Shown here piece by piece: positions 1 to 64,000 of a stretch of DNA of 64,000 nucleotides (position 1 is its first letter; each line of letters begins with the position of its first letter). A program made the position numbers and the translations under genes. The DNA is from Hyphomicrobiales bacterium (GTDB lineage: Bacteria > Pseudomonadota > Alphaproteobacteria > Parvibaculales > Parvibaculaceae), in NCBI GenBank assembly GCA_016124805.1, contig WGND01000003.1, forward strand, positions 496,001 through 560,000. The letters run 5' to 3'. Below the pieces are notes generated by a model. The model searched no databases. It was not told the origin of the DNA and was given only the letters and a program-made list of their open reading frames with translations.

Positions 1-2162
1 AGCTCGGAATGGACATCTATATTGGGTGCGCGGCCGCCATTGCCACGGCTGGCATTGGCTTGCGCCCGTCGCCAGCCCGGACTTTGATAATCACTCTTCT
101 GGGCAAAGTCCTGCGCGAAACGGCTGGGGGCATAATTCTGGTAGCTCGATGCCCCCATGGCGCTTTCAGCCACCTCCACGTGCTTTTGCGGCAGTTCGTC
201 GATGAAGCGGGACGGGATGGCACTTTGCCAGAGTGCATGAATGCGCCGGTTGGCGGCAAAGGAAATATAAGCCCGCTTGCGTGCGCGCGTGATGCCGACA
301 TAGGCGAGGCGGCGTTCTTCCTCGAGGCCTGAGAGACCTTTTTCATCAAGGGCGCGCTGATGGGGGAAGAGGCCTTCTTCCCAGCCGGGCAGAAAGACCA
401 TGTCGAATTCCAGTCCCTTGGCGCTATGCAGCGTCATCAGGTTGATCTTGTCGGCGGTGTCATTCTGTTCGATCTCCATAACGAGGGAGATATGCTCCAG
501 ATAGCCAGCCAGCGTATCGAAATGCTCCATGGAGCGGACAAGTTCGCGCAGATTGTCGAGCTTGCCCGGCGCATCGGCGGATTTGTCGTTCTGCCACATC
601 TCGGTATAGCCGGATTCATCCAGGATGATTTCGGCAAGCTCGGTATGCGGCATGCCGGCGACAAGGGCGCGCCAGCGATCGACCATTTCGACAAAGCCTG
701 ACAGGGCGCGACGGGCCGCCGGTTTCAGCTCTTCCGTCGTTATGATGAGGCGGGCGGCACGCATGAGCGAGACCCCCTCGGCCCGGGCGACCTGATGCAA
801 TGTCTGGATGGCGACATTGCCAAGACCACGGCGGGGCTTGTTGACGATGCGTTCAAAGGCGAGATCATCATCGCCCTGGGCGACAAGGCGCAGATAGGCA
901 TTGGCATCGCGGATTTCGGCGCGCTCATAGAAGCGCGGGCCGCCAACGACGCGATAGGGAATGCCGAGATTGATGAAACGGTCTTCGAATTCACGCATCT
1001 GGAAGCTGGCGCGCATGAGGATTGCCATTTCGCGCAGCAGGTGATCCTTGCGCTGGAGCTGTTCGACCTCTTCGGCAATGGCGCGGGCTTCTTCCTCGCC
1101 ATCCCAATAGGAGGAAACCTGCACGCGCTCGCCTGCATCATCCTCGGTCCAGAGGGTTTTGCCCAAGCGCTGCTCATTGCTTGCGATGAGCCCCGATGCC
1201 GCGCCCAGAATATTTGACGTCGAGCGATAATTGCGTTCCAGACGCACGATCTTGGCGCCGGGAAAGTCCTTGTCGAAGCGCAGGATGTTGTCGACTTCGG
1301 CGCCACGCCAGCCATAGATTGACTGATCATCGTCCCCCACACAGCAGATGTTGTGATTTTTCTGGGCGAGCAGGCGCAGCCAGAGATACTGCGCCACATT
1401 GGTGTCCTGATATTCATCCACCAGCATGTAGCGGAAGCGTTCCTGATATTCGGCCAGCACTTCGGGATGCGACTGGAAGATCAGGATGACTTCGAGCAGG
1501 AGGTCGCCGAAGTCTGTCGCGTTGAGAACTTTGAGCCGTGCCTGATATTGCGCATAGAGTTCGAGTCCCTTGCCATTGGCAAAGGCATGACCTTCAGCAG
1601 CGGGCACCTTGTCAGGTGCCAGGCCCCGGTTCTTCCAGCCGTCTATGAGGCTGGCGAGCTGGCGTGCGGGCCAGCGCTTTTCATCAATGCCTTCGGCGGC
1701 AATGAGCTGTTTCATCAGGCGCTGCTGGTCGTCGGCATCCAGAATGGTGAAGTCCGAGCGGAGGCCGGCCAGCTCGGCATGTTTGCGCAGCATCTTGGCG
1801 CCCAGCGCATGAAAGGTGCCGAGCCACTGCATGCCCTCGACAGCGCCACCAATGAGCATGCCGATGCGGTGCTGCATCTCGCGCGCGGCCTTGTTGGTGA
1901 AGGTCACGGCCAGAACCTGGCTTGGCCAGGCTTTGCGGGTGGCGAGCATATGGGCAAGACGCGTGGTGAGAACGCGGGTTTTACCCGTACCGGCGCCAGC
2001 GAGTACCAGCAGGGGACCATCAAGCGTTTCCACGGCCAGCCGCTGTTCTGGATTGAGGCCCTCGAGATAGGGCGCGCGCATGCCGGCCATGGCCGCTGCG
2101 CTGGTGGAGCGCGCGGTTGTCTCTTCAGGGATGGCCCCAAGGTCAAAAGGGTCGCTGGTCAT
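1..2162 (-). CDS. uvrD: UvrD/PcrA-type DNA helicase II, 3' end beyond window
   Basis: Superfamily 1 ATP-dependent 3'-5' helicase that unwinds DNA in nucleotide excision and mismatch repair. The ATG is at 2162 and the frame stays open for 720 codons to the left window edge, so the extreme C-terminus is missing. A Walker A motif GAGTGKTRVL lies near residue 61, preceded by the Q-motif-like LNPEQRLAV. The arginine-finger motif VI, VGITRARKR, starts near residue 622. The order and spacing match UvrD/PcrA, and most of the protein is present. It is divergent from the ClC gene, with about 200 bp between the two starts. Rep is a less likely alternative, because of the long C-terminal tail after motif VI. 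Confidence 0.93.
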   Translation of the reverse strand, partial: MTSDPFDLGAIPEETTARSTSAAAMAGMRAPYLEGLNPEQRLAVETLDGPLLVLAGAGTGKTRVLTTRLAHMLATRKAWPSQVLAVTFTNKAAREMQHRIGMLIGGAVEGMQWLGTFHALGAKMLRKHAELAGLRSDFTILDADDQQRLMKQLIAAEGIDEKRWPARQLASLIDGWKNRGLAPDKVPAAEGHAFANGKGLELYAQYQARLKVLNATDFGDLLLEVILIFQSHPEVLAEYQERFRYMLVDEYQDTNVAQYLWLRLLAQKNHNICCVGDDDQSIYGWRGAEVDNILRFDKDFPGAKIVRLERNYRSTSNILGAASGLIASNEQRLGKTLWTEDDAGERVQVSSYWDGEEEARAIAEEVEQLQRKDHLLREMAILMRASFQMREFEDRFINLGIPYRVVGGPRFYERAEIRDANAYLRLVAQGDDDLAFERIVNKPRRGLGNVAIQTLHQVARAEGVSLMRAARLIITTEELKPAARRALSGFVEMVDRWRALVAGMPHTELAEIILDESGYTEMWQNDKSADAPGKLDNLRELVRSMEHFDTLAGYLEHISLVMEIEQNDTADKINLMTLHSAKGLEFDMVFLPGWEEGLFPHQRALDEKGLSGLEEERRLAYVGITRARKRAYISFAANRRIHALWQSAIPSRFIDELPQKHVEVAESAMGASSYQNYAPSRFAQDFAQKSDYQSPGWRRAQANASRGNGGRAPNIDVHSE

Positions 2163-2359
2163 ATGATGCTTATGGTCGTTTCGATGCCGGGACAGGATTC
2201 GCTGACTATAACACGGAGGCGGCCTGTTCATGGATGCTCAGGGCTTTTTGGCCTTTTTTACCCGCTGCGGCTTGGATTTGCCCGCCTGACCCGATACATA
2301 AGAGGGACTGTAACACCTCGCAAGTCTGCAAAGGGGCGCGCCGACGCGTCCGAACCTTC

Positions 2360-3697
2360 ATGCGTCTCGATAAAACCAGAAGAATTCGGCTTCTTCGCGT
2401 CTATACCCGTGATTGGCAGCGTCGCCTGCTTTTCGTGGCGGGCGGCCTGGCTGTGGGCGCTGTGGCTGCCGGGCTCGCGCTGGCCGCCGACAAGGTGCAT
2501 GAGCTTTTCAACACGATGAATGCCATGTCGCCCTATGCGGTGCTGGTGCTGACGCCTGCCGGTTTTGCGGTGATCGTTTATCTGACGGACAAATATTTCC
2601 CCAATGCAGGGGGCAGCGGTATTCCGCAGGCCATTGCAGCGCGGACGATGAAAGATCAGGTGCAGCGGCGCAAGCTCGTTTCACTGCGGCTCGCGGTTGG
2701 CAAGATATTCCTGACACTGGCCGGTCTGCTGGTGGGGGCATCGACGGGGCGCGAAGGCCCGAGCGCGCAGGTGGGCGCGTCGGTCATGTTTGCGCTGGGC
2801 CGTTTTGGCCGCCGTCATCAGCCGGGCCTCATTCTGGCCGGTTCAGCCGCTGGTGTGGCTGCCGCTTTCAACACACCGCTTGCCGGTATCGTTTTTGCGA
2901 TCGAGGAAATGAGCCGCGCCTTTGAGGTCAAGACAAGCGGTCTCGTGATCGGCACGATTGTGGCCGCCGGTCTCACCTCCATGGCAGTGCTGGGCAATTA
3001 CACCTATTTTGGCGCGACCTCGGCGTCGCTGCCGCATTGGCAGGACTGGATCGCCATTCCTGTCTGTGGCGTTGTGGGCGGGTTGGCAGGTGGCCTCTTC
3101 TCACGCGTCCTGATCATGTTCGGCAAAGGCTTTCCTGGTCGTGTGGGAGCCTGGATCAAAAAGAACCGCATGATCTTTGCCGCCATCTGCGGCCTTCTCG
3201 TCGCTGTGACGGGGCTGCTTTCGGGTGGGTCGGTTTATGGCACCGGCTATGAGCAGGCACGGGCGGCGCTGCATGATGCCGAAACATTGCCGCTCTCCTA
3301 CGCGCCACTCAAATTTCTGGCGACAAGTTTTTCCTCCATCAGCGGTATTCCGGGTGGCATTTTCTCGCCCTCGCTGTCTGTCGGGGCCGGGCTCGGGGCT
3401 GATCTGGCGCGTCTTTTCCCCTCAACACCCATTGGAGTCATGGTGCTGCTGGGCATGGCGGCCTATTTTACCGGTGTGGTGCAGGCACCGATCACGGCTT
3501 TCGTGATTGTCGCCGAGATGACCGATAATCATGACCTGCTGGTGCCGCTCATGCTGACAGCCCTCATCGCGCAGGGCGCTTCGCGACTTGTCTGCGAAGA
3601 AGGCGTCTATCATGCGCTTGCCAAGAATTTTGTGCCCGCGCGCCGGGATACATCCAAAGATCAGACCGAGCTTCCTCTGACACCGCCTTCCACCTGA
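2360..3697 (+). CDS. ClC-family chloride channel/transporter
   Basis: Integral membrane anion transporter of the ClC family, 445 residues from the ATG at 2360. The selectivity-filter signatures appear in order: GSGIPQ, GREGPSAQVG, FNTPLAGIVFAIEE and GGIFSPSLSVGAG. The gating glutamate (GREGP) and the internal glutamate of the IEEM motif are both present, which in the family points to Cl-/H+ exchange rather than a passive channel (inference). There is no C-terminal CBS domain. The frame is open further upstream to 2117, but that part overlaps the uvrD start region and is not membrane-like, so the ATG at 2360 was chosen. The ribosome binding site there is weak. Confidence 0.9.
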   Translation: MRLDKTRRIRLLRVYTRDWQRRLLFVAGGLAVGAVAAGLALAADKVHELFNTMNAMSPYAVLVLTPAGFAVIVYLTDKYFPNAGGSGIPQAIAARTMKDQVQRRKLVSLRLAVGKIFLTLAGLLVGASTGREGPSAQVGASVMFALGRFGRRHQPGLILAGSAAGVAAAFNTPLAGIVFAIEEMSRAFEVKTSGLVIGTIVAAGLTSMAVLGNYTYFGATSASLPHWQDWIAIPVCGVVGGLAGGLFSRVLIMFGKGFPGRVGAWIKKNRMIFAAICGLLVAVTGLLSGGSVYGTGYEQARAALHDAETLPLSYAPLKFLATSFSSISGIPGGIFSPSLSVGAGLGADLARLFPSTPIGVMVLLGMAAYFTGVVQAPITAFVIVAEMTDNHDLLVPLMLTALIAQGASRLVCEEGVYHALAKNFVPARRDTSKDQTELPLTPPST

Positions 3698-3736
3698 TCG
3701 CGCTTCTGCTAGAGTAGGGATGAAGAGGGAGAGCCG

Positions 3737-5137
3737 ATGTCCATTGCATCGTCACAGACCGATGACTCCAGACATGATGCCGCGCTTGAGGCGCTGCGTG
3801 CCTTGCTGGGTGATCGCCTGACAACAACCCTGCCGATGCGCGAGGCGCATGGGCGCGATGAAAGCTGGCACCATGTCGTGCCGCCGGATGCCGTGGCCTT
3901 TGCCACGTCGACGGAAGAGGTTGCGGCGATCATGCGGATCTGCGCGCGCCATCATCTGCCGGTTATTCCCTATGGCACGGGGACATCGCTTGAAGGCCAT
4001 CTTTCGGCGCTCAAGGGCGGGCTCAGTCTTGATCTCAGCCGCATGGATCAGGTGATCCGTGTCAACACATCCGATCTTGACGTGCAGGTTCAGGCCGGCG
4101 TCACGCGCAGGGCACTCAATCACTATCTGCGTGACACGGGCCTCTTCTTTCCGATTGATCCGGGGGCGGATGCAAGCCTAGGCGGCATGGCGGCGACGCG
4201 GGCATCGGGCACCAATGCTGTTCGCTATGGCACGATGCGCGAGAATGTGTTGAACCTGACGGCTGTGATGGCTGATGGCAGCATTGTGCGAACGGCGCAG
4301 CGGGCGCGAAAATCATCGGCTGGCTATGACCTCACGCGGTTGCTGGTGGGGTCGGAAGGTACGCTCGGCATCATCACGGAATTGACGCTCAGGCTTTATG
4401 GGGTGCCGGAGGCAATTTCGTCAGGCAGTGTTTCATTTGATAATTTTGAAGGCGCCATCAACGCGGTCATTGAGACCATACAATGTGGTTTGCCGGTTGC
4501 CCGCATCGAGTTTCTCGATGAGGTGCAGGTTGATGCCTGCAATCACTATTCGCATCTTTCACTGCCGGTTTCGCCGCTTTTGCTGCTGGAATTTCACGGG
4601 ACATCAAATGCCGTGATCGAGCAGGCGGAACGCTTTGGCGAGATCGCTGCCGCGCATGGTGGTGGTGCCTTCACATGGGCGACCAAAACCGAAGATCGCA
4701 ATCAGCTCTGGGAAGCGCGGCATAATGCGCTTTATGCCGCCCTTGCGCTCAAGCCCGGCAAGAAGGGCATGATCACCGATGTCTGTGTGCCGATCTCGCG
4801 GCTGGCAGATGCGATTGCCGAGACGAAGACCGATCTGGCGGCAAGCAGCATCACGGCGACGATGGTGGGGCATGTGGGCGACGGGAATTTTCACCTCATC
4901 ATGCTTGTCGATCCGGCAAGTGAAGCAGAACTTGCCGAAGCCGCGCTTCTGCATGACAGGCTGGTGGGCCGCGCGCTCGCCATGGAAGGCACCTGTACCG
5001 GCGAGCATGGCATTGGCGAAGGCAAGATCAAATTCATGGAAGCTGAGCATGGCGCGGGGCTTCAGGTGATGCGCGCCATCAAGCAGGCGCTCGACCCGCT
5101 CAATATTCTCAATCCCGGCAAAATCCTCCCGTCCTGA
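3737..5137 (+). CDS. FAD-linked oxidase, D-lactate dehydrogenase (cytochrome)-like
   Basis: A 466-residue flavoprotein of the FAD_binding_4 plus FAD-oxidase_C family, which oxidises D-2-hydroxy acids and passes electrons to the respiratory chain. The N-terminal half carries the FAD-binding stretch VIPYGTGTSLEGH and a GGMAATRASGTNAVRYG loop. The C-terminal half carries GHVGDGNFH and CTGEHGIGEGK, typical of LDHD/GlcD-type enzymes. GAGGGAGAG sits just before the ATG. D-lactate is the best substrate guess; glycolate or another 2-hydroxy acid is possible, since no GlcE/GlcF partners are adjacent. An FMN-dependent 2-hydroxy-acid oxidase lies 4 kb downstream on the other strand. Confidence 0.87.
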   Translation: MSIASSQTDDSRHDAALEALRALLGDRLTTTLPMREAHGRDESWHHVVPPDAVAFATSTEEVAAIMRICARHHLPVIPYGTGTSLEGHLSALKGGLSLDLSRMDQVIRVNTSDLDVQVQAGVTRRALNHYLRDTGLFFPIDPGADASLGGMAATRASGTNAVRYGTMRENVLNLTAVMADGSIVRTAQRARKSSAGYDLTRLLVGSEGTLGIITELTLRLYGVPEAISSGSVSFDNFEGAINAVIETIQCGLPVARIEFLDEVQVDACNHYSHLSLPVSPLLLLEFHGTSNAVIEQAERFGEIAAAHGGGAFTWATKTEDRNQLWEARHNALYAALALKPGKKGMITDVCVPISRLADAIAETKTDLAASSITATMVGHVGDGNFHLIMLVDPASEAELAEAALLHDRLVGRALAMEGTCTGEHGIGEGKIKFMEAEHGAGLQVMRAIKQALDPLNILNPGKILPS

Positions 5138-5149
5138 TCACGAGCCTTG

Positions 5150-6289
5150 TCAGTCGAGCGTCTGACGGAAGCGACTGAGTGCCAGGAAGACCGCAATGAC
5201 GGTGAATATCGCCATGGCTGTCAATTCGGTTGTGATGTCGCTCAGGCCATTGCCTTTGAGCATGATGCCGCGGACGATGCGCAGAAAATGTGTGAGCGGT
5301 AAAGCGTCGCCGATCCATTGCGCCCAGGTCGGCATGCCACTGAAGGGAAACATGAAACCCGACAAAAGAATTGACGGCAGGAAAAAGAAGAAGGTCATCT
5401 GCATCGCCTGAAGCTGGTTCTGAGCGAGTGTCGAGAAGGTGTAGCCAACACTCAGATTTGCGATGACAAAGACAAACAGCGCCAGAGAGAAGATCAGCAG
5501 ACTGCCATTGAAGGGCACGCCAAAAAGACTTACAGCCGCAATGAGCACCAGCGCTGTCTGGACATAGGCAACAAAGATGTAGGGAATGATCTTGCCGATC
5601 ATCACCTCGATGGGTTTGACGGGCATGGTGAGCAGATTTTCCATGGTGCCGCGTTCGATTTCGCGTGTCACGGCAAGGGCGGTGAACATGACCATGGTCA
5701 TGGTGAGGATGATGCCAATGAGTCCTGGCACGATATTATATTGAGACCGGCCGTCGGCATTGTATCGGCGATGGATGACCAGCTCGACCGGGGCCTGATT
5801 TTGACGCAGATGGGACAGTGGTCCTGTCAGGTCATGATTGAAGGCTGAGCCCACCAGCACGTTGATGGCCGAAATGGCATTGCCGGTGGCAGAAGGGTCT
5901 GTTGCGTCTGCATCCAGAAGCAGCTTGGGTCTTTCACCGCGCACAAGGTCACGGCTGAAATTGGGCGGGATCTGAATAAGGAACTGCACCTTGCCGCGCC
6001 GGATCAGCTCGTCAGCCTCTTCCTGTGTTTTGGGTTCGCTCGCAATGTTGAAATAATCAGAGTTATGCATGGCGCTCACAAAGCTGCGCGCATAGGTGGA
6101 ATTGTCCTGACTGTAGACGGCAGTGGGTAATTGTTTTGGATCGGAATTGATCGCATAGCCAAAAAGAAGGAGCTGCATGATGGGCACGCCGATCATCATG
6201 GCGAAGGTTAGCCGGTCGCGCCTCATCTGGATAAACTCCTTGTTGATGAGGGCAATCAGTCGCCTGATATTGATGCCGGATAGGGTCAT
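5150..6289 (-). CDS. ABC-2 type transporter permease
   Basis: A 379-residue integral membrane permease of the ABC-2 type (YhhJ/YbhR-like), last gene of the efflux operon. The N-terminus has a cytoplasmic start followed by one membrane segment (LTFAMMIGVPIMQLLLFGYA). A large extracytoplasmic domain of about 150 residues comes next, then a C-terminal cluster of about five membrane segments including the family-typical EIERGTMENLLTMPVKP. Its ATG overlaps the stop of the ATPase gene by 4 bp (ATGA), showing translational coupling. It should form the pore of a drug or lipophilic-compound exporter with the ATPase and the HlyD-like adaptor. Substrate unknown. Confidence 0.88.
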   Translation of the reverse strand: MTLSGINIRRLIALINKEFIQMRRDRLTFAMMIGVPIMQLLLFGYAINSDPKQLPTAVYSQDNSTYARSFVSAMHNSDYFNIASEPKTQEEADELIRRGKVQFLIQIPPNFSRDLVRGERPKLLLDADATDPSATGNAISAINVLVGSAFNHDLTGPLSHLRQNQAPVELVIHRRYNADGRSQYNIVPGLIGIILTMTMVMFTALAVTREIERGTMENLLTMPVKPIEVMIGKIIPYIFVAYVQTALVLIAAVSLFGVPFNGSLLIFSLALFVFVIANLSVGYTFSTLAQNQLQAMQMTFFFFLPSILLSGFMFPFSGMPTWAQWIGDALPLTHFLRIVRGIMLKGNGLSDITTELTAMAIFTVIAVFLALSRFRQTLD

Positions 6290-7251
6290 TTAAAATTGTC
6301 CGGTGCGTCGTTCATCATGCTGATGAAGACGTCTTCGAGGGTGGGGGCTGATTTCGACCAGCTAAGATCGGGATCATTGCGGTAGCTTGAAATGGCCTGT
6401 TCGAGGGCAGCGCCATCCTCCCCGCTGATATGAAGTGTGGCGCCGAAGGGGGCCACCATGTCGATGCCATGGCGACCGGTGAGGTCATGGGCCAGCCGCA
6501 TCATTCTTTTGTGGTTGGGGCCTGTGACCGTCCATGTGGTCAGGCCTGACTGGGCGATGACTTCTTCCACGGTGCCGCGCGCCAGCAATTTTCCATAGGC
6601 GAGATAGCAGATTTTGTGGCAGCGTTCGGCTTCATCCATATAATGGGTGCTGACGAGAACGGTCAGACCGTCATTGGCCAGCATGTGAATTTCGTCCCAG
6701 AATTCACGTCGTGCCTTTGGGTCGACACCGGCGGTCGGCTCATCAAGCAGCAGCAGGCGCGGGCGATGCATGATGCAGGAGGCCAGCGCCAGGCGTTGCT
6801 TCCAGCCGCCGGACAAAGTGCCCGCGAGCTGCTCGGCACGCCCGGTGAGATTGAGTTTGCGTAATGTATCGTTCACCGCGTTGATGCGATCAGGCAATTC
6901 ATAGACGCGTGCCACGAAGTCCAGATTTTCCCGGATACTCAGATCGCCATAGAGACTGAATTTCTGGGTCATGTAGCCGACCTGTCTTTTGATCTGGCGG
7001 CTCTGGGTCAGGATGTTGTAGCCGAGGCAGGTGCCATCGCCGCTGTCGGGGGTCAGCAGCCCGCAAAGCAGGCGGATGGTTGTCGTCTTGCCACTGCCAT
7101 TGGGGCCGAGAAAGCCATAGATTTCGCCTTGCTCGACTTGCATTTCAAAATTGTCGACGACGGTGCGCTCGCCAAAGCTTTTGGAAAGACCATGAACATT
7201 GATGGCAAGTCCGTTCTCAAGTGGCGGGGCTTGGTGGGCCTCATCATGCAT
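6286..7251 (-). CDS. ABC transporter ATP-binding protein
   Basis: A 321-residue cytoplasmic ATPase of an ABC-2 exporter. It has Walker A GPNGSGKTTT, the signature LSGGWKQRLAL (the WKQR variant is common in the YbhF/RbbA-type multidrug group), Walker B LLLLDEPTAGVD and the switch histidine in VSTHYMDEAE. The C-terminal 80 residues form a short accessory region. It sits between the adaptor gene (6 bp away) and the permease gene (4-bp overlap). The operon order TetR, HlyD, ATPase, permease is like ybhG-F-S-R in enterobacteria, except that here one ATPase and only one permease are seen. Confidence 0.9.
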   Translation of the reverse strand: MHDEAHQAPPLENGLAINVHGLSKSFGERTVVDNFEMQVEQGEIYGFLGPNGSGKTTTIRLLCGLLTPDSGDGTCLGYNILTQSRQIKRQVGYMTQKFSLYGDLSIRENLDFVARVYELPDRINAVNDTLRKLNLTGRAEQLAGTLSGGWKQRLALASCIMHRPRLLLLDEPTAGVDPKARREFWDEIHMLANDGLTVLVSTHYMDEAERCHKICYLAYGKLLARGTVEEVIAQSGLTTWTVTGPNHKRMMRLAHDLTGRHGIDMVAPFGATLHISGEDGAALEQAISSYRNDPDLSWSKSAPTLEDVFISMMNDAPDNFK

Positions 7252-7257
7252 GATGGT

Positions 7258-8262
7258 TTACTCGCCAGACTGGTGCGTGATCAGCGTCACGCTGACGGGC
7301 TGCCCGGGATGTATTTTTTCCGGACGGTCCGCGGGCTTTGCCTCAACCATGTAGACGAGCTTTGATTTCGACTGCTCGCTATAGATGACGGGTGGTGTGT
7401 ACTCGGCCTGCGGTGAGATGTAGTTGACCGTGCCGACCAAATCCGTCGGGCAGCCATCGCAGTGGAAGGAAACTTTCTGCCCGATAGCGACGGCACCGAG
7501 ATCAGTCTCAGGCACAAAGAAACGCACCTTGATGTTGTCGGGTGGCAGGAGCGAGACAACCGGTTGTCCGGCGCTCACCATTTCGCCAGGTTTGTAGTAG
7601 GTATCATTGACGAGAGCGTCAGCAGGTGACGTGCCGAGACGGCGCGAGAGAGAATATTCTGCCTGGTCCAGCGTGGCGCGGGTCGCTTTGACATTTGCTT
7701 TAGCCTGATCGATCTGATCGCTGCGGGAGGGGAGGCGGCCCGTGGCAAGTTGCGCGCTGATCTGCGCCACATTGGCATTGGCCTTAAAAAGCGTGGCGCG
7801 CGCATTGTCCAGGCTGGCCTGTGAAATATTGCCCTTGCTTATGAGCTTCTGCTTGCGGGAGAAATCCAGTGATGCCAGATGGGCTTCGGCGCGGGCTGCC
7901 TTGAGGCTTGCTTCGAGCTGATCAATTTCGGTGGGTCGCAGACCTTTTTCAAGATCGGCGAGATTGGCTTCCGCTTTCACCAGATTGGCAGCGGCAGCAT
8001 CGCGCTGGGCCTGCTGATTGGTAATTTCGAGCCGGAAGAGTTCAGCATCTTTGGCAACTGTTTCACCGCGATGGACGAGCAGTCTATCAAGCGGACCTGA
8101 CTCCAGCGGGGCGATGTTGACGAACTCGCCTTCGCCATATCCCTGATAGGTTTGATTGTCGGAGGGGCTGCAGGCAGCCAATGCGAGGGCAAGAAACAGA
8201 TACGCGGTCCGGCACACTGTCGGGGGCACAGGAGACAAGAGGGAGTGGAGGCATAAGGTCAT
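7258..8262 (-). CDS. HlyD-family membrane fusion lipoprotein
   Basis: A 334-residue periplasmic adaptor. The N-terminus has a hydrophobic leader ending in the lipobox LALAAC, so it is probably lipid-anchored. A biotinyl/lipoyl-like half motif, a long alpha-helical hairpin rich in Ala/Lys/Glu (coiled coil, roughly residues 75-190) and a beta-barrel domain follow, as in YbhG-like adaptors of ABC exporters. It would link the ABC-2 pump to an outer-membrane channel encoded elsewhere. It starts only 2 bp after the TetR stop, so regulator and pump are one transcript. Confidence 0.86.
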   Translation of the reverse strand: MTLCLHSLLSPVPPTVCRTAYLFLALALAACSPSDNQTYQGYGEGEFVNIAPLESGPLDRLLVHRGETVAKDAELFRLEITNQQAQRDAAAANLVKAEANLADLEKGLRPTEIDQLEASLKAARAEAHLASLDFSRKQKLISKGNISQASLDNARATLFKANANVAQISAQLATGRLPSRSDQIDQAKANVKATRATLDQAEYSLSRRLGTSPADALVNDTYYKPGEMVSAGQPVVSLLPPDNIKVRFFVPETDLGAVAIGQKVSFHCDGCPTDLVGTVNYISPQAEYTPPVIYSEQSKSKLVYMVEAKPADRPEKIHPGQPVSVTLITHQSGE

Positions 8263-8264
8263 TC

Positions 8265-8897
8265 TCAGGCCTCCTTGTCTGCGGCCAGACCGCGTAAGAC
8301 GAAGTCGATGTGACTGGGGAAGAACTTCATGGGATCAAGCTCTGGAATTTCGCCAAAGGTCTTGCGGCCAATGACATTCATGATGATGGGAAACATGACC
8401 GATTGGGCCGTGGCCGCGGGATCGCATTTGCGGAACTCGCCGCTTTCAATGCCGCGCGCGATAATGCCCGCGATAATGCCCAGGCCACGCTTGACGACAT
8501 TGTCGCGATAAAAGTCTGCAATCTCGGGGAAGTTATGTGCCTCCGACATGACGACGCGGGCAAGGTCCGGCATCTTGGTCGTTCGGGCGATTTCGCTGAC
8601 GCGGCCAAGCAATAGGGTGGGCAAGTCTGCGATCTTGCCGTCATAGAGGCTGAGCATGGTCTCTATCTCGTCGAAACGGCTGAGCGCGATTTCCTGAACA
8701 TTGGCAAGCAGCAGGTCGATCTTGCTGTCGAAATAGAGATAGATGGTTGCCTTGCTGACACCGGCAGCCTCGGCCACATCTTCCAGACGCGTGGCGGCAA
8801 AGCCCTTTTCGGAAAAAAGCGTCAAGGCCGCCTCCATGATTTCGGCGGGGCGCTCTTCCTTGCGTCTTTGCCATTTCTGTTCAGCAGACTGGGACAT
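8265..8897 (-). CDS. TetR/AcrR-family transcriptional repressor
   Basis: A 210-residue one-component regulator, first gene of the efflux operon. The N-terminal helix-turn-helix is clear ([22 protein letters not shown]), followed by a variable ligand-binding domain. The frame could start at a TTG at 8909, but that codon abuts the operator palindrome. The ATG at 8897 (MSQSAEQKW) was chosen. It probably represses its own operon through the dyad at 8910-8937, which lies 12 bp upstream of the ATG. Inducer unknown. A longer start would add only four residues. Confidence 0.88.
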
Positions 8898-8909
8898 GAT
8901 TGGACTCAA

Positions 8910-8937
8910 GTTAATAACTGACCAGTCAGTTATTAAC
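8910..8937. promoter_or_regulatory. TetR-type operator, perfect 13-bp inverted repeat
   Basis: GTTAATAACTGAC (8910-8922) and GTCAGTTATTAAC (8925-8937) are exact reverse complements separated by CA. The TAACTGAC core resembles operators of many TetR/AcrR regulators. It is immediately upstream of the TetR gene start, so autoregulation is the simplest reading. Confidence 0.85.
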
Positions 8938-8984
8938 AGGGGCAGCCAAATGTGTCAACTGACTCGCGGGTCATTTTTGACAAA

Positions 8985-10190
8985 TCAGAGGGCGCGGAGC
9001 GTATCCCGGGTGATTTCGGAGATATTCTTGCAACCGGCGAGCCCCATGGTGAGGTCGAAATCCGCTTTCATGTTCTTGAGAACGGCGGCCACACCGGCTT
9101 CGCCGCCCATGGCGAGGCCGTAAATATAGGGCCGTCCGAGGCAGACGGCGCTGGCGCCGAGGGCAAGCGCCTTGAAAATGTCGGCCCCGCCCCGCACGCC
9201 GCTGTCATAGAGCAGGGGCAGGCTGTCGCCGACGGCTGTCGCGATATCATTCAGTGCATCAAGGGCGCCGATGGCGCCATCGACCTGCCGCCCGCCATGA
9301 TTGGAAACCACAATTCCGTCCATGCCGTAATCAATGGCCTTCAGGGCATCGTCGGGATGATTGATGCCTTTGAGCAGGATGGGCAGCGAGGTGTGATTGC
9401 GCAGGAAGGCGAGATGATCCCAGGTCAGTGCCGGGTTGGAATAGATGCCCATGAACTGAAGCGCGGCGGCGCCCATATCTTCCTCGGGTGTTTTGGCGAG
9501 CATGCCACGGAAGACAGGATCGGATGTGTATTGCGCGATGCCCTGGCCGATGAGGAAGGGCAGGTGGCCAAGGTCGAGATCGCGGATGCGCCAGCCAAGC
9601 AGCGTTGTATCGAGCGTGACGACAATGGCTTCGCAGCCACAATTTTCCGCGCGGCTGACAAGGCTTGCGACGAGATCATTGGATTTGGACCAGTAGAGTT
9701 GGAACCAGCGGGCCGCATCACCCATGGCGGCGGCGGTTGTTTCCATCGGCACGGATGCCTGATTGGAAAAGATCATCGGCACGCCTTCGCTCGCCGCGCC
9801 GCGGGCGGTTGCGAGATCGGCGTCCTTGTGCGCCATTTCCTGCACGCCAATCGGCGCCAGCAGCAAGGGGCTTGGATGCGTGCGTCCGAATAATGTGACG
9901 GAGCTGTCGCGCTCGGAGACATCGCGCAGCATGCGGGGGATGATGCGCCAGCGGTCAAAGGCGTTGCGGTTTTCGCGCATGGTGAGTTCGCCGCCAGCAC
10001 CGCCTGCCACATAGGCAAAGGCCTCCGGCGACATCAATGCGCGGGCCCGGGCCTCGAGCTCAGGAAAGCTCGTCGGGATCTCCGGTTTGGTCTGGCCGAG
10101 CATGCCGTTGATATAGATTTCGCCCTGACGGGCGGCGCCAATGGCGGTCGAAAGATGGGTGGGCAGGCCGTCGGGCGCCTTGTCGGTCAT
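8985..10190 (-). CDS. FMN-dependent alpha-hydroxy-acid oxidase (lactate 2-monooxygenase-like)
   Basis: A 401-residue cytosolic FMN enzyme with a TIM-barrel fold. The active-site block SNHGGRQVDGA (catalytic His, substrate-binding Arg) and the phosphate-binding stretch DSGVRGGADIFKALALGA are present near the C-terminus. Length and N-terminal sequence fit the lactate 2-monooxygenase/lactate oxidase group better than the membrane LldD. Its reaction would be oxidation of an L-2-hydroxy acid such as L-lactate; whether it makes pyruvate or acetate cannot be told. GGGAGACAAAAC precedes the ATG. Its start overlaps the stop of the upstream DUF4169 gene by 4 bp. Confidence 0.87.
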   Translation of the reverse strand: MTDKAPDGLPTHLSTAIGAARQGEIYINGMLGQTKPEIPTSFPELEARARALMSPEAFAYVAGGAGGELTMRENRNAFDRWRIIPRMLRDVSERDSSVTLFGRTHPSPLLLAPIGVQEMAHKDADLATARGAASEGVPMIFSNQASVPMETTAAAMGDAARWFQLYWSKSNDLVASLVSRAENCGCEAIVVTLDTTLLGWRIRDLDLGHLPFLIGQGIAQYTSDPVFRGMLAKTPEEDMGAAALQFMGIYSNPALTWDHLAFLRNHTSLPILLKGINHPDDALKAIDYGMDGIVVSNHGGRQVDGAIGALDALNDIATAVGDSLPLLYDSGVRGGADIFKALALGASAVCLGRPYIYGLAMGGEAGVAAVLKNMKADFDLTMGLAGCKNISEITRDTLRAL

Positions 10191-10477
10191 GTTTTGTCTC
10201 CCTGAGGGCCGGATCTGGTGTCCGGCTTTTCATTATTGTCATGCGCGTTATTTTCAGGCGCGTCTGGTGTCTTGATGCGCTGCTTGCCGTCGAGTTCATT
10301 TTTCTGACGTTTTTTGAGCGCCTTGGCGATCAACTTATCCCCACCCTTGCGACCAAAGGCTATCCTGTTGGCTGCAGCCTGGGTTTCCTTGCTGCGTTTT
10401 TCACGAAGCTTGTCGCTCTGGCGGCGCTTTTTTCGGAAACTTGCCAAATTGACTATATTTTCGTCGTCCGAGCCCAT
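10187..10477 (-). CDS. DUF4169 family protein
   Basis: A 96-residue basic protein. The N-terminus has the DUF4169 pattern: VNLASFRKKRR followed by a long charged helix ending in TQAAANRIAFGRKGGDK. The C-terminal 40 residues are disordered-looking and hydrophilic. The ATG at 10477 (MGSDDENIVNL) fits the family start; the frame extends 45 bp further but without family support. In many alphaproteobacteria this gene sits beside fumC, sspB and an RHH regulator. Here those genes are 4-6 kb away, separated by asmA. Function unknown. Confidence 0.75.
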   Translation of the reverse strand: MGSDDENIVNLASFRKKRRQSDKLREKRSKETQAAANRIAFGRKGGDKLIAKALKKRQKNELDGKQRIKTPDAPENNAHDNNEKPDTRSGPQGDKT

Positions 10478-10628
10478 AGTTTTCCCGCTATTGCACCAGG
10501 ATTGCCGCATAATTGCCCTCAAGCTTTCCGATAAGCTTAGGCTAAAGACTTGGGGCAGGAAACCGAAGCATCATCGGCCGGACGCGGCCTTGAATTTTGA
10601 CGGCGCCCGGGCCGTGCTGGAGTAACTA

Positions 10629-13600
10629 TTGAATTCCTTTCTGACCTTTATTGCCGGTCTTATCGTGACATTGCTGCTGGCGGCCCTGATCGGCCCGAGC
10701 TTTGTCGACTGGAACCAGTATCGCGCGGGCATCGAAGCGCAGGCGAGCAAGGCCAGCGGGCGCGAGGTGCGCATTGAGGGCGATATCGACTTCAGCGTGC
10801 TGCCTTCGCCGCATATCCAGCTGAACAAGGTGACGATTTCGCAGGCGACGCCTGCGGGCGACGACATGTTTGCCCGCTTCGATGCGGTCGATGCCGAGGT
10901 GGCGCTGGCACCGCTTTTCGGTGGCGAGATTTCGATCACGCATATCACGATCATCCGTCCTGAAATTCATCTGGTCGTGGATGCGAAGGGCGAGGCAAAC
11001 TGGCGTGATCTGATATCCGAAGAGGCTGCCTCGCGTGAGGGCGCCTTCTCGCTGGCGGCGACCAGCCTGGATGCGGCGAAATTTCAGGACGGCACGCTGA
11101 GCTATGTCAATCAGCAGTCTGGCCATAGCTGGCTGGCGCAGGATATTACCGGCAGCGTGACCGCGACCTCGCTGCTGGGACCGATGCGCGGTGACTTCGA
11201 CATGAATGTGAATGACGTGCCGATGTCATTGAAGCTGGGCCTTGCCTATTTCGGCGGGAACAAGGCCTTTCCCGTGACGCTGGAAGCCGACCTCACCAAG
11301 AGTGACACGAAATTTCTTTTCAGTGGTCTGGCGACGGAATTCTCCGCCACGGCCCGTCTTGATGGCAATGGCAGCATTGAATATGGCAAGGCACCTGGCA
11401 GTGGCGGGGATGACGCGTTGCCGCCCGTGCGCGTGGAAGCAGGGCTTGTCGCGACAGGTAGCGGCGCGACATTTCGCGATCTTGCCGTGATGATGGCGGG
11501 CACAACGCTCAAGGGCAAGGCCGAGGCCAAATGGGAGGGGCGACCCTATGTCAGTATTGATCTGGCAACCGACGCGCTGACACTTGATCCGTTGGCGGAT
11601 CGCTTTGAGAAATTTACCGCGGCCAATGGTCAACTGCTCAAGGCAATTTCAAGCCTCGATATTCCCACAAGCTATGACGCTGATCTCGCTGTCGATGTGG
11701 AAGGACTGATGACGCATGATGCCTTGATCCGCAAGGCCTCGCTGCGTGTGTCGCTTGAGAAGGGCGTGCTCGATATCGGGACGGCGCGCGGCGAAATCGG
11801 CGGCACCACGCAGGTGTCAGTCAACGGCCTGCTGCGTCCGGGCGAGGGCGGGAACCGCTTTCAGGGTGAGATGACCCTTGTGAGCCAAAGGCTGAGCGAA
11901 CTCGCCATGTGGCTTAACGGGCTGCGCCATCCGGGAAAGCAGGAAGGGCCGCTTGCGAGCCTTCGCCTGAAAGGACAGAACCAGTTTGCCCTGACGAGCC
12001 AGCTTGATCTGGCTGCCGACACAATTTCCTTCAAGGGGATCAAGGCTGCCTATGCCACGACGGTGGATGACACGGCGTTGAGTGGTGATGTGAGCTATCA
12101 GATGCGCGCGGATGCCAATGATGTCGTGACGGCAAATCTGCGGGCCCGTGACTTTGATTTTGATCCGCTGCTGGCGCTTCAGCCTGTTGACGGCGCTTCG
12201 GGCCGGACATTTCTGCAAAGCCATGATCTCGGGCTCAAGATCAATGCCGACAGCGTGACGGCCTTTGAAACAAAACTGAGCGGACTGCAGGCTGACCTGC
12301 TGGTGCAGAATGGCAAGGCACATATCGAGACGCTGGAAATCGCCGATGTGGTTGGCGCAAAAATTTCACTGAAAGCCGACCTGTCGGGCGTGACGACAGG
12401 CGTATTGGCCGATCTGCAGGGGTCTTTTACCGGACGGATCGAGGCTGAAAAATTCGGCGAACTACTGACGCTTGCCGGATATGACGTGCCTGCCTTTCCG
12501 GCGGAACTCGCCCTTGATCTGACGGGACAATCGGGCGAAGCGGATGATGCCCAGGTGCGGCTCGATACGCTGACCCTGAAGGGCCTTGTGGGCGACAGCC
12601 GTGTCGATGCGGTGGTGAAGCGCCGCCACGAAAATGAAGGCGGCGTCGACCGCGTGGATATTCTTGCCAATGCGGTGAATGCGAATGGGGCTGATCTGCT
12701 GCGTCAGTTGCGTTTTTCGCCTGCGATTGACAATCCCGGCCCGGGCAATGCCTCGCTGCGGATGACGGCGACATCGGATTCAGATTACGACACGGAATTT
12801 CGTCTGAATGTGGGCGATGCGGTGCTGAAGACAGCGGGGACCATGCGCACGCCGCTGGAGGGCTATAGCTTCAAGGGCAAGCTCGACATTGATTCCCCCG
12901 ATCTTGCCCGCCTGTTCTCGCTTTATGGCGCCCCGGAGGCGCTGGCTGATTTTGCCGAACGACAGGCCGATGGTACAGGCGTGGTGGTTTCAAGCGGGAT
13001 GCAGGCCGACCGCACGCAAATGCATTTTGAGAATATTGAAGTGGTGGCCGGCAATCTCCGGCTTTCGGGCATGGCGGGATTTCAGCGCAGCCAAGATGAA
13101 AACGACAATGGCCGACTCACGGGTGACCTTGTCATGAACCGCCTTGATCTCGGCGGATTGATGGGGCTGCCTGTCGCACCGACGGAGGCAGCATTTGACT
13201 GGCCCGCCACCGCACTGGGCTGGCAGGTGCTGGGGCAGGTGGATGCCGATATGTCGGTGAAGATCGATCAGCTGCTGATGGGGCCTGCGACGTTTGAAAA
13301 AACCGATATGAAGCTGGAACTGACCGGCGGGGTGATGAATGCCGAGTCGGCTGCCGCCGAATTTGCCGGTGGGCGCGCGACGCTGAGCGCCAAGCTGACA
13401 GGCGGCGCGGCGGAGCCCGCGCTCAATCTGCTGGTCGCGGTCGATGATGGCAATCTGGATGCCGCGAGCAAAGAGCTTGTGGGCGTGCCGTTTGCGACCG
13501 GTCCCTTTGACGGGCAGTTGCAGATTGCCGGACAGGGCCGTAGCTGGCTTGCCCTTGTTTCATCCATGAAAGGCATGGCATCGCTCACCAGCAAGGGCGG

Positions 13601-14114
13601 CGCCCTGACTCCGCTCTATGTGGATGGCTTTGGCAAGGCGCTGGTGTCGCTCGAAAAGATGGATGGCTTTCCGCCTCTGGTCCAGGATGTGCTGATGTCC
13701 GGCACAACCTCCTTTGATGATCTCTCCATGGCCAGCGTGATCAGCGATGGCGTGATGGGGCTGAAAGATCAGAACGTGAAGCTTGACGGAGGAGAGGGGA
13801 CGCTCTCGGCCTCGCTCGATCTGCCGCGACTTGCCATGACGTCGCGTCTGGATGTGCGGCTTGATGAGCTGGAGAAGGCGCCCGCTTTTGCGATCACGTC
13901 GCGTGGCCGGACGGGGGCGATGGAAACACGGACGGATACAGGCGCGCTTGAAAATTTCATTGCCGCGCGGCTCATCGCCAAGCAGGCCGAGGATCTGGGT
14001 GTGGGGGCGCTGCCGCCGGAACTCAGCAATCTGATCGGGTCGGCAGCCAATGACAACGCCGACAGCCGCCCGGCCAAAGCGGGCGGGGTGGCGCTGCCGC
14101 TGGCGAGGCCCTAG
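10629..14114 (+). CDS. AsmA family protein, 1161 residues
   Basis: A large protein with one N-terminal membrane segment (residues 4-24) and a long periplasmic repeat-rich beta region. It begins with the AsmA signature region after the anchor (SFVDWNQYRAGIEAQASKASG, then the GDIDFSVLPSP motif) and ends with an AsmA C-terminal-like domain. AsmA-like proteins belong to the group proposed to bridge inner and outer membranes for lipid transport. The start is TTG at 10629, supported by GGAG at 10619-10622; the next in-frame ATG is about 80 codons later and would remove the anchor. The 3' end overlaps the convergent RHH gene by 4 bp. Confidence 0.85.
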   Translation: MNSFLTFIAGLIVTLLLAALIGPSFVDWNQYRAGIEAQASKASGREVRIEGDIDFSVLPSPHIQLNKVTISQATPAGDDMFARFDAVDAEVALAPLFGGEISITHITIIRPEIHLVVDAKGEANWRDLISEEAASREGAFSLAATSLDAAKFQDGTLSYVNQQSGHSWLAQDITGSVTATSLLGPMRGDFDMNVNDVPMSLKLGLAYFGGNKAFPVTLEADLTKSDTKFLFSGLATEFSATARLDGNGSIEYGKAPGSGGDDALPPVRVEAGLVATGSGATFRDLAVMMAGTTLKGKAEAKWEGRPYVSIDLATDALTLDPLADRFEKFTAANGQLLKAISSLDIPTSYDADLAVDVEGLMTHDALIRKASLRVSLEKGVLDIGTARGEIGGTTQVSVNGLLRPGEGGNRFQGEMTLVSQRLSELAMWLNGLRHPGKQEGPLASLRLKGQNQFALTSQLDLAADTISFKGIKAAYATTVDDTALSGDVSYQMRADANDVVTANLRARDFDFDPLLALQPVDGASGRTFLQSHDLGLKINADSVTAFETKLSGLQADLLVQNGKAHIETLEIADVVGAKISLKADLSGVTTGVLADLQGSFTGRIEAEKFGELLTLAGYDVPAFPAELALDLTGQSGEADDAQVRLDTLTLKGLVGDSRVDAVVKRRHENEGGVDRVDILANAVNANGADLLRQLRFSPAIDNPGPGNASLRMTATSDSDYDTEFRLNVGDAVLKTAGTMRTPLEGYSFKGKLDIDSPDLARLFSLYGAPEALADFAERQADGTGVVVSSGMQADRTQMHFENIEVVAGNLRLSGMAGFQRSQDENDNGRLTGDLVMNRLDLGGLMGLPVAPTEAAFDWPATALGWQVLGQVDADMSVKIDQLLMGPATFEKTDMKLELTGGVMNAESAAAEFAGGRATLSAKLTGGAAEPALNLLVAVDDGNLDAASKELVGVPFATGPFDGQLQIAGQGRSWLALVSSMKGMASLTSKGGALTPLYVDGFGKALVSLEKMDGFPPLVQDVLMSGTTSFDDLSMASVISDGVMGLKDQNVKLDGGEGTLSASLDLPRLAMTSRLDVRLDELEKAPAFAITSRGRTGAMETRTDTGALENFIAARLIAKQAEDLGVGALPPELSNLIGSAANDNADSRPAKAGGVALPLARP

Positions 14115-14347
14115 GGCTTGACCGCGCAGCTTGCCTTTTCGCGGAAGGCGGCCAGCACATAGACGCGCACGGCACTTGAGAGATTGCCCGCGCCGTCGCG
14201 CTCATCGTCGATGCGGCGGACAAGCTCATTGGCCGAGATTTTCTGCGAACAGGCGAGTTCCTTCAACGCATCCCAGAAGGGCCGCTCCAGCGAGATGCTG
14301 GTGCGGTGGCCGGCAATAGTGACGGAGCGTTTGATCTCATCGGTCAT
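14111..14347 (-). CDS. Ribbon-helix-helix domain protein
   Basis: A 78-residue small protein with the RHH_4 pattern: a beta strand (RSVTIAGHRTSISLE) followed by two helices containing FWDALKELACSQKISANELVRRID. Such proteins are common next to fumC and sspB in alphaproteobacteria and are presumed DNA-binding regulators. The ATG at 14347 (MTDEIKRS) was chosen; seven more codons are open upstream but are not family-like. It has the same orientation as fumC, about 105 bp upstream of it. Confidence 0.78.
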   Translation of the reverse strand: MTDEIKRSVTIAGHRTSISLERPFWDALKELACSQKISANELVRRIDDERDGAGNLSSAVRVYVLAAFREKASCAVKP

Positions 14348-14452
14348 GGGATGATGATGCCATGACAAGCCATGCGAGTCATTGCCGTGATTTCAAGTCG
14401 TAGATGCGCCGACCAAGTCGGGGCATGACGTATTGAGGCCGGTGAGCCGAGA

Positions 14453-15844
14453 TTATTCCGGGCTGATCATCTTTTCAGGGCGGACGACTTCGTCGAATTC
14501 GGCATCGGTGACATAGCCGCCACCGACAGCTTCCTCGCGCAGGGTGGTGCCGTTCTTATGCGCCGTCTTGGCGATCTTGGCGGCGTTGTCATAGCCAATC
14601 TTGGGCGCGAGCGCCGTCACCAGCATGAGCGAGCGGTTGAGACCGGCCTCGATATTGTCGAGACGCGGCTCAATGCCGACGATGCAATGTTCGGTGAAAG
14701 AGAGGGCTGCATCCGACATCAGGCGAACCGACTGCAGGAAGTTGTAGGCCATGACCGGATTGTAGACGTTCAGCTCGAAATGACCCTGGCTGCCGGCAAA
14801 TGTGAGCGCGGCATTGTTGCCGAAAATCTGCACGCAGACCTGTGTCATGGCTTCGCACTGGGTCGGGTTGACCTTGCCGGGCATGATCGACGAGCCGGGC
14901 TCGTTTTCAGGCAGCGAGAGTTCGCCAAGACCGGCTCGCGGGCCGGAGCCCAGGAAGCGGATGTCATTGGCGATCTTGAAGAGGGAGGCGGCAACCGTGT
15001 TGATGGCGCCATGGCTGAAGACCATGGCGTCATGGGCGGCGAGCGCCTCGAACTTGTTGGGTGCTGTCGTGAAGGGCAGCTTGGTGATGGCGGCGATCTG
15101 CTCGGCCACGCCTTCGGCAAAGCCGATGGGTGCGTTGAGGCCGGTGCCCACAGCCGTACCGCCCTGGGCGAGCTGCATGAGGGCAGGCAGTGTCATTTCG
15201 ATGCGCGCAATGCCGTTTTCGATCTGTTTGGTGTAGCCGGAAAATTCCTGGCCCAGTGTCAGCGGCGTTGCATCCTGCGTATGGGTGCGGCCGATCTTGA
15301 TGATGTCCTTCCAGGCATTGGTCTTGTCGTTCAGCGCATTGCGCAGGGTCTGGAGGGCGGGCAGCAGCCGATGATGGATTTCCTCGGCGCAGGCAATATG
15401 CATGGCGGTCGGGAAAGTGTCGTTGGATGACTGGCTCATATTGCAGTGATCATTGGGGTGAACCGGTTTTTTGGAGCCCATTTCACCGCCGAGCATTTCG
15501 ATGGCGCGGTTCGAGATCACTTCATTGGCGTTCATGTTGGACTGGGTGCCCGAGCCCGTCTGCCAGACAACGAGGGGGAAGTGCTCGTCGAGCTTGCCTT
15601 CCATGACTTCCTGCGCAGCGGCGACGATGGCGTCGCCGATTTTCTTGTCGAGGCGGCCCAGCGCCATATTGGTGCGGGCAGCCGCCTGCTTGACGATGCC
15701 GAGGGCACGGACGATGGGGAGGGGCTGCTTTTCCCAGCCGATCTTGAAATTGCCAAGACTGCGCTGCGCCTGCGCACCCCAATATTTGTCGCCGGGTACG
15801 TCGATGGGGCCGAATGTATCGGTTTCAGTGCGGGTCTTGGTCAT
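14453..15844 (-). CDS. fumC: Fumarate hydratase class II
   Basis: A 463-residue TCA-cycle enzyme converting fumarate to L-malate. The fumarase/aspartase signature [11 protein letters not shown] is present, as are the class II motifs [11 protein letters not shown] and [19 protein letters not shown]. Full family length. Two in-frame ATGs lie 6 bp apart. The second, at 15844, is preferred because GAGG then sits 8 bp upstream, while it is only 2-3 bp from the first. Downstream of sspB in the same direction. Confidence 0.95.
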
Positions 15845-15927
15845 GCGCATGTCCTCGGTTTGGGAAGTCCGTTGGTCGCTGATCTAGCATGAGACCGGCG
15901 CGGGGCCAAGGCTGAGGCGGTCTGGCG

Positions 15928-16404
15928 CTATTTCTTGCGGAAAGCGTCCAGGCTGACGACCTCGCCGCTATTGGCGGGGCTTGCGTCGGCTGATGAAGCT
16001 TCCTCCCCCTCGGCAACGGCTGGTGCGGTTTCTTCCTTCTGAGGCTCGATCACTTCAAACTGGAGACCGAACTGGACGCTCGGATCGAAAAAGCCCTGGA
16101 CGGCGGAATAGGGGATGACGAGTTTTTCAGGGACCTTGTTGAAGGTGAGGTCGACCGAAAAGCCATCTTCGCGTACATCCAGATTCCAGAACTGGTGCTG
16201 GAGGACGATTGTCATTTCGTCGGGATACTGGCTGTGCAGCTTGGGCGAGATTTCGACGCCGGGGGCCTTGGTGCGGAAGGAGATGTAGAAATGATGCTCG
16301 CCGGGCAGACCTTCATCGCGCGCAATCTTGAGGGCGCGGCGAATGACACCGCGCAGCGCATCCTGCGCCAGACGGTCGTAATGCATCAGGTCTTCTTCGG
16401 CCAA
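15928..16404 (-). CDS. sspB: SspB-like ClpXP adaptor protein
   Basis: A 158-residue adaptor that delivers ssrA-tagged proteins to ClpXP. The N-terminal core (YDRLAQDALRGVIRRAL, LPGEHHFYISF, PKLHSQYPDEMTIVLQHQFWNL) matches the alphaproteobacterial SspB type. A Glu/Ala-rich flexible linker and the short C-terminal VVSLDAFRKK tail, which would contact ClpX, follow. The start is TTG at 16404 with AAGAGG 8 bp upstream; an ATG six codons in is the alternative. The tmRNA gene for the tag it recognises lies about 1 kb away. Confidence 0.85.
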   Translation of the reverse strand: MAEEDLMHYDRLAQDALRGVIRRALKIARDEGLPGEHHFYISFRTKAPGVEISPKLHSQYPDEMTIVLQHQFWNLDVREDGFSVDLTFNKVPEKLVIPYSAVQGFFDPSVQFGLQFEVIEPQKEETAPAVAEGEEASSADASPANSGEVVSLDAFRKK

Positions 16405-16501
16405 GGGGATTACCTCTTAGAAACGTCGCTCGAACGTGCAGGACGTTGCCCGCAGCAGACTTTTATACGCTGAAACGGTAGAGGGTGAAAGCGCCAGCGC
16501 C

Positions 16502-17386
16502 TTACCGAGCGCCAAAGAGGGGTGTCTCTGAGGTCACAGGTCGGATGCTTTGTGCCTGATAAAGTTTGCGCCATTCCAGAATTTTGGGGTCGACCCTGCG
16601 TTTGTCCGGATGGAAGCCCGGCTTCATGTAGCTGAAGATGCCCAGCATGACGTGCCGCCAGATGCCCGGTGAGACCCAGAGATACCAAAAGCTGCGGCCA
16701 TAGGAACGCAGGTTGAAGGCGTTGCCGCTTTTGGCCATGAGGATCATCTGCAGCACCGCGATGCCGAGGATGAAATCAAAGGTGGCAAGGCTCATGAGAA
16801 GGATGCGGCGCAGATAACCGCCAAAGCCCGGTGCGACTGTCTGATAGACATTGAAGGCGACGGCCTTGTGCTCTTCTTCTTCCATGGCATGCCACATCCA
16901 GAGGTCGCGATAGAAGGGATGGGCATTGGCCATGACGCGCTCATCGCCCAGAATGGATTCGGCAAAGAGGGCGGTGTAGTGCTCATAGGCACAGGTGAGC
17001 GCGAGCTGATCTTTCGCAGGCATCCAGCGCTTGGACCATTTGATGATTTTCTCCAGCAGGCGTTCGAGCCCGCTCATATCCATGCCATGGGTGCCGAGAA
17101 GGGCGTTGTAGCTCATATGCTCGCGCGAATGAGTTGCTTCCTGCGCGTAAAAGGCCTTCACGTCGCGGGCAAGATCGGGGTCGCTGATCTGGTCGGCAAA
17201 GAGGCGCACGCTGTCGATGAAGAAACGCTCGCCCTGGGGAAAGGTCAGCGACAGGGCATCGTAGAAATGGGAAATGGCCGGATCATCCGAGTGCCAGTTG
17301 ACAGGCAGTTCCACTTCGAAATCGAAATGGATATTGCGGGGCAGGATGTGCGGCTCGCTGTCAGGTGGTGTGGTTTGCTGTTCCAT
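16502..17386 (-). CDS. PF10118 putative metal-dependent hydrolase
   Basis: A 294-residue protein of the family annotated as metal-dependent hydrolases. It is mainly helical with ferritin-like carboxylate/histidine pairs: EATHSREH, YEHYTALFAE and MEEEEHKAVAF, which probably bind two metal ions. A hydrophobic stretch (residues about 195-220) suggests membrane association. GGGAGACGAC precedes the ATG. The true reaction is unknown. It is divergent from nothing and lies directly downstream of ssrA. Confidence 0.72.
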   Translation of the reverse strand: MEQQTTPPDSEPHILPRNIHFDFEVELPVNWHSDDPAISHFYDALSLTFPQGERFFIDSVRLFADQISDPDLARDVKAFYAQEATHSREHMSYNALLGTHGMDMSGLERLLEKIIKWSKRWMPAKDQLALTCAYEHYTALFAESILGDERVMANAHPFYRDLWMWHAMEEEEHKAVAFNVYQTVAPGFGGYLRRILLMSLATFDFILGIAVLQMILMAKSGNAFNLRSYGRSFWYLWVSPGIWRHVMLGIFSYMKPGFHPDKRRVDPKILEWRKLYQAQSIRPVTSETPLFGAR

Positions 17387-17404
17387 CGGAAGTCGTCTCC
17401 CTTG

Positions 17405-17735
17405 TGGAAAGTGGAGGTTTCTGTTGCCAGGTACCTCCGAACCCCGCCTTACACGGCTAAGCGCAAGGACTTGAATCGAAGTGCCGGCACTGCTTACGCA
17501 GCGATAGCAACTTCAGCATAGTTGTCGTTGGCAACTATAAAACGGCCCGATGACGGCGGAACCATGCCGGGCAAAAGAGAAGTCTTTACACCCTCGTCGA
17601 TCCTAGTTCGCCCCCTTGGTAGCCTTATCCCGCAGAATTGTGCGGGAAATTGGTGGAGGCGCCGGGTACTGCCCCCGGGTCCGAATGGTTTATTTCACAG
17701 CTCGTTTATCGCCATAGTCGGCTTGCGCCGACGCT
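17405..17735 (-). ncRNA. ssrA: Two-piece (circularly permuted) tmRNA gene
   Basis: Ribosome-rescue RNA of the alphaproteobacterial permuted type. Read on the minus strand, the acceptor piece comes first. It has a GTCGGC/GCCGAC hairpin at 17717-17732, a T-arm, and the 3' acceptor strand CGCCTCC followed by ACCA, ending at 17651. A removed spacer follows (17650-17616). The coding piece then begins at 17615 with GGGGGCG, which pairs with CGCCTCC including a G-U at the third pair, the alanine identity element. The tag frame at 17532-17494 encodes ANDNYAEVAIAA then TAA. The end of the coding piece is estimated from a final GGAGGT/ACCTCC hairpin at 17413-17438. Confidence 0.93.
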
Positions 17736-17738
17736 TTA

Positions 17739-17767
17739 CATATAGGGGATGGGGTCGCTTTTTGAAA
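17739..17767 (-). promoter_or_regulatory. Candidate ssrA promoter
   Basis: On the minus strand TTTCAA (17767-17762) and TATATG (17744-17739) are separated by 17 bp, just upstream of the first hairpin of the tmRNA acceptor piece. Match to a sigma-70-like promoter is moderate. Confidence 0.4.
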
Positions 17768-17876
17768 GATGTGTGTCAGTGACATTTTCGGGGCGGCTTT
17801 TTGTGGCTATGGTGGCGGCATGGCGCTAAGGTTTGTGACGACTTCGCGCGTATGAAGCCGGGGGGCTTTGAGGGGT

Positions 17877-18548
17877 ATGGAAAAATCGCTGCAACTGACG
17901 CGGCGCCTGTTTCTGACAGGACTTGCGGCAAGCAGTCTGGCTGCCTGCGCCACGGCCCCGCAGCCGCGACTGGCTGTGCGACGGGAGAGCGAAAGCGACC
18001 GCGCCCTGCGTCTGCTGGCGGCAGCCGCAAGCCAGATCGGGCGGACGCAGATTTACGATCCGGCCTATCAGGCGATTTCCTATCCCGGCGGCGATATTCC
18101 GCTGGAACGCGGTGTCTGTTCTGATGTGGTGATCCGTGCCTATCGGCAGGGGCTCAACTGCGACCTGCAGAAACTGGTGCATGAGGATATGTCTGTCGCG
18201 TTTGACCAATATCCCAATCTGCCCAAATGGGGCCTGAGCAAGCCCGATCCCAATATTGATCACCGCCGGGTTCTTAATCTGATGGTCTTCTTCAGGCGCC
18301 AGGGGGCGGCGCTGCCTGTGACGCATCATTATGCCGACTATCGACCCGGCGATCTGGTAACCCAGACGCTACCCGGTGACATGCCCCATATTTCGATTGT
18401 GGCCGATCACGGCGGATTTGGCGGAGCGCCGCGCATTGTCCATAATTGCGGCAAGGGTACACAGTTCTCAACTCTGGCCTTTTCCCTGCCGATTACGGGC
18501 CATTACCGCTATTTGCCGCAGACATTGGTGCGTGGCTATTCGGTTTGA
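17877..18548 (+). CDS. DUF1287 family lipoprotein
   Basis: A 223-residue exported protein. The N-terminus carries RRLFLTGLAASSLAACA, a signal with an adjacent-arginine start and a lipobox-like LAAC, so it is probably a lipoprotein. The rest matches DUF1287 (YijF-like): SQIGRTQIYDPAYQAISYPGGDIP, GVCSDVVIRAYRQ and a C-terminal HNCGKG block; the family looks NlpC/P60-like. The conserved Cys-Ser-Asp in GVCSD could be catalytic (inference). The ATG at 17877 was preferred to TTG at 17868. Confidence 0.8.
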   Translation: MEKSLQLTRRLFLTGLAASSLAACATAPQPRLAVRRESESDRALRLLAAAASQIGRTQIYDPAYQAISYPGGDIPLERGVCSDVVIRAYRQGLNCDLQKLVHEDMSVAFDQYPNLPKWGLSKPDPNIDHRRVLNLMVFFRRQGAALPVTHHYADYRPGDLVTQTLPGDMPHISIVADHGGFGGAPRIVHNCGKGTQFSTLAFSLPITGHYRYLPQTLVRGYSV

Positions 18549-18622
18549 TTTAATCGGACGGCGGCACTGGAACGGCTGCGCCTGAAGGGGCTAAACTGGG
18601 GCGATTCTGAAGGATCCCTGTC

Positions 18623-19417
18623 ATGCAGCAATATCTTGATCTGATGCGCCTTGTGCGCGACCACGGCGTCCTCAAGGGCGACCGCACGGGCACGGGCACG
18701 AAAAGCATTTTCGGCCATCAGATGCGTTTTGACCTGTCGGAAGGCTTTCCCATGGTCACGACGAAAAAGCTGCATCTGAAATCCATCATCCATGAGCTTT
18801 TGTGGTTCATCGCGGGCGACAGCAATATCGCCTATCTGAAGGCCAATGGCGTGTCGATCTGGGATGACTGGGCCGATGAAAATGGCGATCTGGGCCCGGT
18901 CTATGGGCATCAGTGGCGCTCCTGGCCGACGCCGGATGGCGGCAAGATCGACCAGATCAGGAATGTGCTTGAGCAGATCAGGAACAACCCCAATTCGCGC
19001 CGCCTGATTGTCTCGGCCTGGAATGTGGCTGACGTCGATGACATGGCGCTGCCGCCCTGCCACTGCCTGTTCCAGTTCTATGTCGCGGAGGGCAAGCTTT
19101 CCTGCCAGCTCTATCAGCGCTCGGCAGATATTTTTCTCGGTGTGCCCTTCAATATCGCTTCCTATGCGCTGCTGACCATGATGGTGGCGCAGGTGAGCGG
19201 GCTGGCGCCGGGCGAGTTCATCCATACGTTTGGTGACGCGCATCTCTACATGAACCATATGGCACAGGCCGAGCTGCAGTTGACGCGCGATCCGCGCCCG
19301 CTGCCGCAGATGCGCATCAACCCGGATGTGAAAAGCCTTTTCGATTTCACCTATGATGATTTCACGCTCGAAAACTATATGCCGCATCCCCATATCGCGG
19401 CACCGGTTGCGGTGTGA
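18623..19417 (+). CDS. thyA: Thymidylate synthase
   Basis: A 264-residue enzyme that methylates dUMP to dTMP with methylene-tetrahydrofolate, producing dihydrofolate. Same length as the E. coli protein, with the catalytic cysteine at residue 146 in [12 protein letters not shown] and the arginine pair in [20 protein letters not shown] precedes the ATG. Followed by a small overlapping ORF and then by folA, which recycles the dihydrofolate it makes. Confidence 0.97.
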
Positions 19418-19554
19418 GCCATCGTCGGCGACAGTTGCTGACGGGACTGCTGACCGTGTTGATGCTGGCGCTGGCAGCGTTCGGTCTTTTCGCCATTCTT
19501 GAAAATACGCGGCCGCTCGATCCTGACCGGCTGCTTGTGCCCGACATCCGGTGA
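19414..19554 (+). CDS. Small single-membrane-span protein between thyA and folA
   Basis: A 46-residue open frame starting with GTG inside the last codons of thyA (4-bp GTGA overlap) and ending 27 bp before folA. The sequence has a positive N-terminus (SHRRRQ), one hydrophobic segment of about 20 residues ([20 protein letters not shown]) and a short polar tail ending in VPDIR. The stop-start overlap suggests coupled translation. No homologue is recognised; it could be an unannotated small inner-membrane protein or a chance frame. Confidence 0.5.
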
Positions 19555-19581
19555 GCAAACCGGCGGGCGAGGAATATTCCG

Positions 19582-20103
19582 ATGGATGTAAGTTTTGTTG
19601 TTGCGATTGCCGATAATGGCGTGATTGGCAGCGACAATGCGCTGCCCTGGCGCCTGGCGGGCGACATGGCGTGGTTTCGCCAGGTGACGAAGGGCAAGCC
19701 GCTGGTGATGGGGCGCAAGACATGGGACTCGCTGCCGCGCAAACCCTTGCCGGGGCGGCCCAATATCGTCATCACGCGTGACGCGTCCTTCAAGGCGGAT
19801 GGCGCCGAGGTTTTCACCAATGCAATGGCGGCCCTGGCGCGCGCCAAAGAGCTTGCCACGGCGTCCGGCGTTGACGAGGTGACGGTGATTGGCGGCGCGC
19901 AGATTTATGATGCGCTGTTTGACGAGGCCACGCGCCTCTATATCACCGAGGTCCATGACCGGCCGGAGGGGGATGTGCGGTTTCCCTCTTTTGACGGGCG
20001 TGTCTGGAAAGAAGTGTCACGCGAGCTGCATGAGGCAGGTGAGAAGGACACATCATCCTACAGTTTTGTCGTGCTGGAACGCGACGGGAGAGAGACAGTA
20101 TGA
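19582..20103 (+). CDS. folA: Dihydrofolate reductase
   Basis: A 173-residue NADPH-dependent enzyme regenerating tetrahydrofolate. Family motifs are visible: VAIADNGVIGSDNALPW at the N-terminus, GRKTWDSLP, and VIGGAQIYDALF. GAGGAATATT lies before the ATG. It overlaps the following hydrolase gene by 4 bp (ATGA), so thyA, the small ORF, folA and the hydrolase probably form one operon. Confidence 0.96.
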   Translation: MDVSFVVAIADNGVIGSDNALPWRLAGDMAWFRQVTKGKPLVMGRKTWDSLPRKPLPGRPNIVITRDASFKADGAEVFTNAMAALARAKELATASGVDEVTVIGGAQIYDALFDEATRLYITEVHDRPEGDVRFPSFDGRVWKEVSRELHEAGEKDTSSYSFVVLERDGRETV

Positions 20104-20900
20104 CTTCGAGTGATATGGCCATGGCAGCGTCGCTGTCCTATGTGACGTTCAAGTCGCTGCATGAGACACCTCTGATGATTGCCGCGCGGCTGAGCGTGCC
20201 TTCCGGTGAGGGCAAAAAGCCTACGGTTATTCTGCTGCATGGCTCGGCGGGACCCTCGGCGCGAGAGACCGGCTATGCCGACAAGCTCAATGCGGTGGGC
20301 ATTGCAACGATTGAACTCGATCAATGGGCGGCGCGCGGTCTTGGCGGTGGTGCCGCGGGGCGACCCAAGACGATTGTCGAGACATTGCCTGATGTTTATG
20401 GGGCGCGGGCCTATCTGGCGCAGCGGCCCGACATTGATGCGGCGCGCATTGGCGTGATGGGTTTTTCCTTTGGCGGCATTGCCTGCATGCTGGCAGCGAC
20501 ACATGCGCAGAACGACAAGTTCCTGCCTGACGGGCATTTCAAGGCGATCATGCCGGTCTATCCGATTGCCTATGCCTATAACAAGGCGCCGGGATTTGAG
20601 TTTGGCAATCTGGTCGATGCGCCGGTGATGCTGGTGACAGGCGCGCTTGACCAATATGATGATGACGAAGAGGCGGCGCCAAAACTTGTGGCGTCGCTGG
20701 ATAAAAAGGATGCCGCAAAGATCACGGTTCAGGTGATGAAGAGTGCGCATCACTGTTTTGACATGCCCGGCGTGGAAGTCATTGTCACGGACCCGGCGTC
20801 GCATCAGGGTGCAGGTGGCGAGGTCATCATGCGCTTTAATGAAAAGGCGATGCTTGCGGCCCATCAGATTGCGGTGAATTTTTTCTCCGAGAATTTGTGA
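20100..20900 (+). CDS. Dienelactone hydrolase family alpha/beta hydrolase
   Basis: A 266-residue cytoplasmic alpha/beta hydrolase. The nucleophile elbow GFSFGG places the serine near residue 123. The likely acid is in TGALDQYDDD and the histidine in KSAHHCFDMP. An N-terminal oxyanion region VILLHGSAGPSA is also visible. Coupled to folA by an ATGA overlap. The substrate is unknown; the family includes carboxymethylenebutenolidases but also esterases with other roles. Confidence 0.78.
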   Translation: MTSSDMAMAASLSYVTFKSLHETPLMIAARLSVPSGEGKKPTVILLHGSAGPSARETGYADKLNAVGIATIELDQWAARGLGGGAAGRPKTIVETLPDVYGARAYLAQRPDIDAARIGVMGFSFGGIACMLAATHAQNDKFLPDGHFKAIMPVYPIAYAYNKAPGFEFGNLVDAPVMLVTGALDQYDDDEEAAPKLVASLDKKDAAKITVQVMKSAHHCFDMPGVEVIVTDPASHQGAGGEVIMRFNEKAMLAAHQIAVNFFSENL

Positions 20901-21005
20901 GATTGAATTCACGGCGCGTGTGAATGCGTTGCGGGCCGACAGCGGTTTATGTGACCCTGTCGGCATGCTAGGCTTGGTTTTCTGTTCCAGAAATTACGAC
21001 ACGGC

Positions 21006-21728
21006 ATGATTCCTGACTGGCTCCATATTCTATCGATTGCCTTTCTTCTGCTTGGGCTTCTCTGCGCGGTGATTATTGCCGTTGATGAATATCGGCAGCC
21101 GCAGCACATGTGGATCATGAATCTGGTCTGGCCGGTGACGGCGCTGTTTGGCAGCGTCTTGTGGCTCTGGGCCTATTTCCGCTACGGGCGGCTCGCCACG
21201 CATTACCGCAAGGCAGGCGTGGCGGAAGACGGCGATGAAGCGCTCGCATCATTTGCCGTGATGGTCGGTAAGGCCGCTTCGCATTGCGGCAGTGGCTGCA
21301 CGCTGGGGGATATTTGTGCCGAATGGCTTGCCTTTACCGTGCCGGCTGTCGCGATATGGTTTGGCTGGCAGTCACTCTTTGCCGAGAAGGTGTTTGCCGT
21401 CTGGATACTGGATTTCATCTTCGCTTATGGCTTCGGCATTTTTTTCCAGTATTTCACCATCGCGCCGATGCGCGGGCTCGGCTTCCGGGCGGGTCTCTTG
21501 GCGGCCGTGAAGGCGGACACGCTGTCGCTGATCGCCTGGCAGGTCGGCATGTATGGCTTTATGGCGATTGCCTATTTTGCCATATTCCCTGTCCAGTTCG
21601 GGGTCGAGCTCAAAACCAATTCGCCCGAATTCTGGTTTGCCATGCAGATTGCGATGCTGTGCGGCTTTGTGACGAGCTACCCGGTCAACTGGTGGCTGCT
21701 GAAAGTCGGCATCAAGGAAAAGATGTAA
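21006..21728 (+). CDS. DUF4396 membrane protein
   Basis: A 240-residue polytopic membrane protein with about six hydrophobic segments. The C-terminal two thirds carry the DUF4396 pattern: ASHCGSGCTLGDICAEWL with two close cysteines, and the terminal MLCGFVTSYPVNWWLLKVGIKEKM-like ending. The His/Cys-rich loop suggests a possible metal site, but no function is established. It stands alone, about 100 bp from each neighbour. Confidence 0.75.
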   Translation: MIPDWLHILSIAFLLLGLLCAVIIAVDEYRQPQHMWIMNLVWPVTALFGSVLWLWAYFRYGRLATHYRKAGVAEDGDEALASFAVMVGKAASHCGSGCTLGDICAEWLAFTVPAVAIWFGWQSLFAEKVFAVWILDFIFAYGFGIFFQYFTIAPMRGLGFRAGLLAAVKADTLSLIAWQVGMYGFMAIAYFAIFPVQFGVELKTNSPEFWFAMQIAMLCGFVTSYPVNWWLLKVGIKEKM

Positions 21729-21824
21729 TTTGCTGCCATCTTGCCCCTGTGCTGCATAGGCTCGCCATCACGCAAGAGTGGTGGTCTAATGCCGCCCACC
21801 GAATCCCCCCGAAGGAGCAAGACA

Positions 21825-22934
21825 ATGGACGTGCGTGCGGCAGTGGCTTTTGAAGCGGGCAAACCGCTTGAGATCGAAACCGTTCAACTGGAAGGCCCGC
21901 GCGCGGGCGAGGTGCTGGTTGAAATCAAGGCGACGGGCATCTGCCATACCGACGCCTTCACATTGTCGGGCGATGATCCGGAAGGTCTTTTCCCCGCCAT
22001 TCTCGGCCATGAGGGCGCGGGCGTTGTGGTGGAAGTCGGCCCCGGCGTGACATCGCTGGCGGTGGGCGATCATGTGATCCCGCTTTACACGCCCGAATGC
22101 CGCGAATGCGATTATTGCACCAGCCACAAAACCAATCTCTGCCAGTCGATCCGCACGACGCAGGGCCGCGGCGTGATGCCGGACGGGTCCAGCCGGTTCT
22201 CCTACAAGGGCAAGCCGGTGCTGCATTATATGGGCTGCTCGACTTTCGCCAATTACACGGTGCTGCCTGAAATTGCGCTGGCCAAAATCCGCAAGGACGC
22301 GCCTTTCGACAAGGTCTGCTATATCGGCTGCGGCGTGACCACGGGCATTGGCGCGGTGCTTTTTACTGCCAAGGTGGAAGCGGGGGCCAATGTCGTCGTG
22401 TTCGGCCTTGGCGGCATCGGGCTCAATGTCATTCAGGGGGCAAAGCTTGTCGGCGCGAACAAGATCATCGGTGTTGATCTCAACCCGGCACGCGAAAGCC
22501 TGGCCCGCCAGTTCGGCATGACGGATTTCGTCAATCCGAAAGAGGTGAAGGGCGACCTTGTCGGGCATCTCGTGGAACTGACCAATGGCGGCGCGGATTA
22601 CAGCTTTGAATGTATCGGCAATGTGAACACGATGCGTCAGGCGCTGGAATGCTGCCACAAGGGCTGGGGAGAAAGCGTCATCATTGGCGTGGCCGGTGCG
22701 GGGCAGGAAATTTCAACGCGACCCTTCCAGCTGGTGACGGGACGCGTGTGGAAGGGCTCTGCCTTTGGCGGCGCGCGCGGGCGCACCGATGTGCCGAAGA
22801 TCGTGGACTGGTATATGGACGGAAAGATCAATATTGATGATCTCATCACCCATACCATGCCGCTTGAAGAGATCAACAAGGGCTTTGATCTGATGCATGA
22901 GGGCAAGTCGATCCGCTCTGTTGTGCTTTATTGA
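21825..22934 (+). CDS. frmA: S-(hydroxymethyl)glutathione dehydrogenase (class III ADH)
   Basis: A 369-residue zinc alcohol dehydrogenase that oxidises the glutathione-formaldehyde adduct. The catalytic zinc ligands are in GICHTDAF and GHEGAGVV, the structural-zinc cysteines in CRECDYC with a further C after TNL, and the NAD-binding GLGGIGLNV motif follows. GAAGGAG at 21811-21817 fixes the ATG at 21825, although the frame is open further upstream. The usual partner, S-formylglutathione hydrolase (frmB), is not next to it. Confidence 0.93.
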
Positions 22935-22943
22935 GGTCATCTT

Positions 22944-24218
22944 ATGCAGGACATTGATGTTGCCGTGGTGGGCGCGGGCGCTGCGGGTCTTGCCGCCGCG
23001 CGCCGCCTTACCGAGTTCGGTCTGACGACACGCCTTTTCGAGGCGAAGGCGCGCATTGGTGGGCGGACCTTCACCGATACGGAAACCTTCGGCTTTGCCT
23101 GGGATCGCGGGGCGCATTGGCTGCATTCGGCTGATGTGAATCCGCTGACACGCGTCGCCGATGCGCTGGGCCATGAATATTATGTGCGCCCGGAGGGCTG
23201 GTCGCGCTCGCTGCATCTGGGCGCGCGCTGGGCCGAGGAGGCTGAGCGGCAGGCTTTCACAGCGGATATTGAAGCCTCTTTCGAGGCAGCCCATGACATG
23301 GGGATGCGCGGGCTTGATGTGGCGGTGAGTGAGGCGCCCTTGCCTGATCCGCGCTGGCAACGCCTCGCGCGGCATTGGCATGAGGCGATCAGCGCTTTTC
23401 CGCCGGAAGAAATTTCCACACTCGATCTCGCCCGCTATCGCGACACGGAAAAAAACTGGCCACTGGTCAAAGGCTATGGGGCGCTGGTGGCGGCCTATGG
23501 CGCGGGTCTGCCGGTCTCGCTTTCAACGCCGGTAACGGCGATTGAAGACCTCGGCAGTCATGTTGTCGTGACGACGGCATCGGGCCCTGTTCGCGCGCGG
23601 GCCGTCATCGTCACGCTCTCCACAAATGTGCTGGCGTCAGGCGCGATCCGTTTCAAGCCCGGTCTGCCGGATGCCTTGCAGGCGGCGCTGGAGGTTCTGC
23701 CCACCGGCACGGCGAACAAGGTGGCGCTGTCCTTTTCGCGCGATGTCTTTGGCATGCCCGATACCTCCTATGTCAATTACATGGATGAACGGGATGTGAC
23801 GGCCAATGCTTTCTCCATTCAGATCAGGCCTTTCGGGCATGAATTTGCGATTGCCTATCTCGGGGGGCATCATGCACATGATCTGGAGCTGGCGGGCGAA
23901 GCGGCCATGACGGAAGTGACGCGTGATGCGCTGGCGTCGATTTTCGGCAGTGATATGGCAAAGTCCCTGCTGAAGACGGCAACGACCGCCTGGGGCACGG
24001 ACCCCTATACGCTGGGCGCCTATTCCTGCGCCAGGCCCGGTCATGCCGATGCGCGCAAGGTGCTGCGTGAGCCCGTCAGCGAGCATGTGTTTCTGGCAGG
24101 CGAGGCGGTGTCGCAAGACTGGTTCTCGACCGTACACGGCGCCTATCTGACGGGCATTGATGCGGCGGAAAAGGTGGCAGACGCCATCGGCCACCGGACG
24201 CAGCGGGCGGTCGCCTGA
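22944..24218 (+). CDS. Flavin monoamine oxidase family protein
   Basis: A 424-residue FAD amine oxidase. The N-terminal Rossmann motif VVGAGAAGLAAARRL and the following GGRTFT are clear, and the C-terminal FAD-contact region EAVSQDWFSTVHGAYLTG is present. It would oxidise a primary or polyamine to the aldehyde with release of hydrogen peroxide and ammonia; the substrate is not evident. Only 9 bp separate it from the formaldehyde dehydrogenase gene, so the two are probably co-transcribed. Confidence 0.83.
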   Translation: MQDIDVAVVGAGAAGLAAARRLTEFGLTTRLFEAKARIGGRTFTDTETFGFAWDRGAHWLHSADVNPLTRVADALGHEYYVRPEGWSRSLHLGARWAEEAERQAFTADIEASFEAAHDMGMRGLDVAVSEAPLPDPRWQRLARHWHEAISAFPPEEISTLDLARYRDTEKNWPLVKGYGALVAAYGAGLPVSLSTPVTAIEDLGSHVVVTTASGPVRARAVIVTLSTNVLASGAIRFKPGLPDALQAALEVLPTGTANKVALSFSRDVFGMPDTSYVNYMDERDVTANAFSIQIRPFGHEFAIAYLGGHHAHDLELAGEAAMTEVTRDALASIFGSDMAKSLLKTATTAWGTDPYTLGAYSCARPGHADARKVLREPVSEHVFLAGEAVSQDWFSTVHGAYLTGIDAAEKVADAIGHRTQRAVA

Positions 24219-24220
24219 TC

Positions 24221-25027
<807 letters not shown>

Positions 25028-25160
25028 CGCCAAAATCTCCCCGAATTTAATTTGCATCCACTCTTCGGTGGGCCGCGTCTTTGTGCTTATACTGTCAGAA
25101 AGAAGAGCCATAGAAAAATGGTCGGCATTGAACCGGCCTGAAATGGACGGGGAGAGAGCC

Positions 25161-26021
25161 ATGCACTCATATGACGATATTCTCTATGAGACCGGCGAAG
25201 GCATTGCCACCATTACGCTCAACCGACCCGACAGGCTGAATGCCTGGACGGCGGCGATGGAAAAGAGCGTGAAGCAGGCGATCGCCGCCGCTGTGGCGGA
25301 TGATGATGTGCGTGTCATTATTCTGACAGGTGCGGGGCGCGGCTTCTGCGCCGGTGCCGATATGGATTTGCTGCAAAGCATCAAAGTGGATGAGAGCGAA
25401 GGCGCCTGGGAGGACCGGGAGCTGGCGCGCGCCACACGCGGCGATGGCAATGATTTCAAGAGCGGGCTCGGGCCGGATGTGAGCCCGCATTATGACGGGC
25501 GCTTCGGTTATCTGATGCAGGTGAGGAAGCCGATCATTGCCGCGATCAACGGGCCTGCCGCAGGGCTTGGGCTGGTGGTGGCGCTTTATGCCGATATCCG
25601 GTTTGCGGCCTCTGATGCCAAATTCACGACGGCCTTTGCCAGCCGCGGGTTGATTGCCGAGCATGGCATTTCATGGCTGCTGCCGCATCTGGTGGGGCCT
25701 GCCCGCTCGATGGACCTGCTTTTGTCGGCGCGCAAGGTGATGGCCGATGAAGCCGCCGAAATGGGGCTTGTGAACAAGGTCTTTGAGGCCGCCCATTTCA
25801 TGGAGAATGTGCGTGACTATGCCCGCCATATGGCAAGCAATGTATCGCCGCGCTCCATGGCCGTGATGAAGGCGCAGGTCTGGAAATCCTATTATCAGAG
25901 TTTCAGCGAAGCGCTGGCCACCGGCGACAGCGAGATGCAGAAGAGTTTTGCCAGTGACGACTTCAAGGAAGGCGTGGCGCATTTTGTCGAAAAGCGTGCT
26001 GCGAATTTCAGTGGTCACTAG
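25161..26021 (+). CDS. Enoyl-CoA hydratase/isomerase family protein
   Basis: A 286-residue crotonase-fold protein with ITLNRPDRLNAWT, ILTGAGRGFCAGADMD and AAINGPAAGLGLVVALYADIRFA (oxyanion hole and helix). The active-site acidic position lies in ASRGLIAEHGIS. The ATG at 25161 follows GGGGAGAG; more upstream frame is open but would overlap the divergent gene's control region. It faces away from the other crotonase and is followed 51 bp later by the SMP-30 gene, with which it may be transcribed. Confidence 0.86.
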   Translation: MHSYDDILYETGEGIATITLNRPDRLNAWTAAMEKSVKQAIAAAVADDDVRVIILTGAGRGFCAGADMDLLQSIKVDESEGAWEDRELARATRGDGNDFKSGLGPDVSPHYDGRFGYLMQVRKPIIAAINGPAAGLGLVVALYADIRFAASDAKFTTAFASRGLIAEHGISWLLPHLVGPARSMDLLLSARKVMADEAAEMGLVNKVFEAAHFMENVRDYARHMASNVSPRSMAVMKAQVWKSYYQSFSEALATGDSEMQKSFASDDFKEGVAHFVEKRAANFSGH

Positions 26022-26072
26022 GCCCACCCCATTTCAATCTGACAACAACAAGAAAAACAACGGGAGTTGATT

Positions 26073-26990
26073 ATGGCTGAAGCTAAACTTATCGCAGATG
26101 GTCTCCTTTTTCCGGAAGGCCCGATTGCCATGCCCGATGGCAGCATCGTGCTGGTGGAAATCAAGGGCGGGAATCTTTCCCGCGTGACGATGGATGGCAA
26201 AAAGGAAGTCATCGCGCATCTCGGTGGCGGCCCGAACGGGGCGGCGATCGGCCCGGATGGTGCCTGCTATGTCTGTAATGATGGCGGCTTTGAATGGCAT
26301 GAGATGGATGGTCTCGTCATTCCGGGCGGCAAGCCGGCTGATTATTCCGGCGGGCGCATCGAACGCGTTGATCTGAAGACAGGTGAGTTCAAGGTTCTCT
26401 ATACGGAATGTGACGGCAATCCGCTGATCGGCCCCAATGACATCGTCTTCGACAAGGAGGGCGGCTTCTGGTTCACCGATCATGGCAAGGCTGATGGACG
26501 TATCCAGCATCGTGGCGGGCTCTATTACGCCAAGATCGATGGCTCCATGATCAAGGAAGTGGCGTTCCCGATCCTCAGCGCCAATGGCGTGGGCCTCTCG
26601 CCCGATGAAAAGACGGTCTATGTGGCCGATACCTATTCAGCCCGTCTGCTGGCCTTCGATGTGGTGGCGCCGGGCGAAATCGGGCCGGATGCAGGCCTTG
26701 GCGGGGCGGGGCGCTATGTGGGCGCGGCGCCGGGGCACACCTATTTCGACTCGCTTGCCGTCGACGCCGAGGGAAATATCTGCGTAGCCACCATTTTGAA
26801 TGGGGGCATTACCGTGTTTGCGCCGGATGGTAAGAACCATCACGTGCCGGTGGATGACATTGTGGTCACCAATATCTGCTTTGGCGGGAAGGATCTGAAA
26901 ACGGCCTATATCACGGCTTCTTCCAAGGGACAGCTTCTGTCCATGGACTGGGCCGTGCCGGGCCTGCCCCTGAACTTCCTGAACAAGTGA
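26073..26990 (+). CDS. SMP-30/gluconolactonase/LRE family protein
   Basis: A 305-residue six-bladed beta-propeller of the SMP-30 family, lactonases that need a divalent metal. The early glutamate in LLFPEGP, the asparagine/aspartate pair in GPNDIVFDKEGGFWFTD and the SPDEKTVYVADTYS stretch fit the metal-site pattern. GGGAG 6 bp before the ATG at 26073 decides the start. Substrate unknown (a sugar or other lactone). Confidence 0.85.
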   Translation: MAEAKLIADGLLFPEGPIAMPDGSIVLVEIKGGNLSRVTMDGKKEVIAHLGGGPNGAAIGPDGACYVCNDGGFEWHEMDGLVIPGGKPADYSGGRIERVDLKTGEFKVLYTECDGNPLIGPNDIVFDKEGGFWFTDHGKADGRIQHRGGLYYAKIDGSMIKEVAFPILSANGVGLSPDEKTVYVADTYSARLLAFDVVAPGEIGPDAGLGGAGRYVGAAPGHTYFDSLAVDAEGNICVATILNGGITVFAPDGKNHHVPVDDIVVTNICFGGKDLKTAYITASSKGQLLSMDWAVPGLPLNFLNK

Positions 26991-27001
26991 GAGACATGTC
27001 C

Positions 27002-27352
27002 ATGCGTATGATTTTGATGTCCCTTGTCGGTTCTGTTCTGCTTGCCGGTGCGGCGATGGCGATGGATGATCCGTTTGCCAATTATTACGACAACACGGTG
27101 GCGATTACCGGCGGTGGCGGTGAGGACCATGTCATCCATATCAACAAGGATGGCACCTATGAGAGCATCGCGCCCAACGGCACGATCAAGGGTGTTTGGA
27201 AACTGAAAGAGGCCGATGCCTGCTTTACCCAGACGGACCCGGCGGCCGACACCTATTGCGTGCCGGCGACGTCTCACGAGGTCGGCGAGAGCTGGGAACT
27301 GCATCTGGCTGACGGCGTGGTGGAAACCGCCACGCTGCAGGCCGGGCGCTGA
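27002..27352 (+). CDS. Small secreted protein, paralogue 1
   Basis: A protein of about 116 residues with a clear signal peptide (MRMILMSLVGSVLLAGAAMA) and a mature domain of about 95 residues. Two cysteines sit in ACFTQTDPAADTYCV and probably form a disulfide. The C-terminus ends ETATLQAGR. It shares the pattern DPFA..Y.N.V.I, ACFTQT.PAA..YCV and GESWEL with the next gene, so the pair is a tandem duplication. An ATG at 26996 is also possible. No known family is recognised. Confidence 0.72.
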   Translation: MRMILMSLVGSVLLAGAAMAMDDPFANYYDNTVAITGGGGEDHVIHINKDGTYESIAPNGTIKGVWKLKEADACFTQTDPAADTYCVPATSHEVGESWELHLADGVVETATLQAGR

Positions 27353-27440
27353 GGGGCGACCTGAGAATTTGTCCGGGACCATGATGTCCCCGACATAATG
27401 CCCCGCTTATTGTGGCGGGAAACAAAAGAGGGAGGTCACT

Positions 27441-27785
27441 ATGCGTATCATTTTGAGTCTTGTTGTTGCGTTTTTTGCGTTCACGGGCGTTGCCCTGGCA
27501 TCCGACCCGTTCGCTGCGTTTTATGGCAATAGTGTCTCAGTCAGTGGTGCTGCCGGTGATCGCACGGTGCTGATCAATGAAGACGGCACCTATGAAACAG
27601 TGGGTGGTCCCTCGGGCACATGGTCGATAGATGGTGATCAGGCCTGCTTCACGCAGACAGAGCCCGCCGCCCCTGACGCCAAGCCCTATTGCGTGGCTGC
27701 TGAAGCCCGCGCTGTCGGTGACAGCTGGGAAATGACGGCGCCGGACGGTTCGACCGAAACGGCAACGTTGAATGCGGGTCGCTAA
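27441..27785 (+). CDS. Small secreted protein, paralogue 2
   Basis: A 114-residue protein with signal peptide MRIILSLVVAFFAFTGVALA, then a mature domain starting SDPFAAFYGN. It keeps the two-cysteine block ACFTQTEPAAPDAKPYCV and ends ETATLNAGR like its neighbour. GAGGGAGG lies just before the ATG. A strong terminator follows, so the two paralogues end the transcript. Function unknown; a periplasmic beta-rich domain is likely. Confidence 0.75.
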   Translation: MRIILSLVVAFFAFTGVALASDPFAAFYGNSVSVSGAAGDRTVLINEDGTYETVGGPSGTWSIDGDQACFTQTEPAAPDAKPYCVAAEARAVGDSWEMTAPDGSTETATLNAGR

Positions 27786-27817
27786 TTTATCGCGATCTGA
27801 CAGTTCTGATTTGACGG

Positions 27818-27850
27818 ACGGCCGATCCCTTGCGGGGTCGGCCGTTTTTC
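27818..27850 (+). terminator. Intrinsic terminator after the secreted paralogues
   Basis: A 12-bp stem (ACGGCCGATCCC / GGGGTCGGCCGT, one G-U pair) with loop TTGC, followed by a run of Ts. Confidence 0.9.
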
Positions 27851-27868
27851 GTTGCGGTACATGCCCGA

Positions 27869-29020
27869 TCAGTCTTCGATGCTGATGCTCGGTGCCTTGC
27901 GGGCTGATTTGCCGGCAAGCTTGGCGGCGACGCGCGAGGCGATCTCGATATAGATTTTTGCCTCATCGCTCTCGGGCGCGGTTGCCACGACGGGGCGACC
28001 GGCATCCGATGTCTCCCGGATATTCATGTGCAGCGGCACTTCGCCCAGAAACTCCGTGCCGAGGCGCGCGGCCATGGCCCGGGCACCGCCTTCGCCGAAA
28101 ATATAGGATTTCTCGCCGGAGCCGGGGCTGATGAAATAGGACATGTTTTCAACGATGCCGAAGATCGGCACATGGGTTTTCTCAAACATGGCCAGGCCCT
28201 TGCGGGCGTCGATGAGGGCGATTTCCTGTGGCGTCGAGACAATGACGGCACCGGCCAGCGGGACGCGCTGGGCCATGGTGAGCTGGGCATCGCCCGTGCC
28301 GGGGGGCATGTCGACGACCAGCACGTCCAGCTCGCCCCATTCCACATCCATCATCATCTGGGTCAGCGCGCTCTGCACCATGGGGCCACGCCAGATCATG
28401 GGCGTTTCCTCATCGACCAGAAAACCGATCGACATGCATTTGAGGCCGTAATTCTCCATGGGCAGCAATTTCTTGCCGTCGCGGGAGTCCGGCTTGCCCT
28501 TGATGCCCATCATGCGGGGCAGGGAGGGGCCGTAAATATCGGCGTCAAGCAGGCCGACCTTGAGCCCGAGATGGGAGAGGCCCAGCGCCAGATTGACCGC
28601 GAGGGTCGATTTGCCGACGCCCCCCTTGCCGCTGGCGACCGCCATGATGGCCTTGACGCCCGGTATATGGAGGGGCCCCTGTTTGGGCGATTGGGGCGGG
28701 GTGCCATGATTATGGCCCGCATGGCTGCTTTTTGCCGCCGGGGCCCGACCCGGCTGGTCGCTATGGGCGGTGAGAACGGCTGTGACGCTGAGAACGCCCG
28801 GCATTTTGCGCACGGCATCCTCGCAGGCCTTGCGCAGCGGCTCTTTGGTCTCGGCTTCTGACGGTTTGATTTCCAGACTGAAGCCAATATGGCCTTCGCG
28901 GATCACAATACCCTGGACAATTCCCGCGGAAACCACATCTATCCCTGTAGCGGGATCGATCATGTGGCCGAGAGTGCCCAGAATCGCTTCACGCGTTATG
29001 GGAGTTGAAACCTGCGTCAT
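27869..29020 (-). CDS. mrp: Mrp/NBP35-type Fe-S carrier P-loop ATPase
   Basis: A 383-residue cytosolic ATPase for iron-sulfur cluster carriage. An N-terminal MIP18/DUF59 domain (residues 1-90) is joined by a low-complexity linker to a deviant Walker A ATPase domain with SGKGGVGKST, the Mrp-typical DADIYGPSLPRMMG and VVDMPPGTGDAQLT. The usual CxxC of ApbC/Mrp is not obvious in the expected region. Also called apbC. Convergent with the secreted-protein genes. Confidence 0.9.
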   Translation of the reverse strand: MTQVSTPITREAILGTLGHMIDPATGIDVVSAGIVQGIVIREGHIGFSLEIKPSEAETKEPLRKACEDAVRKMPGVLSVTAVLTAHSDQPGRAPAAKSSHAGHNHGTPPQSPKQGPLHIPGVKAIMAVASGKGGVGKSTLAVNLALGLSHLGLKVGLLDADIYGPSLPRMMGIKGKPDSRDGKKLLPMENYGLKCMSIGFLVDEETPMIWRGPMVQSALTQMMMDVEWGELDVLVVDMPPGTGDAQLTMAQRVPLAGAVIVSTPQEIALIDARKGLAMFEKTHVPIFGIVENMSYFISPGSGEKSYIFGEGGARAMAARLGTEFLGEVPLHMNIRETSDAGRPVVATAPESDEAKIYIEIASRVAAKLAGKSARKAPSISIED

Positions 29021-29196
29021 TCAATGTCGCTCGTGTTGTTCGTCGGGGAAGAAAAATCCTGAAAATCTGCGGGTTTCTTATGAAGAAGGCAAAAGTACCG
29101 CGACAGTTCGCTGTTTGCGCGACTCTGGTCAGTGTCATATAACCCCCGTGAGGCGGATTTCCAACCTGTCGATCTCAAAGCAATCAAAGGATATAC

Positions 29197-30399
29197 ATGC
29201 CCTGGAATGATCAGAATGGCGGCGGTGGCTGGCAAGGTGGCGGCGGTAATCGCGGCCCCTGGGGTCAAGGCCCCAAAGGCGGCGGCGGTAACCAGCCCCC
29301 CGATCTTGATGAACTGATCCGACGCGGACAGGAAAAGCTCAAACAGATTTTCCCCGGCGGCTCCGGTCGTGGCGGCGGGAGCGGCGGCACTGGCCTATCG
29401 GGCGGCGGGATGCGCGGCCCTCTGGCGGTTCTCGGGCTGATCGTGCTCGTGTTTCTTGGCTGGTCGTCCTTTTACCGGGTGAATACGGACCAGCAGGGCA
29501 TCGTGCTTCGTTTTGGCGATTATGTGCGCAAGACGGAGCCGGGCCTGCATTTCAAACTGCCTTATCCGATTGAAACCGTGATGCTGCCCACCGTGACGCG
29601 GATCAATCGCGTCGATATCGGCCTTCGCGATACCGGCGGCAATACGTCGGTGTCGGTGGCTGATGAAAGCATGATGCTGACGGGCGATGAAAATATCGTC
29701 GATATTGGCGTTATTGTGCAGTGGCGCATCAAGGATGCCGAAAAATTCCTCTTCAATGTGGAAGGCGCGGCAGATGCCGTTAAGCCGGTTGCCGAAAGCG
29801 CGATGCGTGAAGCGGTTGGCCAGTCCCGCATTGAAGTGCTGCAGACAACAGGCCGGAACGCCGTTCAGGACAAGGTGCGCGGCTATATGCAGACAGCGCT
29901 CGATTCCTATGGCGCAGGTATTGAAATTACCGAAGTGAAACTGCAGAAGGTTGATCCGCCAGCGCAGGTGATCGATAGCTTCCGTGACGTTCAGGCGGCC
30001 CGTGCCGACCAGGAACGCATGCGCAATGAAGCTGAAGCCTATGCCAATACGGTGGTGCCGAAGGCACGCGGTGATTCAGCCCGCATCACACAGTCGGCTG
30101 AAGCCTATCGCGAGCAGATCGTGGCTGAAGCCCAAGGTCAGGCCAAGCGCTTCGAACTCATCTATGACCAGTACAAGCAGGCCAAGGATGTGACGCGCCG
30201 TCGTATCTATCTGGAAACCATGCAGTCGGTTCTGGGTGGCACGAACAAGGTCATCATGGATGACGCAGGCAAGGGTGGGGTGCTTCCCTATCTGCCGCTT
30301 GACGCCCTGAAGCCGAAAGCTTCGAGCGGCAGCAAGTCAGGCACCAGCAGTTCGAGCACCAGCTCGTCCTCAGGCACATCAACGTCAGGAGCCCGCTAA
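29197..30399 (+). CDS. hflK: FtsH protease modulator HflK
   Basis: A 400-residue SPFH/Band7 membrane protein. A Gly-rich N-terminal segment is followed by a single membrane span (about residues 70-90), the SPFH domain (VNTDQQGIVLRFGDYVRKTEPGLHFKLPYP) and a coiled-coil region. The tail is Ser/Thr-rich. With HflC it forms the large cage around FtsH that restrains proteolysis of membrane proteins. The stop overlaps the hflC start by 1 bp (TAATG). Confidence 0.94.
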   Translation: MPWNDQNGGGGWQGGGGNRGPWGQGPKGGGGNQPPDLDELIRRGQEKLKQIFPGGSGRGGGSGGTGLSGGGMRGPLAVLGLIVLVFLGWSSFYRVNTDQQGIVLRFGDYVRKTEPGLHFKLPYPIETVMLPTVTRINRVDIGLRDTGGNTSVSVADESMMLTGDENIVDIGVIVQWRIKDAEKFLFNVEGAADAVKPVAESAMREAVGQSRIEVLQTTGRNAVQDKVRGYMQTALDSYGAGIEITEVKLQKVDPPAQVIDSFRDVQAARADQERMRNEAEAYANTVVPKARGDSARITQSAEAYREQIVAEAQGQAKRFELIYDQYKQAKDVTRRRIYLETMQSVLGGTNKVIMDDAGKGGVLPYLPLDALKPKASSGSKSGTSSSSTSSSSGTSTSGAR

Positions 30400-31277
30400 T
30401 GCAGAAAATTGCCAGCATAGGTTCGGCTGTTCTTCTCGGCGCTTTCGCGTTGATCGCCTATCTCTCAGCCTTCACGGTCGACATGACCCAGCAGGCTCTG
30501 GTGTTGCAGTTCGGTGATCCCAAACGGGTCGTGAGCGAGCCGGGCCTTCATTGGAAGCTGCCCTTTGTTCAGAATGTCATTCTGATCGACAAGCGTCTTC
30601 TGACGATGGACTCGCCGACCGAGGAAATCATCGCCAAGGACCGCAAGCGTCTCGTTGTGGATGCTTTCGCGCGCTACAAGATCATTGATCCGCTGAAATT
30701 CTATCGGGCGGTGGGTGACCCCCGCTTCACAGAGCAGCGTTTGCAGCCGAACTTCGTGTCGTCACTGCGCAACGTGATCGGTGACAACAGCCTTGAAGAA
30801 CTGGTGCGTGACAACCGCTCCGGGCTGATGGTGAAAATCCGCGATGCCTTCAGTCAGGCCGCCAATGAATTCGGGATCGAAGTGGTGGATGTCCGCATCC
30901 GTCGTGCCGATCTGCCCGAAGCCAACAGCCAGGCGATTTATCGCCGGATGCAGACCGAACGTGAACGTGAAGCCGCCGAGCTGCGCGCGCAGGGGCAGGA
31001 AAATGCCCAGCGTATCCGCAGCCGTGCCGACCGTGACGTGACAGTGCTGCTGGCTGATGCTGAACGCGACGCCCAGATCGCGCGTGGTGAAGGCGATGCG
31101 ACCCAGAACAAGATCTATGCGGATGCCTATAGCAAGGATCCCGAGTTCTTCGCCTTCTATCGTTCCATGCAGGCTTATAAGGCGAGCATGACGGGCGACA
31201 ACACGACAATGGTGATTTCACCGGACTCTGAATTCTTTGACTATTTCAAGAATGACAGGGGCGCGAAGTCCAAATAA
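30399..31277 (+). CDS. hflC: FtsH protease modulator HflC
   Basis: A 292-residue partner of HflK with an N-terminal membrane anchor (residues 5-25) and SPFH domain. The family motifs FTVDMTQQALVLQFGDPKRV and PGLHWKLPFVQNV are present, as is the C-terminal coiled coil with RADRDVTVLLADAERDAQ. Translationally coupled to hflK. A terminator directly follows. Confidence 0.94.
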   Translation: MQKIASIGSAVLLGAFALIAYLSAFTVDMTQQALVLQFGDPKRVVSEPGLHWKLPFVQNVILIDKRLLTMDSPTEEIIAKDRKRLVVDAFARYKIIDPLKFYRAVGDPRFTEQRLQPNFVSSLRNVIGDNSLEELVRDNRSGLMVKIRDAFSQAANEFGIEVVDVRIRRADLPEANSQAIYRRMQTEREREAAELRAQGQENAQRIRSRADRDVTVLLADAERDAQIARGEGDATQNKIYADAYSKDPEFFAFYRSMQAYKASMTGDNTTMVISPDSEFFDYFKNDRGAKSK

Positions 31278-31282
31278 ACATA

Positions 31283-31314
31283 TCAAGGGCGGGGCTTTCA
31301 GGCTCCGCCCTTTT
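31283..31314 (+). terminator. Intrinsic terminator after hflKC
   Basis: Stem GGGCGGGGC / GCTCCGCCC with loop TTTCAG, flanked by AA/TT and followed by five Ts; lies 6 bp after the hflC stop. Confidence 0.88.
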
Positions 31315-31340
31315 TGTATCTGTGGTGCGAAGGAAGCGTT

Positions 31341-32801
31341 ATGCGGGCGATTGGCGAGATGAAGCGTTTGATGGGGGCTGTGGGTGCCGCAGTGCTTATG
31401 GTCGCCCTGCCGGTGGCGACAGTCGCCATAGCGGCCACCACGTCGTCGGTCAGCTTTGCGCCGCTTGCCGAACGGCTTTTGCCCGCTGTCGTCAATATCT
31501 CGACAAGCGCCACGGTGAAGCGCGTGACGCCGAAAATTCCCGGTCTGCCGGAAGGCTCGCCGCTGGAAGACTTCTTCAATGAATTCATGGGGCAGCAGGG
31601 TGGCGCCAAGCCGCAGAAGGTGCAGTCGCTCGGCTCCGGCTTCGTGATTGATGCCAAGGGCATCATCGTGACCAACAATCACGTGATTGACGGCGCGGAC
31701 GAAATTGAAGTGACCTTCACCGATGGCACGACACTGCCTGCGACGCTGGTGGGGGCGGATGACAAGACCGATCTTGCCGTGCTGCGGGTGAAGCCGAAGA
31801 AGCCGCTGGCTTTCGTGAAACTGGGCGACAGCGATGCTTCTCGCGTGGGCGACTGGGTGATGGCCATCGGCAATCCCTTCGGTCTGGGCGGCAGTGTGTC
31901 TGCGGGGATCATTTCCGCGCTTAATCGCGACATCCACTCAGGCAATTATGATGATTTCATCCAGACTGATGCGGCGATCAATCGCGGCAATTCGGGCGGG
32001 CCGCTTTTCAACACGGCAGGCGATGTGATCGGTGTCAATTCGGCGATCATCTCCCCTTCGGGCGAGTCTGTCGGCATCGGCTTTGCCGTGCCGACAAGCA
32101 CGGTCAAGCCGGTTGTGGCGCAGCTTTTGAAACATGGTGAGACACGGCGCGGCTGGATTGGCGTGCGCATCCAGACGGTGACGCCGGAAATTGCGGAGTC
32201 ACTTGACCTCGGCAAGCCGCGCGGGGCGCTTGTGGCCGGTGTCGCGCCGGGTGGCCCGGCGGAAGCGGCCGGTGTCGAGACAGGCGATGTGGTTGTCTCC
32301 TTCAACGGGCAGCCGGTGCGCGAAATGCGCGACCTTTCGCGCATCGTTGCAGAGACGGAGATCGGCATCAGCGCGCCATTTGTCGTACATCGCGACGGCA
32401 AGAGCGTGACGCTGACGGCCAAGGTCGGGCGGCTTGAGACATCGCAGGCCGAGGCGGCGACGGATGATGATGAAGCCGGCGATGAGAAGCCCGCCGAGGA
32501 AAAGAAAGTCACCCTGCTGGGACTTGGGCTCGTGGCGATGGATGACGAGATCCGTCGCGATTTCGAACTGGGCGATGATGCCAATGGCCTGATTGTCGTG
32601 TCGGTGGACCCGGACAGCGCGGCTGCTGAAAAGGGCATGCGCATCGGCGATATCGTTATGCAGGCGGCGCAGAAGGACATGAAGGCGCCGGCTGATCTTG
32701 AGGCCGCGATCAAGGCCGAAAAAAAGGCGGGGCGCAGTTCCGTGCTGCTGCGTCTGCTGACCCAGGGCAAGACGCGCTTCGTGGCCCTGCCGATCAAATA
32801 A
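31341..32801 (+). CDS. degP: Do/DegP-family periplasmic serine protease
   Basis: A 486-residue protease-chaperone. A signal peptide covers about residues 1-31. The catalytic triad is His114 (TNNHVIDGAD), Asp144 (DKTDLAVL) and Ser218 (GNSGGPL). Two PDZ domains follow, separated by an acidic linker. The ATG at 31341 has AAGGAAG upstream. DegQ-like naming is equally possible. Located after hflKC, another membrane quality-control module, but behind its own start after the terminator. Confidence 0.93.
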   Translation: MRAIGEMKRLMGAVGAAVLMVALPVATVAIAATTSSVSFAPLAERLLPAVVNISTSATVKRVTPKIPGLPEGSPLEDFFNEFMGQQGGAKPQKVQSLGSGFVIDAKGIIVTNNHVIDGADEIEVTFTDGTTLPATLVGADDKTDLAVLRVKPKKPLAFVKLGDSDASRVGDWVMAIGNPFGLGGSVSAGIISALNRDIHSGNYDDFIQTDAAINRGNSGGPLFNTAGDVIGVNSAIISPSGESVGIGFAVPTSTVKPVVAQLLKHGETRRGWIGVRIQTVTPEIAESLDLGKPRGALVAGVAPGGPAEAAGVETGDVVVSFNGQPVREMRDLSRIVAETEIGISAPFVVHRDGKSVTLTAKVGRLETSQAEAATDDDEAGDEKPAEEKKVTLLGLGLVAMDDEIRRDFELGDDANGLIVVSVDPDSAAAEKGMRIGDIVMQAAQKDMKAPADLEAAIKAEKKAGRSSVLLRLLTQGKTRFVALPIK

Positions 32802-32804
32802 GGT

Positions 32805-33692
32805 TCAACCCTTGATAATGTCGCTGGCGCGATAGCCCTGCAGATAGAGCAGGCTTGTCAGGTCGCCGTGATTGATGCGCGCCGCAGCTGCTTCGGCAAC
32901 AACCGGCTTGGCGTGGAAAGCCACGCCGAGACCGGCTTCACCGATCATGCCGAGATCATTGGCGCCATCGCCTACCGCCATGGTGGCGATGGCGGGCAGT
33001 CCATATTCGGCGCGCAGGCTGACCAGCGCATCGATCTTGGCCTGACGCCCGAGAATGGGCATGGCAACGGCGCCTGTCAGCTTGCCATCTTCAAAGAGCA
33101 GTTCATTTGCCTGATTGATGTTGAAGCCCACCGCCTTGGCGACGCGCTGCGTGAAGAAGGTGAAACCGCCCGAGACGAGGGCGCAGGTGGCGCTATGGGC
33201 GCGCATGGTGGCCGTCAGGCTGCGACCGCCCGGTGTTTCGGTGATGCGCTTTTGATAGACGCGTTCAAGCGCGTCGAGATCAAGACCGCGCAAAAGGCCG
33301 ACACGTTCGATGAGGGCGGGTTCAAATTCGATTTCGCCGCGCATGGCGCGTTCGGTGATGGCCGCGATTTGCGGCTTGATGCCGAGTTCGTCGGCCAGCT
33401 CGTCGATGCATTCCTGCTGGATGATGGTGGAATCCATGTCGGCAACGAGCAGCTTTTTGCGGCGGCCTTCAACGGGCTGTGATGCGATGTCGATGGCAAT
33501 ACCGGCCAGCGCCGCGCGCACGGCGGCTTCGGCAGCGGCGCGATCAGCGCTTTCAAAGGGAATGTCGCAGGCATGACCGGGCGCGAGCCAGTCGACCTCA
33601 CCTGAGGCGGGCAGAGCAGCCCTGGCGCATTCGACATGGGCCGGTGCCAGCGGTGTCGCGTTGTTGCCGATCAGGGTGAGGACATTATTCAT
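32805..33692 (-). CDS. serB: Phosphoserine phosphatase
   Basis: A 295-residue HAD-superfamily enzyme for the last step of serine synthesis. The nucleophile motif is VADMDSTIIQQEC, motif II is VSGGFTFF and the C-terminal acidic motif is GDGANDLGMI. An N-terminal domain of about 80 residues precedes the HAD core, as in SerB. The start MNNVLTLIG at 33692 fits the family; the upstream extension is Arg/Lys-rich and unlikely. Divergent from miaA and convergent with degP, whose stop is 3 bp away. Confidence 0.93.
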   Translation of the reverse strand: MNNVLTLIGNNATPLAPAHVECARAALPASGEVDWLAPGHACDIPFESADRAAAEAAVRAALAGIAIDIASQPVEGRRKKLLVADMDSTIIQQECIDELADELGIKPQIAAITERAMRGEIEFEPALIERVGLLRGLDLDALERVYQKRITETPGGRSLTATMRAHSATCALVSGGFTFFTQRVAKAVGFNINQANELLFEDGKLTGAVAMPILGRQAKIDALVSLRAEYGLPAIATMAVGDGANDLGMIGEAGLGVAFHAKPVVAEAAAARINHGDLTSLLYLQGYRASDIIKG

Positions 33693-33817
33693 GCTGCGCG
33701 TCTGCCTTGCGTTCTTTTGGGGGGCTTTGCCCCCGCATCCATGCCTTTTGCGTCGTGCTGGTTTATAAGACGGGGCAGGCCTGAACAAGCCGGGCCGATA
33801 TAAAGTGGAAAGACCCC

Positions 33818-34768
33818 GTGACCGAAGCTTTCACAACGCAAGGCGCCATTCTTATTGCAGGGCCGACGGCAAGCGGCAAGTCCGCGCTTGCCATGGCGCT
33901 GGCAGAACGGCTGGGCGGGGAAATCGTCAATGCCGACAGTATGCAGGTCTATGCGCCGATGCGGGTGCTGACGGCACGGCCTGATGCGCGCGACGAAGCT
34001 GCCGTCCCGCACCATCTTTACGGCATGCTGGCAGCCGATGCGCGCTGTTCGGCCGGGCGCTGGGCGGTGATGGCCGCGAAAGTGATTGAAGAGATTGAGG
34101 GGCGCAGCCATGTGCCGATCATTGTTGGCGGCACGGGGCTCTATTTCAAGGCGCTGAGCGAGGGGCTCTCGCCGATCCCGCAGGTGCCCGATGAGGTGCG
34201 CGCGGCGGCGCGGGCCGATGTCGCCGAGGCGGGGCCAAGGGCCCATGACCTGTTGGCCGCACTTGATCCTGATCTGGCGCAGAGCATTCGCCCGAGTGAT
34301 CCGCAGCGCATTGCGCGCGGCATTGAGGTGGCGCGCGCGACGGGTCGGCCGCTCTCGGCCTGGCAGAAGGAACCGCCCGAACCGCTGATTGAGGGACGGA
34401 TCGCCCGGATTGTGCTCGCCCCGGAGCGGGCATGGCTGCATGAACGCTGTGACCGGCGTTTTGCCCTGATGGTGGGCGCCGGGGCGCTGGATGAGGCAGC
34501 CGCCATGGCCCGTCTTGACGTTGATCCCATGCTGCCGGCCATGAAAGCGCTGGGCCTGCGCCCGCTGATTGCGCATCTGGCCGGGGAGACAAGCCTTGAA
34601 GAGGCTGTGGCCGCCGGCAAGGCGGAGACGCGGCGCTATGCAAAACGGCAGGAAACCTGGTTTCGTACTCAGATGATTGCGTGGAATGCCTTTTTTGAGC
34701 AAGATTCGGAAAGCCTTAAGGCGAAAATCTTCTCATTTATTGACGATTTCGGGTTGACCCGGTCCTGA
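33818..34768 (+). CDS. miaA: tRNA dimethylallyltransferase
   Basis: A 316-residue enzyme that prenylates A37 of tRNAs reading UNN codons. The P-loop GPTASGKSALA, the substrate-site VNADSMQVYAPMRVLTARP and the C-terminal RRYAKRQETWFR are all family motifs. The start is GTG at 33818 with GGAAAGA upstream. Divergent from serB. Confidence 0.95.
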   Translation: MTEAFTTQGAILIAGPTASGKSALAMALAERLGGEIVNADSMQVYAPMRVLTARPDARDEAAVPHHLYGMLAADARCSAGRWAVMAAKVIEEIEGRSHVPIIVGGTGLYFKALSEGLSPIPQVPDEVRAAARADVAEAGPRAHDLLAALDPDLAQSIRPSDPQRIARGIEVARATGRPLSAWQKEPPEPLIEGRIARIVLAPERAWLHERCDRRFALMVGAGALDEAAAMARLDVDPMLPAMKALGLRPLIAHLAGETSLEEAVAAGKAETRRYAKRQETWFRTQMIAWNAFFEQDSESLKAKIFSFIDDFGLTRS

Positions 34769-34814
34769 TGGGCGGCTAGGTTGCGCTCGCTTTTGAGGTT
34801 GCCCCTTTGCGTCC

Positions 34815-34888
34815 GCCCCGGCTTGTCCGGGGCTTCCACGTTTTGAAGGGCCGGTTCAGGGGCATGGATGGCCCGAATGACCGGGCCA
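34815..34888 (+). promoter_or_regulatory. Two hairpins in the ilvB leader
   Basis: GCCCCGG/CCGGGGC (34815-34833, loop CTTGT) and TGGCCCG/CGGGCCA (34869-34888) precede the ilvB ribosome binding site. The first is followed after a few bases by TTTT. This could be the miaA terminator or part of an attenuator; no leader peptide rich in Ile/Val/Leu was seen. Confidence 0.35.
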
Positions 34889-34916
34889 GAACATGATGAG
34901 CTACAGGAATACGAAA

Positions 34917-36674
34917 ATGGCTGCCCAGACGATGACAGGCGCGGAAATTGTGATCAATGCACTGGTTGACCAGGGCGTCGATACGATTTTTGGCTATCCG
35001 GGCGGCGCGGTGCTGCCGATCTATGATGCGCTGTTCCAGCAGAACAAGATCCGCCACATTCTCGTCCGCCATGAGCAGGGCGCGGTCCATGCCGCCGAGG
35101 GCTATGCGCGCTCGACGGGCAAGCCCGGCGTTGTGCTGGTGACGTCAGGCCCCGGCGCGACCAATGCCGTGACGGGTCTGGCCGACGCGCTGATGGATTC
35201 CATTCCGCTGATCTGCCTGACAGGGCAGGTGCCAACCCATCTGATCGGCTCGGACGCGTTTCAGGAATGTGACACGGTCGGCATCACGCGCCATTGCACC
35301 AAGCATAACTGGCTGGTGAAGTCGGTCGATGATCTGGGTCGCATCATGCATGAGGCTTTTTATGTCGCGACGAATGGCCGTCCCGGTCCGGTCGTCATCG
35401 ACATTCCGAAGGATATCCAGTTCCAGTCGGCGGAATATGCGGGCATGCAGAATGTCGCGCACAAGACCTATCGTCCGCGCGTGAAGGGCGACATTGAAGC
35501 CATTCGCGAGGCGCTTGAGCTGATTGCCAATGCCAAAAAGCCGATCTTCTATACCGGCGGCGGCGTCATCAATTCAGGCCCTGTCGCCAGCCAGCTGCTG
35601 CGCGATTTCGTGCAGCTGACGGGCTTTCCGATCACATCGACGCTGATGGGCCTTGGCGCTTATCCGGCCAGCGGCAAGAACTGGCTTGGCATGCTCGGCA
35701 TGCATGGCACCTTTGAAGCCAATAATGCCATGCATGATTGCGATGTCATGATCAATATCGGGGCGCGGTTTGATGACCGCGTGACGGGGCGTCTTGACGC
35801 TTTCGCGCCCAATTCGAAGAAAATCCATATCGATATCGATGCCTCGTCGATCAACAAGAATGTGCGTGTTGATGTCGGCATTATCGGCGATTGCGCCCAT
35901 GTGCTGGAAGACATGATCCGCCTCTACAAGGCCAAGGCGATCCGGCCTGACAAGGCGGCGCTGGCAGACTGGTGGAAGCAGATCGATGTCTGGCGTGATC
36001 GCAAGTCGCTCTCCTACAAGGCGTCCGACGAGGTCATCAAGCCGCAATATGCCATTCAGCGCCTGCATGAGCTGAGCAAGGGACGCGACACCTATATCAC
36101 GACCGAAGTGGGTCAGCACCAGATGTGGGCGGCACAGCATTTCCCCTTTGAAAAACCCAATCACTGGATGACATCGGGTGGTCTGGGCACGATGGGCTAT
36201 GGCCTGCCGGCAGCTGTCGGTGTGCAAATCGCGCATCCCGACGCGCTGGTCATCGACATTGCGGGCGAAGCCTCGATCCAGATGTGCATGCAGGAAATCT
36301 CGACGGCGGTGCAGTTCATGCTGCCGGTCAAGATTTTCATCCTGAACAATGAATATATGGGCATGGTGCGCCAGTGGCAGGAACTGCTGCATGGCGGGCG
36401 CTATTCGCACAGCTATTCGGAGTCGCTGCCCGACTTTGTGAAGCTTGCCGAGGCCTATGGCGCCACGGGCATTCGCGCCAGCACGCCGGGCGAGCTGGAT
36501 GCGAAAATCCAGCAGATGTTCGATACGCCCGGGCCGGTCATTTTTGACTGTCTGGTCGACAAGAAAGAGAACTGCTACCCGATGATCCCCTCGGGGGCGG
36601 CGCATAATGAAATGATCCTTGCCGATGATGAGGATAGTGCGAGTGTGAGCGAAGAGGGCAAAATGCTCGTATGA
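34917..36674 (+). CDS. ilvB: Acetolactate synthase, catalytic (large) subunit
   Basis: A 585-residue thiamine-diphosphate enzyme making acetolactate and acetohydroxybutyrate for valine, leucine and isoleucine. The N-terminal TPP contact VFGYPGG-type block (TIFGYPGGAVLPIYD), the catalytic glutamate in VRHEQGAVHAAEGYAR, and the C-terminal IDIAGEASIQMCMQE followed by ILNNEYMGMVRQWQ are present. AGGAA 7 bp before the ATG at 34917 supports that start; an ATG at 34893 is also in frame. A palindromic element separates it from ilvH. Confidence 0.94.
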   Translation: MAAQTMTGAEIVINALVDQGVDTIFGYPGGAVLPIYDALFQQNKIRHILVRHEQGAVHAAEGYARSTGKPGVVLVTSGPGATNAVTGLADALMDSIPLICLTGQVPTHLIGSDAFQECDTVGITRHCTKHNWLVKSVDDLGRIMHEAFYVATNGRPGPVVIDIPKDIQFQSAEYAGMQNVAHKTYRPRVKGDIEAIREALELIANAKKPIFYTGGGVINSGPVASQLLRDFVQLTGFPITSTLMGLGAYPASGKNWLGMLGMHGTFEANNAMHDCDVMINIGARFDDRVTGRLDAFAPNSKKIHIDIDASSINKNVRVDVGIIGDCAHVLEDMIRLYKAKAIRPDKAALADWWKQIDVWRDRKSLSYKASDEVIKPQYAIQRLHELSKGRDTYITTEVGQHQMWAAQHFPFEKPNHWMTSGGLGTMGYGLPAAVGVQIAHPDALVIDIAGEASIQMCMQEISTAVQFMLPVKIFILNNEYMGMVRQWQELLHGGRYSHSYSESLPDFVKLAEAYGATGIRASTPGELDAKIQQMFDTPGPVIFDCLVDKKENCYPMIPSGAAHNEMILADDEDSASVSEEGKMLV

Positions 36675-36686
36675 ACAGGCTGTTGC

Positions 36687-36750
36687 CCCTCACCCTCCCG
36701 CTTCGCGGGTCCCTCCCTTTCCCCATGGGGGAGAGGGTCAGGGGTGGGGC
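36687..36750. repeat. GC-rich intergenic palindromic (REP-like) element
   Basis: A 64-bp element between ilvB and ilvH. The outer arms CCCCTCACCCTC and GAGGGTCAGGGGTGGGG flank an inner perfect hairpin CCCGC-TTC-GCGGG (36698-36710) and a CCCC-ATG-GGGG fold. This layout is typical of multicopy intergenic repeats in alphaproteobacteria; copy number cannot be seen here. Confidence 0.65.
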
Positions 36751-36801
36751 GATCACAAAAAAACCTTTCCAGTCCGCCCTAATCCCAATACAGAGACGCT
36801 T

Positions 36802-37314
36802 ATGAACGCTGAGAACAAGGTCGAACGGCACACAATGGCCGTCCTCGTGGATAATGAGGCGGGTGTGCTTGCGCGCGTCATCGGCCTGTTTTCAGGTCGT
36901 GGCTACAATATTGAAAGCCTGACGGTGGCCGAGGTCGATCAGGCCGAGCACACATCGCGCATTACCGTGGTGACCACGGGCACGCCGATGGTGATTGAGC
37001 AGATCAAGGCGCAGCTTGACCGTATCGTGCCGGTGCACAAGGTCGTGGACCTGACCACCGAGACGCATGCGATTGAGCGTGAAATGGCCATGGTGAAGGT
37101 GGCGGGCACAGGCGAGAAGCGCGTCGAAGCGCTGCGTCTGTCGGATGCCTTCCGTGCCCGCGTGATTGATACGACGCACACGTCCTTTGTTTTTGAAGTG
37201 ACGGGGACGCCGGAAAAGATCGATGCCTTTATCGGGCTGATGCGCCCGCTGGGGCTGGTGGATGTGTCGCGTACCGGGGTTGTCGCCATCGCGCGCGGCC
37301 CGGAAGCGATGTGA
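36802..37314 (+). CDS. ilvH: Acetolactate synthase, regulatory (small) subunit
   Basis: A 170-residue ACT-domain subunit that stimulates the catalytic subunit and gives valine feedback. The N-terminal ACT motif (MAVLVDNEAGVLARVIGLFSGRGYNIESL) is diagnostic, and the C-terminal domain ending VDVSRTGVVAIARG is full length. Also named ilvN. The ATG has only a weak ribosome binding site. Confidence 0.94.
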   Translation: MNAENKVERHTMAVLVDNEAGVLARVIGLFSGRGYNIESLTVAEVDQAEHTSRITVVTTGTPMVIEQIKAQLDRIVPVHKVVDLTTETHAIEREMAMVKVAGTGEKRVEALRLSDAFRARVIDTTHTSFVFEVTGTPEKIDAFIGLMRPLGLVDVSRTGVVAIARGPEAM

Positions 37315-37346
37315 GCATATTGAAGCCCTCTCCAAAGAGCGGGTGA

Positions 37347-38393
<1,047 letters not shown>

Positions 38394-38416
38394 GCCATCA
38401 GGCTTGCCTGGATCAG

Positions 38417-38447
38417 GGCCTCCTGCGGCAACGCAGGGGGCCTTTTT
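38417..38447 (+). terminator. Intrinsic terminator after ilvC
   Basis: An 11-bp stem GGCCTCCTGCG / CGCAGGGGGCC with GCAA loop, followed by five Ts. Confidence 0.92.
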
Positions 38448-38579
38448 CATGGCGGCATGACAGGGCAGGGGCTGGGGCCTATAATAGCCACAATAAAAAT
38501 AGTGTCTTTTCGCGAAAGCCCTCAGAATCAAAAGCCTTTCGGGAAACTGCGTCGGTTTGGCACTTGACCCAAAAAGTAA

Positions 38580-38616
38580 GAATGATTATCACTAGCCACT
38601 AATATGATAATCATTC
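38580..38616. promoter_or_regulatory. Fur-like operator dyad upstream of iron-uptake genes
   Basis: GAATGATTATCA (38580-38591) and TGATAATCATTC (38605-38616) form a perfect 12-bp inverted repeat with a 13-bp centre. Each arm contains the TGATAATCATT-type half element of Fur boxes. It lies 13-50 bp upstream of the cupredoxin/FTR1 genes, as expected for an iron-responsive operator. Confidence 0.75.
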
Positions 38617-38628
38617 GCAGGAATTAAA

Positions 38629-39009
38629 ATGAACAAGATGGTCCTTATCGGCGGCGCAGCTCTGGTCGCCGTGGCTGTGGTTGCCGGTGTGATGCTTTCC
38701 GGTCGTGAGACAGACGGCTCTGAAACCGTGGCGGCGAACGATGAAACGCCGACGGTGGAAATCAGCATCGAGAACCATCTCTTCTCGCCTGCCGAGGTTG
38801 AGCTTCCGGCTGACCAGAAGGTGAAGCTCGTGATCAAGAATCTGGACCCGACTCCAGAGGAATTTGAATCCCATGAATTGAACCGCGAGAAGATCATCGC
38901 TGGCAATTCGGAAGGCGTGATCTATGTCGGTCCCTTGAAGGCGGGGACCTATCCTTTCTATGGCGAGTTTAATGAAGACACCGCCCAGGGAAAGATCATC
39001 GTCAAATAA
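38629..39009 (+). CDS. EfeO/P19-type cupredoxin-domain protein
   Basis: A 126-residue periplasmic protein anchored by an N-terminal membrane segment or signal (residues 4-24). The rest is a Cupredoxin_1 domain like that of EfeO: FSPAEVELPADQKVKLVIKNLDPTPEEFESHEL, then REKIIAGN and GPLKAGTYPFYGEF. Family members usually have a histidine after that last phrase (EFH); here it is asparagine (EFNEDTAQG), so the metal site may differ. It is followed 40 bp later by the FTR1 permease and sits behind a Fur-like dyad, so it probably delivers iron to it. Confidence 0.83.
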   Translation: MNKMVLIGGAALVAVAVVAGVMLSGRETDGSETVAANDETPTVEISIENHLFSPAEVELPADQKVKLVIKNLDPTPEEFESHELNREKIIAGNSEGVIYVGPLKAGTYPFYGEFNEDTAQGKIIVK

Positions 39010-39049
39010 TGACAGCGTGAAACGCTGAGCCCCTCAAAAGGATTTTCCC

Positions 39050-39883
39050 ATGCTTGCGACACTCATCATCGTTTTCCGTGAAGTCATTGAGGCGGCGCTC
39101 GTTCTGAGCATTGTCGCGGCGGCGACCGCCGGTGTGGCTCATCGCAATCGCTGGCTGGCGATCGGTGTGGGCGCGGGCCTCACCGGTGCTGTTATCGTGG
39201 CGGCTTTTGCCGGCAGGATTTCGTCTTCGCTGGAAGGCTCAGGCCAGGAAATCTTCAATGCGAGCGTTCTCTTTCTCGCGGTGCTGATGCTGGGCTGGCA
39301 CAATGTGTGGATGGGCCGTCATGGCCGCGAACTGGCCATGGAAATGAATGCAGTCGGCAAAGCCGTGTCGACTGGTGCGCGGCCACTCTATGCCGTGGCC
39401 ATTGCGGTGGGTGTCGCCATTCTTCGTGAAGGGTCGGAAGTTGTTCTCTTTCTTTATGGCATTGCCAGCACGGGCGTTGATGGCGCAAATCTGCTGGCGG
39501 GCGGTCTTGCCGGTCTGGTAATCGGCGCGGCGCTGGGCTTTGCGCTCTATAAGGGCCTCGTCAATCTGTCGACCAAGATGCTCTTTGGCGTGACGAGCTG
39601 GCTGATCCTGCTGCTGGCGGCGGGGATGGCTGCGACGGGTGCCAAATATCTCGTGCAGGCCGGCATTCTTTCGGCCATGGGCCCGGCGCTTTGGGACACA
39701 AGCTGGCTTCTGGATGACTCATCTGTCTTCGGCAAGATGATCCATGTGCTGACCGGCTATGCCGCGCGGCCCCTGCCGATCCAGCTGATCTTCTATGTCG
39801 TGACGCTTGTCGGTATCGGCACCATGATGAAGCTCTTTGGAAGCGCCCCCAGCACGAACAACAAGAAAACCGTGCTGGCCTGA
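39050..39883 (+). CDS. FTR1-family iron permease
   Basis: A 277-residue permease with seven membrane segments. Both RExxE iron-binding motifs are present: REVIEA near residue 10 in the first span and REGSEVVLF in the fourth. It imports iron across the inner membrane, as in EfeU systems. EfeB (DyP peroxidase) is not encoded nearby, so this is a reduced two-gene version. A terminator shared with the convergent CDF gene follows. Confidence 0.9.
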   Translation: MLATLIIVFREVIEAALVLSIVAAATAGVAHRNRWLAIGVGAGLTGAVIVAAFAGRISSSLEGSGQEIFNASVLFLAVLMLGWHNVWMGRHGRELAMEMNAVGKAVSTGARPLYAVAIAVGVAILREGSEVVLFLYGIASTGVDGANLLAGGLAGLVIGAALGFALYKGLVNLSTKMLFGVTSWLILLLAAGMAATGAKYLVQAGILSAMGPALWDTSWLLDDSSVFGKMIHVLTGYAARPLPIQLIFYVVTLVGIGTMMKLFGSAPSTNNKKTVLA

Positions 39884-39904
39884 TCAGGCGATTGTCACAA
39901 CAAC

Positions 39905-39943
39905 AAAGGCGCTCATTCCAGATGGATTGGGCGCCTTTTTTTT
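39905..39943. terminator. Terminator between FTR1 and the CDF exporter
   Basis: AAAGGCGCTCA pairs with the sequence up to TTGGGCGCCTTT; eight Ts follow on the plus strand and a T-rich stretch on the minus strand, so it can serve both convergent genes. Confidence 0.85.
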
Positions 39944-40844
39944 AATGCGCGTGTTTGTCGGGGCAGTCGCCGCCTTCGATCTGGATGGTGGCGTGTTCGA
40001 TGTCAAAGCGCCCGGCGAGGCGGGATTTGAGGTCAGCCAGTGTCTGTGTCGCATCGGCATCCTTGCGGAGTGTGGCATGCAGGGTGACGAGCGCCTTTGA
40101 CGAACTCAGCGACCAGGCATGGATATGATGGATGTCGGTGACGCCGCTGACATTGGCGATGAGATCCTGCGCGATGGTTTCAGGCTCGGTGCCGGGCGGT
40201 GTGCCCTCCATGAGGATGTGGGCTGACTGGCGTGTGATGCTCCAGGCGCTGCGCGCGATCAGCAGCGCGACAATGACGGAGAGGATCGGGTCAATTGCCA
40301 TGAAGCCAGTCGCCATGATGATGGCGGCGGCGACGATGGCGGCCACCGAGCCGAGCAGGTCGCCCAGCACATGCAGCGCGGCGCCGCGAATGTTGAGGTT
40401 GTCCTCGCCCCCATGCAGCATGAAGAAGGAGACGACATTGACCGCCAGACCCGCCATGGCGACCCAGAGCATGATGCCGCCGAGCACCGGCTGGGGATCG
40501 GCGATGCGCATGCCGGCTTCAAAGATGATCCAGACGACAAGCGCCAGCATGGCGATGCCATTGACGAAGGCGGCGAGAATTTCGGCGCGTTGATAGCCAT
40601 AGGAGCGGGCCGTGTCGGCCGGTTTTCTGGTCAGGCGCAGGGCAAGCCAGGCCATGAGCAGGGCGCCGGTGTCGGTGAGCATGTGGCCGGCGTCCGCAAT
40701 GAGCGCCAGCGAGCCCGCATAAAGGCCGCCCAGCACTTCGATGAACATGAAGCTGCCCGTGATCCACATGGCGATCAGGACACGGCGTTCATTGCCTGGC
40801 GCGTGATCATGGTCATGTGCATGGCTGTGATGGTGGGCGCTCAT
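39942..40844 (-). CDS. Cation diffusion facilitator (CzcD/ZitB-like) metal exporter
   Basis: A 300-residue inner-membrane proton/metal antiporter. A His-rich N-terminus (HHHSHAHDHDH) precedes six membrane segments. The transport-site pairs are in DAGHMLTDTGAL (second span) and HVLGDLLGS (fifth span), and a cytoplasmic ferredoxin-like domain follows. Zinc is the likely substrate, with cobalt or cadmium possible. The gene overlaps the upstream ArsR/SmtB regulator by 4 bp, which supports a metal-resistance operon. Confidence 0.92.
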   Translation of the reverse strand: MSAHHHSHAHDHDHAPGNERRVLIAMWITGSFMFIEVLGGLYAGSLALIADAGHMLTDTGALLMAWLALRLTRKPADTARSYGYQRAEILAAFVNGIAMLALVVWIIFEAGMRIADPQPVLGGIMLWVAMAGLAVNVVSFFMLHGGEDNLNIRGAALHVLGDLLGSVAAIVAAAIIMATGFMAIDPILSVIVALLIARSAWSITRQSAHILMEGTPPGTEPETIAQDLIANVSGVTDIHHIHAWSLSSSKALVTLHATLRKDADATQTLADLKSRLAGRFDIEHATIQIEGGDCPDKHAH

Positions 40845-41188
40845 TCGGGGTCCTCATTCACATGCGCGATCATGTCGGCGATGACGCGCGATACATGGGC
40901 ATCGTGGATTTTGTAGAATATCTGCTTGCCGCGCCGGTCTGCCGTGACGAGACGGGCAGCGCGCAGCAGACGCAGATGATGGCTGACGAGGGAGAGGGAG
41001 AGGCCGAGATTTTCGGCAATCTGCCCGACGGCGACGGGCTCGCCCAATGTTTCCACCACGATTTTCAGGCGGCTGGGATCGCCCAGCATCTTGAACATGT
41101 CGGCCAACTCGACGGCCTTGTCTTCGGCCAGTGTCAGCGGTTCGGCCAGTGCGGAAGCCGTATGGGCATGGGCGGCAGGGCGGGACAT
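40841..41188 (-). CDS. ArsR/SmtB-family zinc-type repressor
   Basis: A 115-residue winged-helix repressor. The recognition helix lies in [21 protein letters not shown]. The C-terminal alpha-5 helix holds [17 protein letters not shown], which fits the D-x-H-x10-H-x2-E zinc site of SmtB/CzrA sensors exactly. There is no cysteine pair of the arsenic type. It overlaps the CDF exporter gene and has a matching dyad operator 9 bp upstream, so it should release DNA on zinc binding and derepress the exporter. Confidence 0.9.
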
Positions 41189-41196
41189 ATTTCACC

Positions 41197-41222
41197 AACA
41201 GTTGAATATCTATTCAATTGTT
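41197..41222. promoter_or_regulatory. SmtB/CzrA-type operator (12-2-12 dyad)
   Basis: AACAGTTGAATA (41197-41208), spacer TC, then TATTCAATTGTT (41211-41222): 11 of 12 positions are symmetric. The TGAATA/TATTCA core is typical of SmtB-family sites. It lies just upstream of the repressor gene and about 85 bp before purT on the other side. Confidence 0.82.
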
Positions 41223-41306
41223 ATCAGATGTGTCGCGGCCTTGCAAGATGGTTCGGACAGGCCGGAATCCGTGATAAACCCCGGTCATATTGATTCAGGA
41301 GGCTCC

Positions 41307-42503
41307 ATGCGCATCGGCACCCCCCTTACAGCGTCGGCAACCCGCGTGATGCTGCTCGGCTCGGGCGAACTCGGCAAAGAGGTCGCCATTGAGTTGCAGC
41401 GCTATGGCGTGGAAGTGATCGCGGTGGATCGCTATGCCGATGCGCCGGCCATGCAGGTGGCGCATCGCAGCCATGTGATTGCGATGAATGACGGCAAGGC
41501 GCTGAGGGCCCTGATCGAGCAGGAGCGCCCGCATCTGGTGGTGCCGGAGATCGAGGCCATCGCGACCGATATGCTGGCCGAGATCGAGGCGGAGGGGCTG
41601 GCGGAGGTGATTCCGACGGCGCGTGCCGCCCAGCTCACCATGAACCGCGAGGGCATTCGCTGTCTGGCGGCTGAAACACTCGGGCTGCCGACATCGCCCT
41701 ATGCGTTTGCGTCCACCGCCGAAGAGCTGCGCGCCGCGGCAGACAGGATCGGCTATCCCTGTTTCGTAAAACCCGTCATGTCGTCTTCCGGCAAGGGGCA
41801 GAGCTATGTCGAAGCGCCTGATGCCGTTGCGGCAGCCTGGGAGGCTGCCATGTCGGGCGGGCGGGTCGAGCAGCCGCGCGTGATCGTCGAGGGCCGCATT
41901 GATTTTGACTATGAGATCACGCAGCTCACCGTGCGTGCCCAGGGGGCTGACGGCACCATCGAAACGCATTTTTGCGCGCCGATCGGGCATCGGCAGGTGA
42001 AGGGCGATTATGTGGAAAGCTGGCAGCCGCAGGTGATGAGCCAAGCAGCGCTTGCCGCCGCGCGCGACATATCGGCCAGGGTGACTGCCGCGTTGGGCGG
42101 GCGCGGCCTTTTTGGTGTCGAGCTTTTCGTCAAAGGTGATCAGGTCTGGTTTTCCGAGGTGAGCCCGCGCCCGCATGACACCGGGCTGGTGACGCTTGTG
42201 ACGCAATATCAGAGTGAGTTCGCGCTGCATGCCCGCGCCATTCTGGGGCTGCCGGTCTCGACGGAGCTGATGTCGGGCGGCGCGAGTGCGGTGATTTACG
42301 GCGGCATGGCGGCCAAGGGCATTGCCTATGAGGGGCTGGACGAGGCTTTGGCCCTGCCGGGCACCGAGATCAGGCTTTTCGGCAAGCCGGAGGCCTTTGA
42401 GCGTCGCCGCATGGGGGTGGCGCTGGCGCGTGGTGCTGACGAGGCCGAGGTCCGGGCCCGGGCGCTGGCGGTGGCAGCCAAAATCTGCCCTGTTCGGGGC
42501 TGA
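41307..42503 (+). CDS. purT: Formate-dependent phosphoribosylglycinamide formyltransferase
   Basis: A 398-residue ATP-grasp enzyme formylating GAR in purine synthesis with formate and ATP instead of formyl-tetrahydrofolate. Family motifs: [50 protein letters not shown] and [22 protein letters not shown] at 41297-41303 decides the ATG at 41307 over earlier in-frame codons. It stands alone between the zinc operon and the LysR gene. Confidence 0.95.
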
Positions 42504-42627
42504 CCGGCGGAATTGCAAAACCGCTCAACGCTTTATGCAAAACCAACTTGCGAGCGGCTCTCAAGGGTCTATTCTGCATGTGCGCAATTCAGGGCTCATC
42601 CTGATTGCAAAAATGCAGTGATGACGC

Positions 42628-43590
42628 ATGAATTGGGATGATCTTCGCTATTTTCTGGCCGTTGCGGCAGCTGGCAGCCTGTCTGGCGCCGGGCAGCAAC
42701 TGGGTGTGAACACCACCACGGTGCTGCGTCGCGTGGGGTCGCTTGAAGATGATCTGGGCACGCGCCTCTTTGAGCGGGAGCGGACGGGCTATCGCCTGAC
42801 ACCTTCGGGGGAAAAGCTCGCCGAGGCGCTGGAGCCTGTTGACCGGCGTCTGGCTGCCTTGCCGCGCGACTTTGTAGCGGATGACAAGGGCCGCGAGGCC
42901 GTGGTGCGGCTGGCGGCGGGGGATTCGATTGCCGCAGGGATCATTGCGCCCGAATATCCCTCATTTCGCGAGCAGCATCCGGGCCTTGCGCTCGATATCG
43001 TGCCTGATCCGCGCATCTCGGCGGCGGGTGGCGGCGTGCCGCGTATTGGCAATCCGATGCGCGATGTCGATCTGGCGCTGCGTCTGGCCCGTCCCACGCA
43101 GGGCGACATGCTGATGCGCAAGCTCGGCGATATGGGCTTTGGGCTTTATGCCTCGCCGGGGTATCTGGCGGCGCGCGGGACACCCCAGCAGATGGGACAG
43201 ATGAGTGACCATGACGTGATCGGTTTCTCGGAAGGGGAAACACCAATCGGCCCGGTCTGGTGGCTGTCGCGGGCGGAAAAGCCTGCCCATGTGGTGATGC
43301 GGGCTGCCAGCGACATGGCCCGGGCCGAGGCGGCGCGCGAGGGCATGGGGCTTGCCGCCTTGCCCTGCATCATGGCGGAGGGTGATGGGCGGCTGACACG
43401 CGTTTTCGGGCCGGAGATTATCGGGGCGCTGGAGATCTGGCTGATGGCGCGAAACGACCTGGCGCAGCTGGCCCATATCCGCGCCGTCATGGCCTTTATG
43501 GTGGAGGCGGTGAAGCAGCGGCGCGGTCGCCTGGAGGGGCGGCTGCATGATGTTACGGAACTGCCTGCACCCCAACGCGCAAACCCTTGA
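42628..43590 (+). CDS. LysR-family transcriptional regulator
   Basis: A 320-residue LTTR. The N-terminal winged helix MNWDDLRYFLAVAAAGSLSG with the HTH up to VLRRVGSLEDDLGTRLFERER is canonical; the C-terminal two thirds is the effector-binding domain. No divergent target gene is adjacent, so its regulon cannot be inferred from position. Confidence 0.88.
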   Translation: MNWDDLRYFLAVAAAGSLSGAGQQLGVNTTTVLRRVGSLEDDLGTRLFERERTGYRLTPSGEKLAEALEPVDRRLAALPRDFVADDKGREAVVRLAAGDSIAAGIIAPEYPSFREQHPGLALDIVPDPRISAAGGGVPRIGNPMRDVDLALRLARPTQGDMLMRKLGDMGFGLYASPGYLAARGTPQQMGQMSDHDVIGFSEGETPIGPVWWLSRAEKPAHVVMRAASDMARAEAAREGMGLAALPCIMAEGDGRLTRVFGPEIIGALEIWLMARNDLAQLAHIRAVMAFMVEAVKQRRGRLEGRLHDVTELPAPQRANP

Positions 43591-43893
43591 ATACTTGGCC
43601 GAAAACAGGCATGCCCATTGCCTTTTCTCAAAGATTCACAGTAAAAAGCATAGGAGGCATGGGGGGTGCCGATTCATCCGTTTTTTCTTGAGGAACCATC
43701 CCATCGGACGGCTTTTCAGAATAAGCAGACATAAACCCGAAAAATGCCTGTTGGGACGCAATCTGCCTCAGTTTGGTCCCAAAGTTTCGCATGCTGCATG
43801 TTGGTAGGTCATCTCTCCAACGCCCTGAATAATCTGGCACTTCGTCCAGAGGACTGACTTCTTAGGGTTGCGATCAAAGACCCGCCGGATTGA
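43591..43893. other. Intergenic region before leuA
   Basis: About 300 bp with no convincing gene. It holds a purine-rich part and a 19-codon frame (43798-43857) that starts ATG-TTG and has five leucine codons, a possible but unproven leuA leader peptide. No clear terminator hairpin with a T-run follows it. Confidence 0.5.
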
Positions 43894-45456
43894 GTGACCT
43901 TGACTGATATGGCTGATTCCCGAGTTTTGATCTTCGATACGACACTGCGCGATGGTGAACAGTCACCGGGCGCATCGATGACGCTTGAAGAAAAAATCCA
44001 GATTGCCGAATTTCTTGACGCCATGGGCGTCGATATTATCGAAGCCGGTTTTCCGATTGCCTCCAATGGCGATTTTGAATCGGTGAGCGAAGTCTCGCGC
44101 GTGGTCAAGAATGCCGTTGTCTGCGGTCTGGCGCGCGCCGGCGCCAAGGATATTGATCGCGCCGGTGAGGCCCTGCGTCAGGCCAAGCGTGGCCGTATCC
44201 ACACCTTCATTTCCACAAGCCCCGTTCACATGAAGCACAAGCTGCAGATGGAACCCGAAGCGGTTCTGGATGCGGTGGTGCGCAGCGTGACCATGGCGCG
44301 CAATCTTGTGGAAGATGTGGAATGGTCGGCCGAAGATGCCACGCGCACGGATCGTGATTTCCTTTGCCGCTGCGTTGAAGCCGCCATCAAGGCCGGGGCG
44401 ACCACGATCAATATTCCCGACACGGTGGGCTATACGATGCCGCAGGAATATGCCGAGATCATCGGCATGCTGCGGGCGCGCGTGCCCAATATCGATCAGG
44501 CCGTTCTCTCCACCCATTGCCATAATGATCTGGGGCTGGCCGTGGCCAATTCGCTGGCCGGTGTGGCGGCGGGCGCGCGGCAGGTCGAGTGCACGATTAA
44601 TGGCATTGGCGAGCGGGCGGGCAATGCCGCGCTTGAGGAAGTGGTGATGGCGCTGCAGGTGCGCCAGGACATCATGCCCTATCAGACGGGTATTCAGGCC
44701 GCCATGATCGCGCGCGCCTCGAAGCTCGTTTCGGGCATTACCTCCTTTCCGGTGCAATTCAATAAAGCCATTGTGGGGCAGAATGCCTTCGCACATGAAT
44801 CCGGTATCCATCAGGATGGGATGCTGAAGAACAACCAGACCTATGAGATCATGACCCCCGAGAGTGTCGGCATCACCAAATCTTCGCTTGTGATGGGCAA
44901 ACATTCAGGTCGCCACGCCTTCCGCGAGAAGCTGAAGGAGCTTGGCTATGATCTCGGCGAGAACGCGATGGAAGATGCTTTTGTCCGCTTCAAGGCGCTG
45001 GCCGACAAGAAAAAGCATCTGTTCGACGATGATCTGGTGGCGCTGGTTGATGATGAGGTTTCGCGTGGCAATGAGCATATCCGTGTGATTTCGCTGCGTG
45101 TCGTTGCCGGGTCCTTCGGACCGCAGGAAGCGACGCTGGAGCTGGAGGTCGACGGCGTGGTCGAGAAGACCACTGCGACGGGTGATGGTCCTGTCGATGC
45201 AACGTTCAATGCCATCAAGGCCCTGTTTCCCCACGAGGCCCGGCTGCAGCTTTTCAAGGTGCATGCCGTGACCGAGGGGACGGATGCCCAGGCTGAAGTC
45301 AGCGTGCGTCTGGAAGAAAACGGCAAGAGCGTGACCGGGCGCGGCACCGACACCGATACGCTTGTGGCATCGGCGCGGGCCTATGTCAGTGCGCTCAATC
45401 GACTGCTGGTCAAACGGCAGCGGACCGCGCCGGAGGCGTTGCGTGCGGCGACGTGA
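43894..45456 (+). CDS. leuA: 2-isopropylmalate synthase
   Basis: A 520-residue enzyme that condenses acetyl-CoA with 2-oxoisovalerate, the committed step of leucine synthesis. It has the HMGL-like TIM barrel with [16 protein letters not shown] and the metal-binding [17 protein letters not shown], then the GxGERAGNA loop and a C-terminal LeuA dimer/regulatory domain for leucine feedback. Full family length. The start is uncertain: GTG 43894, TTG 43900 and ATG 43909 are all in frame and none has a strong ribosome binding site. Confidence 0.93.
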
Positions 45457-45579
45457 CAAGAATGATCCCCACAGGTCGAATTGCCTGCGGTATTAACCAA
45501 ATTGCCATTGAAAATGGTGACACTCACAGTTGACGTTATTGCCCGATGGCTGAAACGTTGACCCTGTTAAAGGAAATGA

Positions 45580-46626
<1,047 letters not shown>

Positions 46627-46702
46627 GGCAATGATTTCGGGAGTTTGAATCCCGGACAGGGCGTATGAAACCGGCTGACAGCAAGAGAGCAGTAAGTCGT
46701 CT

Positions 46703-47641
46703 ATGGACCTGAACCGCACAGCTCTACCTATACGTGAATTCTCGGGCCGCATTTCGCTCGTCTTCATGATTGCGCTGGCAGCCGCCCTGCTGCTGCTGGG
46801 GCGCGCGGAAACCTATGTCTTTGATCGTGCCCGGCAGGTGGTGACCGATACGGCCGCTCCGCTGCTGGAACTTGCCTCACGGCCCGTGGCTGCGGCACGA
46901 CGGCTGATCGAGCGCACCGATGAATATGCCTATGTGTTTGACGAGAATGAGCGGCTGCGTGCTGAAAACGCAAGATTGATCGCGTGGAAGGATGCCGCCC
47001 TCAAGCTTGAGTCCAAGCTGTCGCGCTTTCAGGCGCTGCTGAATGTGCAGATTGATCCGGGCATCGAATATGTCTCGGGACGTGTGGTGAGCGACAATGG
47101 CGGTCCCTTCGTGGAAACCGTGATCGTGAATGTGGGTCGCAAGGTGGGCGCCCAGAGCGGTCAGGCTGTGATTGATACGGACGGGCTGATCGGGCGCATT
47201 GTGGCGACGGGCGAAGATGCCAGCCGCGTCATTCTGCTGAGCGACCTGAACAGCCGTGTGCCTGTGGTTGTGGAGCCTGCGCATTACAAGGCGGTGCTGG
47301 CGGGCGACAACACCAACTGGCCGAAGCTTGAATATCTCGCCGCCTCGGGCAGCGTGTCGCCGGGTGATCGTGTGGTGACATCGGGCGATGGCGGGCTTAT
47401 TCCGCCCGGTCTGCCGGTGGGGCTTGTCATCAAGACCAGTGACGGCAATCTGCGCGTTGAGCTTTTTGCTGATCGCGACAGGCTCGATTTTGTCCGTGTG
47501 CTGAAATATGAGTTCCCGACCAATGTCGACCGCACCGACCCGCCGCGCTTTCTGAAGGGCAAGCCGGTGACGGAAGAACATACCGAGGGGCCTGTGCGCG
47601 ATCTCGCACCTGCCAATGCCAAGCCACCGGCCGGGAGGTAG
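46703..47641 (+). CDS. mreC: Rod-shape-determining protein MreC
   Basis: A 312-residue single-span inner-membrane protein with a periplasmic coiled coil (LRAENARLIAWKDAALKLESKLSRF) and two beta-barrel domains (VNVGRKVGAQSGQAV, GLIGRIVATGEDASRVILL). It links PBP2/RodA to MreB. The C-terminal 40 residues are a Pro-rich tail. The gene lies 76 bp after mreB and 5 bp before mreD. Confidence 0.94.
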   Translation: MDLNRTALPIREFSGRISLVFMIALAAALLLLGRAETYVFDRARQVVTDTAAPLLELASRPVAAARRLIERTDEYAYVFDENERLRAENARLIAWKDAALKLESKLSRFQALLNVQIDPGIEYVSGRVVSDNGGPFVETVIVNVGRKVGAQSGQAVIDTDGLIGRIVATGEDASRVILLSDLNSRVPVVVEPAHYKAVLAGDNTNWPKLEYLAASGSVSPGDRVVTSGDGGLIPPGLPVGLVIKTSDGNLRVELFADRDRLDFVRVLKYEFPTNVDRTDPPRFLKGKPVTEEHTEGPVRDLAPANAKPPAGR

Positions 47642-47646
47642 CCGCC

Positions 47647-48180
47647 TTGCCGAAGCTTGAATCCTATTCCCCCACACCGGCGGCCCGTGCAGGCCGCATT
47701 GTCATGACGATTGTGCCTTTTTTCATGGCCGTCATCTGCGTGTTTTTGAGCTTTGTGCCTGTGGGCCGCATATTCGGGTCGTCGGTGACGCCGGCCTTTG
47801 CCTTCATGGCGATTTATTACTGGGGCGTGGTGCGGCCGGAGATGTTTCCCTCCGTTGCCGTGTTTGCGGTCGGGCTTATTCTGGACCTCCTCTCGGGTGG
47901 GCCGATCGGCCTTTGGGCCTTTGTCTATGTCGTGACCTATGCGGTCGTGATTTCGCAGCGCTTTATGCTGGTCAATGCGCCGTTTTCGGCCTTCTGGATG
48001 GGCTTTGTGGCCGCGTCCGCCTTTGCCAGTGTGCTCGCATGGATGGCCGCTTCGCTCTTCTATGGCACCTTCGTCGCCGCCGGGCCGATCATCTGGCACA
48101 TGACAGTGACCGTGATTGTGTTTCCTCTTTTTGCTTTCATTTTCGGGCGCGTGCAGAGCCGCGTCCTGAATGTCGGCTAG
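47647..48180 (+). CDS. mreD: Rod-shape-determining protein MreD
   Basis: A 177-residue membrane protein with about five spans. The MreD-typical PEMFPSVAVFAVGLILDLLSGGPIGLWAFVY-like central region is present. The start is TTG at 47647; GGGAGG at 47633-47638, inside the mreC stop region, is 8 bp upstream and no ATG is near. Its end overlaps the possible early start of the PBP2 gene. Confidence 0.87.
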   Translation: MPKLESYSPTPAARAGRIVMTIVPFFMAVICVFLSFVPVGRIFGSSVTPAFAFMAIYYWGVVRPEMFPSVAVFAVGLILDLLSGGPIGLWAFVYVVTYAVVISQRFMLVNAPFSAFWMGFVAASAFASVLAWMAASLFYGTFVAAGPIIWHMTVTVIVFPLFAFIFGRVQSRVLNVG

Positions 48181-48190
48181 GGAGGGCGAG

Positions 48191-50083
48191 ATGGGACAGA
48201 TTCAGGGACGCGACGGCTCTCGCTACAAGACATTTTCCCGCCGGGCGATGCTGCTGGGCGGGGCGCAGGGTCTGGCCTTCGTGGTGCTGGCCGGGCGCAT
48301 GTATTATCTGCAGGTTCTCAAGACCGACGAATATACGATGCTGGCCGAAGAGAACCGCGTGAATGTGCGGCTGCTGGCGCCGCTGCGCGGCAATATTGTG
48401 GACCGCTACGGCACGCCGCTTGCCACCAACCGGCAGAATTATCGCGCCGTTCTCATTCCCGAGCAGACGCCCGACATTGATGCCACGCTCGACAAGCTCT
48501 CGCGCATTGTCGCCATTTCCGATTATGACCGGCGCAAGATCATGCGGGATGTCAAACGCCTGCCGCGCTTTTTCCCGATCACGGTGGCTGAAGACCTGAC
48601 CTGGGACCAGTTTGCGCAGGTCAATATCAATGAGCCTGATCTGGCCGGTGTGGCGCCGGATGTGGGCGAGACGCGCAATTATCACTACGGCGCGGAGCTT
48701 GCCCATGTGATCGGCTATGTGAGCCCGGTCTCTGAATCCGATATCGACAAGGCGGGGGGTGATGAACCTCTGCTACGCCTGCCGGGCTTTCGTACCGGCA
48801 AGCTCGGCATCGAGAAGAAATATGATGCGGAGCTGCGCGGTGTGGCGGGCGCCAGCCATGTGGAAGTCAATGCCTATGGCCGCGTCATTCGCGAACTTTC
48901 CAAGGATCCCGGCAAGCCGGGCGAGGAAGTTGTGCTGACCCTCGACATGGCGGTGCAGAAGGCGGCCTGGGAGCGGCTGGAGGGACAGTCGGCAAGCGCA
49001 GTTGTGATGGATATTCGCAATGGTGACGTGATGGCCTTTGTCTCGACACCGGCCTATGACCCCTCGCAGTTCAATATGGGCTATGGCGAGAAAGCCTATA
49101 AGGCGCTGCTGAATGATCCCTATCTGCCGCTGGTCAACAAGGCGATCGCCGGTCTCTATCCGCCTGGCTCGACCTTCAAGACGGTTGTGGCGGTTGGCGC
49201 GGTTGAAGCCGGCGTTGATCCCGAACAGCGGGTTTTCTGCAGTGGTTCCTATCGTCTCGGCAATCATGATTTCCATTGCTGGAAAAAGGGCGGCCACGGC
49301 TCGATGAACATGCATGACGCGATCAAGCATAGCTGCGACGTGTTTTTCTATGACACGGCCAAGCGCATGGGTATTGACGCGATTGAGGCGACGGCCAAGA
49401 AATTCGGTCTGGGTCAGGCCTATGATTTTGATGTGCCCGGCGAGAAAATGGGCGTGGTGCCGGGGCGTGACTGGAAGCTCGCGACGCAAGGCACCTCCTG
49501 GCAGCAGGGCGAGACGGTGATCACCGGCATCGGGCAGGGCTTTGTTCTGACCAATCCGCTGCAACTGGCGGTGATGACATCGCGTCTGGCCAATGGCGGC
49601 TATGCGGTGAAGCCGCGTCTGGTGCGCGCCATGGGTGGCTCCTTGGTGCCACAGCCCAAGCCGCTGAAGATGGATGTGAAAGACGAGTCCCTGGCGGTTG
49701 CCATGGGCGGCATGAATGGCGTCTCGAATGAAATCGGGGGCACGGCCTATCGCTCGCGTATCACCGAACCCGGCATGGCGCTGGCGGGCAAGACCGGCAC
49801 GGCGCAGGTGCGCCGCATCAGCAAGGCGGAGCGCGACAGCGGCGTGATCCGCAATGAAAATCTTGAATGGCGCCAGCGCGACCATGCGCTCTTCATCGCG
49901 TTTGCGCCGGTGCAGGCGCCGCGCTATGCGATATCGGTGGTGATCGAGCATGGGGGCTCGGGCTCGGGCGCGGCGGCCCCCGTCGCGCGCGACATCATGC
50001 GCGCCATGCTGCTGCGCGATCCCGAGCTGCAACAGGCCATTGACCCGTCCGGCGCGGCTGCGCGCAAGATCAAGGAGAGTTAG
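48191..50083 (+). CDS. mrdA: Penicillin-binding protein 2
   Basis: A 630-residue class B transpeptidase of the elongasome. One N-terminal membrane anchor (about residues 20-40) is followed by a pedestal domain and the transpeptidase domain, with active-site PPGSTFKTV (SxxK), HSCDVFF (SxN-like position) and KTGTAQV (KTG). The ATG at 48191 with GGAGGG just upstream was chosen over one at 48170. Its last codon abuts the ATG of rodA. Confidence 0.95.
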   Translation: MGQIQGRDGSRYKTFSRRAMLLGGAQGLAFVVLAGRMYYLQVLKTDEYTMLAEENRVNVRLLAPLRGNIVDRYGTPLATNRQNYRAVLIPEQTPDIDATLDKLSRIVAISDYDRRKIMRDVKRLPRFFPITVAEDLTWDQFAQVNINEPDLAGVAPDVGETRNYHYGAELAHVIGYVSPVSESDIDKAGGDEPLLRLPGFRTGKLGIEKKYDAELRGVAGASHVEVNAYGRVIRELSKDPGKPGEEVVLTLDMAVQKAAWERLEGQSASAVVMDIRNGDVMAFVSTPAYDPSQFNMGYGEKAYKALLNDPYLPLVNKAIAGLYPPGSTFKTVVAVGAVEAGVDPEQRVFCSGSYRLGNHDFHCWKKGGHGSMNMHDAIKHSCDVFFYDTAKRMGIDAIEATAKKFGLGQAYDFDVPGEKMGVVPGRDWKLATQGTSWQQGETVITGIGQGFVLTNPLQLAVMTSRLANGGYAVKPRLVRAMGGSLVPQPKPLKMDVKDESLAVAMGGMNGVSNEIGGTAYRSRITEPGMALAGKTGTAQVRRISKAERDSGVIRNENLEWRQRDHALFIAFAPVQAPRYAISVVIEHGGSGSGAAAPVARDIMRAMLLRDPELQQAIDPSGAAARKIKES

Positions 50084-51232
50084 ATGCTCGATCTGCGCCG
50101 TTTTACAGGCCGCGAGATGCGGATTTCCGACAAGCTCATCGAGTTCAACTGGGGCTTTCTGCTGCTGCTGGCTGCTATCGCCTCCATCGGCTTTGCCATG
50201 CTCTATTCGGTGGCGGATGGCAGCTTTTCGCCCTGGGCGCTGCGCCAGATGATCCGCTTCGCCGTGGGGGCCGGTGTGCTGCTGGTTGTGGCCATGATCG
50301 ATCTGCGGCTGTGGATGCAGCTTGCCTATCCGATTTACGGCGTGGCGCTGGCGCTGGTGGCGGCGGTCGATATTTTCGGCGTCACCGGCATGGGCGCGCA
50401 GCGCTGGCTTGATGTCGGGCCGATCCAGCTGCAGCCATCCGAAATCATGAAGATCGCGCTGCTGCTGGCGCTGGCGCGCTATTTCCACGGGCTGACGCTG
50501 GAGGAAGTCTCGCGCCTCCGCAATCTCGTCATCCCGCTGCTGATCATCATCATTCCGGTGGGGCTGGTGGTGAAGCAGCCCGACCTTGGCACCGCCATTC
50601 TGCTGACGGCTTCGGGCGCGGTGATCTTTTTTGCCGCCGGGCTGCGCTGGCGCTATTTCATCATCTCAGGGGCGGCCGTGCTCGCCGCCGTGCCGATTGT
50701 GTGGAGCCGGTTGCATGACTATCAGCGCAACCGCGTTTTCACCTTTCTCGATCCCGAACGCGACCCCATGGGCGCGGGCTATCACATTCTGCAGTCCAAG
50801 ATCGCGCTCGGCTCGGGCGGCGTTTTCGGCAAGGGCTTCATGCAGGGCACGCAGAGCCATCTGAACTTCCTGCCCGAAAAACATACCGATTTCATTTTCA
50901 CCATGCTGGGCGAGGAGCTGGGCCTGGTGGGCGGGCTGTTGCTGCTGTCGCTCTATTTCATCGTGCTCATGTTTTCGCTCAATGTGTCGCTGGACTGCCG
51001 CAACCAGTTCGGGCGGCTTCTCTCGCTGGGCGTGAGCGTCACCTTCTTCTTCTATGTCTTCATCAACACGGCCATGGTCATGGGGCTGCTGCCGGTGGTG
51101 GGCGTGCCGCTGCCGCTGGTCTCCTATGGCGGCACCTCCATGCTGTCGCTGATGTTTGCCTTCGGCCTTTTGATGAGCGTTTACATCCACCGCAATCAGG
51201 AAATCCCGCGCGGGCCAAGCGCCTTCTGGTAA
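50084..51232 (+). CDS. rodA: Peptidoglycan glycosyltransferase RodA
   Basis: A 382-residue SEDS-family polymerase with about ten membrane spans, partner of PBP2. The motifs QPSEIMKIALLLALARYFHG, KQPDLGTAILL, FLPEKHTDFIFTMLGEELG and PLPLVSYGGTSML are diagnostic of RodA/FtsW. Length and the mreBCD-mrdA context make it RodA rather than FtsW. The ATG directly follows the mrdA stop. Confidence 0.96.
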   Translation: MLDLRRFTGREMRISDKLIEFNWGFLLLLAAIASIGFAMLYSVADGSFSPWALRQMIRFAVGAGVLLVVAMIDLRLWMQLAYPIYGVALALVAAVDIFGVTGMGAQRWLDVGPIQLQPSEIMKIALLLALARYFHGLTLEEVSRLRNLVIPLLIIIIPVGLVVKQPDLGTAILLTASGAVIFFAAGLRWRYFIISGAAVLAAVPIVWSRLHDYQRNRVFTFLDPERDPMGAGYHILQSKIALGSGGVFGKGFMQGTQSHLNFLPEKHTDFIFTMLGEELGLVGGLLLLSLYFIVLMFSLNVSLDCRNQFGRLLSLGVSVTFFFYVFINTAMVMGLLPVVGVPLPLVSYGGTSMLSLMFAFGLLMSVYIHRNQEIPRGPSAFW

Positions 51233-51318
51233 GCGCGGGGCGGGGCCCGGCAAAAGCGGGAATTCCCGTTTATTTCTGGCATTTGGCGGCAAATCGGCGC
51301 GATTGCCGCCGCACGGGC

Positions 51319-51347
51319 TGGACAGGCCGATAGGGCTTTGCTATAGC
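51319..51347 (+). promoter_or_regulatory. Candidate tRNA-Lys promoter
   Basis: TGGACA (51319-51324) and TATAGC (51342-51347) with 17-bp spacing, about 70 bp upstream of the tRNA. Confidence 0.4.
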
Positions 51348-51417
51348 CTGCGCTCCCCCACAAAGGGATGGTGGTTTCCACCGGCTGCCGGCCTGATTTG
51401 ACGCCGGACGGCACGGC

Positions 51418-51493
<76 letters not shown>

Positions 51494-51553
51494 CCCATAA
51501 GCCCTTGTAACACAGACACGATTTCAATTCCACCACAATCGATATCGACGATC

Positions 51554-51586
51554 ATTTGACCATCATTTGACCACGCTATTTGACCA
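51554..51586 (+). repeat. Three ATTTGACCA direct repeats beside tRNA-Lys
   Basis: ATTTGACCA occurs at 51554-51562, 51565-51573 and 51578-51586. Short direct repeats next to a tRNA end are often arm-type integrase sites, but other uses are possible. Confidence 0.6.
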
Positions 51587-51777
51587 ATTCACTTTTTGTC
51601 CCAGCGCGTGTTCCAAATTTGTGCCTACCCGTAAACGATCTCACCGAAAATCACATACTGGAGAAAGACGTCAGCGGTGACCACATCACCTGTGCCACCG
51701 ATCAGATCACCAAAATGATTAGGGGACCGCTTCGCCATCTGCGACAGGCCGCGAGCGACATCACCGGGCTTTATTGA
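51580..51777 (+). pseudogene. Degenerate sequence in frame with the J-like gene
   Basis: An open stretch in the same reading frame as the J-like fragment, ending at TGA 51775-51777. It contains DVSGDHITCATDQI, which resembles IISGDQIIAGTVGASQ of the downstream gene, including shared bases (AGCGGTGACCA.ATC). It may be a decayed upstream part of the same gene. There is no ribosome binding site and no recognised domain. Confidence 0.3.
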
Positions 51778-51840
51778 CATGCGTCCCGTGTTGGCTCCCT
51801 CGCTGTCATCCTTAGCACCACCGATGATATTTCCGTCGCG

Positions 51841-52698
51841 ATGGCTGCTCGTAATCGTGTTCTTGCTGCTTATCGTGGGGGTGCGGACCTTGTTGTGGGT
51901 AATGGAAAGCCTATTATCAGCGGTGACCAGATCATTGCTGGCACGGTTGGCGCAAGTCAGTTGGTGGCGGGTCAGGCGGTAATCACTGAAGGTGCGCAGA
52001 TTGCTGATGCCATTATCACAAGTGCGAAGATTACCGATCTGGAAGCGCAGAAGCTTATTGCTGGTACGATTACCGCATCTGAAATTTATCTGACTGATCC
52101 AAAGTTTGAACTGGATGGCGCAGCTCAACGGATTGTTGTGAAGGACAATCAGGTGCCTGCCGTAACGCGAGTAATCTTCGGAAAGATCGGTACCGGTGAT
52201 ACGGACTTTGGTATACAGATTTTCAATGAAACGGGTGACCTGATCCTCTCCTCGGGTTCACCAATCGGTACTCATTGGGAAGATGTAATTGGTGGTCCCG
52301 AAGCACTAGCGCCGGTATCAGCCGCCGCCGCCGCCGCTCAATCGACTGCAGATACTGCAGTGGGGAATGCAGCCGCTGCTGCATTGACCTCAACCTGGGC
52401 AGGCGTGACTGGCTCTGGAAAGCCAACTGATAACGCAGACAAGACCTCTTTGAACACAGCCTATGATACTGCTCGCGTCGGTGGTGATCTTGCAGCAGCA
52501 GTTGTGCGTGCCGGGAACAAGATCACGGGTGCAAACATCGCGACGTATATGTCATCGGCTGCAATTGGTGATGCCTATATCAACAATTTGGCTGCAAGCA
52601 AGATTCTGGCAGGTACGGTTTCGGTGCAGTTGGCTTTGGGAGTTGCGGGTAAGATTTTGTTGGACGGTGCGAATAATCGCATCATCATTTCGGACTAA
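51841..52698 (+). CDS. Phage tail-tip (J-like) protein, C-terminal fragment
   Basis: A 285-residue fragment like the C-terminus of lambda-J-type host-specificity proteins. It has repeated QIADAIITSAKITDLEAQKLIAGTI-type turns, an Ala-rich stretch (SAAAAAAQSTADTA) and a final beta-rich ILLDGANNRIIISD. Intact J proteins are usually about a thousand residues, so most of the protein is missing. The coding frame seems to continue upstream to a TGA at 51775 without a start, and the ATG at 51841 has no ribosome binding site. Probably a remnant left by deletion or recombination next to tRNA-Lys. Confidence 0.62.
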   Translation: MAARNRVLAAYRGGADLVVGNGKPIISGDQIIAGTVGASQLVAGQAVITEGAQIADAIITSAKITDLEAQKLIAGTITASEIYLTDPKFELDGAAQRIVVKDNQVPAVTRVIFGKIGTGDTDFGIQIFNETGDLILSSGSPIGTHWEDVIGGPEALAPVSAAAAAAQSTADTAVGNAAAAALTSTWAGVTGSGKPTDNADKTSLNTAYDTARVGGDLAAAVVRAGNKITGANIATYMSSAAIGDAYINNLAASKILAGTVSVQLALGVAGKILLDGANNRIIISD

Positions 52699-52702
52699 TA
52701 CG

Positions 52703-53131
52703 ATGGATCGTGAGATCATTGGAAAGCTGCCGGATGGAAGTTATGGGCTGATGATCAGCCTTCCCGGTTATGATGTGAAGACTGCTAATCGTGATGAGAT
52801 TGCATTCGACTCCCGATGGTCCTTTGCATCAACAGTCCATGCTTCTGGTGTCCTCTCGGGGGTAACCGGAGCAGTGGTGTATTTTCCGCCACTTCCATAT
52901 GTACCAGTGGTAGTGACATCATCCTTTGTCAATTCGACTCCATCCAATATTTTTGCTGATTTAATTGAGGGATACACAAATGGTGTCCGAATAGTTTATA
53001 TCACTGGCACCCGCCTTCTCGTGACCAATACCAGTATCACGATCCTTCAATTAACACTGAATTCCGTTGGTCATGGGTCTGATGTAGCTCGTGGTTTTAA
53101 CTATCGTGTACTGAGGATGCCTTGCCAATGA
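52703..53131 (+). CDS. Phage tail-associated protein, signature paralogue 1
   Basis: A 142-residue protein starting with the signature IIGKLPDGSYGLMISLPGYDV, then KTA..D and FDS. The remaining 100 residues are beta-rich and unlike those of its two neighbours. Starts 4 bp after the J-like stop and overlaps the next gene by 4 bp (ATGA). Similar small genes lie just after the tail-tip gene in other phages. The family is not one I can name; a tail-tip or receptor-contact role is inferred from position. Confidence 0.68.
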   Translation: MDREIIGKLPDGSYGLMISLPGYDVKTANRDEIAFDSRWSFASTVHASGVLSGVTGAVVYFPPLPYVPVVVTSSFVNSTPSNIFADLIEGYTNGVRIVYITGTRLLVTNTSITILQLTLNSVGHGSDVARGFNYRVLRMPCQ

Positions 53132-53505
53132 ACCGGGTTGTGCTTGGTCAACGAGATGGTGACTATGGACTGTGGGTAAGCCCCCCCGGTGTTGATGTAC
53201 TGACTGCATCGCTTGATAATCTGTTGATCCACCCATTTCTATCCGCGACGAAGCTCGTGGCACAGGGATCAATTTATGTGAGTGCAAACACATCTCAAAC
53301 GATTTATTTCGCCACCCAACCGGTCGTCCCAATTGTGTTGTTCGCAGAACAGCGTGCTGGCAGTACGTGGTCCTATACCAAGCACTGGTCACAAGTTCAG
53401 ATGTTCATTGATCATATGATTATCACAAATACCATGCCGATGGTTTCTCACGTCACTAGCCCCTCGGTGCAATCATTGACCTATAAGTATTTGGTGTTGA
53501 ACTGA
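53128..53505 (+). CDS. Phage tail-associated protein, signature paralogue 2
   Basis: A 125-residue protein with the signature VVLGQRDGDYGLWVSPPGVDVL, followed by TASLDNLLIHP. The rest diverges from its paralogues but keeps a beta-strand-rich composition. ATGA overlap with the previous gene and a 1-bp overlap (TGATG) with the next. Function unknown. Confidence 0.68.
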   Translation: MNRVVLGQRDGDYGLWVSPPGVDVLTASLDNLLIHPFLSATKLVAQGSIYVSANTSQTIYFATQPVVPIVLFAEQRAGSTWSYTKHWSQVQMFIDHMIITNTMPMVSHVTSPSVQSLTYKYLVLN

Positions 53506-53939
53506 TGAATAGGGTGATTGTTGGAAAAAATTTGGCTGGGACTTATATCTATCAGGTTAGTGAGGCTGGAATTGACGTGCTAACTGCAACGCCGGATCAA
53601 CTGATAATCGATAGTAACTTCATGCAGTTTGGTCAATATCTACATGGTTCAGTCAGCATTGTTGGTAGTCGCCCATATTTTGATACCTACACAATAGTTA
53701 CATTTCCATCTCTCGGATATATTCCGCTTGCGGCATGTTTTAAGATGCAATCGGCGACCGCAGCGGTTACACCTCAGTTTTGTAGTAATAGTTTTGACAA
53801 TACTGATGGGTCCACATTTCTCGATTTGACTAATAAGAATTCAATCGTCACTTGGGAGACGACTGAAACGACGTTGAAGATCGGCGGCTATCAGGCCGGG
53901 ACGATCGGATATTCCATCTTCTATGGGAGGACGCTTTGA
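53505..53939 (+). CDS. Phage tail-associated protein, signature paralogue 3
   Basis: A 144-residue protein with the signature VIVGKNLAGTYIYQVSEAGIDVL and TATPDQLIIDS, less close to the consensus than the first two (YIYQV instead of YGLxV). Lower GC than the host. Coupled to its neighbours on both sides. Function unknown; inferred tail surface protein. Confidence 0.66.
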   Translation: MNRVIVGKNLAGTYIYQVSEAGIDVLTATPDQLIIDSNFMQFGQYLHGSVSIVGSRPYFDTYTIVTFPSLGYIPLAACFKMQSATAAVTPQFCSNSFDNTDGSTFLDLTNKNSIVTWETTETTLKIGGYQAGTIGYSIFYGRTL

Positions 53940-54343
53940 TCGTCTGCTTCAATCCAGAGACACTGGAAATTTCTTACACCGTAAATGACCCTGTTCCGGC
54001 TGGCCAGGCTGAGATTATGATTGAGCATGGTCAAACCTTTTTGGAGACGACAGAGTTTCGAACGATCGTCTTGGATGATTTCTATATCACCGATGCACAT
54101 GAGCTGGCTCCGCGACTGGAGTGGACGGATGATCTGCTACCATCCTATCTGCTGGTCGGGCAGGCCGTGACTATCAATGATATTCTCCCCGGCGTGCGTG
54201 TCACTCTAGATGATACTGCGATGGGGAGCATCAATACCGATGGTACACTAGAGCTTCAGTTTAACGAGATGGGTGCCTATGTTCTGACACTCACCCATCG
54301 GACCTTTCGAACCAAGACATGGACGATCGAGGTAAGCCCATGA
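53936..54343 (+). CDS. Phage protein of unknown function
   Basis: A 135-residue acidic, beta-rich protein starting with TTG at 53936, five bases after GGGAGG and overlapping the previous stop (TTGA). The C-terminal half (LPGVRVTLDDTAMGSINTDGTLELQ...YVLTLTHRTFRTKTWTIEV) looks like an immunoglobulin-like beta sandwich. Not a family I recognise. Position suggests a small tail component. Confidence 0.6.
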   Translation: MIVCFNPETLEISYTVNDPVPAGQAEIMIEHGQTFLETTEFRTIVLDDFYITDAHELAPRLEWTDDLLPSYLLVGQAVTINDILPGVRVTLDDTAMGSINTDGTLELQFNEMGAYVLTLTHRTFRTKTWTIEVSP

Positions 54344-54732
54344 AGATTATTGCTGACAAGCGGCCTCAGTTGGAGGCTGCCCGCAAGGCGAAGAAGCTGG
54401 ACGTAGAGGGGGTTCAGGCAAACATCCTGGGCATGGGCTATGCTTTTGATGGTGAACGTGTTGACGTCATGCCGAAGGATCAGGTGAACCTACAGAACCT
54501 TCGCCTGCAGCTGCTCGCCGGAGTGGTTTCCCCACATGGTGGCTTTTTTCGCTTTGCCTCCAACAAGACCAAGCCGATGGACGATCATACACTGGCTGCT
54601 TTGATCGATGGGGCGCTGCAGTGGGTTGGTGACGTGCAGCGGGTGGCACTTCGACATAAGCATGCGATCGAGACCTTTTGTACTAGTATAACTGCCGTCG
54701 AAATCTACGACATTACGGTTGCTTGGCCCTAA
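54340..54732 (+). CDS. Phage protein, possible tail accessory
   Basis: A 130-residue protein, ATGA-coupled to the gene before and preceded by GAGGTAAG. The N-terminus is Lys/Arg-rich (ADKRPQLEAARKAKKLD). The C-terminal helix with HKHAIETFCTSITAVEIYDITVAWP resembles the last helices of DUF4376-type tail proteins, but the match is partial. Followed by a gap of 63 bp before the fibre gene. Confidence 0.58.
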   Translation: MKIIADKRPQLEAARKAKKLDVEGVQANILGMGYAFDGERVDVMPKDQVNLQNLRLQLLAGVVSPHGGFFRFASNKTKPMDDHTLAALIDGALQWVGDVQRVALRHKHAIETFCTSITAVEIYDITVAWP

Positions 54733-54795
54733 GCCCTGTCCGTATATTTCAGACACGCACACAACTCATAATGTTCGGGGGGACATGAGGAATTC

Positions 54796-57507
54796 ATGTC
54801 CCAATTTAAGACCGGTCAGGTAGTCGTTACCAACGGCTCCCCGGTAGTTTCATTGGTTTCCGGGACATTCCTCGGCAACGTCTCAGTTGGTTCGATCTTC
54901 TCGATCCAGAGCAGCTGGGTTCTCTATCAGATCGCGTCCGTCAATGAAGACGGAAGCATCAATCTGACTGCACCTTACGCGGGTCCTTCGTCGGATGGTG
55001 AATACTTCTTCGTCACGACCAGTCAGTCCACCAACTTCAACATGCCAATCCCCGAGCGGGGAGACGTCGATATCACGCCGCTGATCCGACAGTCGCTTCT
55101 GATTCTCGATCAGGCACTGACAGTTGGCAGTATGGAGACCTACGTTACCGCCGCGCAGAGCGCACAGGTGGCTGCCGAGACTGCCCAAGCGGCAGCGGAG
55201 ATGGCACAGGCGGCAGCCGAAACATCTGAGACGAATGCAGCCGCCAGTGAGACCGCCGCCGCGACCTCAGAGACGAATGCAGCCGCCAGTGAGACCGCCG
55301 CCGCGACCTCAGAGACGAATGCAGCCGCCAGTGAGACCGCCGCCGCTACCTCGGCCACGAACGCCTCCAACTCAGCAAGTGCAGCTGCCACATCCGAAAC
55401 CAACGCGGCGGCTTCAGAGAGTGTTGTTGCATCCTCAGCCGCCGCCGCCGCTGCCTCTGAGACTGCGGCTGCTACTTCTGAAGCCAACGCGGCTGACAGC
55501 GAGACCGCCGCCGCGACCTCAGAGACGAATGCAGCCGCCAGTGAGACCGCCGCCGCGACCTCAGAGACGAATGCAGCCGCCTCCGCAAGTGCGGCTGCCA
55601 CGTCCGCGACCACAGCCAGTACACAGGCAGGTAACGCTGCCACGTCCGCGACCACTGCTTCTTCGTCCGCTGGTGATGCCTCCGCATCTGCCACATTGGC
55701 TGAGGAGTGGGCGACATCGCTCGCCCTTGTGGATGCGACAAACTATGGTGCGAAGAAGTACGCGCTTGACGCGGGAGACTCCGCTACCGCCGCCGCGACC
55801 TCGGAGACGAATGCTGCCACCAGTGAGACCGCCGCCGCGACCTCGGAGACGAATGCTGCGACGTCGGAGACGAATGCTGCGGCCAGTGCCGCTACAGCCA
55901 CCTCCCAGGCTACAGAAGCCAGTAACAAGGCCACTCAGGCCCGTAACTGGGCTACATCATTTTCCATTGTGTTTGATGGACTGTATGGTGCCAAGAAGTA
56001 TGCGAATGATGCAGCTGCCGCCGCCACCACGGCAAATACGGCAGCCAGTGAAGCCTCGACCTCAGCCACGAACGCTGCCGCCTCGGCAAGCGCGGCCTCG
56101 ACCTCAGCCACGAACGCTGCCGCCTCGGCAAGCGCGGCCTCGACCTCAGCCACAAACGCAGCGGCCAGTGAAAGTGCAGCTGCCACGTCGGAGACGAACG
56201 CGGGCACCTCTGAGACCAATGCGGCCTCGTCGGCGAGCGCGGCCTCGACCTCAGCCACGAACGCTGCCGCCTCGGCAAGCGCGGCCTCGACCTCAGCCAC
56301 AAACGCAGCGGCCAGTGAAAGTGCAGCTGCCACGTCGGAGACAAACGCGGGCACCTCTGAGACCAATGCGGCCTCGTCGGCGAGCGCGGCCTCGACCTCA
56401 GCCACGAACGCTGCCGCCTCGGCAAGCGCCGCTGCGACATCGGAAAGCAACGCCGCCGACTCCGCAACACTTGCTGAGTCATGGGCAACATCACTCACGC
56501 TGGTTGATGCCACCTATTATGGTGCTCGCAAGTACGCACAGGATGCGGCTGCATCCGCGTCCGAAGCTGCGGGCTATGCTGGTGGCACAGCATGGGGTGC
56601 AATCGGTGGCACCCTTTCCTCCCAGACGGACTTGCAGGCTGCGCTTGATGCCAAACTGGCTACGTCGAGCTACACCGCAGCTGATGTCCTCACCAAGCTG
56701 CTAACCGTAGATGGTACCGGTAGTGGTCTCGATGCTGATAAGCTCGATGGTCAGGAAGGCAGCTATTACCAGAACGCTGGCAGTATCAATGCCGGAACAC
56801 TGGCGGATGCACGTCTCCCCGGCACCATGAGTGCAAAGACGTTCTCTGGTGCGGTGACGTTGTCAGGTGATCCGACGTCTGCCCTTCATGCTTCTACCAA
56901 GCAATACGTTGACAATAGTGTTGCTGCTCTTGTCGCTTCAGCTCCGGGCACACTCGACACTTTGAACGAGCTTGCTGCCGCTCTGGGTGATGATGCTAAC
57001 TTTGCCTCGACGGTGACGACAGCTCTTGCGGGTAAGGCTCCCGCAAGCGGCATTGCTCAGAGCGCTATCACAAACCTTGTGACTGACCTCGCGGGGAAGT
57101 CTGATACTGGCCACGGTCATATAATCGCAAACGTCACAGGACTTCAGACCGCCCTTGATGCAAAGGCCCCTCTTGCAAGCCCACTTTTCACTGGCACGGT
57201 ATCCATACCAGCTGTCACTGAAACTGTCGTGGCAATGGGAGCCAGTAATAATATTGACCTTACCACGGGTTCTCTCTTTACAAAGACAATTTCTGGTACA
57301 ACTACGCTCACCATTACGCCGGTTGCTGGTAAGGCATTTTCGCTTAAGCTCACGAATGGTGGTTCAGCAACGGTAAACTGGCCAGCATCGTTTAAGTTCC
57401 CAGGGGGGGTTGCTCCAACGCTTACTGCTTCAGGTGTAGATACAATTTCAGGGGAATGTTTTGATGGGTCCACCATACAGGTGGTTGGTGCTACGGGGTA
57501 TGCATAA
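54796..57507 (+). CDS. Long alanine-rich phage tail fibre protein
   Basis: A 903-residue fibre. A beta-rich N-terminal domain of about 115 residues, probably the attachment end, is followed by about 470 residues of Ala/Ser/Thr/Glu/Asn-rich heptad repeats (TSETNAAASETAAA units), a likely trimeric coiled coil. This is broken three times by a motif around WATSL..VDATxYGAKKYAxDA. The C-terminal third has tail-fibre repeats (YTAADVLTKLLTVDG, HASTKQYVDNSVAALVA, DAKAPLASPLFTGTV) and a beta-rich tip ending VVGATGYA. GAGGAATTC precedes the ATG. The stop overlaps the next gene (TAATG). Confidence 0.88.
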   Translation: MSQFKTGQVVVTNGSPVVSLVSGTFLGNVSVGSIFSIQSSWVLYQIASVNEDGSINLTAPYAGPSSDGEYFFVTTSQSTNFNMPIPERGDVDITPLIRQSLLILDQALTVGSMETYVTAAQSAQVAAETAQAAAEMAQAAAETSETNAAASETAAATSETNAAASETAAATSETNAAASETAAATSATNASNSASAAATSETNAAASESVVASSAAAAAASETAAATSEANAADSETAAATSETNAAASETAAATSETNAAASASAAATSATTASTQAGNAATSATTASSSAGDASASATLAEEWATSLALVDATNYGAKKYALDAGDSATAAATSETNAATSETAAATSETNAATSETNAAASAATATSQATEASNKATQARNWATSFSIVFDGLYGAKKYANDAAAAATTANTAASEASTSATNAAASASAASTSATNAAASASAASTSATNAAASESAAATSETNAGTSETNAASSASAASTSATNAAASASAASTSATNAAASESAAATSETNAGTSETNAASSASAASTSATNAAASASAAATSESNAADSATLAESWATSLTLVDATYYGARKYAQDAAASASEAAGYAGGTAWGAIGGTLSSQTDLQAALDAKLATSSYTAADVLTKLLTVDGTGSGLDADKLDGQEGSYYQNAGSINAGTLADARLPGTMSAKTFSGAVTLSGDPTSALHASTKQYVDNSVAALVASAPGTLDTLNELAAALGDDANFASTVTTALAGKAPASGIAQSAITNLVTDLAGKSDTGHGHIIANVTGLQTALDAKAPLASPLFTGTVSIPAVTETVVAMGASNNIDLTTGSLFTKTISGTTTLTITPVAGKAFSLKLTNGGSATVNWPASFKFPGGVAPTLTASGVDTISGECFDGSTIQVVGATGYA
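55228..55583 (+). repeat. 42-bp tandem repeats in fibre gene, block 1
   Basis: A 42-bp unit encoding a 14-residue double heptad (ETNAAASETAAATS) occurs three times nearly identically at 55228-55353 and again about twice at 55501-55583, with diverged copies between. Confidence 0.88.
56053..56430 (+). repeat. 147-bp higher-order repeats in fibre gene, block 2
   Basis: A 147-bp unit at 56095-56241 is repeated at 56242-56388 with a single base change and partly again from 56389. Each unit itself starts with the 42-bp module that also occurs alone at 56053-56094. The high identity points to recent unequal exchange. Confidence 0.9.
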
Positions 57508-58112
57508 TGCTTGGTGGCAGTAAGATGAAGATGGTCGGCCCGAGTGGTCCCCCTCCACCAGAACTTGATCCTCTAGTTTTGGTATCATCCGAAAGCAGTA
57601 GTGGGAGTGACTTTGTAATACCATCCTGCACATCTTCACAAGTTTTGGTGTTGATGGAACGAAATAGGTATAGTTCTGCGCTCCAACCACTTCGCGCTGG
57701 ATTTACGGATATTGTTAGTATTTCTAATGGTACCCGTAATCAGTCTATGCGGGTTTCCTATATCATTGGTAATACAACATTCACAATTGCAGATACAAAT
57801 TATGGTGCCGCGTATATAATTTTTGATTGTAATGGTGCTATTAATATTGCTCAAACAGATACAAATGAACAAACAACTTCCTCAACAAGCCAACCTATAC
57901 CAGCGGTTAGTGGTATAAATACCGATGGTAAGTCATGGGTACTTGCTATCAATTACGCTCCAAAGGCGTGTAACTATGTAAATGGTGCATATACATGGTC
58001 AGAAGGTTGGTGTTATAATACCGGAAACACAACTGGCAGTATTGGTTCAACGACCATGCACATGACAACTTCGGTTTATAAGTTTACTTGTGTCTTTGAA
58101 ATACGCCCATAA
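57507..58112 (+). CDS. Candidate fibre-tip / receptor-binding protein
   Basis: A 201-residue protein directly after the fibre gene (1-bp overlap). A Pro-rich start (GPSGPPPPELD) leads to a Ser/Thr/Asn/Tyr-rich beta domain without recognised family. It is the most AT-rich gene of the window, unlike its neighbours, as expected for a host-range gene exchanged between phages. Function is inferred from position and composition only. Confidence 0.62.
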   Translation: MLGGSKMKMVGPSGPPPPELDPLVLVSSESSSGSDFVIPSCTSSQVLVLMERNRYSSALQPLRAGFTDIVSISNGTRNQSMRVSYIIGNTTFTIADTNYGAAYIIFDCNGAINIAQTDTNEQTTSSTSQPIPAVSGINTDGKSWVLAINYAPKACNYVNGAYTWSEGWCYNTGNTTGSIGSTTMHMTTSVYKFTCVFEIRP

Positions 58113-58126
58113 GGAAAATAAAAACG

Positions 58127-58708
58127 ATGTATGCCAAAGTTGTTGACGATCAGCTCGAAGCCTTTCCCTATACGGACAAGATGCTTCGACTTGATAATCC
58201 AACCACATCTTTCCCAGTTGTCTTGACTGACGAGATACGTGCTGCCTTCAACATGCTTCCAGTTGCTCAAGGAACAATGCCCGCAGGCAAGAATTATGTT
58301 AGTTCATCTTGCGATAAGGTGGCTGGTGTGTGGACCGAGATTATCGCTTGGGTTGATCCAATCCCACCTAGTGTTGTTGAGCTGAAGGAATACCTTGCCG
58401 AGCTTCGGTGGGAAGCTGAGACTGGGGGTATCATGGCTTCTGGTATGTCGATTGATACCAGTCGGGAAAGTCAAGCAATGTTGACCTCAGCATATCTCCT
58501 CATGCAACGTGACCCTGAACGGGTCATCCGCTGGAAGACCCGCACAGGTACCGTCAACCTCAACGCAGAGGCAATCACATCCATTGCGGATATCGTCGCC
58601 AATCACGTACAGGATTGTTTTGACTTGGAGGCTAATACCGTTGCACTGATTGATAATCATACAATCACAACCTTTGATGAGATTGATAATCTCATCTGGC
58701 CATCGTAA
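58127..58708 (+). CDS. DUF4376 phage tail protein
   Basis: A 193-residue protein. The N-terminal 80 residues are variable; the C-terminal half fits DUF4376: VVELKEYLAELRWEAETGGI, SIDTSRESQAMLTSAYLLMQRDP, then NLNAEAITSIADIVANHVQDCFD. Such proteins usually sit just after fibre genes and may act as fibre-assembly chaperones or caps. Last plus-strand gene of the tail module. Confidence 0.72.
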   Translation: MYAKVVDDQLEAFPYTDKMLRLDNPTTSFPVVLTDEIRAAFNMLPVAQGTMPAGKNYVSSSCDKVAGVWTEIIAWVDPIPPSVVELKEYLAELRWEAETGGIMASGMSIDTSRESQAMLTSAYLLMQRDPERVIRWKTRTGTVNLNAEAITSIADIVANHVQDCFDLEANTVALIDNHTITTFDEIDNLIWPS

Positions 58709-58739
58709 GAAAAGTCCAGTCTGTTGACCGAAAAGCATA

Positions 58740-59225
58740 TTATTTAAGAGCGGTGAGGTATTGATCCAGTGTCAGACTGTATTGCTCATAGGCAGCGGTG
58801 CCATCCTTCTTGATTCCGATTGCCTTCAAGATCAGCTCGGGCACAAACCCCTCAGCCTTTGCCTGCACCTTAAGCTCCTTCAACTCATCTCGTAGGGTCT
58901 GAGCCTGGGTACGCATCTCCCGCATCGCCTTGAAGCGCCGCGTGGCCAGATCATCAGCTTGCTTCTTGTCAGGTTCGGTCGGTGTGATGCAAACCGCGAT
59001 CCCCAACAACCTTCCGGCCTCCCTTAGCTGCTCGCGACTGGTGTCTGCTTGGTTCTGCGAAATGAAGGAGTCGGCGAGTAGCTTGCGAATGCCCTTCACG
59101 GGGTAGCCCGCCTCCTTCAGCTCAGCGAAGTATTCCTTCTCGTCGCTCTTGAGAGCGTCGATCTCTTTGAGCTTCTCGTCAAATTGATCCGCATAGCTAC
59201 GGATCGCGTTTGCGTGATTGGTCAT
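58740..59225 (-). CDS. Two-domain GapR-like (DUF2312-type) phage protein
   Basis: A 161-residue, mostly helical protein. The first half (AIRSYADQFDEKLKEIDALK then EKEYFAELKEAGYPVKGIRKLL) and the second half (MREMRTQAQTLRDELKELKVQAKAEGF then VPELILKAIGIKK..LDQYLTAL) each resemble the DUF2312/GapR pattern of a coiled coil, an AKxxGF/Y turn and a K/R-rich helix. GapR is an alphaproteobacterial nucleoid protein that binds overtwisted DNA. The tandem arrangement is unusual. ATG at 59225 with GAGG 5 bp upstream; the upstream extension is not similar. Divergent from the next gene. Confidence 0.66.
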   Translation of the reverse strand: MTNHANAIRSYADQFDEKLKEIDALKSDEKEYFAELKEAGYPVKGIRKLLADSFISQNQADTSREQLREAGRLLGIAVCITPTEPDKKQADDLATRRFKAMREMRTQAQTLRDELKELKVQAKAEGFVPELILKAIGIKKDGTAAYEQYSLTLDQYLTALK

Positions 59226-59252
59226 GTGTCCTCTACGAAAAAAATTGCTTAT

Positions 59253-59307
59253 AATCGATACCCAATCGTTATTGCTGAGACAAATAAATAGTAAGCCGGT
59301 ATCGATT
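59253..59307. promoter_or_regulatory. 10-bp dyad between divergent phage genes
   Basis: AATCGATACC (59253-59262) and GGTATCGATT (59298-59307) are exact inverted copies 35 bp apart, centred in the 112-bp gap between the GapR-like gene and the plus-strand cluster. A possible operator pair; TATAAT at 59250-59255 lies at its edge. Confidence 0.5.
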
Positions 59308-59337
59308 GCGTTCCACTTAAACAGAAGGAACCAAGGT

Positions 59338-59688
59338 GTGAACCTCCAGATCAATCTCGAAGAATTTTCCGACGATCAGCTCGCTGTCTTTCACTCAATC
59401 AATCCTGAAGCGGTCGACGCCGAACGGCTTCGTCGTTTCGCGTTCGAGTCGGTCGAATACGGCATCGACGTCCTGTATGAGAACGCGCTGATCCTTGAAA
59501 AGGAGCTGGCCAATCGGAAGTCGACCCTGTTCATCACGACCGTTCTCGAACCGCTGCTCGAAACGATCCAGCGCCTGATGGTCACCAGTGGGAAGTCGAT
59601 GACCGTTCCGCCGATCAAGCCTGCTAGCAAGCCGGTGGGGGGGCGCAAGCCGCGCAAGGCAGCGGAAAAGAAGCCTGCTGATGCATAA
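59338..59688 (+). CDS. Phage protein of unknown function, Lys-rich tail
   Basis: A 116-residue protein starting with GTG at 59338, with AAGGA 9 bp upstream. The N-terminal 80 residues are acidic and helical (LEEFSDDQLAVFHSINPEAVDAERLRRF...). The C-terminal 35 residues are basic and Pro/Lys-rich (PASKPVGGRKPRKAAEKK), suggesting nucleic acid contact. No family recognised. Overlaps the next frame by 8 bp. Confidence 0.55.
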   Translation: MNLQINLEEFSDDQLAVFHSINPEAVDAERLRRFAFESVEYGIDVLYENALILEKELANRKSTLFITTVLEPLLETIQRLMVTSGKSMTVPPIKPASKPVGGRKPRKAAEKKPADA

Positions 59689-59902
59689 GCCTCGGATCAA
59701 CAACTTCGGCAACCTGCTGGCAGCACTCGCTGCCAGCAGGCTTTCTGGTGGACTTGCACAACGTCGGCGCTTCCATCAGATCGGTCCGGGTCAGAAGAGC
59801 ATCTTGAAGATTCACGAACGGGTCATCAAGCAGCGGCTCAACAACCCGACCCTTCCGCATCAGGGGAAGCGTGAATGTGCGAGGCGAGCGCGGCATGGCT
59901 AA
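59681..59902 (+). CDS. Possible small basic phage protein
   Basis: A 73-codon frame (MHKPRINNFGNLLAALAASRL...), Arg/His-rich, overlapping the genes on both sides by 8 bp each. A perfect 12-bp hairpin lies within it. The tight packing favours a gene; the hairpin and odd composition count against it. No family recognised. Confidence 0.38.
   Translation: MHKPRINNFGNLLAALAASRLSGGLAQRRRFHQIGPGQKSILKIHERVIKQRLNNPTLPHQGKRECARRARHG
59713..59740 (+). terminator. Perfect 12-bp hairpin, possible terminator
   Basis: CCTGCTGGCAGC / GCTGCCAGCAGG with loop ACTC, followed by CTTTCT rather than a full T-run. It lies 25 bp after the stop at 59688. Confidence 0.4.
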
Positions 59903-60077
59903 GACCAACAAGTTGATTTCCTGTTATGGTACCGATGAGGACCGCATCCGGGCAACCTTGGTGGCAAAGCGAGCCGGGAAGTCGATCTCAAAGCTGCTGC
60001 TTGACCACGTTCGTTCCGAGTACGAAAAGGTCTATGGGGCAGCCGATCCCCACGATGTGATCGAAACCGGAGAGTGA
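59895..60077 (+). CDS. Small RHH/CopG-like phage protein
   Basis: A 60-residue protein with a short N-terminal strand (KTNKLISCYG) then two helices (EDRIRATLVAKRAGKSISKLLLDHVRSEYEKV), the layout of ribbon-helix-helix DNA-binding proteins. ATG at 59895 with GAGG about 10 bp upstream. Followed by a strong terminator. Presumed regulator; low sequence specificity. Confidence 0.55.
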   Translation: MAKTNKLISCYGTDEDRIRATLVAKRAGKSISKLLLDHVRSEYEKVYGAADPHDVIETGE

Positions 60078-60097
60078 AACACTTTCTTTTCAAGATA

Positions 60098-60136
60098 TGG
60101 GTTGGACCGTTGGATATAACGGACCAACCCATTTTT
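60098..60136 (+). terminator. Intrinsic terminator before the lysis cassette
   Basis: A 14-bp stem TGGGTTGGACCGTT / AACGGACCAACCCA with one mismatch, a 6-base loop and five Ts. Confidence 0.9.
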
Positions 60137-60150
60137 CTATGTGAGATCGT

Positions 60151-60486
60151 ATGTCTGTAACTCTGGCCGATATCGTTTCTACCGTGAGTCTCATCATCAC
60201 TGGCTTGGGCGCGATTGCCGCCCTCTGGTGGAAGCTTCACACGCAGATCACAACTGCTACGACGACGTTGGAGGATCGCCTGCGGGCCGATCTGGCTCCG
60301 CTTTGGGCGCGTAGTGAACAGGCCGTCCACCGTGATGAGATTGCACGGCTTGAAGGTCGTTTCGACAAGCTCGTAGAGATGAGTGAACGCGAACGAGACC
60401 GAGCCGAATCTCGCCACACAGACCTGATCCATATGCTGACCCGTGTGCTGATGAAGGATCACAATGGCCTACAATCGAATAATTGA
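60151..60486 (+). CDS. Phage membrane protein, candidate holin-like
   Basis: A 111-residue protein with one N-terminal membrane span (about residues 8-27, ending IAALWW), then a long charged coiled coil (LEDRLRADLAPL...ERERDRAESRH). It overlaps the endolysin gene by 23 bp and leads the lysis cassette. It could be a pinholin, an accessory holin or a structural protein of the DUF2730 type. Confidence 0.6.
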   Translation: MSVTLADIVSTVSLIITGLGAIAALWWKLHTQITTATTTLEDRLRADLAPLWARSEQAVHRDEIARLEGRFDKLVEMSERERDRAESRHTDLIHMLTRVLMKDHNGLQSNN

Positions 60487-60970
60487 CGCCATCATCCTGC
60501 GGGAGGGTTCCCGCTATACAAACCGGCCTAATGATCGCGGTGGGCCGACGAAGTACGGCATCACCCTCAAGAAGCTGGCCGAGTGGCGTAACCATGTGGT
60601 GATAGCAGCTGACGTGATGAACCTGACGGAGCCTGAAGCTCGCGCCATCTACACGCATGAGTTCATCGTCAAGCCTGGGTTCGATCTGGTTCAGAATGAG
60701 TCCCTACAGGAAGCTCTAATTGACTACGGCGTCAACAGTGGTCCGAGACAGGCTATCAAGACCATTCAGACGATCCTTAGTCTTGTCGTGGATGGTGTCC
60801 TTGGACCGAAGACAGTAGCAGCTATCAATGGAACAAGTGACCCTCGCAGGTTGACAAACCAGCTCTGCTGCGAGCGCCTCCGTTTCCTTGGCCGACTGGT
60901 TGATCGAGATCATAGTCAGGTTGAGAATATCTATGGGTGGATCAACCGAGTGACAGGATTTATTCGGTGA
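60464..60970 (+). CDS. Endolysin, GH108 N-acetylmuramidase
   Basis: A 168-residue peptidoglycan hydrolase. The catalytic glutamate is residue 14 in IILREGSRYTNRPNDRGGPTKYGIT, the GH108 signature (usual form EGGY). A PG_binding_3 domain follows (GVNSGPRQAIKTIQTIL...VDGVLGPKT). There is no signal peptide, so a holin must release it. The stop overlaps the next gene by 4 bp (GTGA). Confidence 0.92.
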   Translation: MAYNRIIDAIILREGSRYTNRPNDRGGPTKYGITLKKLAEWRNHVVIAADVMNLTEPEARAIYTHEFIVKPGFDLVQNESLQEALIDYGVNSGPRQAIKTIQTILSLVVDGVLGPKTVAAINGTSDPRRLTNQLCCERLRFLGRLVDRDHSQVENIYGWINRVTGFIR

Positions 60971-61221
60971 TAAAGGACGATACCCCTCCGTGGTCACCAT
61001 TCCGCAAGATCATCACTTGCGTGGCGATCTTGATCGGCACGCTCATGATCGCGCGTGGCGCATTCATGTCACCCGAGAACAGTGACACTGCAAAGGAACT
61101 GATCGCTCAGGGCGCTGACCTGATTGGTTGGGTCTTCATGTTCATCATCATCGGCGCTAGTAGCGAACGCATGGCGCTGTGGCTGCCACTCCGTACTGTG
61201 AAGGGAACACCCCCCGCATGA
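60967..61221 (+). CDS. Phage membrane protein, candidate holin
   Basis: An 84-residue protein with two membrane spans (FRKIITCVAILIGTLMIARGAF and ADLIGWVFMFIIIGAS) joined by a short polar loop, a typical holin layout. GTG start coupled to the endolysin stop, and ATGA overlap with the spanin gene. Either this or the gene at 60151 is the true holin. Confidence 0.65.
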   Translation: MIKDDTPPWSPFRKIITCVAILIGTLMIARGAFMSPENSDTAKELIAQGADLIGWVFMFIIIGASSERMALWLPLRTVKGTPPA

Positions 61222-61751
61222 ACCCCACTTGGTTGATCAAGAATTGGAAGCTGCTTACTGGCGCGGGTGTGATTGTTGCACTCGTCATTGTTGGAGCGAC
61301 CCTCTACTTCAACGGCTCTCATGCTGGGTACGACAAGAAGGTCACGGAGGACGCCAAGGCGACGGTAGAGCAGGTGAAGCAGACCCGGAAGACCGAACAG
61401 AAGAGTGTTGACATCACCCAAGTTGTGGGCATCACCACGGACGTGAAGGTCCGTTACATCTACATCAACACCAACGACCTCTTGAAGGAGACATTCAATG
61501 TCCCGCTACCTTCTCATCGCTGCGTCATTCCTGTTGGCCTCTTGCGCGTCTACAACGCTGCCGCCTCCGGTATGCCCAGCGTTCCCGACAGCTCCGGGCG
61601 TCCTGATGATTCCGACGCAGAATTTACATGCACTCAGCTCGTTGCAAATGCCATCGACAACTACGGCACAGCCCTTGTCTGGAAGTCTCAAGTAGATGGG
61701 TGGCAGGAGTGGTACGACAAGCAGTCGACACTTCACCGTGACGGTTACTGA
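61218..61751 (+). CDS. Rz-like inner-membrane spanin
   Basis: A 177-residue protein with one N-terminal membrane span (LLTGAGVIVALVIVGATLYF), then a Lys/Glu-rich helix (KKVTEDAKATVEQVKQTRKTEQKS) and a C-terminal domain. Last gene of the lysis operon, overlapping its neighbour by ATGA. The o-spanin is encoded inside it in another frame. The longer than usual C-terminus continues past the embedded gene. Confidence 0.75.
   Translation: MNPTWLIKNWKLLTGAGVIVALVIVGATLYFNGSHAGYDKKVTEDAKATVEQVKQTRKTEQKSVDITQVVGITTDVKVRYIYINTNDLLKETFNVPLPSHRCVIPVGLLRVYNAAASGMPSVPDSSGRPDDSDAEFTCTQLVANAIDNYGTALVWKSQVDGWQEWYDKQSTLHRDGY
61498..61695 (+). CDS. Rz1-like outer-membrane spanin embedded in the i-spanin gene
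   Basis: A 65-residue frame in +1 register wholly inside the Rz-like gene. It has a signal peptide ending in lipobox LLASC, then a Pro-rich mature part (TTLPPPVCPAFPTAPG), the hallmark of o-spanins. GGAG at 61487-61490 is correctly spaced before the ATG. With the Rz-like protein it would fuse the two membranes during lysis. Confidence 0.8.
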   Translation: MSRYLLIAASFLLASCASTTLPPPVCPAFPTAPGVLMIPTQNLHALSSLQMPSTTTAQPLSGSLK

Positions 61752-62083
61752 GTGCGCTGATCCCATCGGGTCCAGCTAGTCACATAACCATCTTCGACAC
61801 GCAGAAGCATGGCTATCGAGTTGGTGTAGGGAGTGAAGTGGTAATAGGAAATCCGGCTCCCATCTGAGAGCTGGCTTTCGTCTGTGAGGGTGAAGCTACC
61901 TTCCCCGTCACCCGGATAGCACTTGAGAACCATCTCAATGGGGTCCCCACGACCCACAGACTTCCAGTATTTGCCACATGACGCTTCCAGCTGGCTCGCT
62001 CGGGCCTGATGTTGAGCTGGCGTTTCCATGTTTGCACAACCGGTTACTATCAGGCTCACCAGAGCCACAAATATGATGCGCAT
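61745..62083 (-). CDS. Small lipoprotein encoded on the prophage
   Basis: A 112-residue exported lipoprotein with signal peptide and lipobox IVTGC. The mature part has two further cysteines (LEASCGKYW and EMVLKCYPGD) and resembles small periplasmic proteins of the SmpA/OmlA-type layout only loosely. GGGGGGGAT lies before the ATG at 62083. It is opposite in direction to the lysis operon and overlaps its last gene end by 7 bp, so it may be expressed separately, perhaps as a lysogeny or exclusion gene (inference). Confidence 0.62.
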   Translation of the reverse strand: MRIIFVALVSLIVTGCANMETPAQHQARASQLEASCGKYWKSVGRGDPIEMVLKCYPGDGEGSFTLTDESQLSDGSRISYYHFTPYTNSIAMLLRVEDGYVTSWTRWDQRTQ

Positions 62084-62105
62084 TGTCGATCCCCCCCAAA
62101 TGAAA

Positions 62106-62131
62106 ACGGCCCAGCGTTGCAGCTGGGCCGT
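62106..62131 (-). terminator. Terminator downstream of nrdJ
   Basis: A perfect 10-bp stem ACGGCCCAGC / GCTGGGCCGT with 6-base loop, followed on the minus strand by TTTTCATTT; 29 bp after the nrdJ stop. Confidence 0.82.
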
Positions 62132-62159
62132 GAACACTAGTAGATCGACCTTCCCAGGA

Positions 62160-63893
62160 TCAAGCACATTCCTTCTGACCCGTCTCAGGGTTAATGTAGC
62201 AGGCCGTGCCCGCGATCACCGGAGGTGCCTCGGGACCGCCCCTAGCGTCGTTTGCGGCCACGAGGATGCCCATTCGCTTCCCAGCGGCCCGAAAGGTCGT
62301 GCATCCCTTGGCACCGCCCTTGTAGGCCTCCAGATAGAGGTTGGAGAACTCCTCAAAGGTCACGTTGTTGCCGACATTGCAGGTCTTGGACACGGCGCTA
62401 TCGGTATAGTGTTGAGCGACCAGCAGGACGTCCAGATGCTCATTGATCGTCAGCTCACCGGCAGTCTTCGGGATCACCCCAAAATACTTGACACCATAGT
62501 CTTCGATCCGTGAGACCACTGGTCCATCTTCCGTGATGACCGTGCGGTCGTAGGGGGTGGCATCAAACACCGGCTCGATGCCTGAGGAGATGTTGTCAGC
62601 GGTCAGGGAGATGGTGCCGGTTGGGGCGACTGACGTGAGGTGACTGTTTCGGATGCCGTGCTTGACGATCAGCTCGAACACGTCCTGAGGCAGGGTGTGG
62701 ATGAACTTCCCAGCGGGGTAGAGCTTCGGATCGTAAAGCGGAAAAGGTCCCTTCTCTTCGGCCAGTAGGGCCGACGCCCGATAGGACTCGTCGCGGATGG
62801 TACCAAGGATGATGGCCTCCATCTCGAGAAAGCCTTCGCTCGCGTAGGGCAGCCCCAGCGCCTCCAGTGCATTGGCAAGGCCCGTGACGCCGATCCCCAT
62901 GCGGCGCTTGCTGATGGCCTCCTCGCGCTGCTCGGGGAGGGGATAGAGCGCCACGTCAATCACGTTGTCGAGTGCCCGGACGATGTGAGGAATATCGGCC
63001 TTCAGCTGCTTGAAATTGAACGTGCGTCCGATCGGTTCATCAGACACGTAGCGGACCAGATTGATTGATCCGAGGAGGCAGGCACCGTTCGGAGGAAGGG
63101 GCTGCTCACCACAGGGATTGGTCGCGGCGATCGTTTCACAGTACCAGAGATTGTTCATCTCGTTGATGCGGTCGATGAAGATCACACCCGGCTCGGCCCA
63201 GTCCCAGGTGGCCAGCATGATACGGTCCCAGAGATGGCGAGCGGACACCCGCTCATAAAACCGGTCTTCAAAGCGAAGATCGAAGCCAGTGTCATTGATC
63301 ACGGCGGTCATGAACTCGTCCGTGATGGCGACCGACAGGTTGAAGTTGGTAAGCTTGTGCGTATTGGTCTTGGCCTCGACAAACTCAAGAATGTCGGGAT
63401 GGTCCACGCGCAGCATACCCATCTGAGCGCCACGCCGATGACCGGCAGAACAGATCGCGCCACACACCCCATCAAAGACACCCATCCATGCTACCGGGCC
63501 GGAAGACTGGCTGCCAAGGGAGCTGATGATGTCGCCGCGTGGTCGAAGGGTGGAGAAATCGTATCCATCACCGCCACCCATCCGCATGGTGCGTCCACCC
63601 TTGACCGCAGCTTCCATGATACCATCGAAGCTGTCGTGGATGGTGGGAGAGACGAAGCAATTGTAGGGAGTGACTGCACGAGGCGCACCAATGGCGCTCT
63701 GAATGCGACCACCAAAAAGGAACCGCTGGTGTGCCGTGATGTTGATCAACGCCGCTTCATGCTCATCGTTGTCAGACAGTACACTGGCGACACGTTGGAT
63801 TGCCGACAAAAAATCCTCACCGGGGAGGCGGTACTTTGATGCATGCGTCGATTGTGAAAGAGGCTCGCGCGGCCCCAAGTGGGTTGCGTTCAT
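62160..63893 (-). CDS. nrdJ: Class II (B12-dependent) ribonucleotide reductase
   Basis: A 577-residue enzyme converting ribonucleotides to deoxyribonucleotides through an adenosylcobalamin-generated thiyl radical. The radical cysteine is Cys261 in TNPCGEQPLPPNGACLLGS, with Asn259 and Glu263 as partners. The N-terminal redox cysteine is Cys79 (YNCFVSPT), and APTGTISLTADNISSGIEPVF is diagnostic of NrdJ. It ends soon after GTACYINPETGQKECA, without the C-terminal TSCPD domain of cellular versions, as in phage-encoded forms. ATG at 63893 with GGAG 6 bp upstream; a TTG at 63926 is less likely. Confidence 0.9.
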   Translation of the reverse strand: MNATHLGPREPLSQSTHASKYRLPGEDFLSAIQRVASVLSDNDEHEAALINITAHQRFLFGGRIQSAIGAPRAVTPYNCFVSPTIHDSFDGIMEAAVKGGRTMRMGGGDGYDFSTLRPRGDIISSLGSQSSGPVAWMGVFDGVCGAICSAGHRRGAQMGMLRVDHPDILEFVEAKTNTHKLTNFNLSVAITDEFMTAVINDTGFDLRFEDRFYERVSARHLWDRIMLATWDWAEPGVIFIDRINEMNNLWYCETIAATNPCGEQPLPPNGACLLGSINLVRYVSDEPIGRTFNFKQLKADIPHIVRALDNVIDVALYPLPEQREEAISKRRMGIGVTGLANALEALGLPYASEGFLEMEAIILGTIRDESYRASALLAEEKGPFPLYDPKLYPAGKFIHTLPQDVFELIVKHGIRNSHLTSVAPTGTISLTADNISSGIEPVFDATPYDRTVITEDGPVVSRIEDYGVKYFGVIPKTAGELTINEHLDVLLVAQHYTDSAVSKTCNVGNNVTFEEFSNLYLEAYKGGAKGCTTFRAAGKRMGILVAANDARGGPEAPPVIAGTACYINPETGQKECA

Positions 63894-64000
63894 CGGAACT
63901 CCGGTAGATGGATTTTTAACGAGCAATTAACCTACTCCCAGAGTGGTCTCACTGGCATCAGGGAAAATGAAACAGAAACATATATCGACGCAGAAAATAA

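Follow-up and report, generated by a model that had tools for sequence, protein, structure and literature searches.

The gene and its prophage remnant

We examined P0001, a 161-residue frame on the minus strand of the window (by which we mean the whole stretch of 64,000 nucleotides that was analysed), with its ATG at 59225 and its stop codon at 58742-58740 (Table 1). A longer alternative frame of 204 aa would use a TTG start at 59354; this frame has a positive coding score (34.8), and the GapR matches reported below fall within its ATG-started part. P0001 is a lone gene with tail and lysis genes around it; these late-gene neighbours lie on the other strand. Terminator-like hairpins occur at four sites in 2 kb, against 1.9 expected in shuffles, and no sigma-70-type site was found in 58000-60000 (1.7 expected), a range that includes the gap between P0001 and the divergent gene.

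Table 1. Features at and around the P0001 gene (window coordinates)
Feature	Position	Strand	Remarks
attL, 47 bp at 3' end of tRNA-Lys	51447..51493	+	exact repeat at window-equivalent 82264-82310 (L042:13264-13310), outside window
Tail fibre gene with DUF4376	58127..58708	+	convergent with P0001
Terminator-like hairpin, weak	58715..58732	-	directly 3' of P0001 stop; 7 pairs, 3 G-C
CDS of P0001, tandem GapR-like protein, 161 aa	58740..59225	-	PF10073 34.9 bits, two stretches
P0001 C-half, residues 80-161	58743..58988	-	Pfam match residues 107-160; predicted helices 85-124, 129-141, 143-159
P0001 N-half, residues 1-79	58989..59225	-	Pfam match residues 6-52; predicted helices 2-38, 43-58, 64-79 (last: low confidence)
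A+T-rich gap (61.6%), P0001 to divergent gene	59226..59337	.	
Possible ribosome-binding site AGAGGA	59229..59234	-	short spacing to P0001 ATG; read from sequence
116 aa gene divergent from P0001	59338..59688	+	no PHROG or Pfam family, no phage match
Endolysin	60464..60970	+	phrog_315
Spanin-like protein	61218..61751	+	Rz-like families among its matches

The gene lies in an element of 30.9 kb at a tRNA-Lys gene, which runs from 51447 to window-equivalent 82310 (L042:13310), its two 47 bp repeats being 30.8 kb apart. Between the repeats we find a cut tail-tip-like gene at the left end (51841-52698, phrog_19445; with an in-frame stop upstream), tail fibres, two DUF4376 genes, the endolysin and the spanin-like gene, followed on the opposite strand by genes for a ribonucleotide reductase, a DNA polymerase and an SbcD-type protein. 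In the frames examined, which make up part of those in the element, we recognised no gene for head proteins, terminase or integrase; because of this, and because the tail-tip fragment is cut, we call the element a prophage remnant. The original prediction of a protein encoded by a phage therefore stands as regards its phage-derived setting, although the setting is a remnant rather than a phage. By eye, TTTGACCA-type repeats lie beside both attachment repeats (51554-51590 and L042:13177-13240); these could be arm-type integrase sites.

In its replication block the element is like Caulobacter phage Seuss and Achromobacter phage JWF, to whose DNA polymerases its own is 43% identical. When the tail-tip fragment was compared by blastp with the J proteins of these two phages, nothing matched up to E 1, and no GapR-like frame was found in either phage (E up to 0.1). 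A related replication block, with a polymerase 52% identical, lies near a tRNA-Arg gene in another genome of the same class (G089, C4, ~80-91 kb; L163-L167); within 80 kb around that polymerase there was no GapR-like frame (best 2.7 bits). Elsewhere the host genome encodes a canonical GapR, which scores 124.3 bits (119.9 bits with phrog_4212, its best PHROG).

Both halves of P0001 are related to GapR in sequence

The Pfam family of GapR-like DNA-binding domains (PF10073; earlier DUF2312/UPF0335) matches P0001 as a whole in two stretches, at 34.9 bits and E 1.2e-8 (cut-off 22.6). Scanned alone, the N-half scores 24.2 bits, over the gathering cut-off, and its stretch ends at position 49 of the 72 in the profile; the C-half alone scores 19.0 bits (E 0.0011), under the cut-off. 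Against the sequences in the PDB, phmmer gave eight matches to P0001, of which the six best are GapR chains (E 0.0021-0.011), all of them on the C-half; in that search no GapR matched the N-half. In hhalign comparisons with 20 viral GapRs, the N-half reached a probability of 92.2 (score 37.4) and the C-half 89.0 (score 34.8).

Coiled coils can produce false matches, and for this reason shuffle controls were run. The real hhalign scores are far above the maxima from 300 heptad-phase shuffles per half (21.5 for N, 20.95 for C); a further control, three natural coiled-coil-like windows (the only three found), scored under 11. Margins differ between the halves with a home-built HMM from 69 GapR frames, which gave 17.3 (N) and 19.3 (C) bits for the two domains of one frame: over 40,000 shuffles per half (20,000 plain and 20,000 heptad-phase), the N-half stands at 20.9 bits against a shuffle maximum of 16.7, and the C-half at 22.9 against 22.3, a thin margin, with 11 of its 20,000 heptad-phase shuffles reaching 15 bits. 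Other families of coiled-coil type also match P0001 weakly, such as DUF2203 (E 0.0011, under its own cut-off). The original prediction that both halves are GapR-like is thus borne out, by the two PF10073 stretches and by hhalign probabilities obtained well above shuffles. The AKxxGF/Y motif that had been proposed for each half is literal in the C-half (AKAEGF), whereas the N-half reads LKEAGY.

The best PHROG of P0001 is phrog_4212 (29.8 bits). The NCBIfam equivalog for GapR (NF052541) scores 32.1 bits, far under its curated cut-off of 140, and by these profile scores P0001 is therefore a distant relative of GapR and not the orthologous GapR itself. The two halves are also remote from each other: no alignment between them was obtained at E up to 100, and another comparison gave E 0.53. 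We reject a recent internal duplication on the first of these results.

Distribution of GapR and of the tandem form

GapR is ordinary in phages. It was found at E <= 0.01 in 156 of 50,697 phage records, at one place in each, and in at least 505 of 600 pattern-matching viral-contig stretches among the matches listed; PF10073 matches occur in 37 of the 40 genomes of the host's family or order and in 276 of the 385 of its class. The GapR of an Erythrobacter phage has been called the first in a phage genome (PMC12185513); the 156 phage records, each with a single-domain GapR, are far more than that claim suggests. Phage-borne GapR is hence already known, and what appears to be new in P0001 is that one chain carries two GapR-like domains.

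The tandem form was sought widely. A second GapR domain is present in none of 149 distinct GapR frames other than P0001 (176 loci including the window), and 80 of 80 viral loci have one domain; the surveyed frames mostly sample close relatives of GapR, so that rare or diverged tandems are possible, and the class-wide GapR places are those among the matches listed. The two-domain forms that the original prediction would have looked for in phage genomes did not appear in these searches. Viral and genome contigs were scanned by patterns, a method that can miss distant relatives. In viral contigs, patterns from P0001 or its halves gave no tandem relative (11, 19 and 10 stretches); a search with alignments gave three single-domain loci among 600 stretches listed and no tandem, and a further one gave a single one-domain locus (L168 again) out of 391 stretches. 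Genome contigs yielded none in 89 stretches, and two single-domain loci in 213. With tblastn, P0001 had one partial phage match (E 0.3) and no plasmid match. Among genomes it matched 8 of the 40 of the family (E <= 0.01), 10 of the 385 of the class and 5 of the 398 of the phylum (both at E <= 5e-4), its own genome being counted each time; a final scan of the other genome loci so matched revealed no second domain. No relative that would show the tandem form to be maintained was thus found among the loci searched, nor did we find a two-domain GapR in the literature, in a search that had most subscription papers and all bioRxiv preprints outside it.

Predicted structure and DNA-contact residues

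AlphaFold2 run on P0001 with no alignment gave a model too weak to judge the fold (pLDDT 57.7, pTM 0.45), with helices at 3-38, 43-57, 64-73, 87-124, 129-135 and 153-160. An alignment of 47 viral GapR rows, trimmed to cover the C-half, raised these values to pLDDT 81.6 and pTM 0.70 and placed the helices at the positions in Table 1. Two helix triplets are predicted in both models, the better of which used the C-half-trimmed GapR rows. Residues 1-50, which the added rows were not intended to cover, have pLDDT block means of 84-93 in the steered model; residues 51-90, which include H3 of the N-half, are weak (53-63).

Both models align over residues 1-127 with two-helix hairpins in VIA-align, as in the example of 4ilo (Z 7.4, rmsd 2.2, 92 residues). 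These hairpins come from many unrelated proteins, and a Z of about 8 for matches between long-helix hairpins can reflect mere helix packing; on our reading of these alignments, the two long helices of P0001 apparently pack against each other as a hairpin in the models. Best Foldseek E values were 2.1 for the alignment-free model and 0.9 for the second. A structural match to GapR, by which the original prediction was to be judged, was looked for in the PDB fold listings of both programs; GapR is absent from them, a result that excludes nothing, since VIA-align re-aligns Foldseek's own matches.

PMC7498317 gives the DNA-contact positions of GapR as 34, 42, 49, 56, 59, 60, 63 and 66. Basic residues occupy five of these eight in the N-half (42, 49, 56, 59 and 60), four in the C-half and seven in the host GapR, so each half lacks several of the basic contacts; in a gapless register, P0001 is identical to the host GapR at 14 of 54 and 18 of 74 positions. 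The last residues of H3 in the C-half, LDQYLTAL, retain the tyrosine and the leucine with which H3 of GapR ends, and the N-half has a 5-residue insertion and an H3 that aligns poorly with that of GapR. Three inter-subunit salt bridges are named in the same source (PMC7498317); for P0001 they give six possible pairs between the halves, one of which retains opposite charges (D at position 28 in the N-half, K at position 65 in the C-half), which may be chance.

A candidate single-chain GapR dimer unit

In GapR, each chain has one domain and the protein is a homotetramer (PMC7498317, PMC7373187, PMC6853979); two chains pair through their H1 helices, which make an antiparallel coiled coil and hold the remaining helices at its two ends, and the closed ring comprises four domains, as a dimer of antiparallel H1 dimers (PMC7498317, PMC7373187). 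The ring having four domains, one P0001 chain would supply half of it and would still have to pair; the suggestion in the original prediction of a fused version that clamps DNA with no need to oligomerise is thus not supported, and the bridging of DNA that it also raised is possible.

The best explanation, to which we give somewhat less than an even chance, is that P0001 represents the GapR dimer unit in a natural single-chain form, and that a pair of such chains closes one DNA ring. Each half would be a GapR-like H1-H2-H3 unit; the long H1 helices would pair antiparallel within one chain, as those of separate chains do in GapR, leaving the H2-H3 of the two halves to point to opposite ends. 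Two such chains might then join through H2/H3, above all through the GapR-like H3 of the C-half, and the four-domain ring so formed would enclose phage or host DNA, probably managing its topology during phage growth. We weigh for this reading the two PF10073 stretches, the hhalign scores with their shuffles, the C-half matches to GapR chains in the PDB, the helix triplets, the alignments with hairpins (a hairpin-like model fits a single-chain dimer unit), the basic contact positions and the LDQYLTAL end. Against it we weigh the C-half under the Pfam cut-off, the thin HMM margin, the fold listings free of GapR, the C-half-trimmed alignment behind the better model, the low-confidence and poorly alignable H3 of the N-half, the possibility that the hairpin matches reflect helix packing alone, the basic contacts that are lost and the fact that none of the relatives found points to a maintained tandem form.

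The fusion may be an asymmetric hetero-dimer, in which the N-half grips DNA and the C-half, with its GapR-like H3, closes or captures rings, those of host GapR among them, and by which the phage would control the places where positive supercoils are kept and relaxed; this we consider unlikely. Alternatively P0001 could act on host GapR, as the original prediction of a block on the host protein had it: one half would join host subunits via H1 or H3 and leave rings unable to close or to let go, disturbing host replication in favour of the phage. There is a canonical GapR in the host genome to be so targeted (124.3 bits), and a C-half that keeps a GapR-like H3 in a protein with several DNA contacts lost in either half would suit the part; we nevertheless think this improbable, as P0001 and the host GapR are no more than distant relatives (14/54 and 18/74 identical) and many phages simply carry a standard GapR. 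A comparably doubtful role is that of a phage dsDNA-binding protein that marks or helps late promoters instead of managing supercoils, as T4 DsbA might: PMC7824862 calls DsbA homologous to GapR and states that it might bring the RNA polymerase of the host to late promoters. The position of P0001 among tail and lysis genes agrees with such a role, whereas its being a lone gene that runs counter to its late-gene neighbours does not.

Two further readings were weighed. The fusion may be a functionless relic in a prophage under decay: the tail-tip-like gene of the element is cut and has an in-frame stop upstream, head, terminase and integrase genes went unrecognised in the part of the frames examined, and no tandem relative was found on which selection could be tested. 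An intact frame, a possible ribosome-binding site and the positive coding score of the 204 aa frame (34.8) speak against this, and we rate it a shade less probable than the two alternative roles just described. The lowest rating goes to the proposal that one half only is a true GapR domain and the other a coiled coil that is unrelated and resembles GapR by chance, although it can draw on the C-half's Pfam score when scanned alone, on the single heptad-phase shuffle of that half at 22.3 bits (22.9 real), on the N-half Pfam stretch that stops at profile position 49 and on the weak coiled-coil family matches (DUF2203, E 0.0011). It has to contend with hhalign scores well above 300 shuffles for each half, with the solved GapR sequences that the C-half matches, and with single-domain GapR-like proteins to which the N-half is 50% identical over 44 residues.

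If P0001 is a single-chain dimer unit, its value lies in what the homotetramer cannot offer: the GapR ring being a homotetramer, its subunits are not alterable singly. With a natural single-chain dimer whose halves have diverged, one could ask which subunits have to contact DNA, whether opening of the ring takes place at one interface and whether a pair of chains is enough; the phage repertoire would also gain a topology tool. Should the fusion be only a relic in a decaying prophage, it would be of little importance.

Comparison with known systems

Both halves of P0001 are like Caulobacter crescentus GapR by sequence, in the predicted H1-H2-H3 layout and in part of the DNA-contact lysines and arginines; unlike that protein, which has one domain per chain, P0001 puts two diverged domains in one chain. 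The nearest relatives found to the N-half belong to a divergent branch of single-domain GapRs: L168, on a viral contig, L174, from Azospirillum tabaci, and L175, from Skermanella aerolata. Among the matches listed, L168 and L174 are each 50% identical to the N-half over 44 residues and L175 is 40% identical over 47; unlike P0001, each has a single GapR domain. The best frame for the N-half is that of L168 and the best for the C-half is the canonical GapR of L172, which hints that P0001 arose when two GapR lineages were fused and not by a recent duplication, though sequences this short prove nothing.

T4 DsbA, which has one domain, unlike P0001, is a second point of reference. PMC7824862 describes it as a phage dsDNA-binding protein and GapR homolog. 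A parallel in setting is offered by the single-domain phage GapRs, such as Azospirillum phage Cd gp10 and Erythrobacter phage R34L1 ORF28: like them, P0001 is phage-borne and has phrog_4212 as its best PHROG, which is shared with the host GapR; unlike them, with one domain in all 156 records and all 80 viral loci, it has two.
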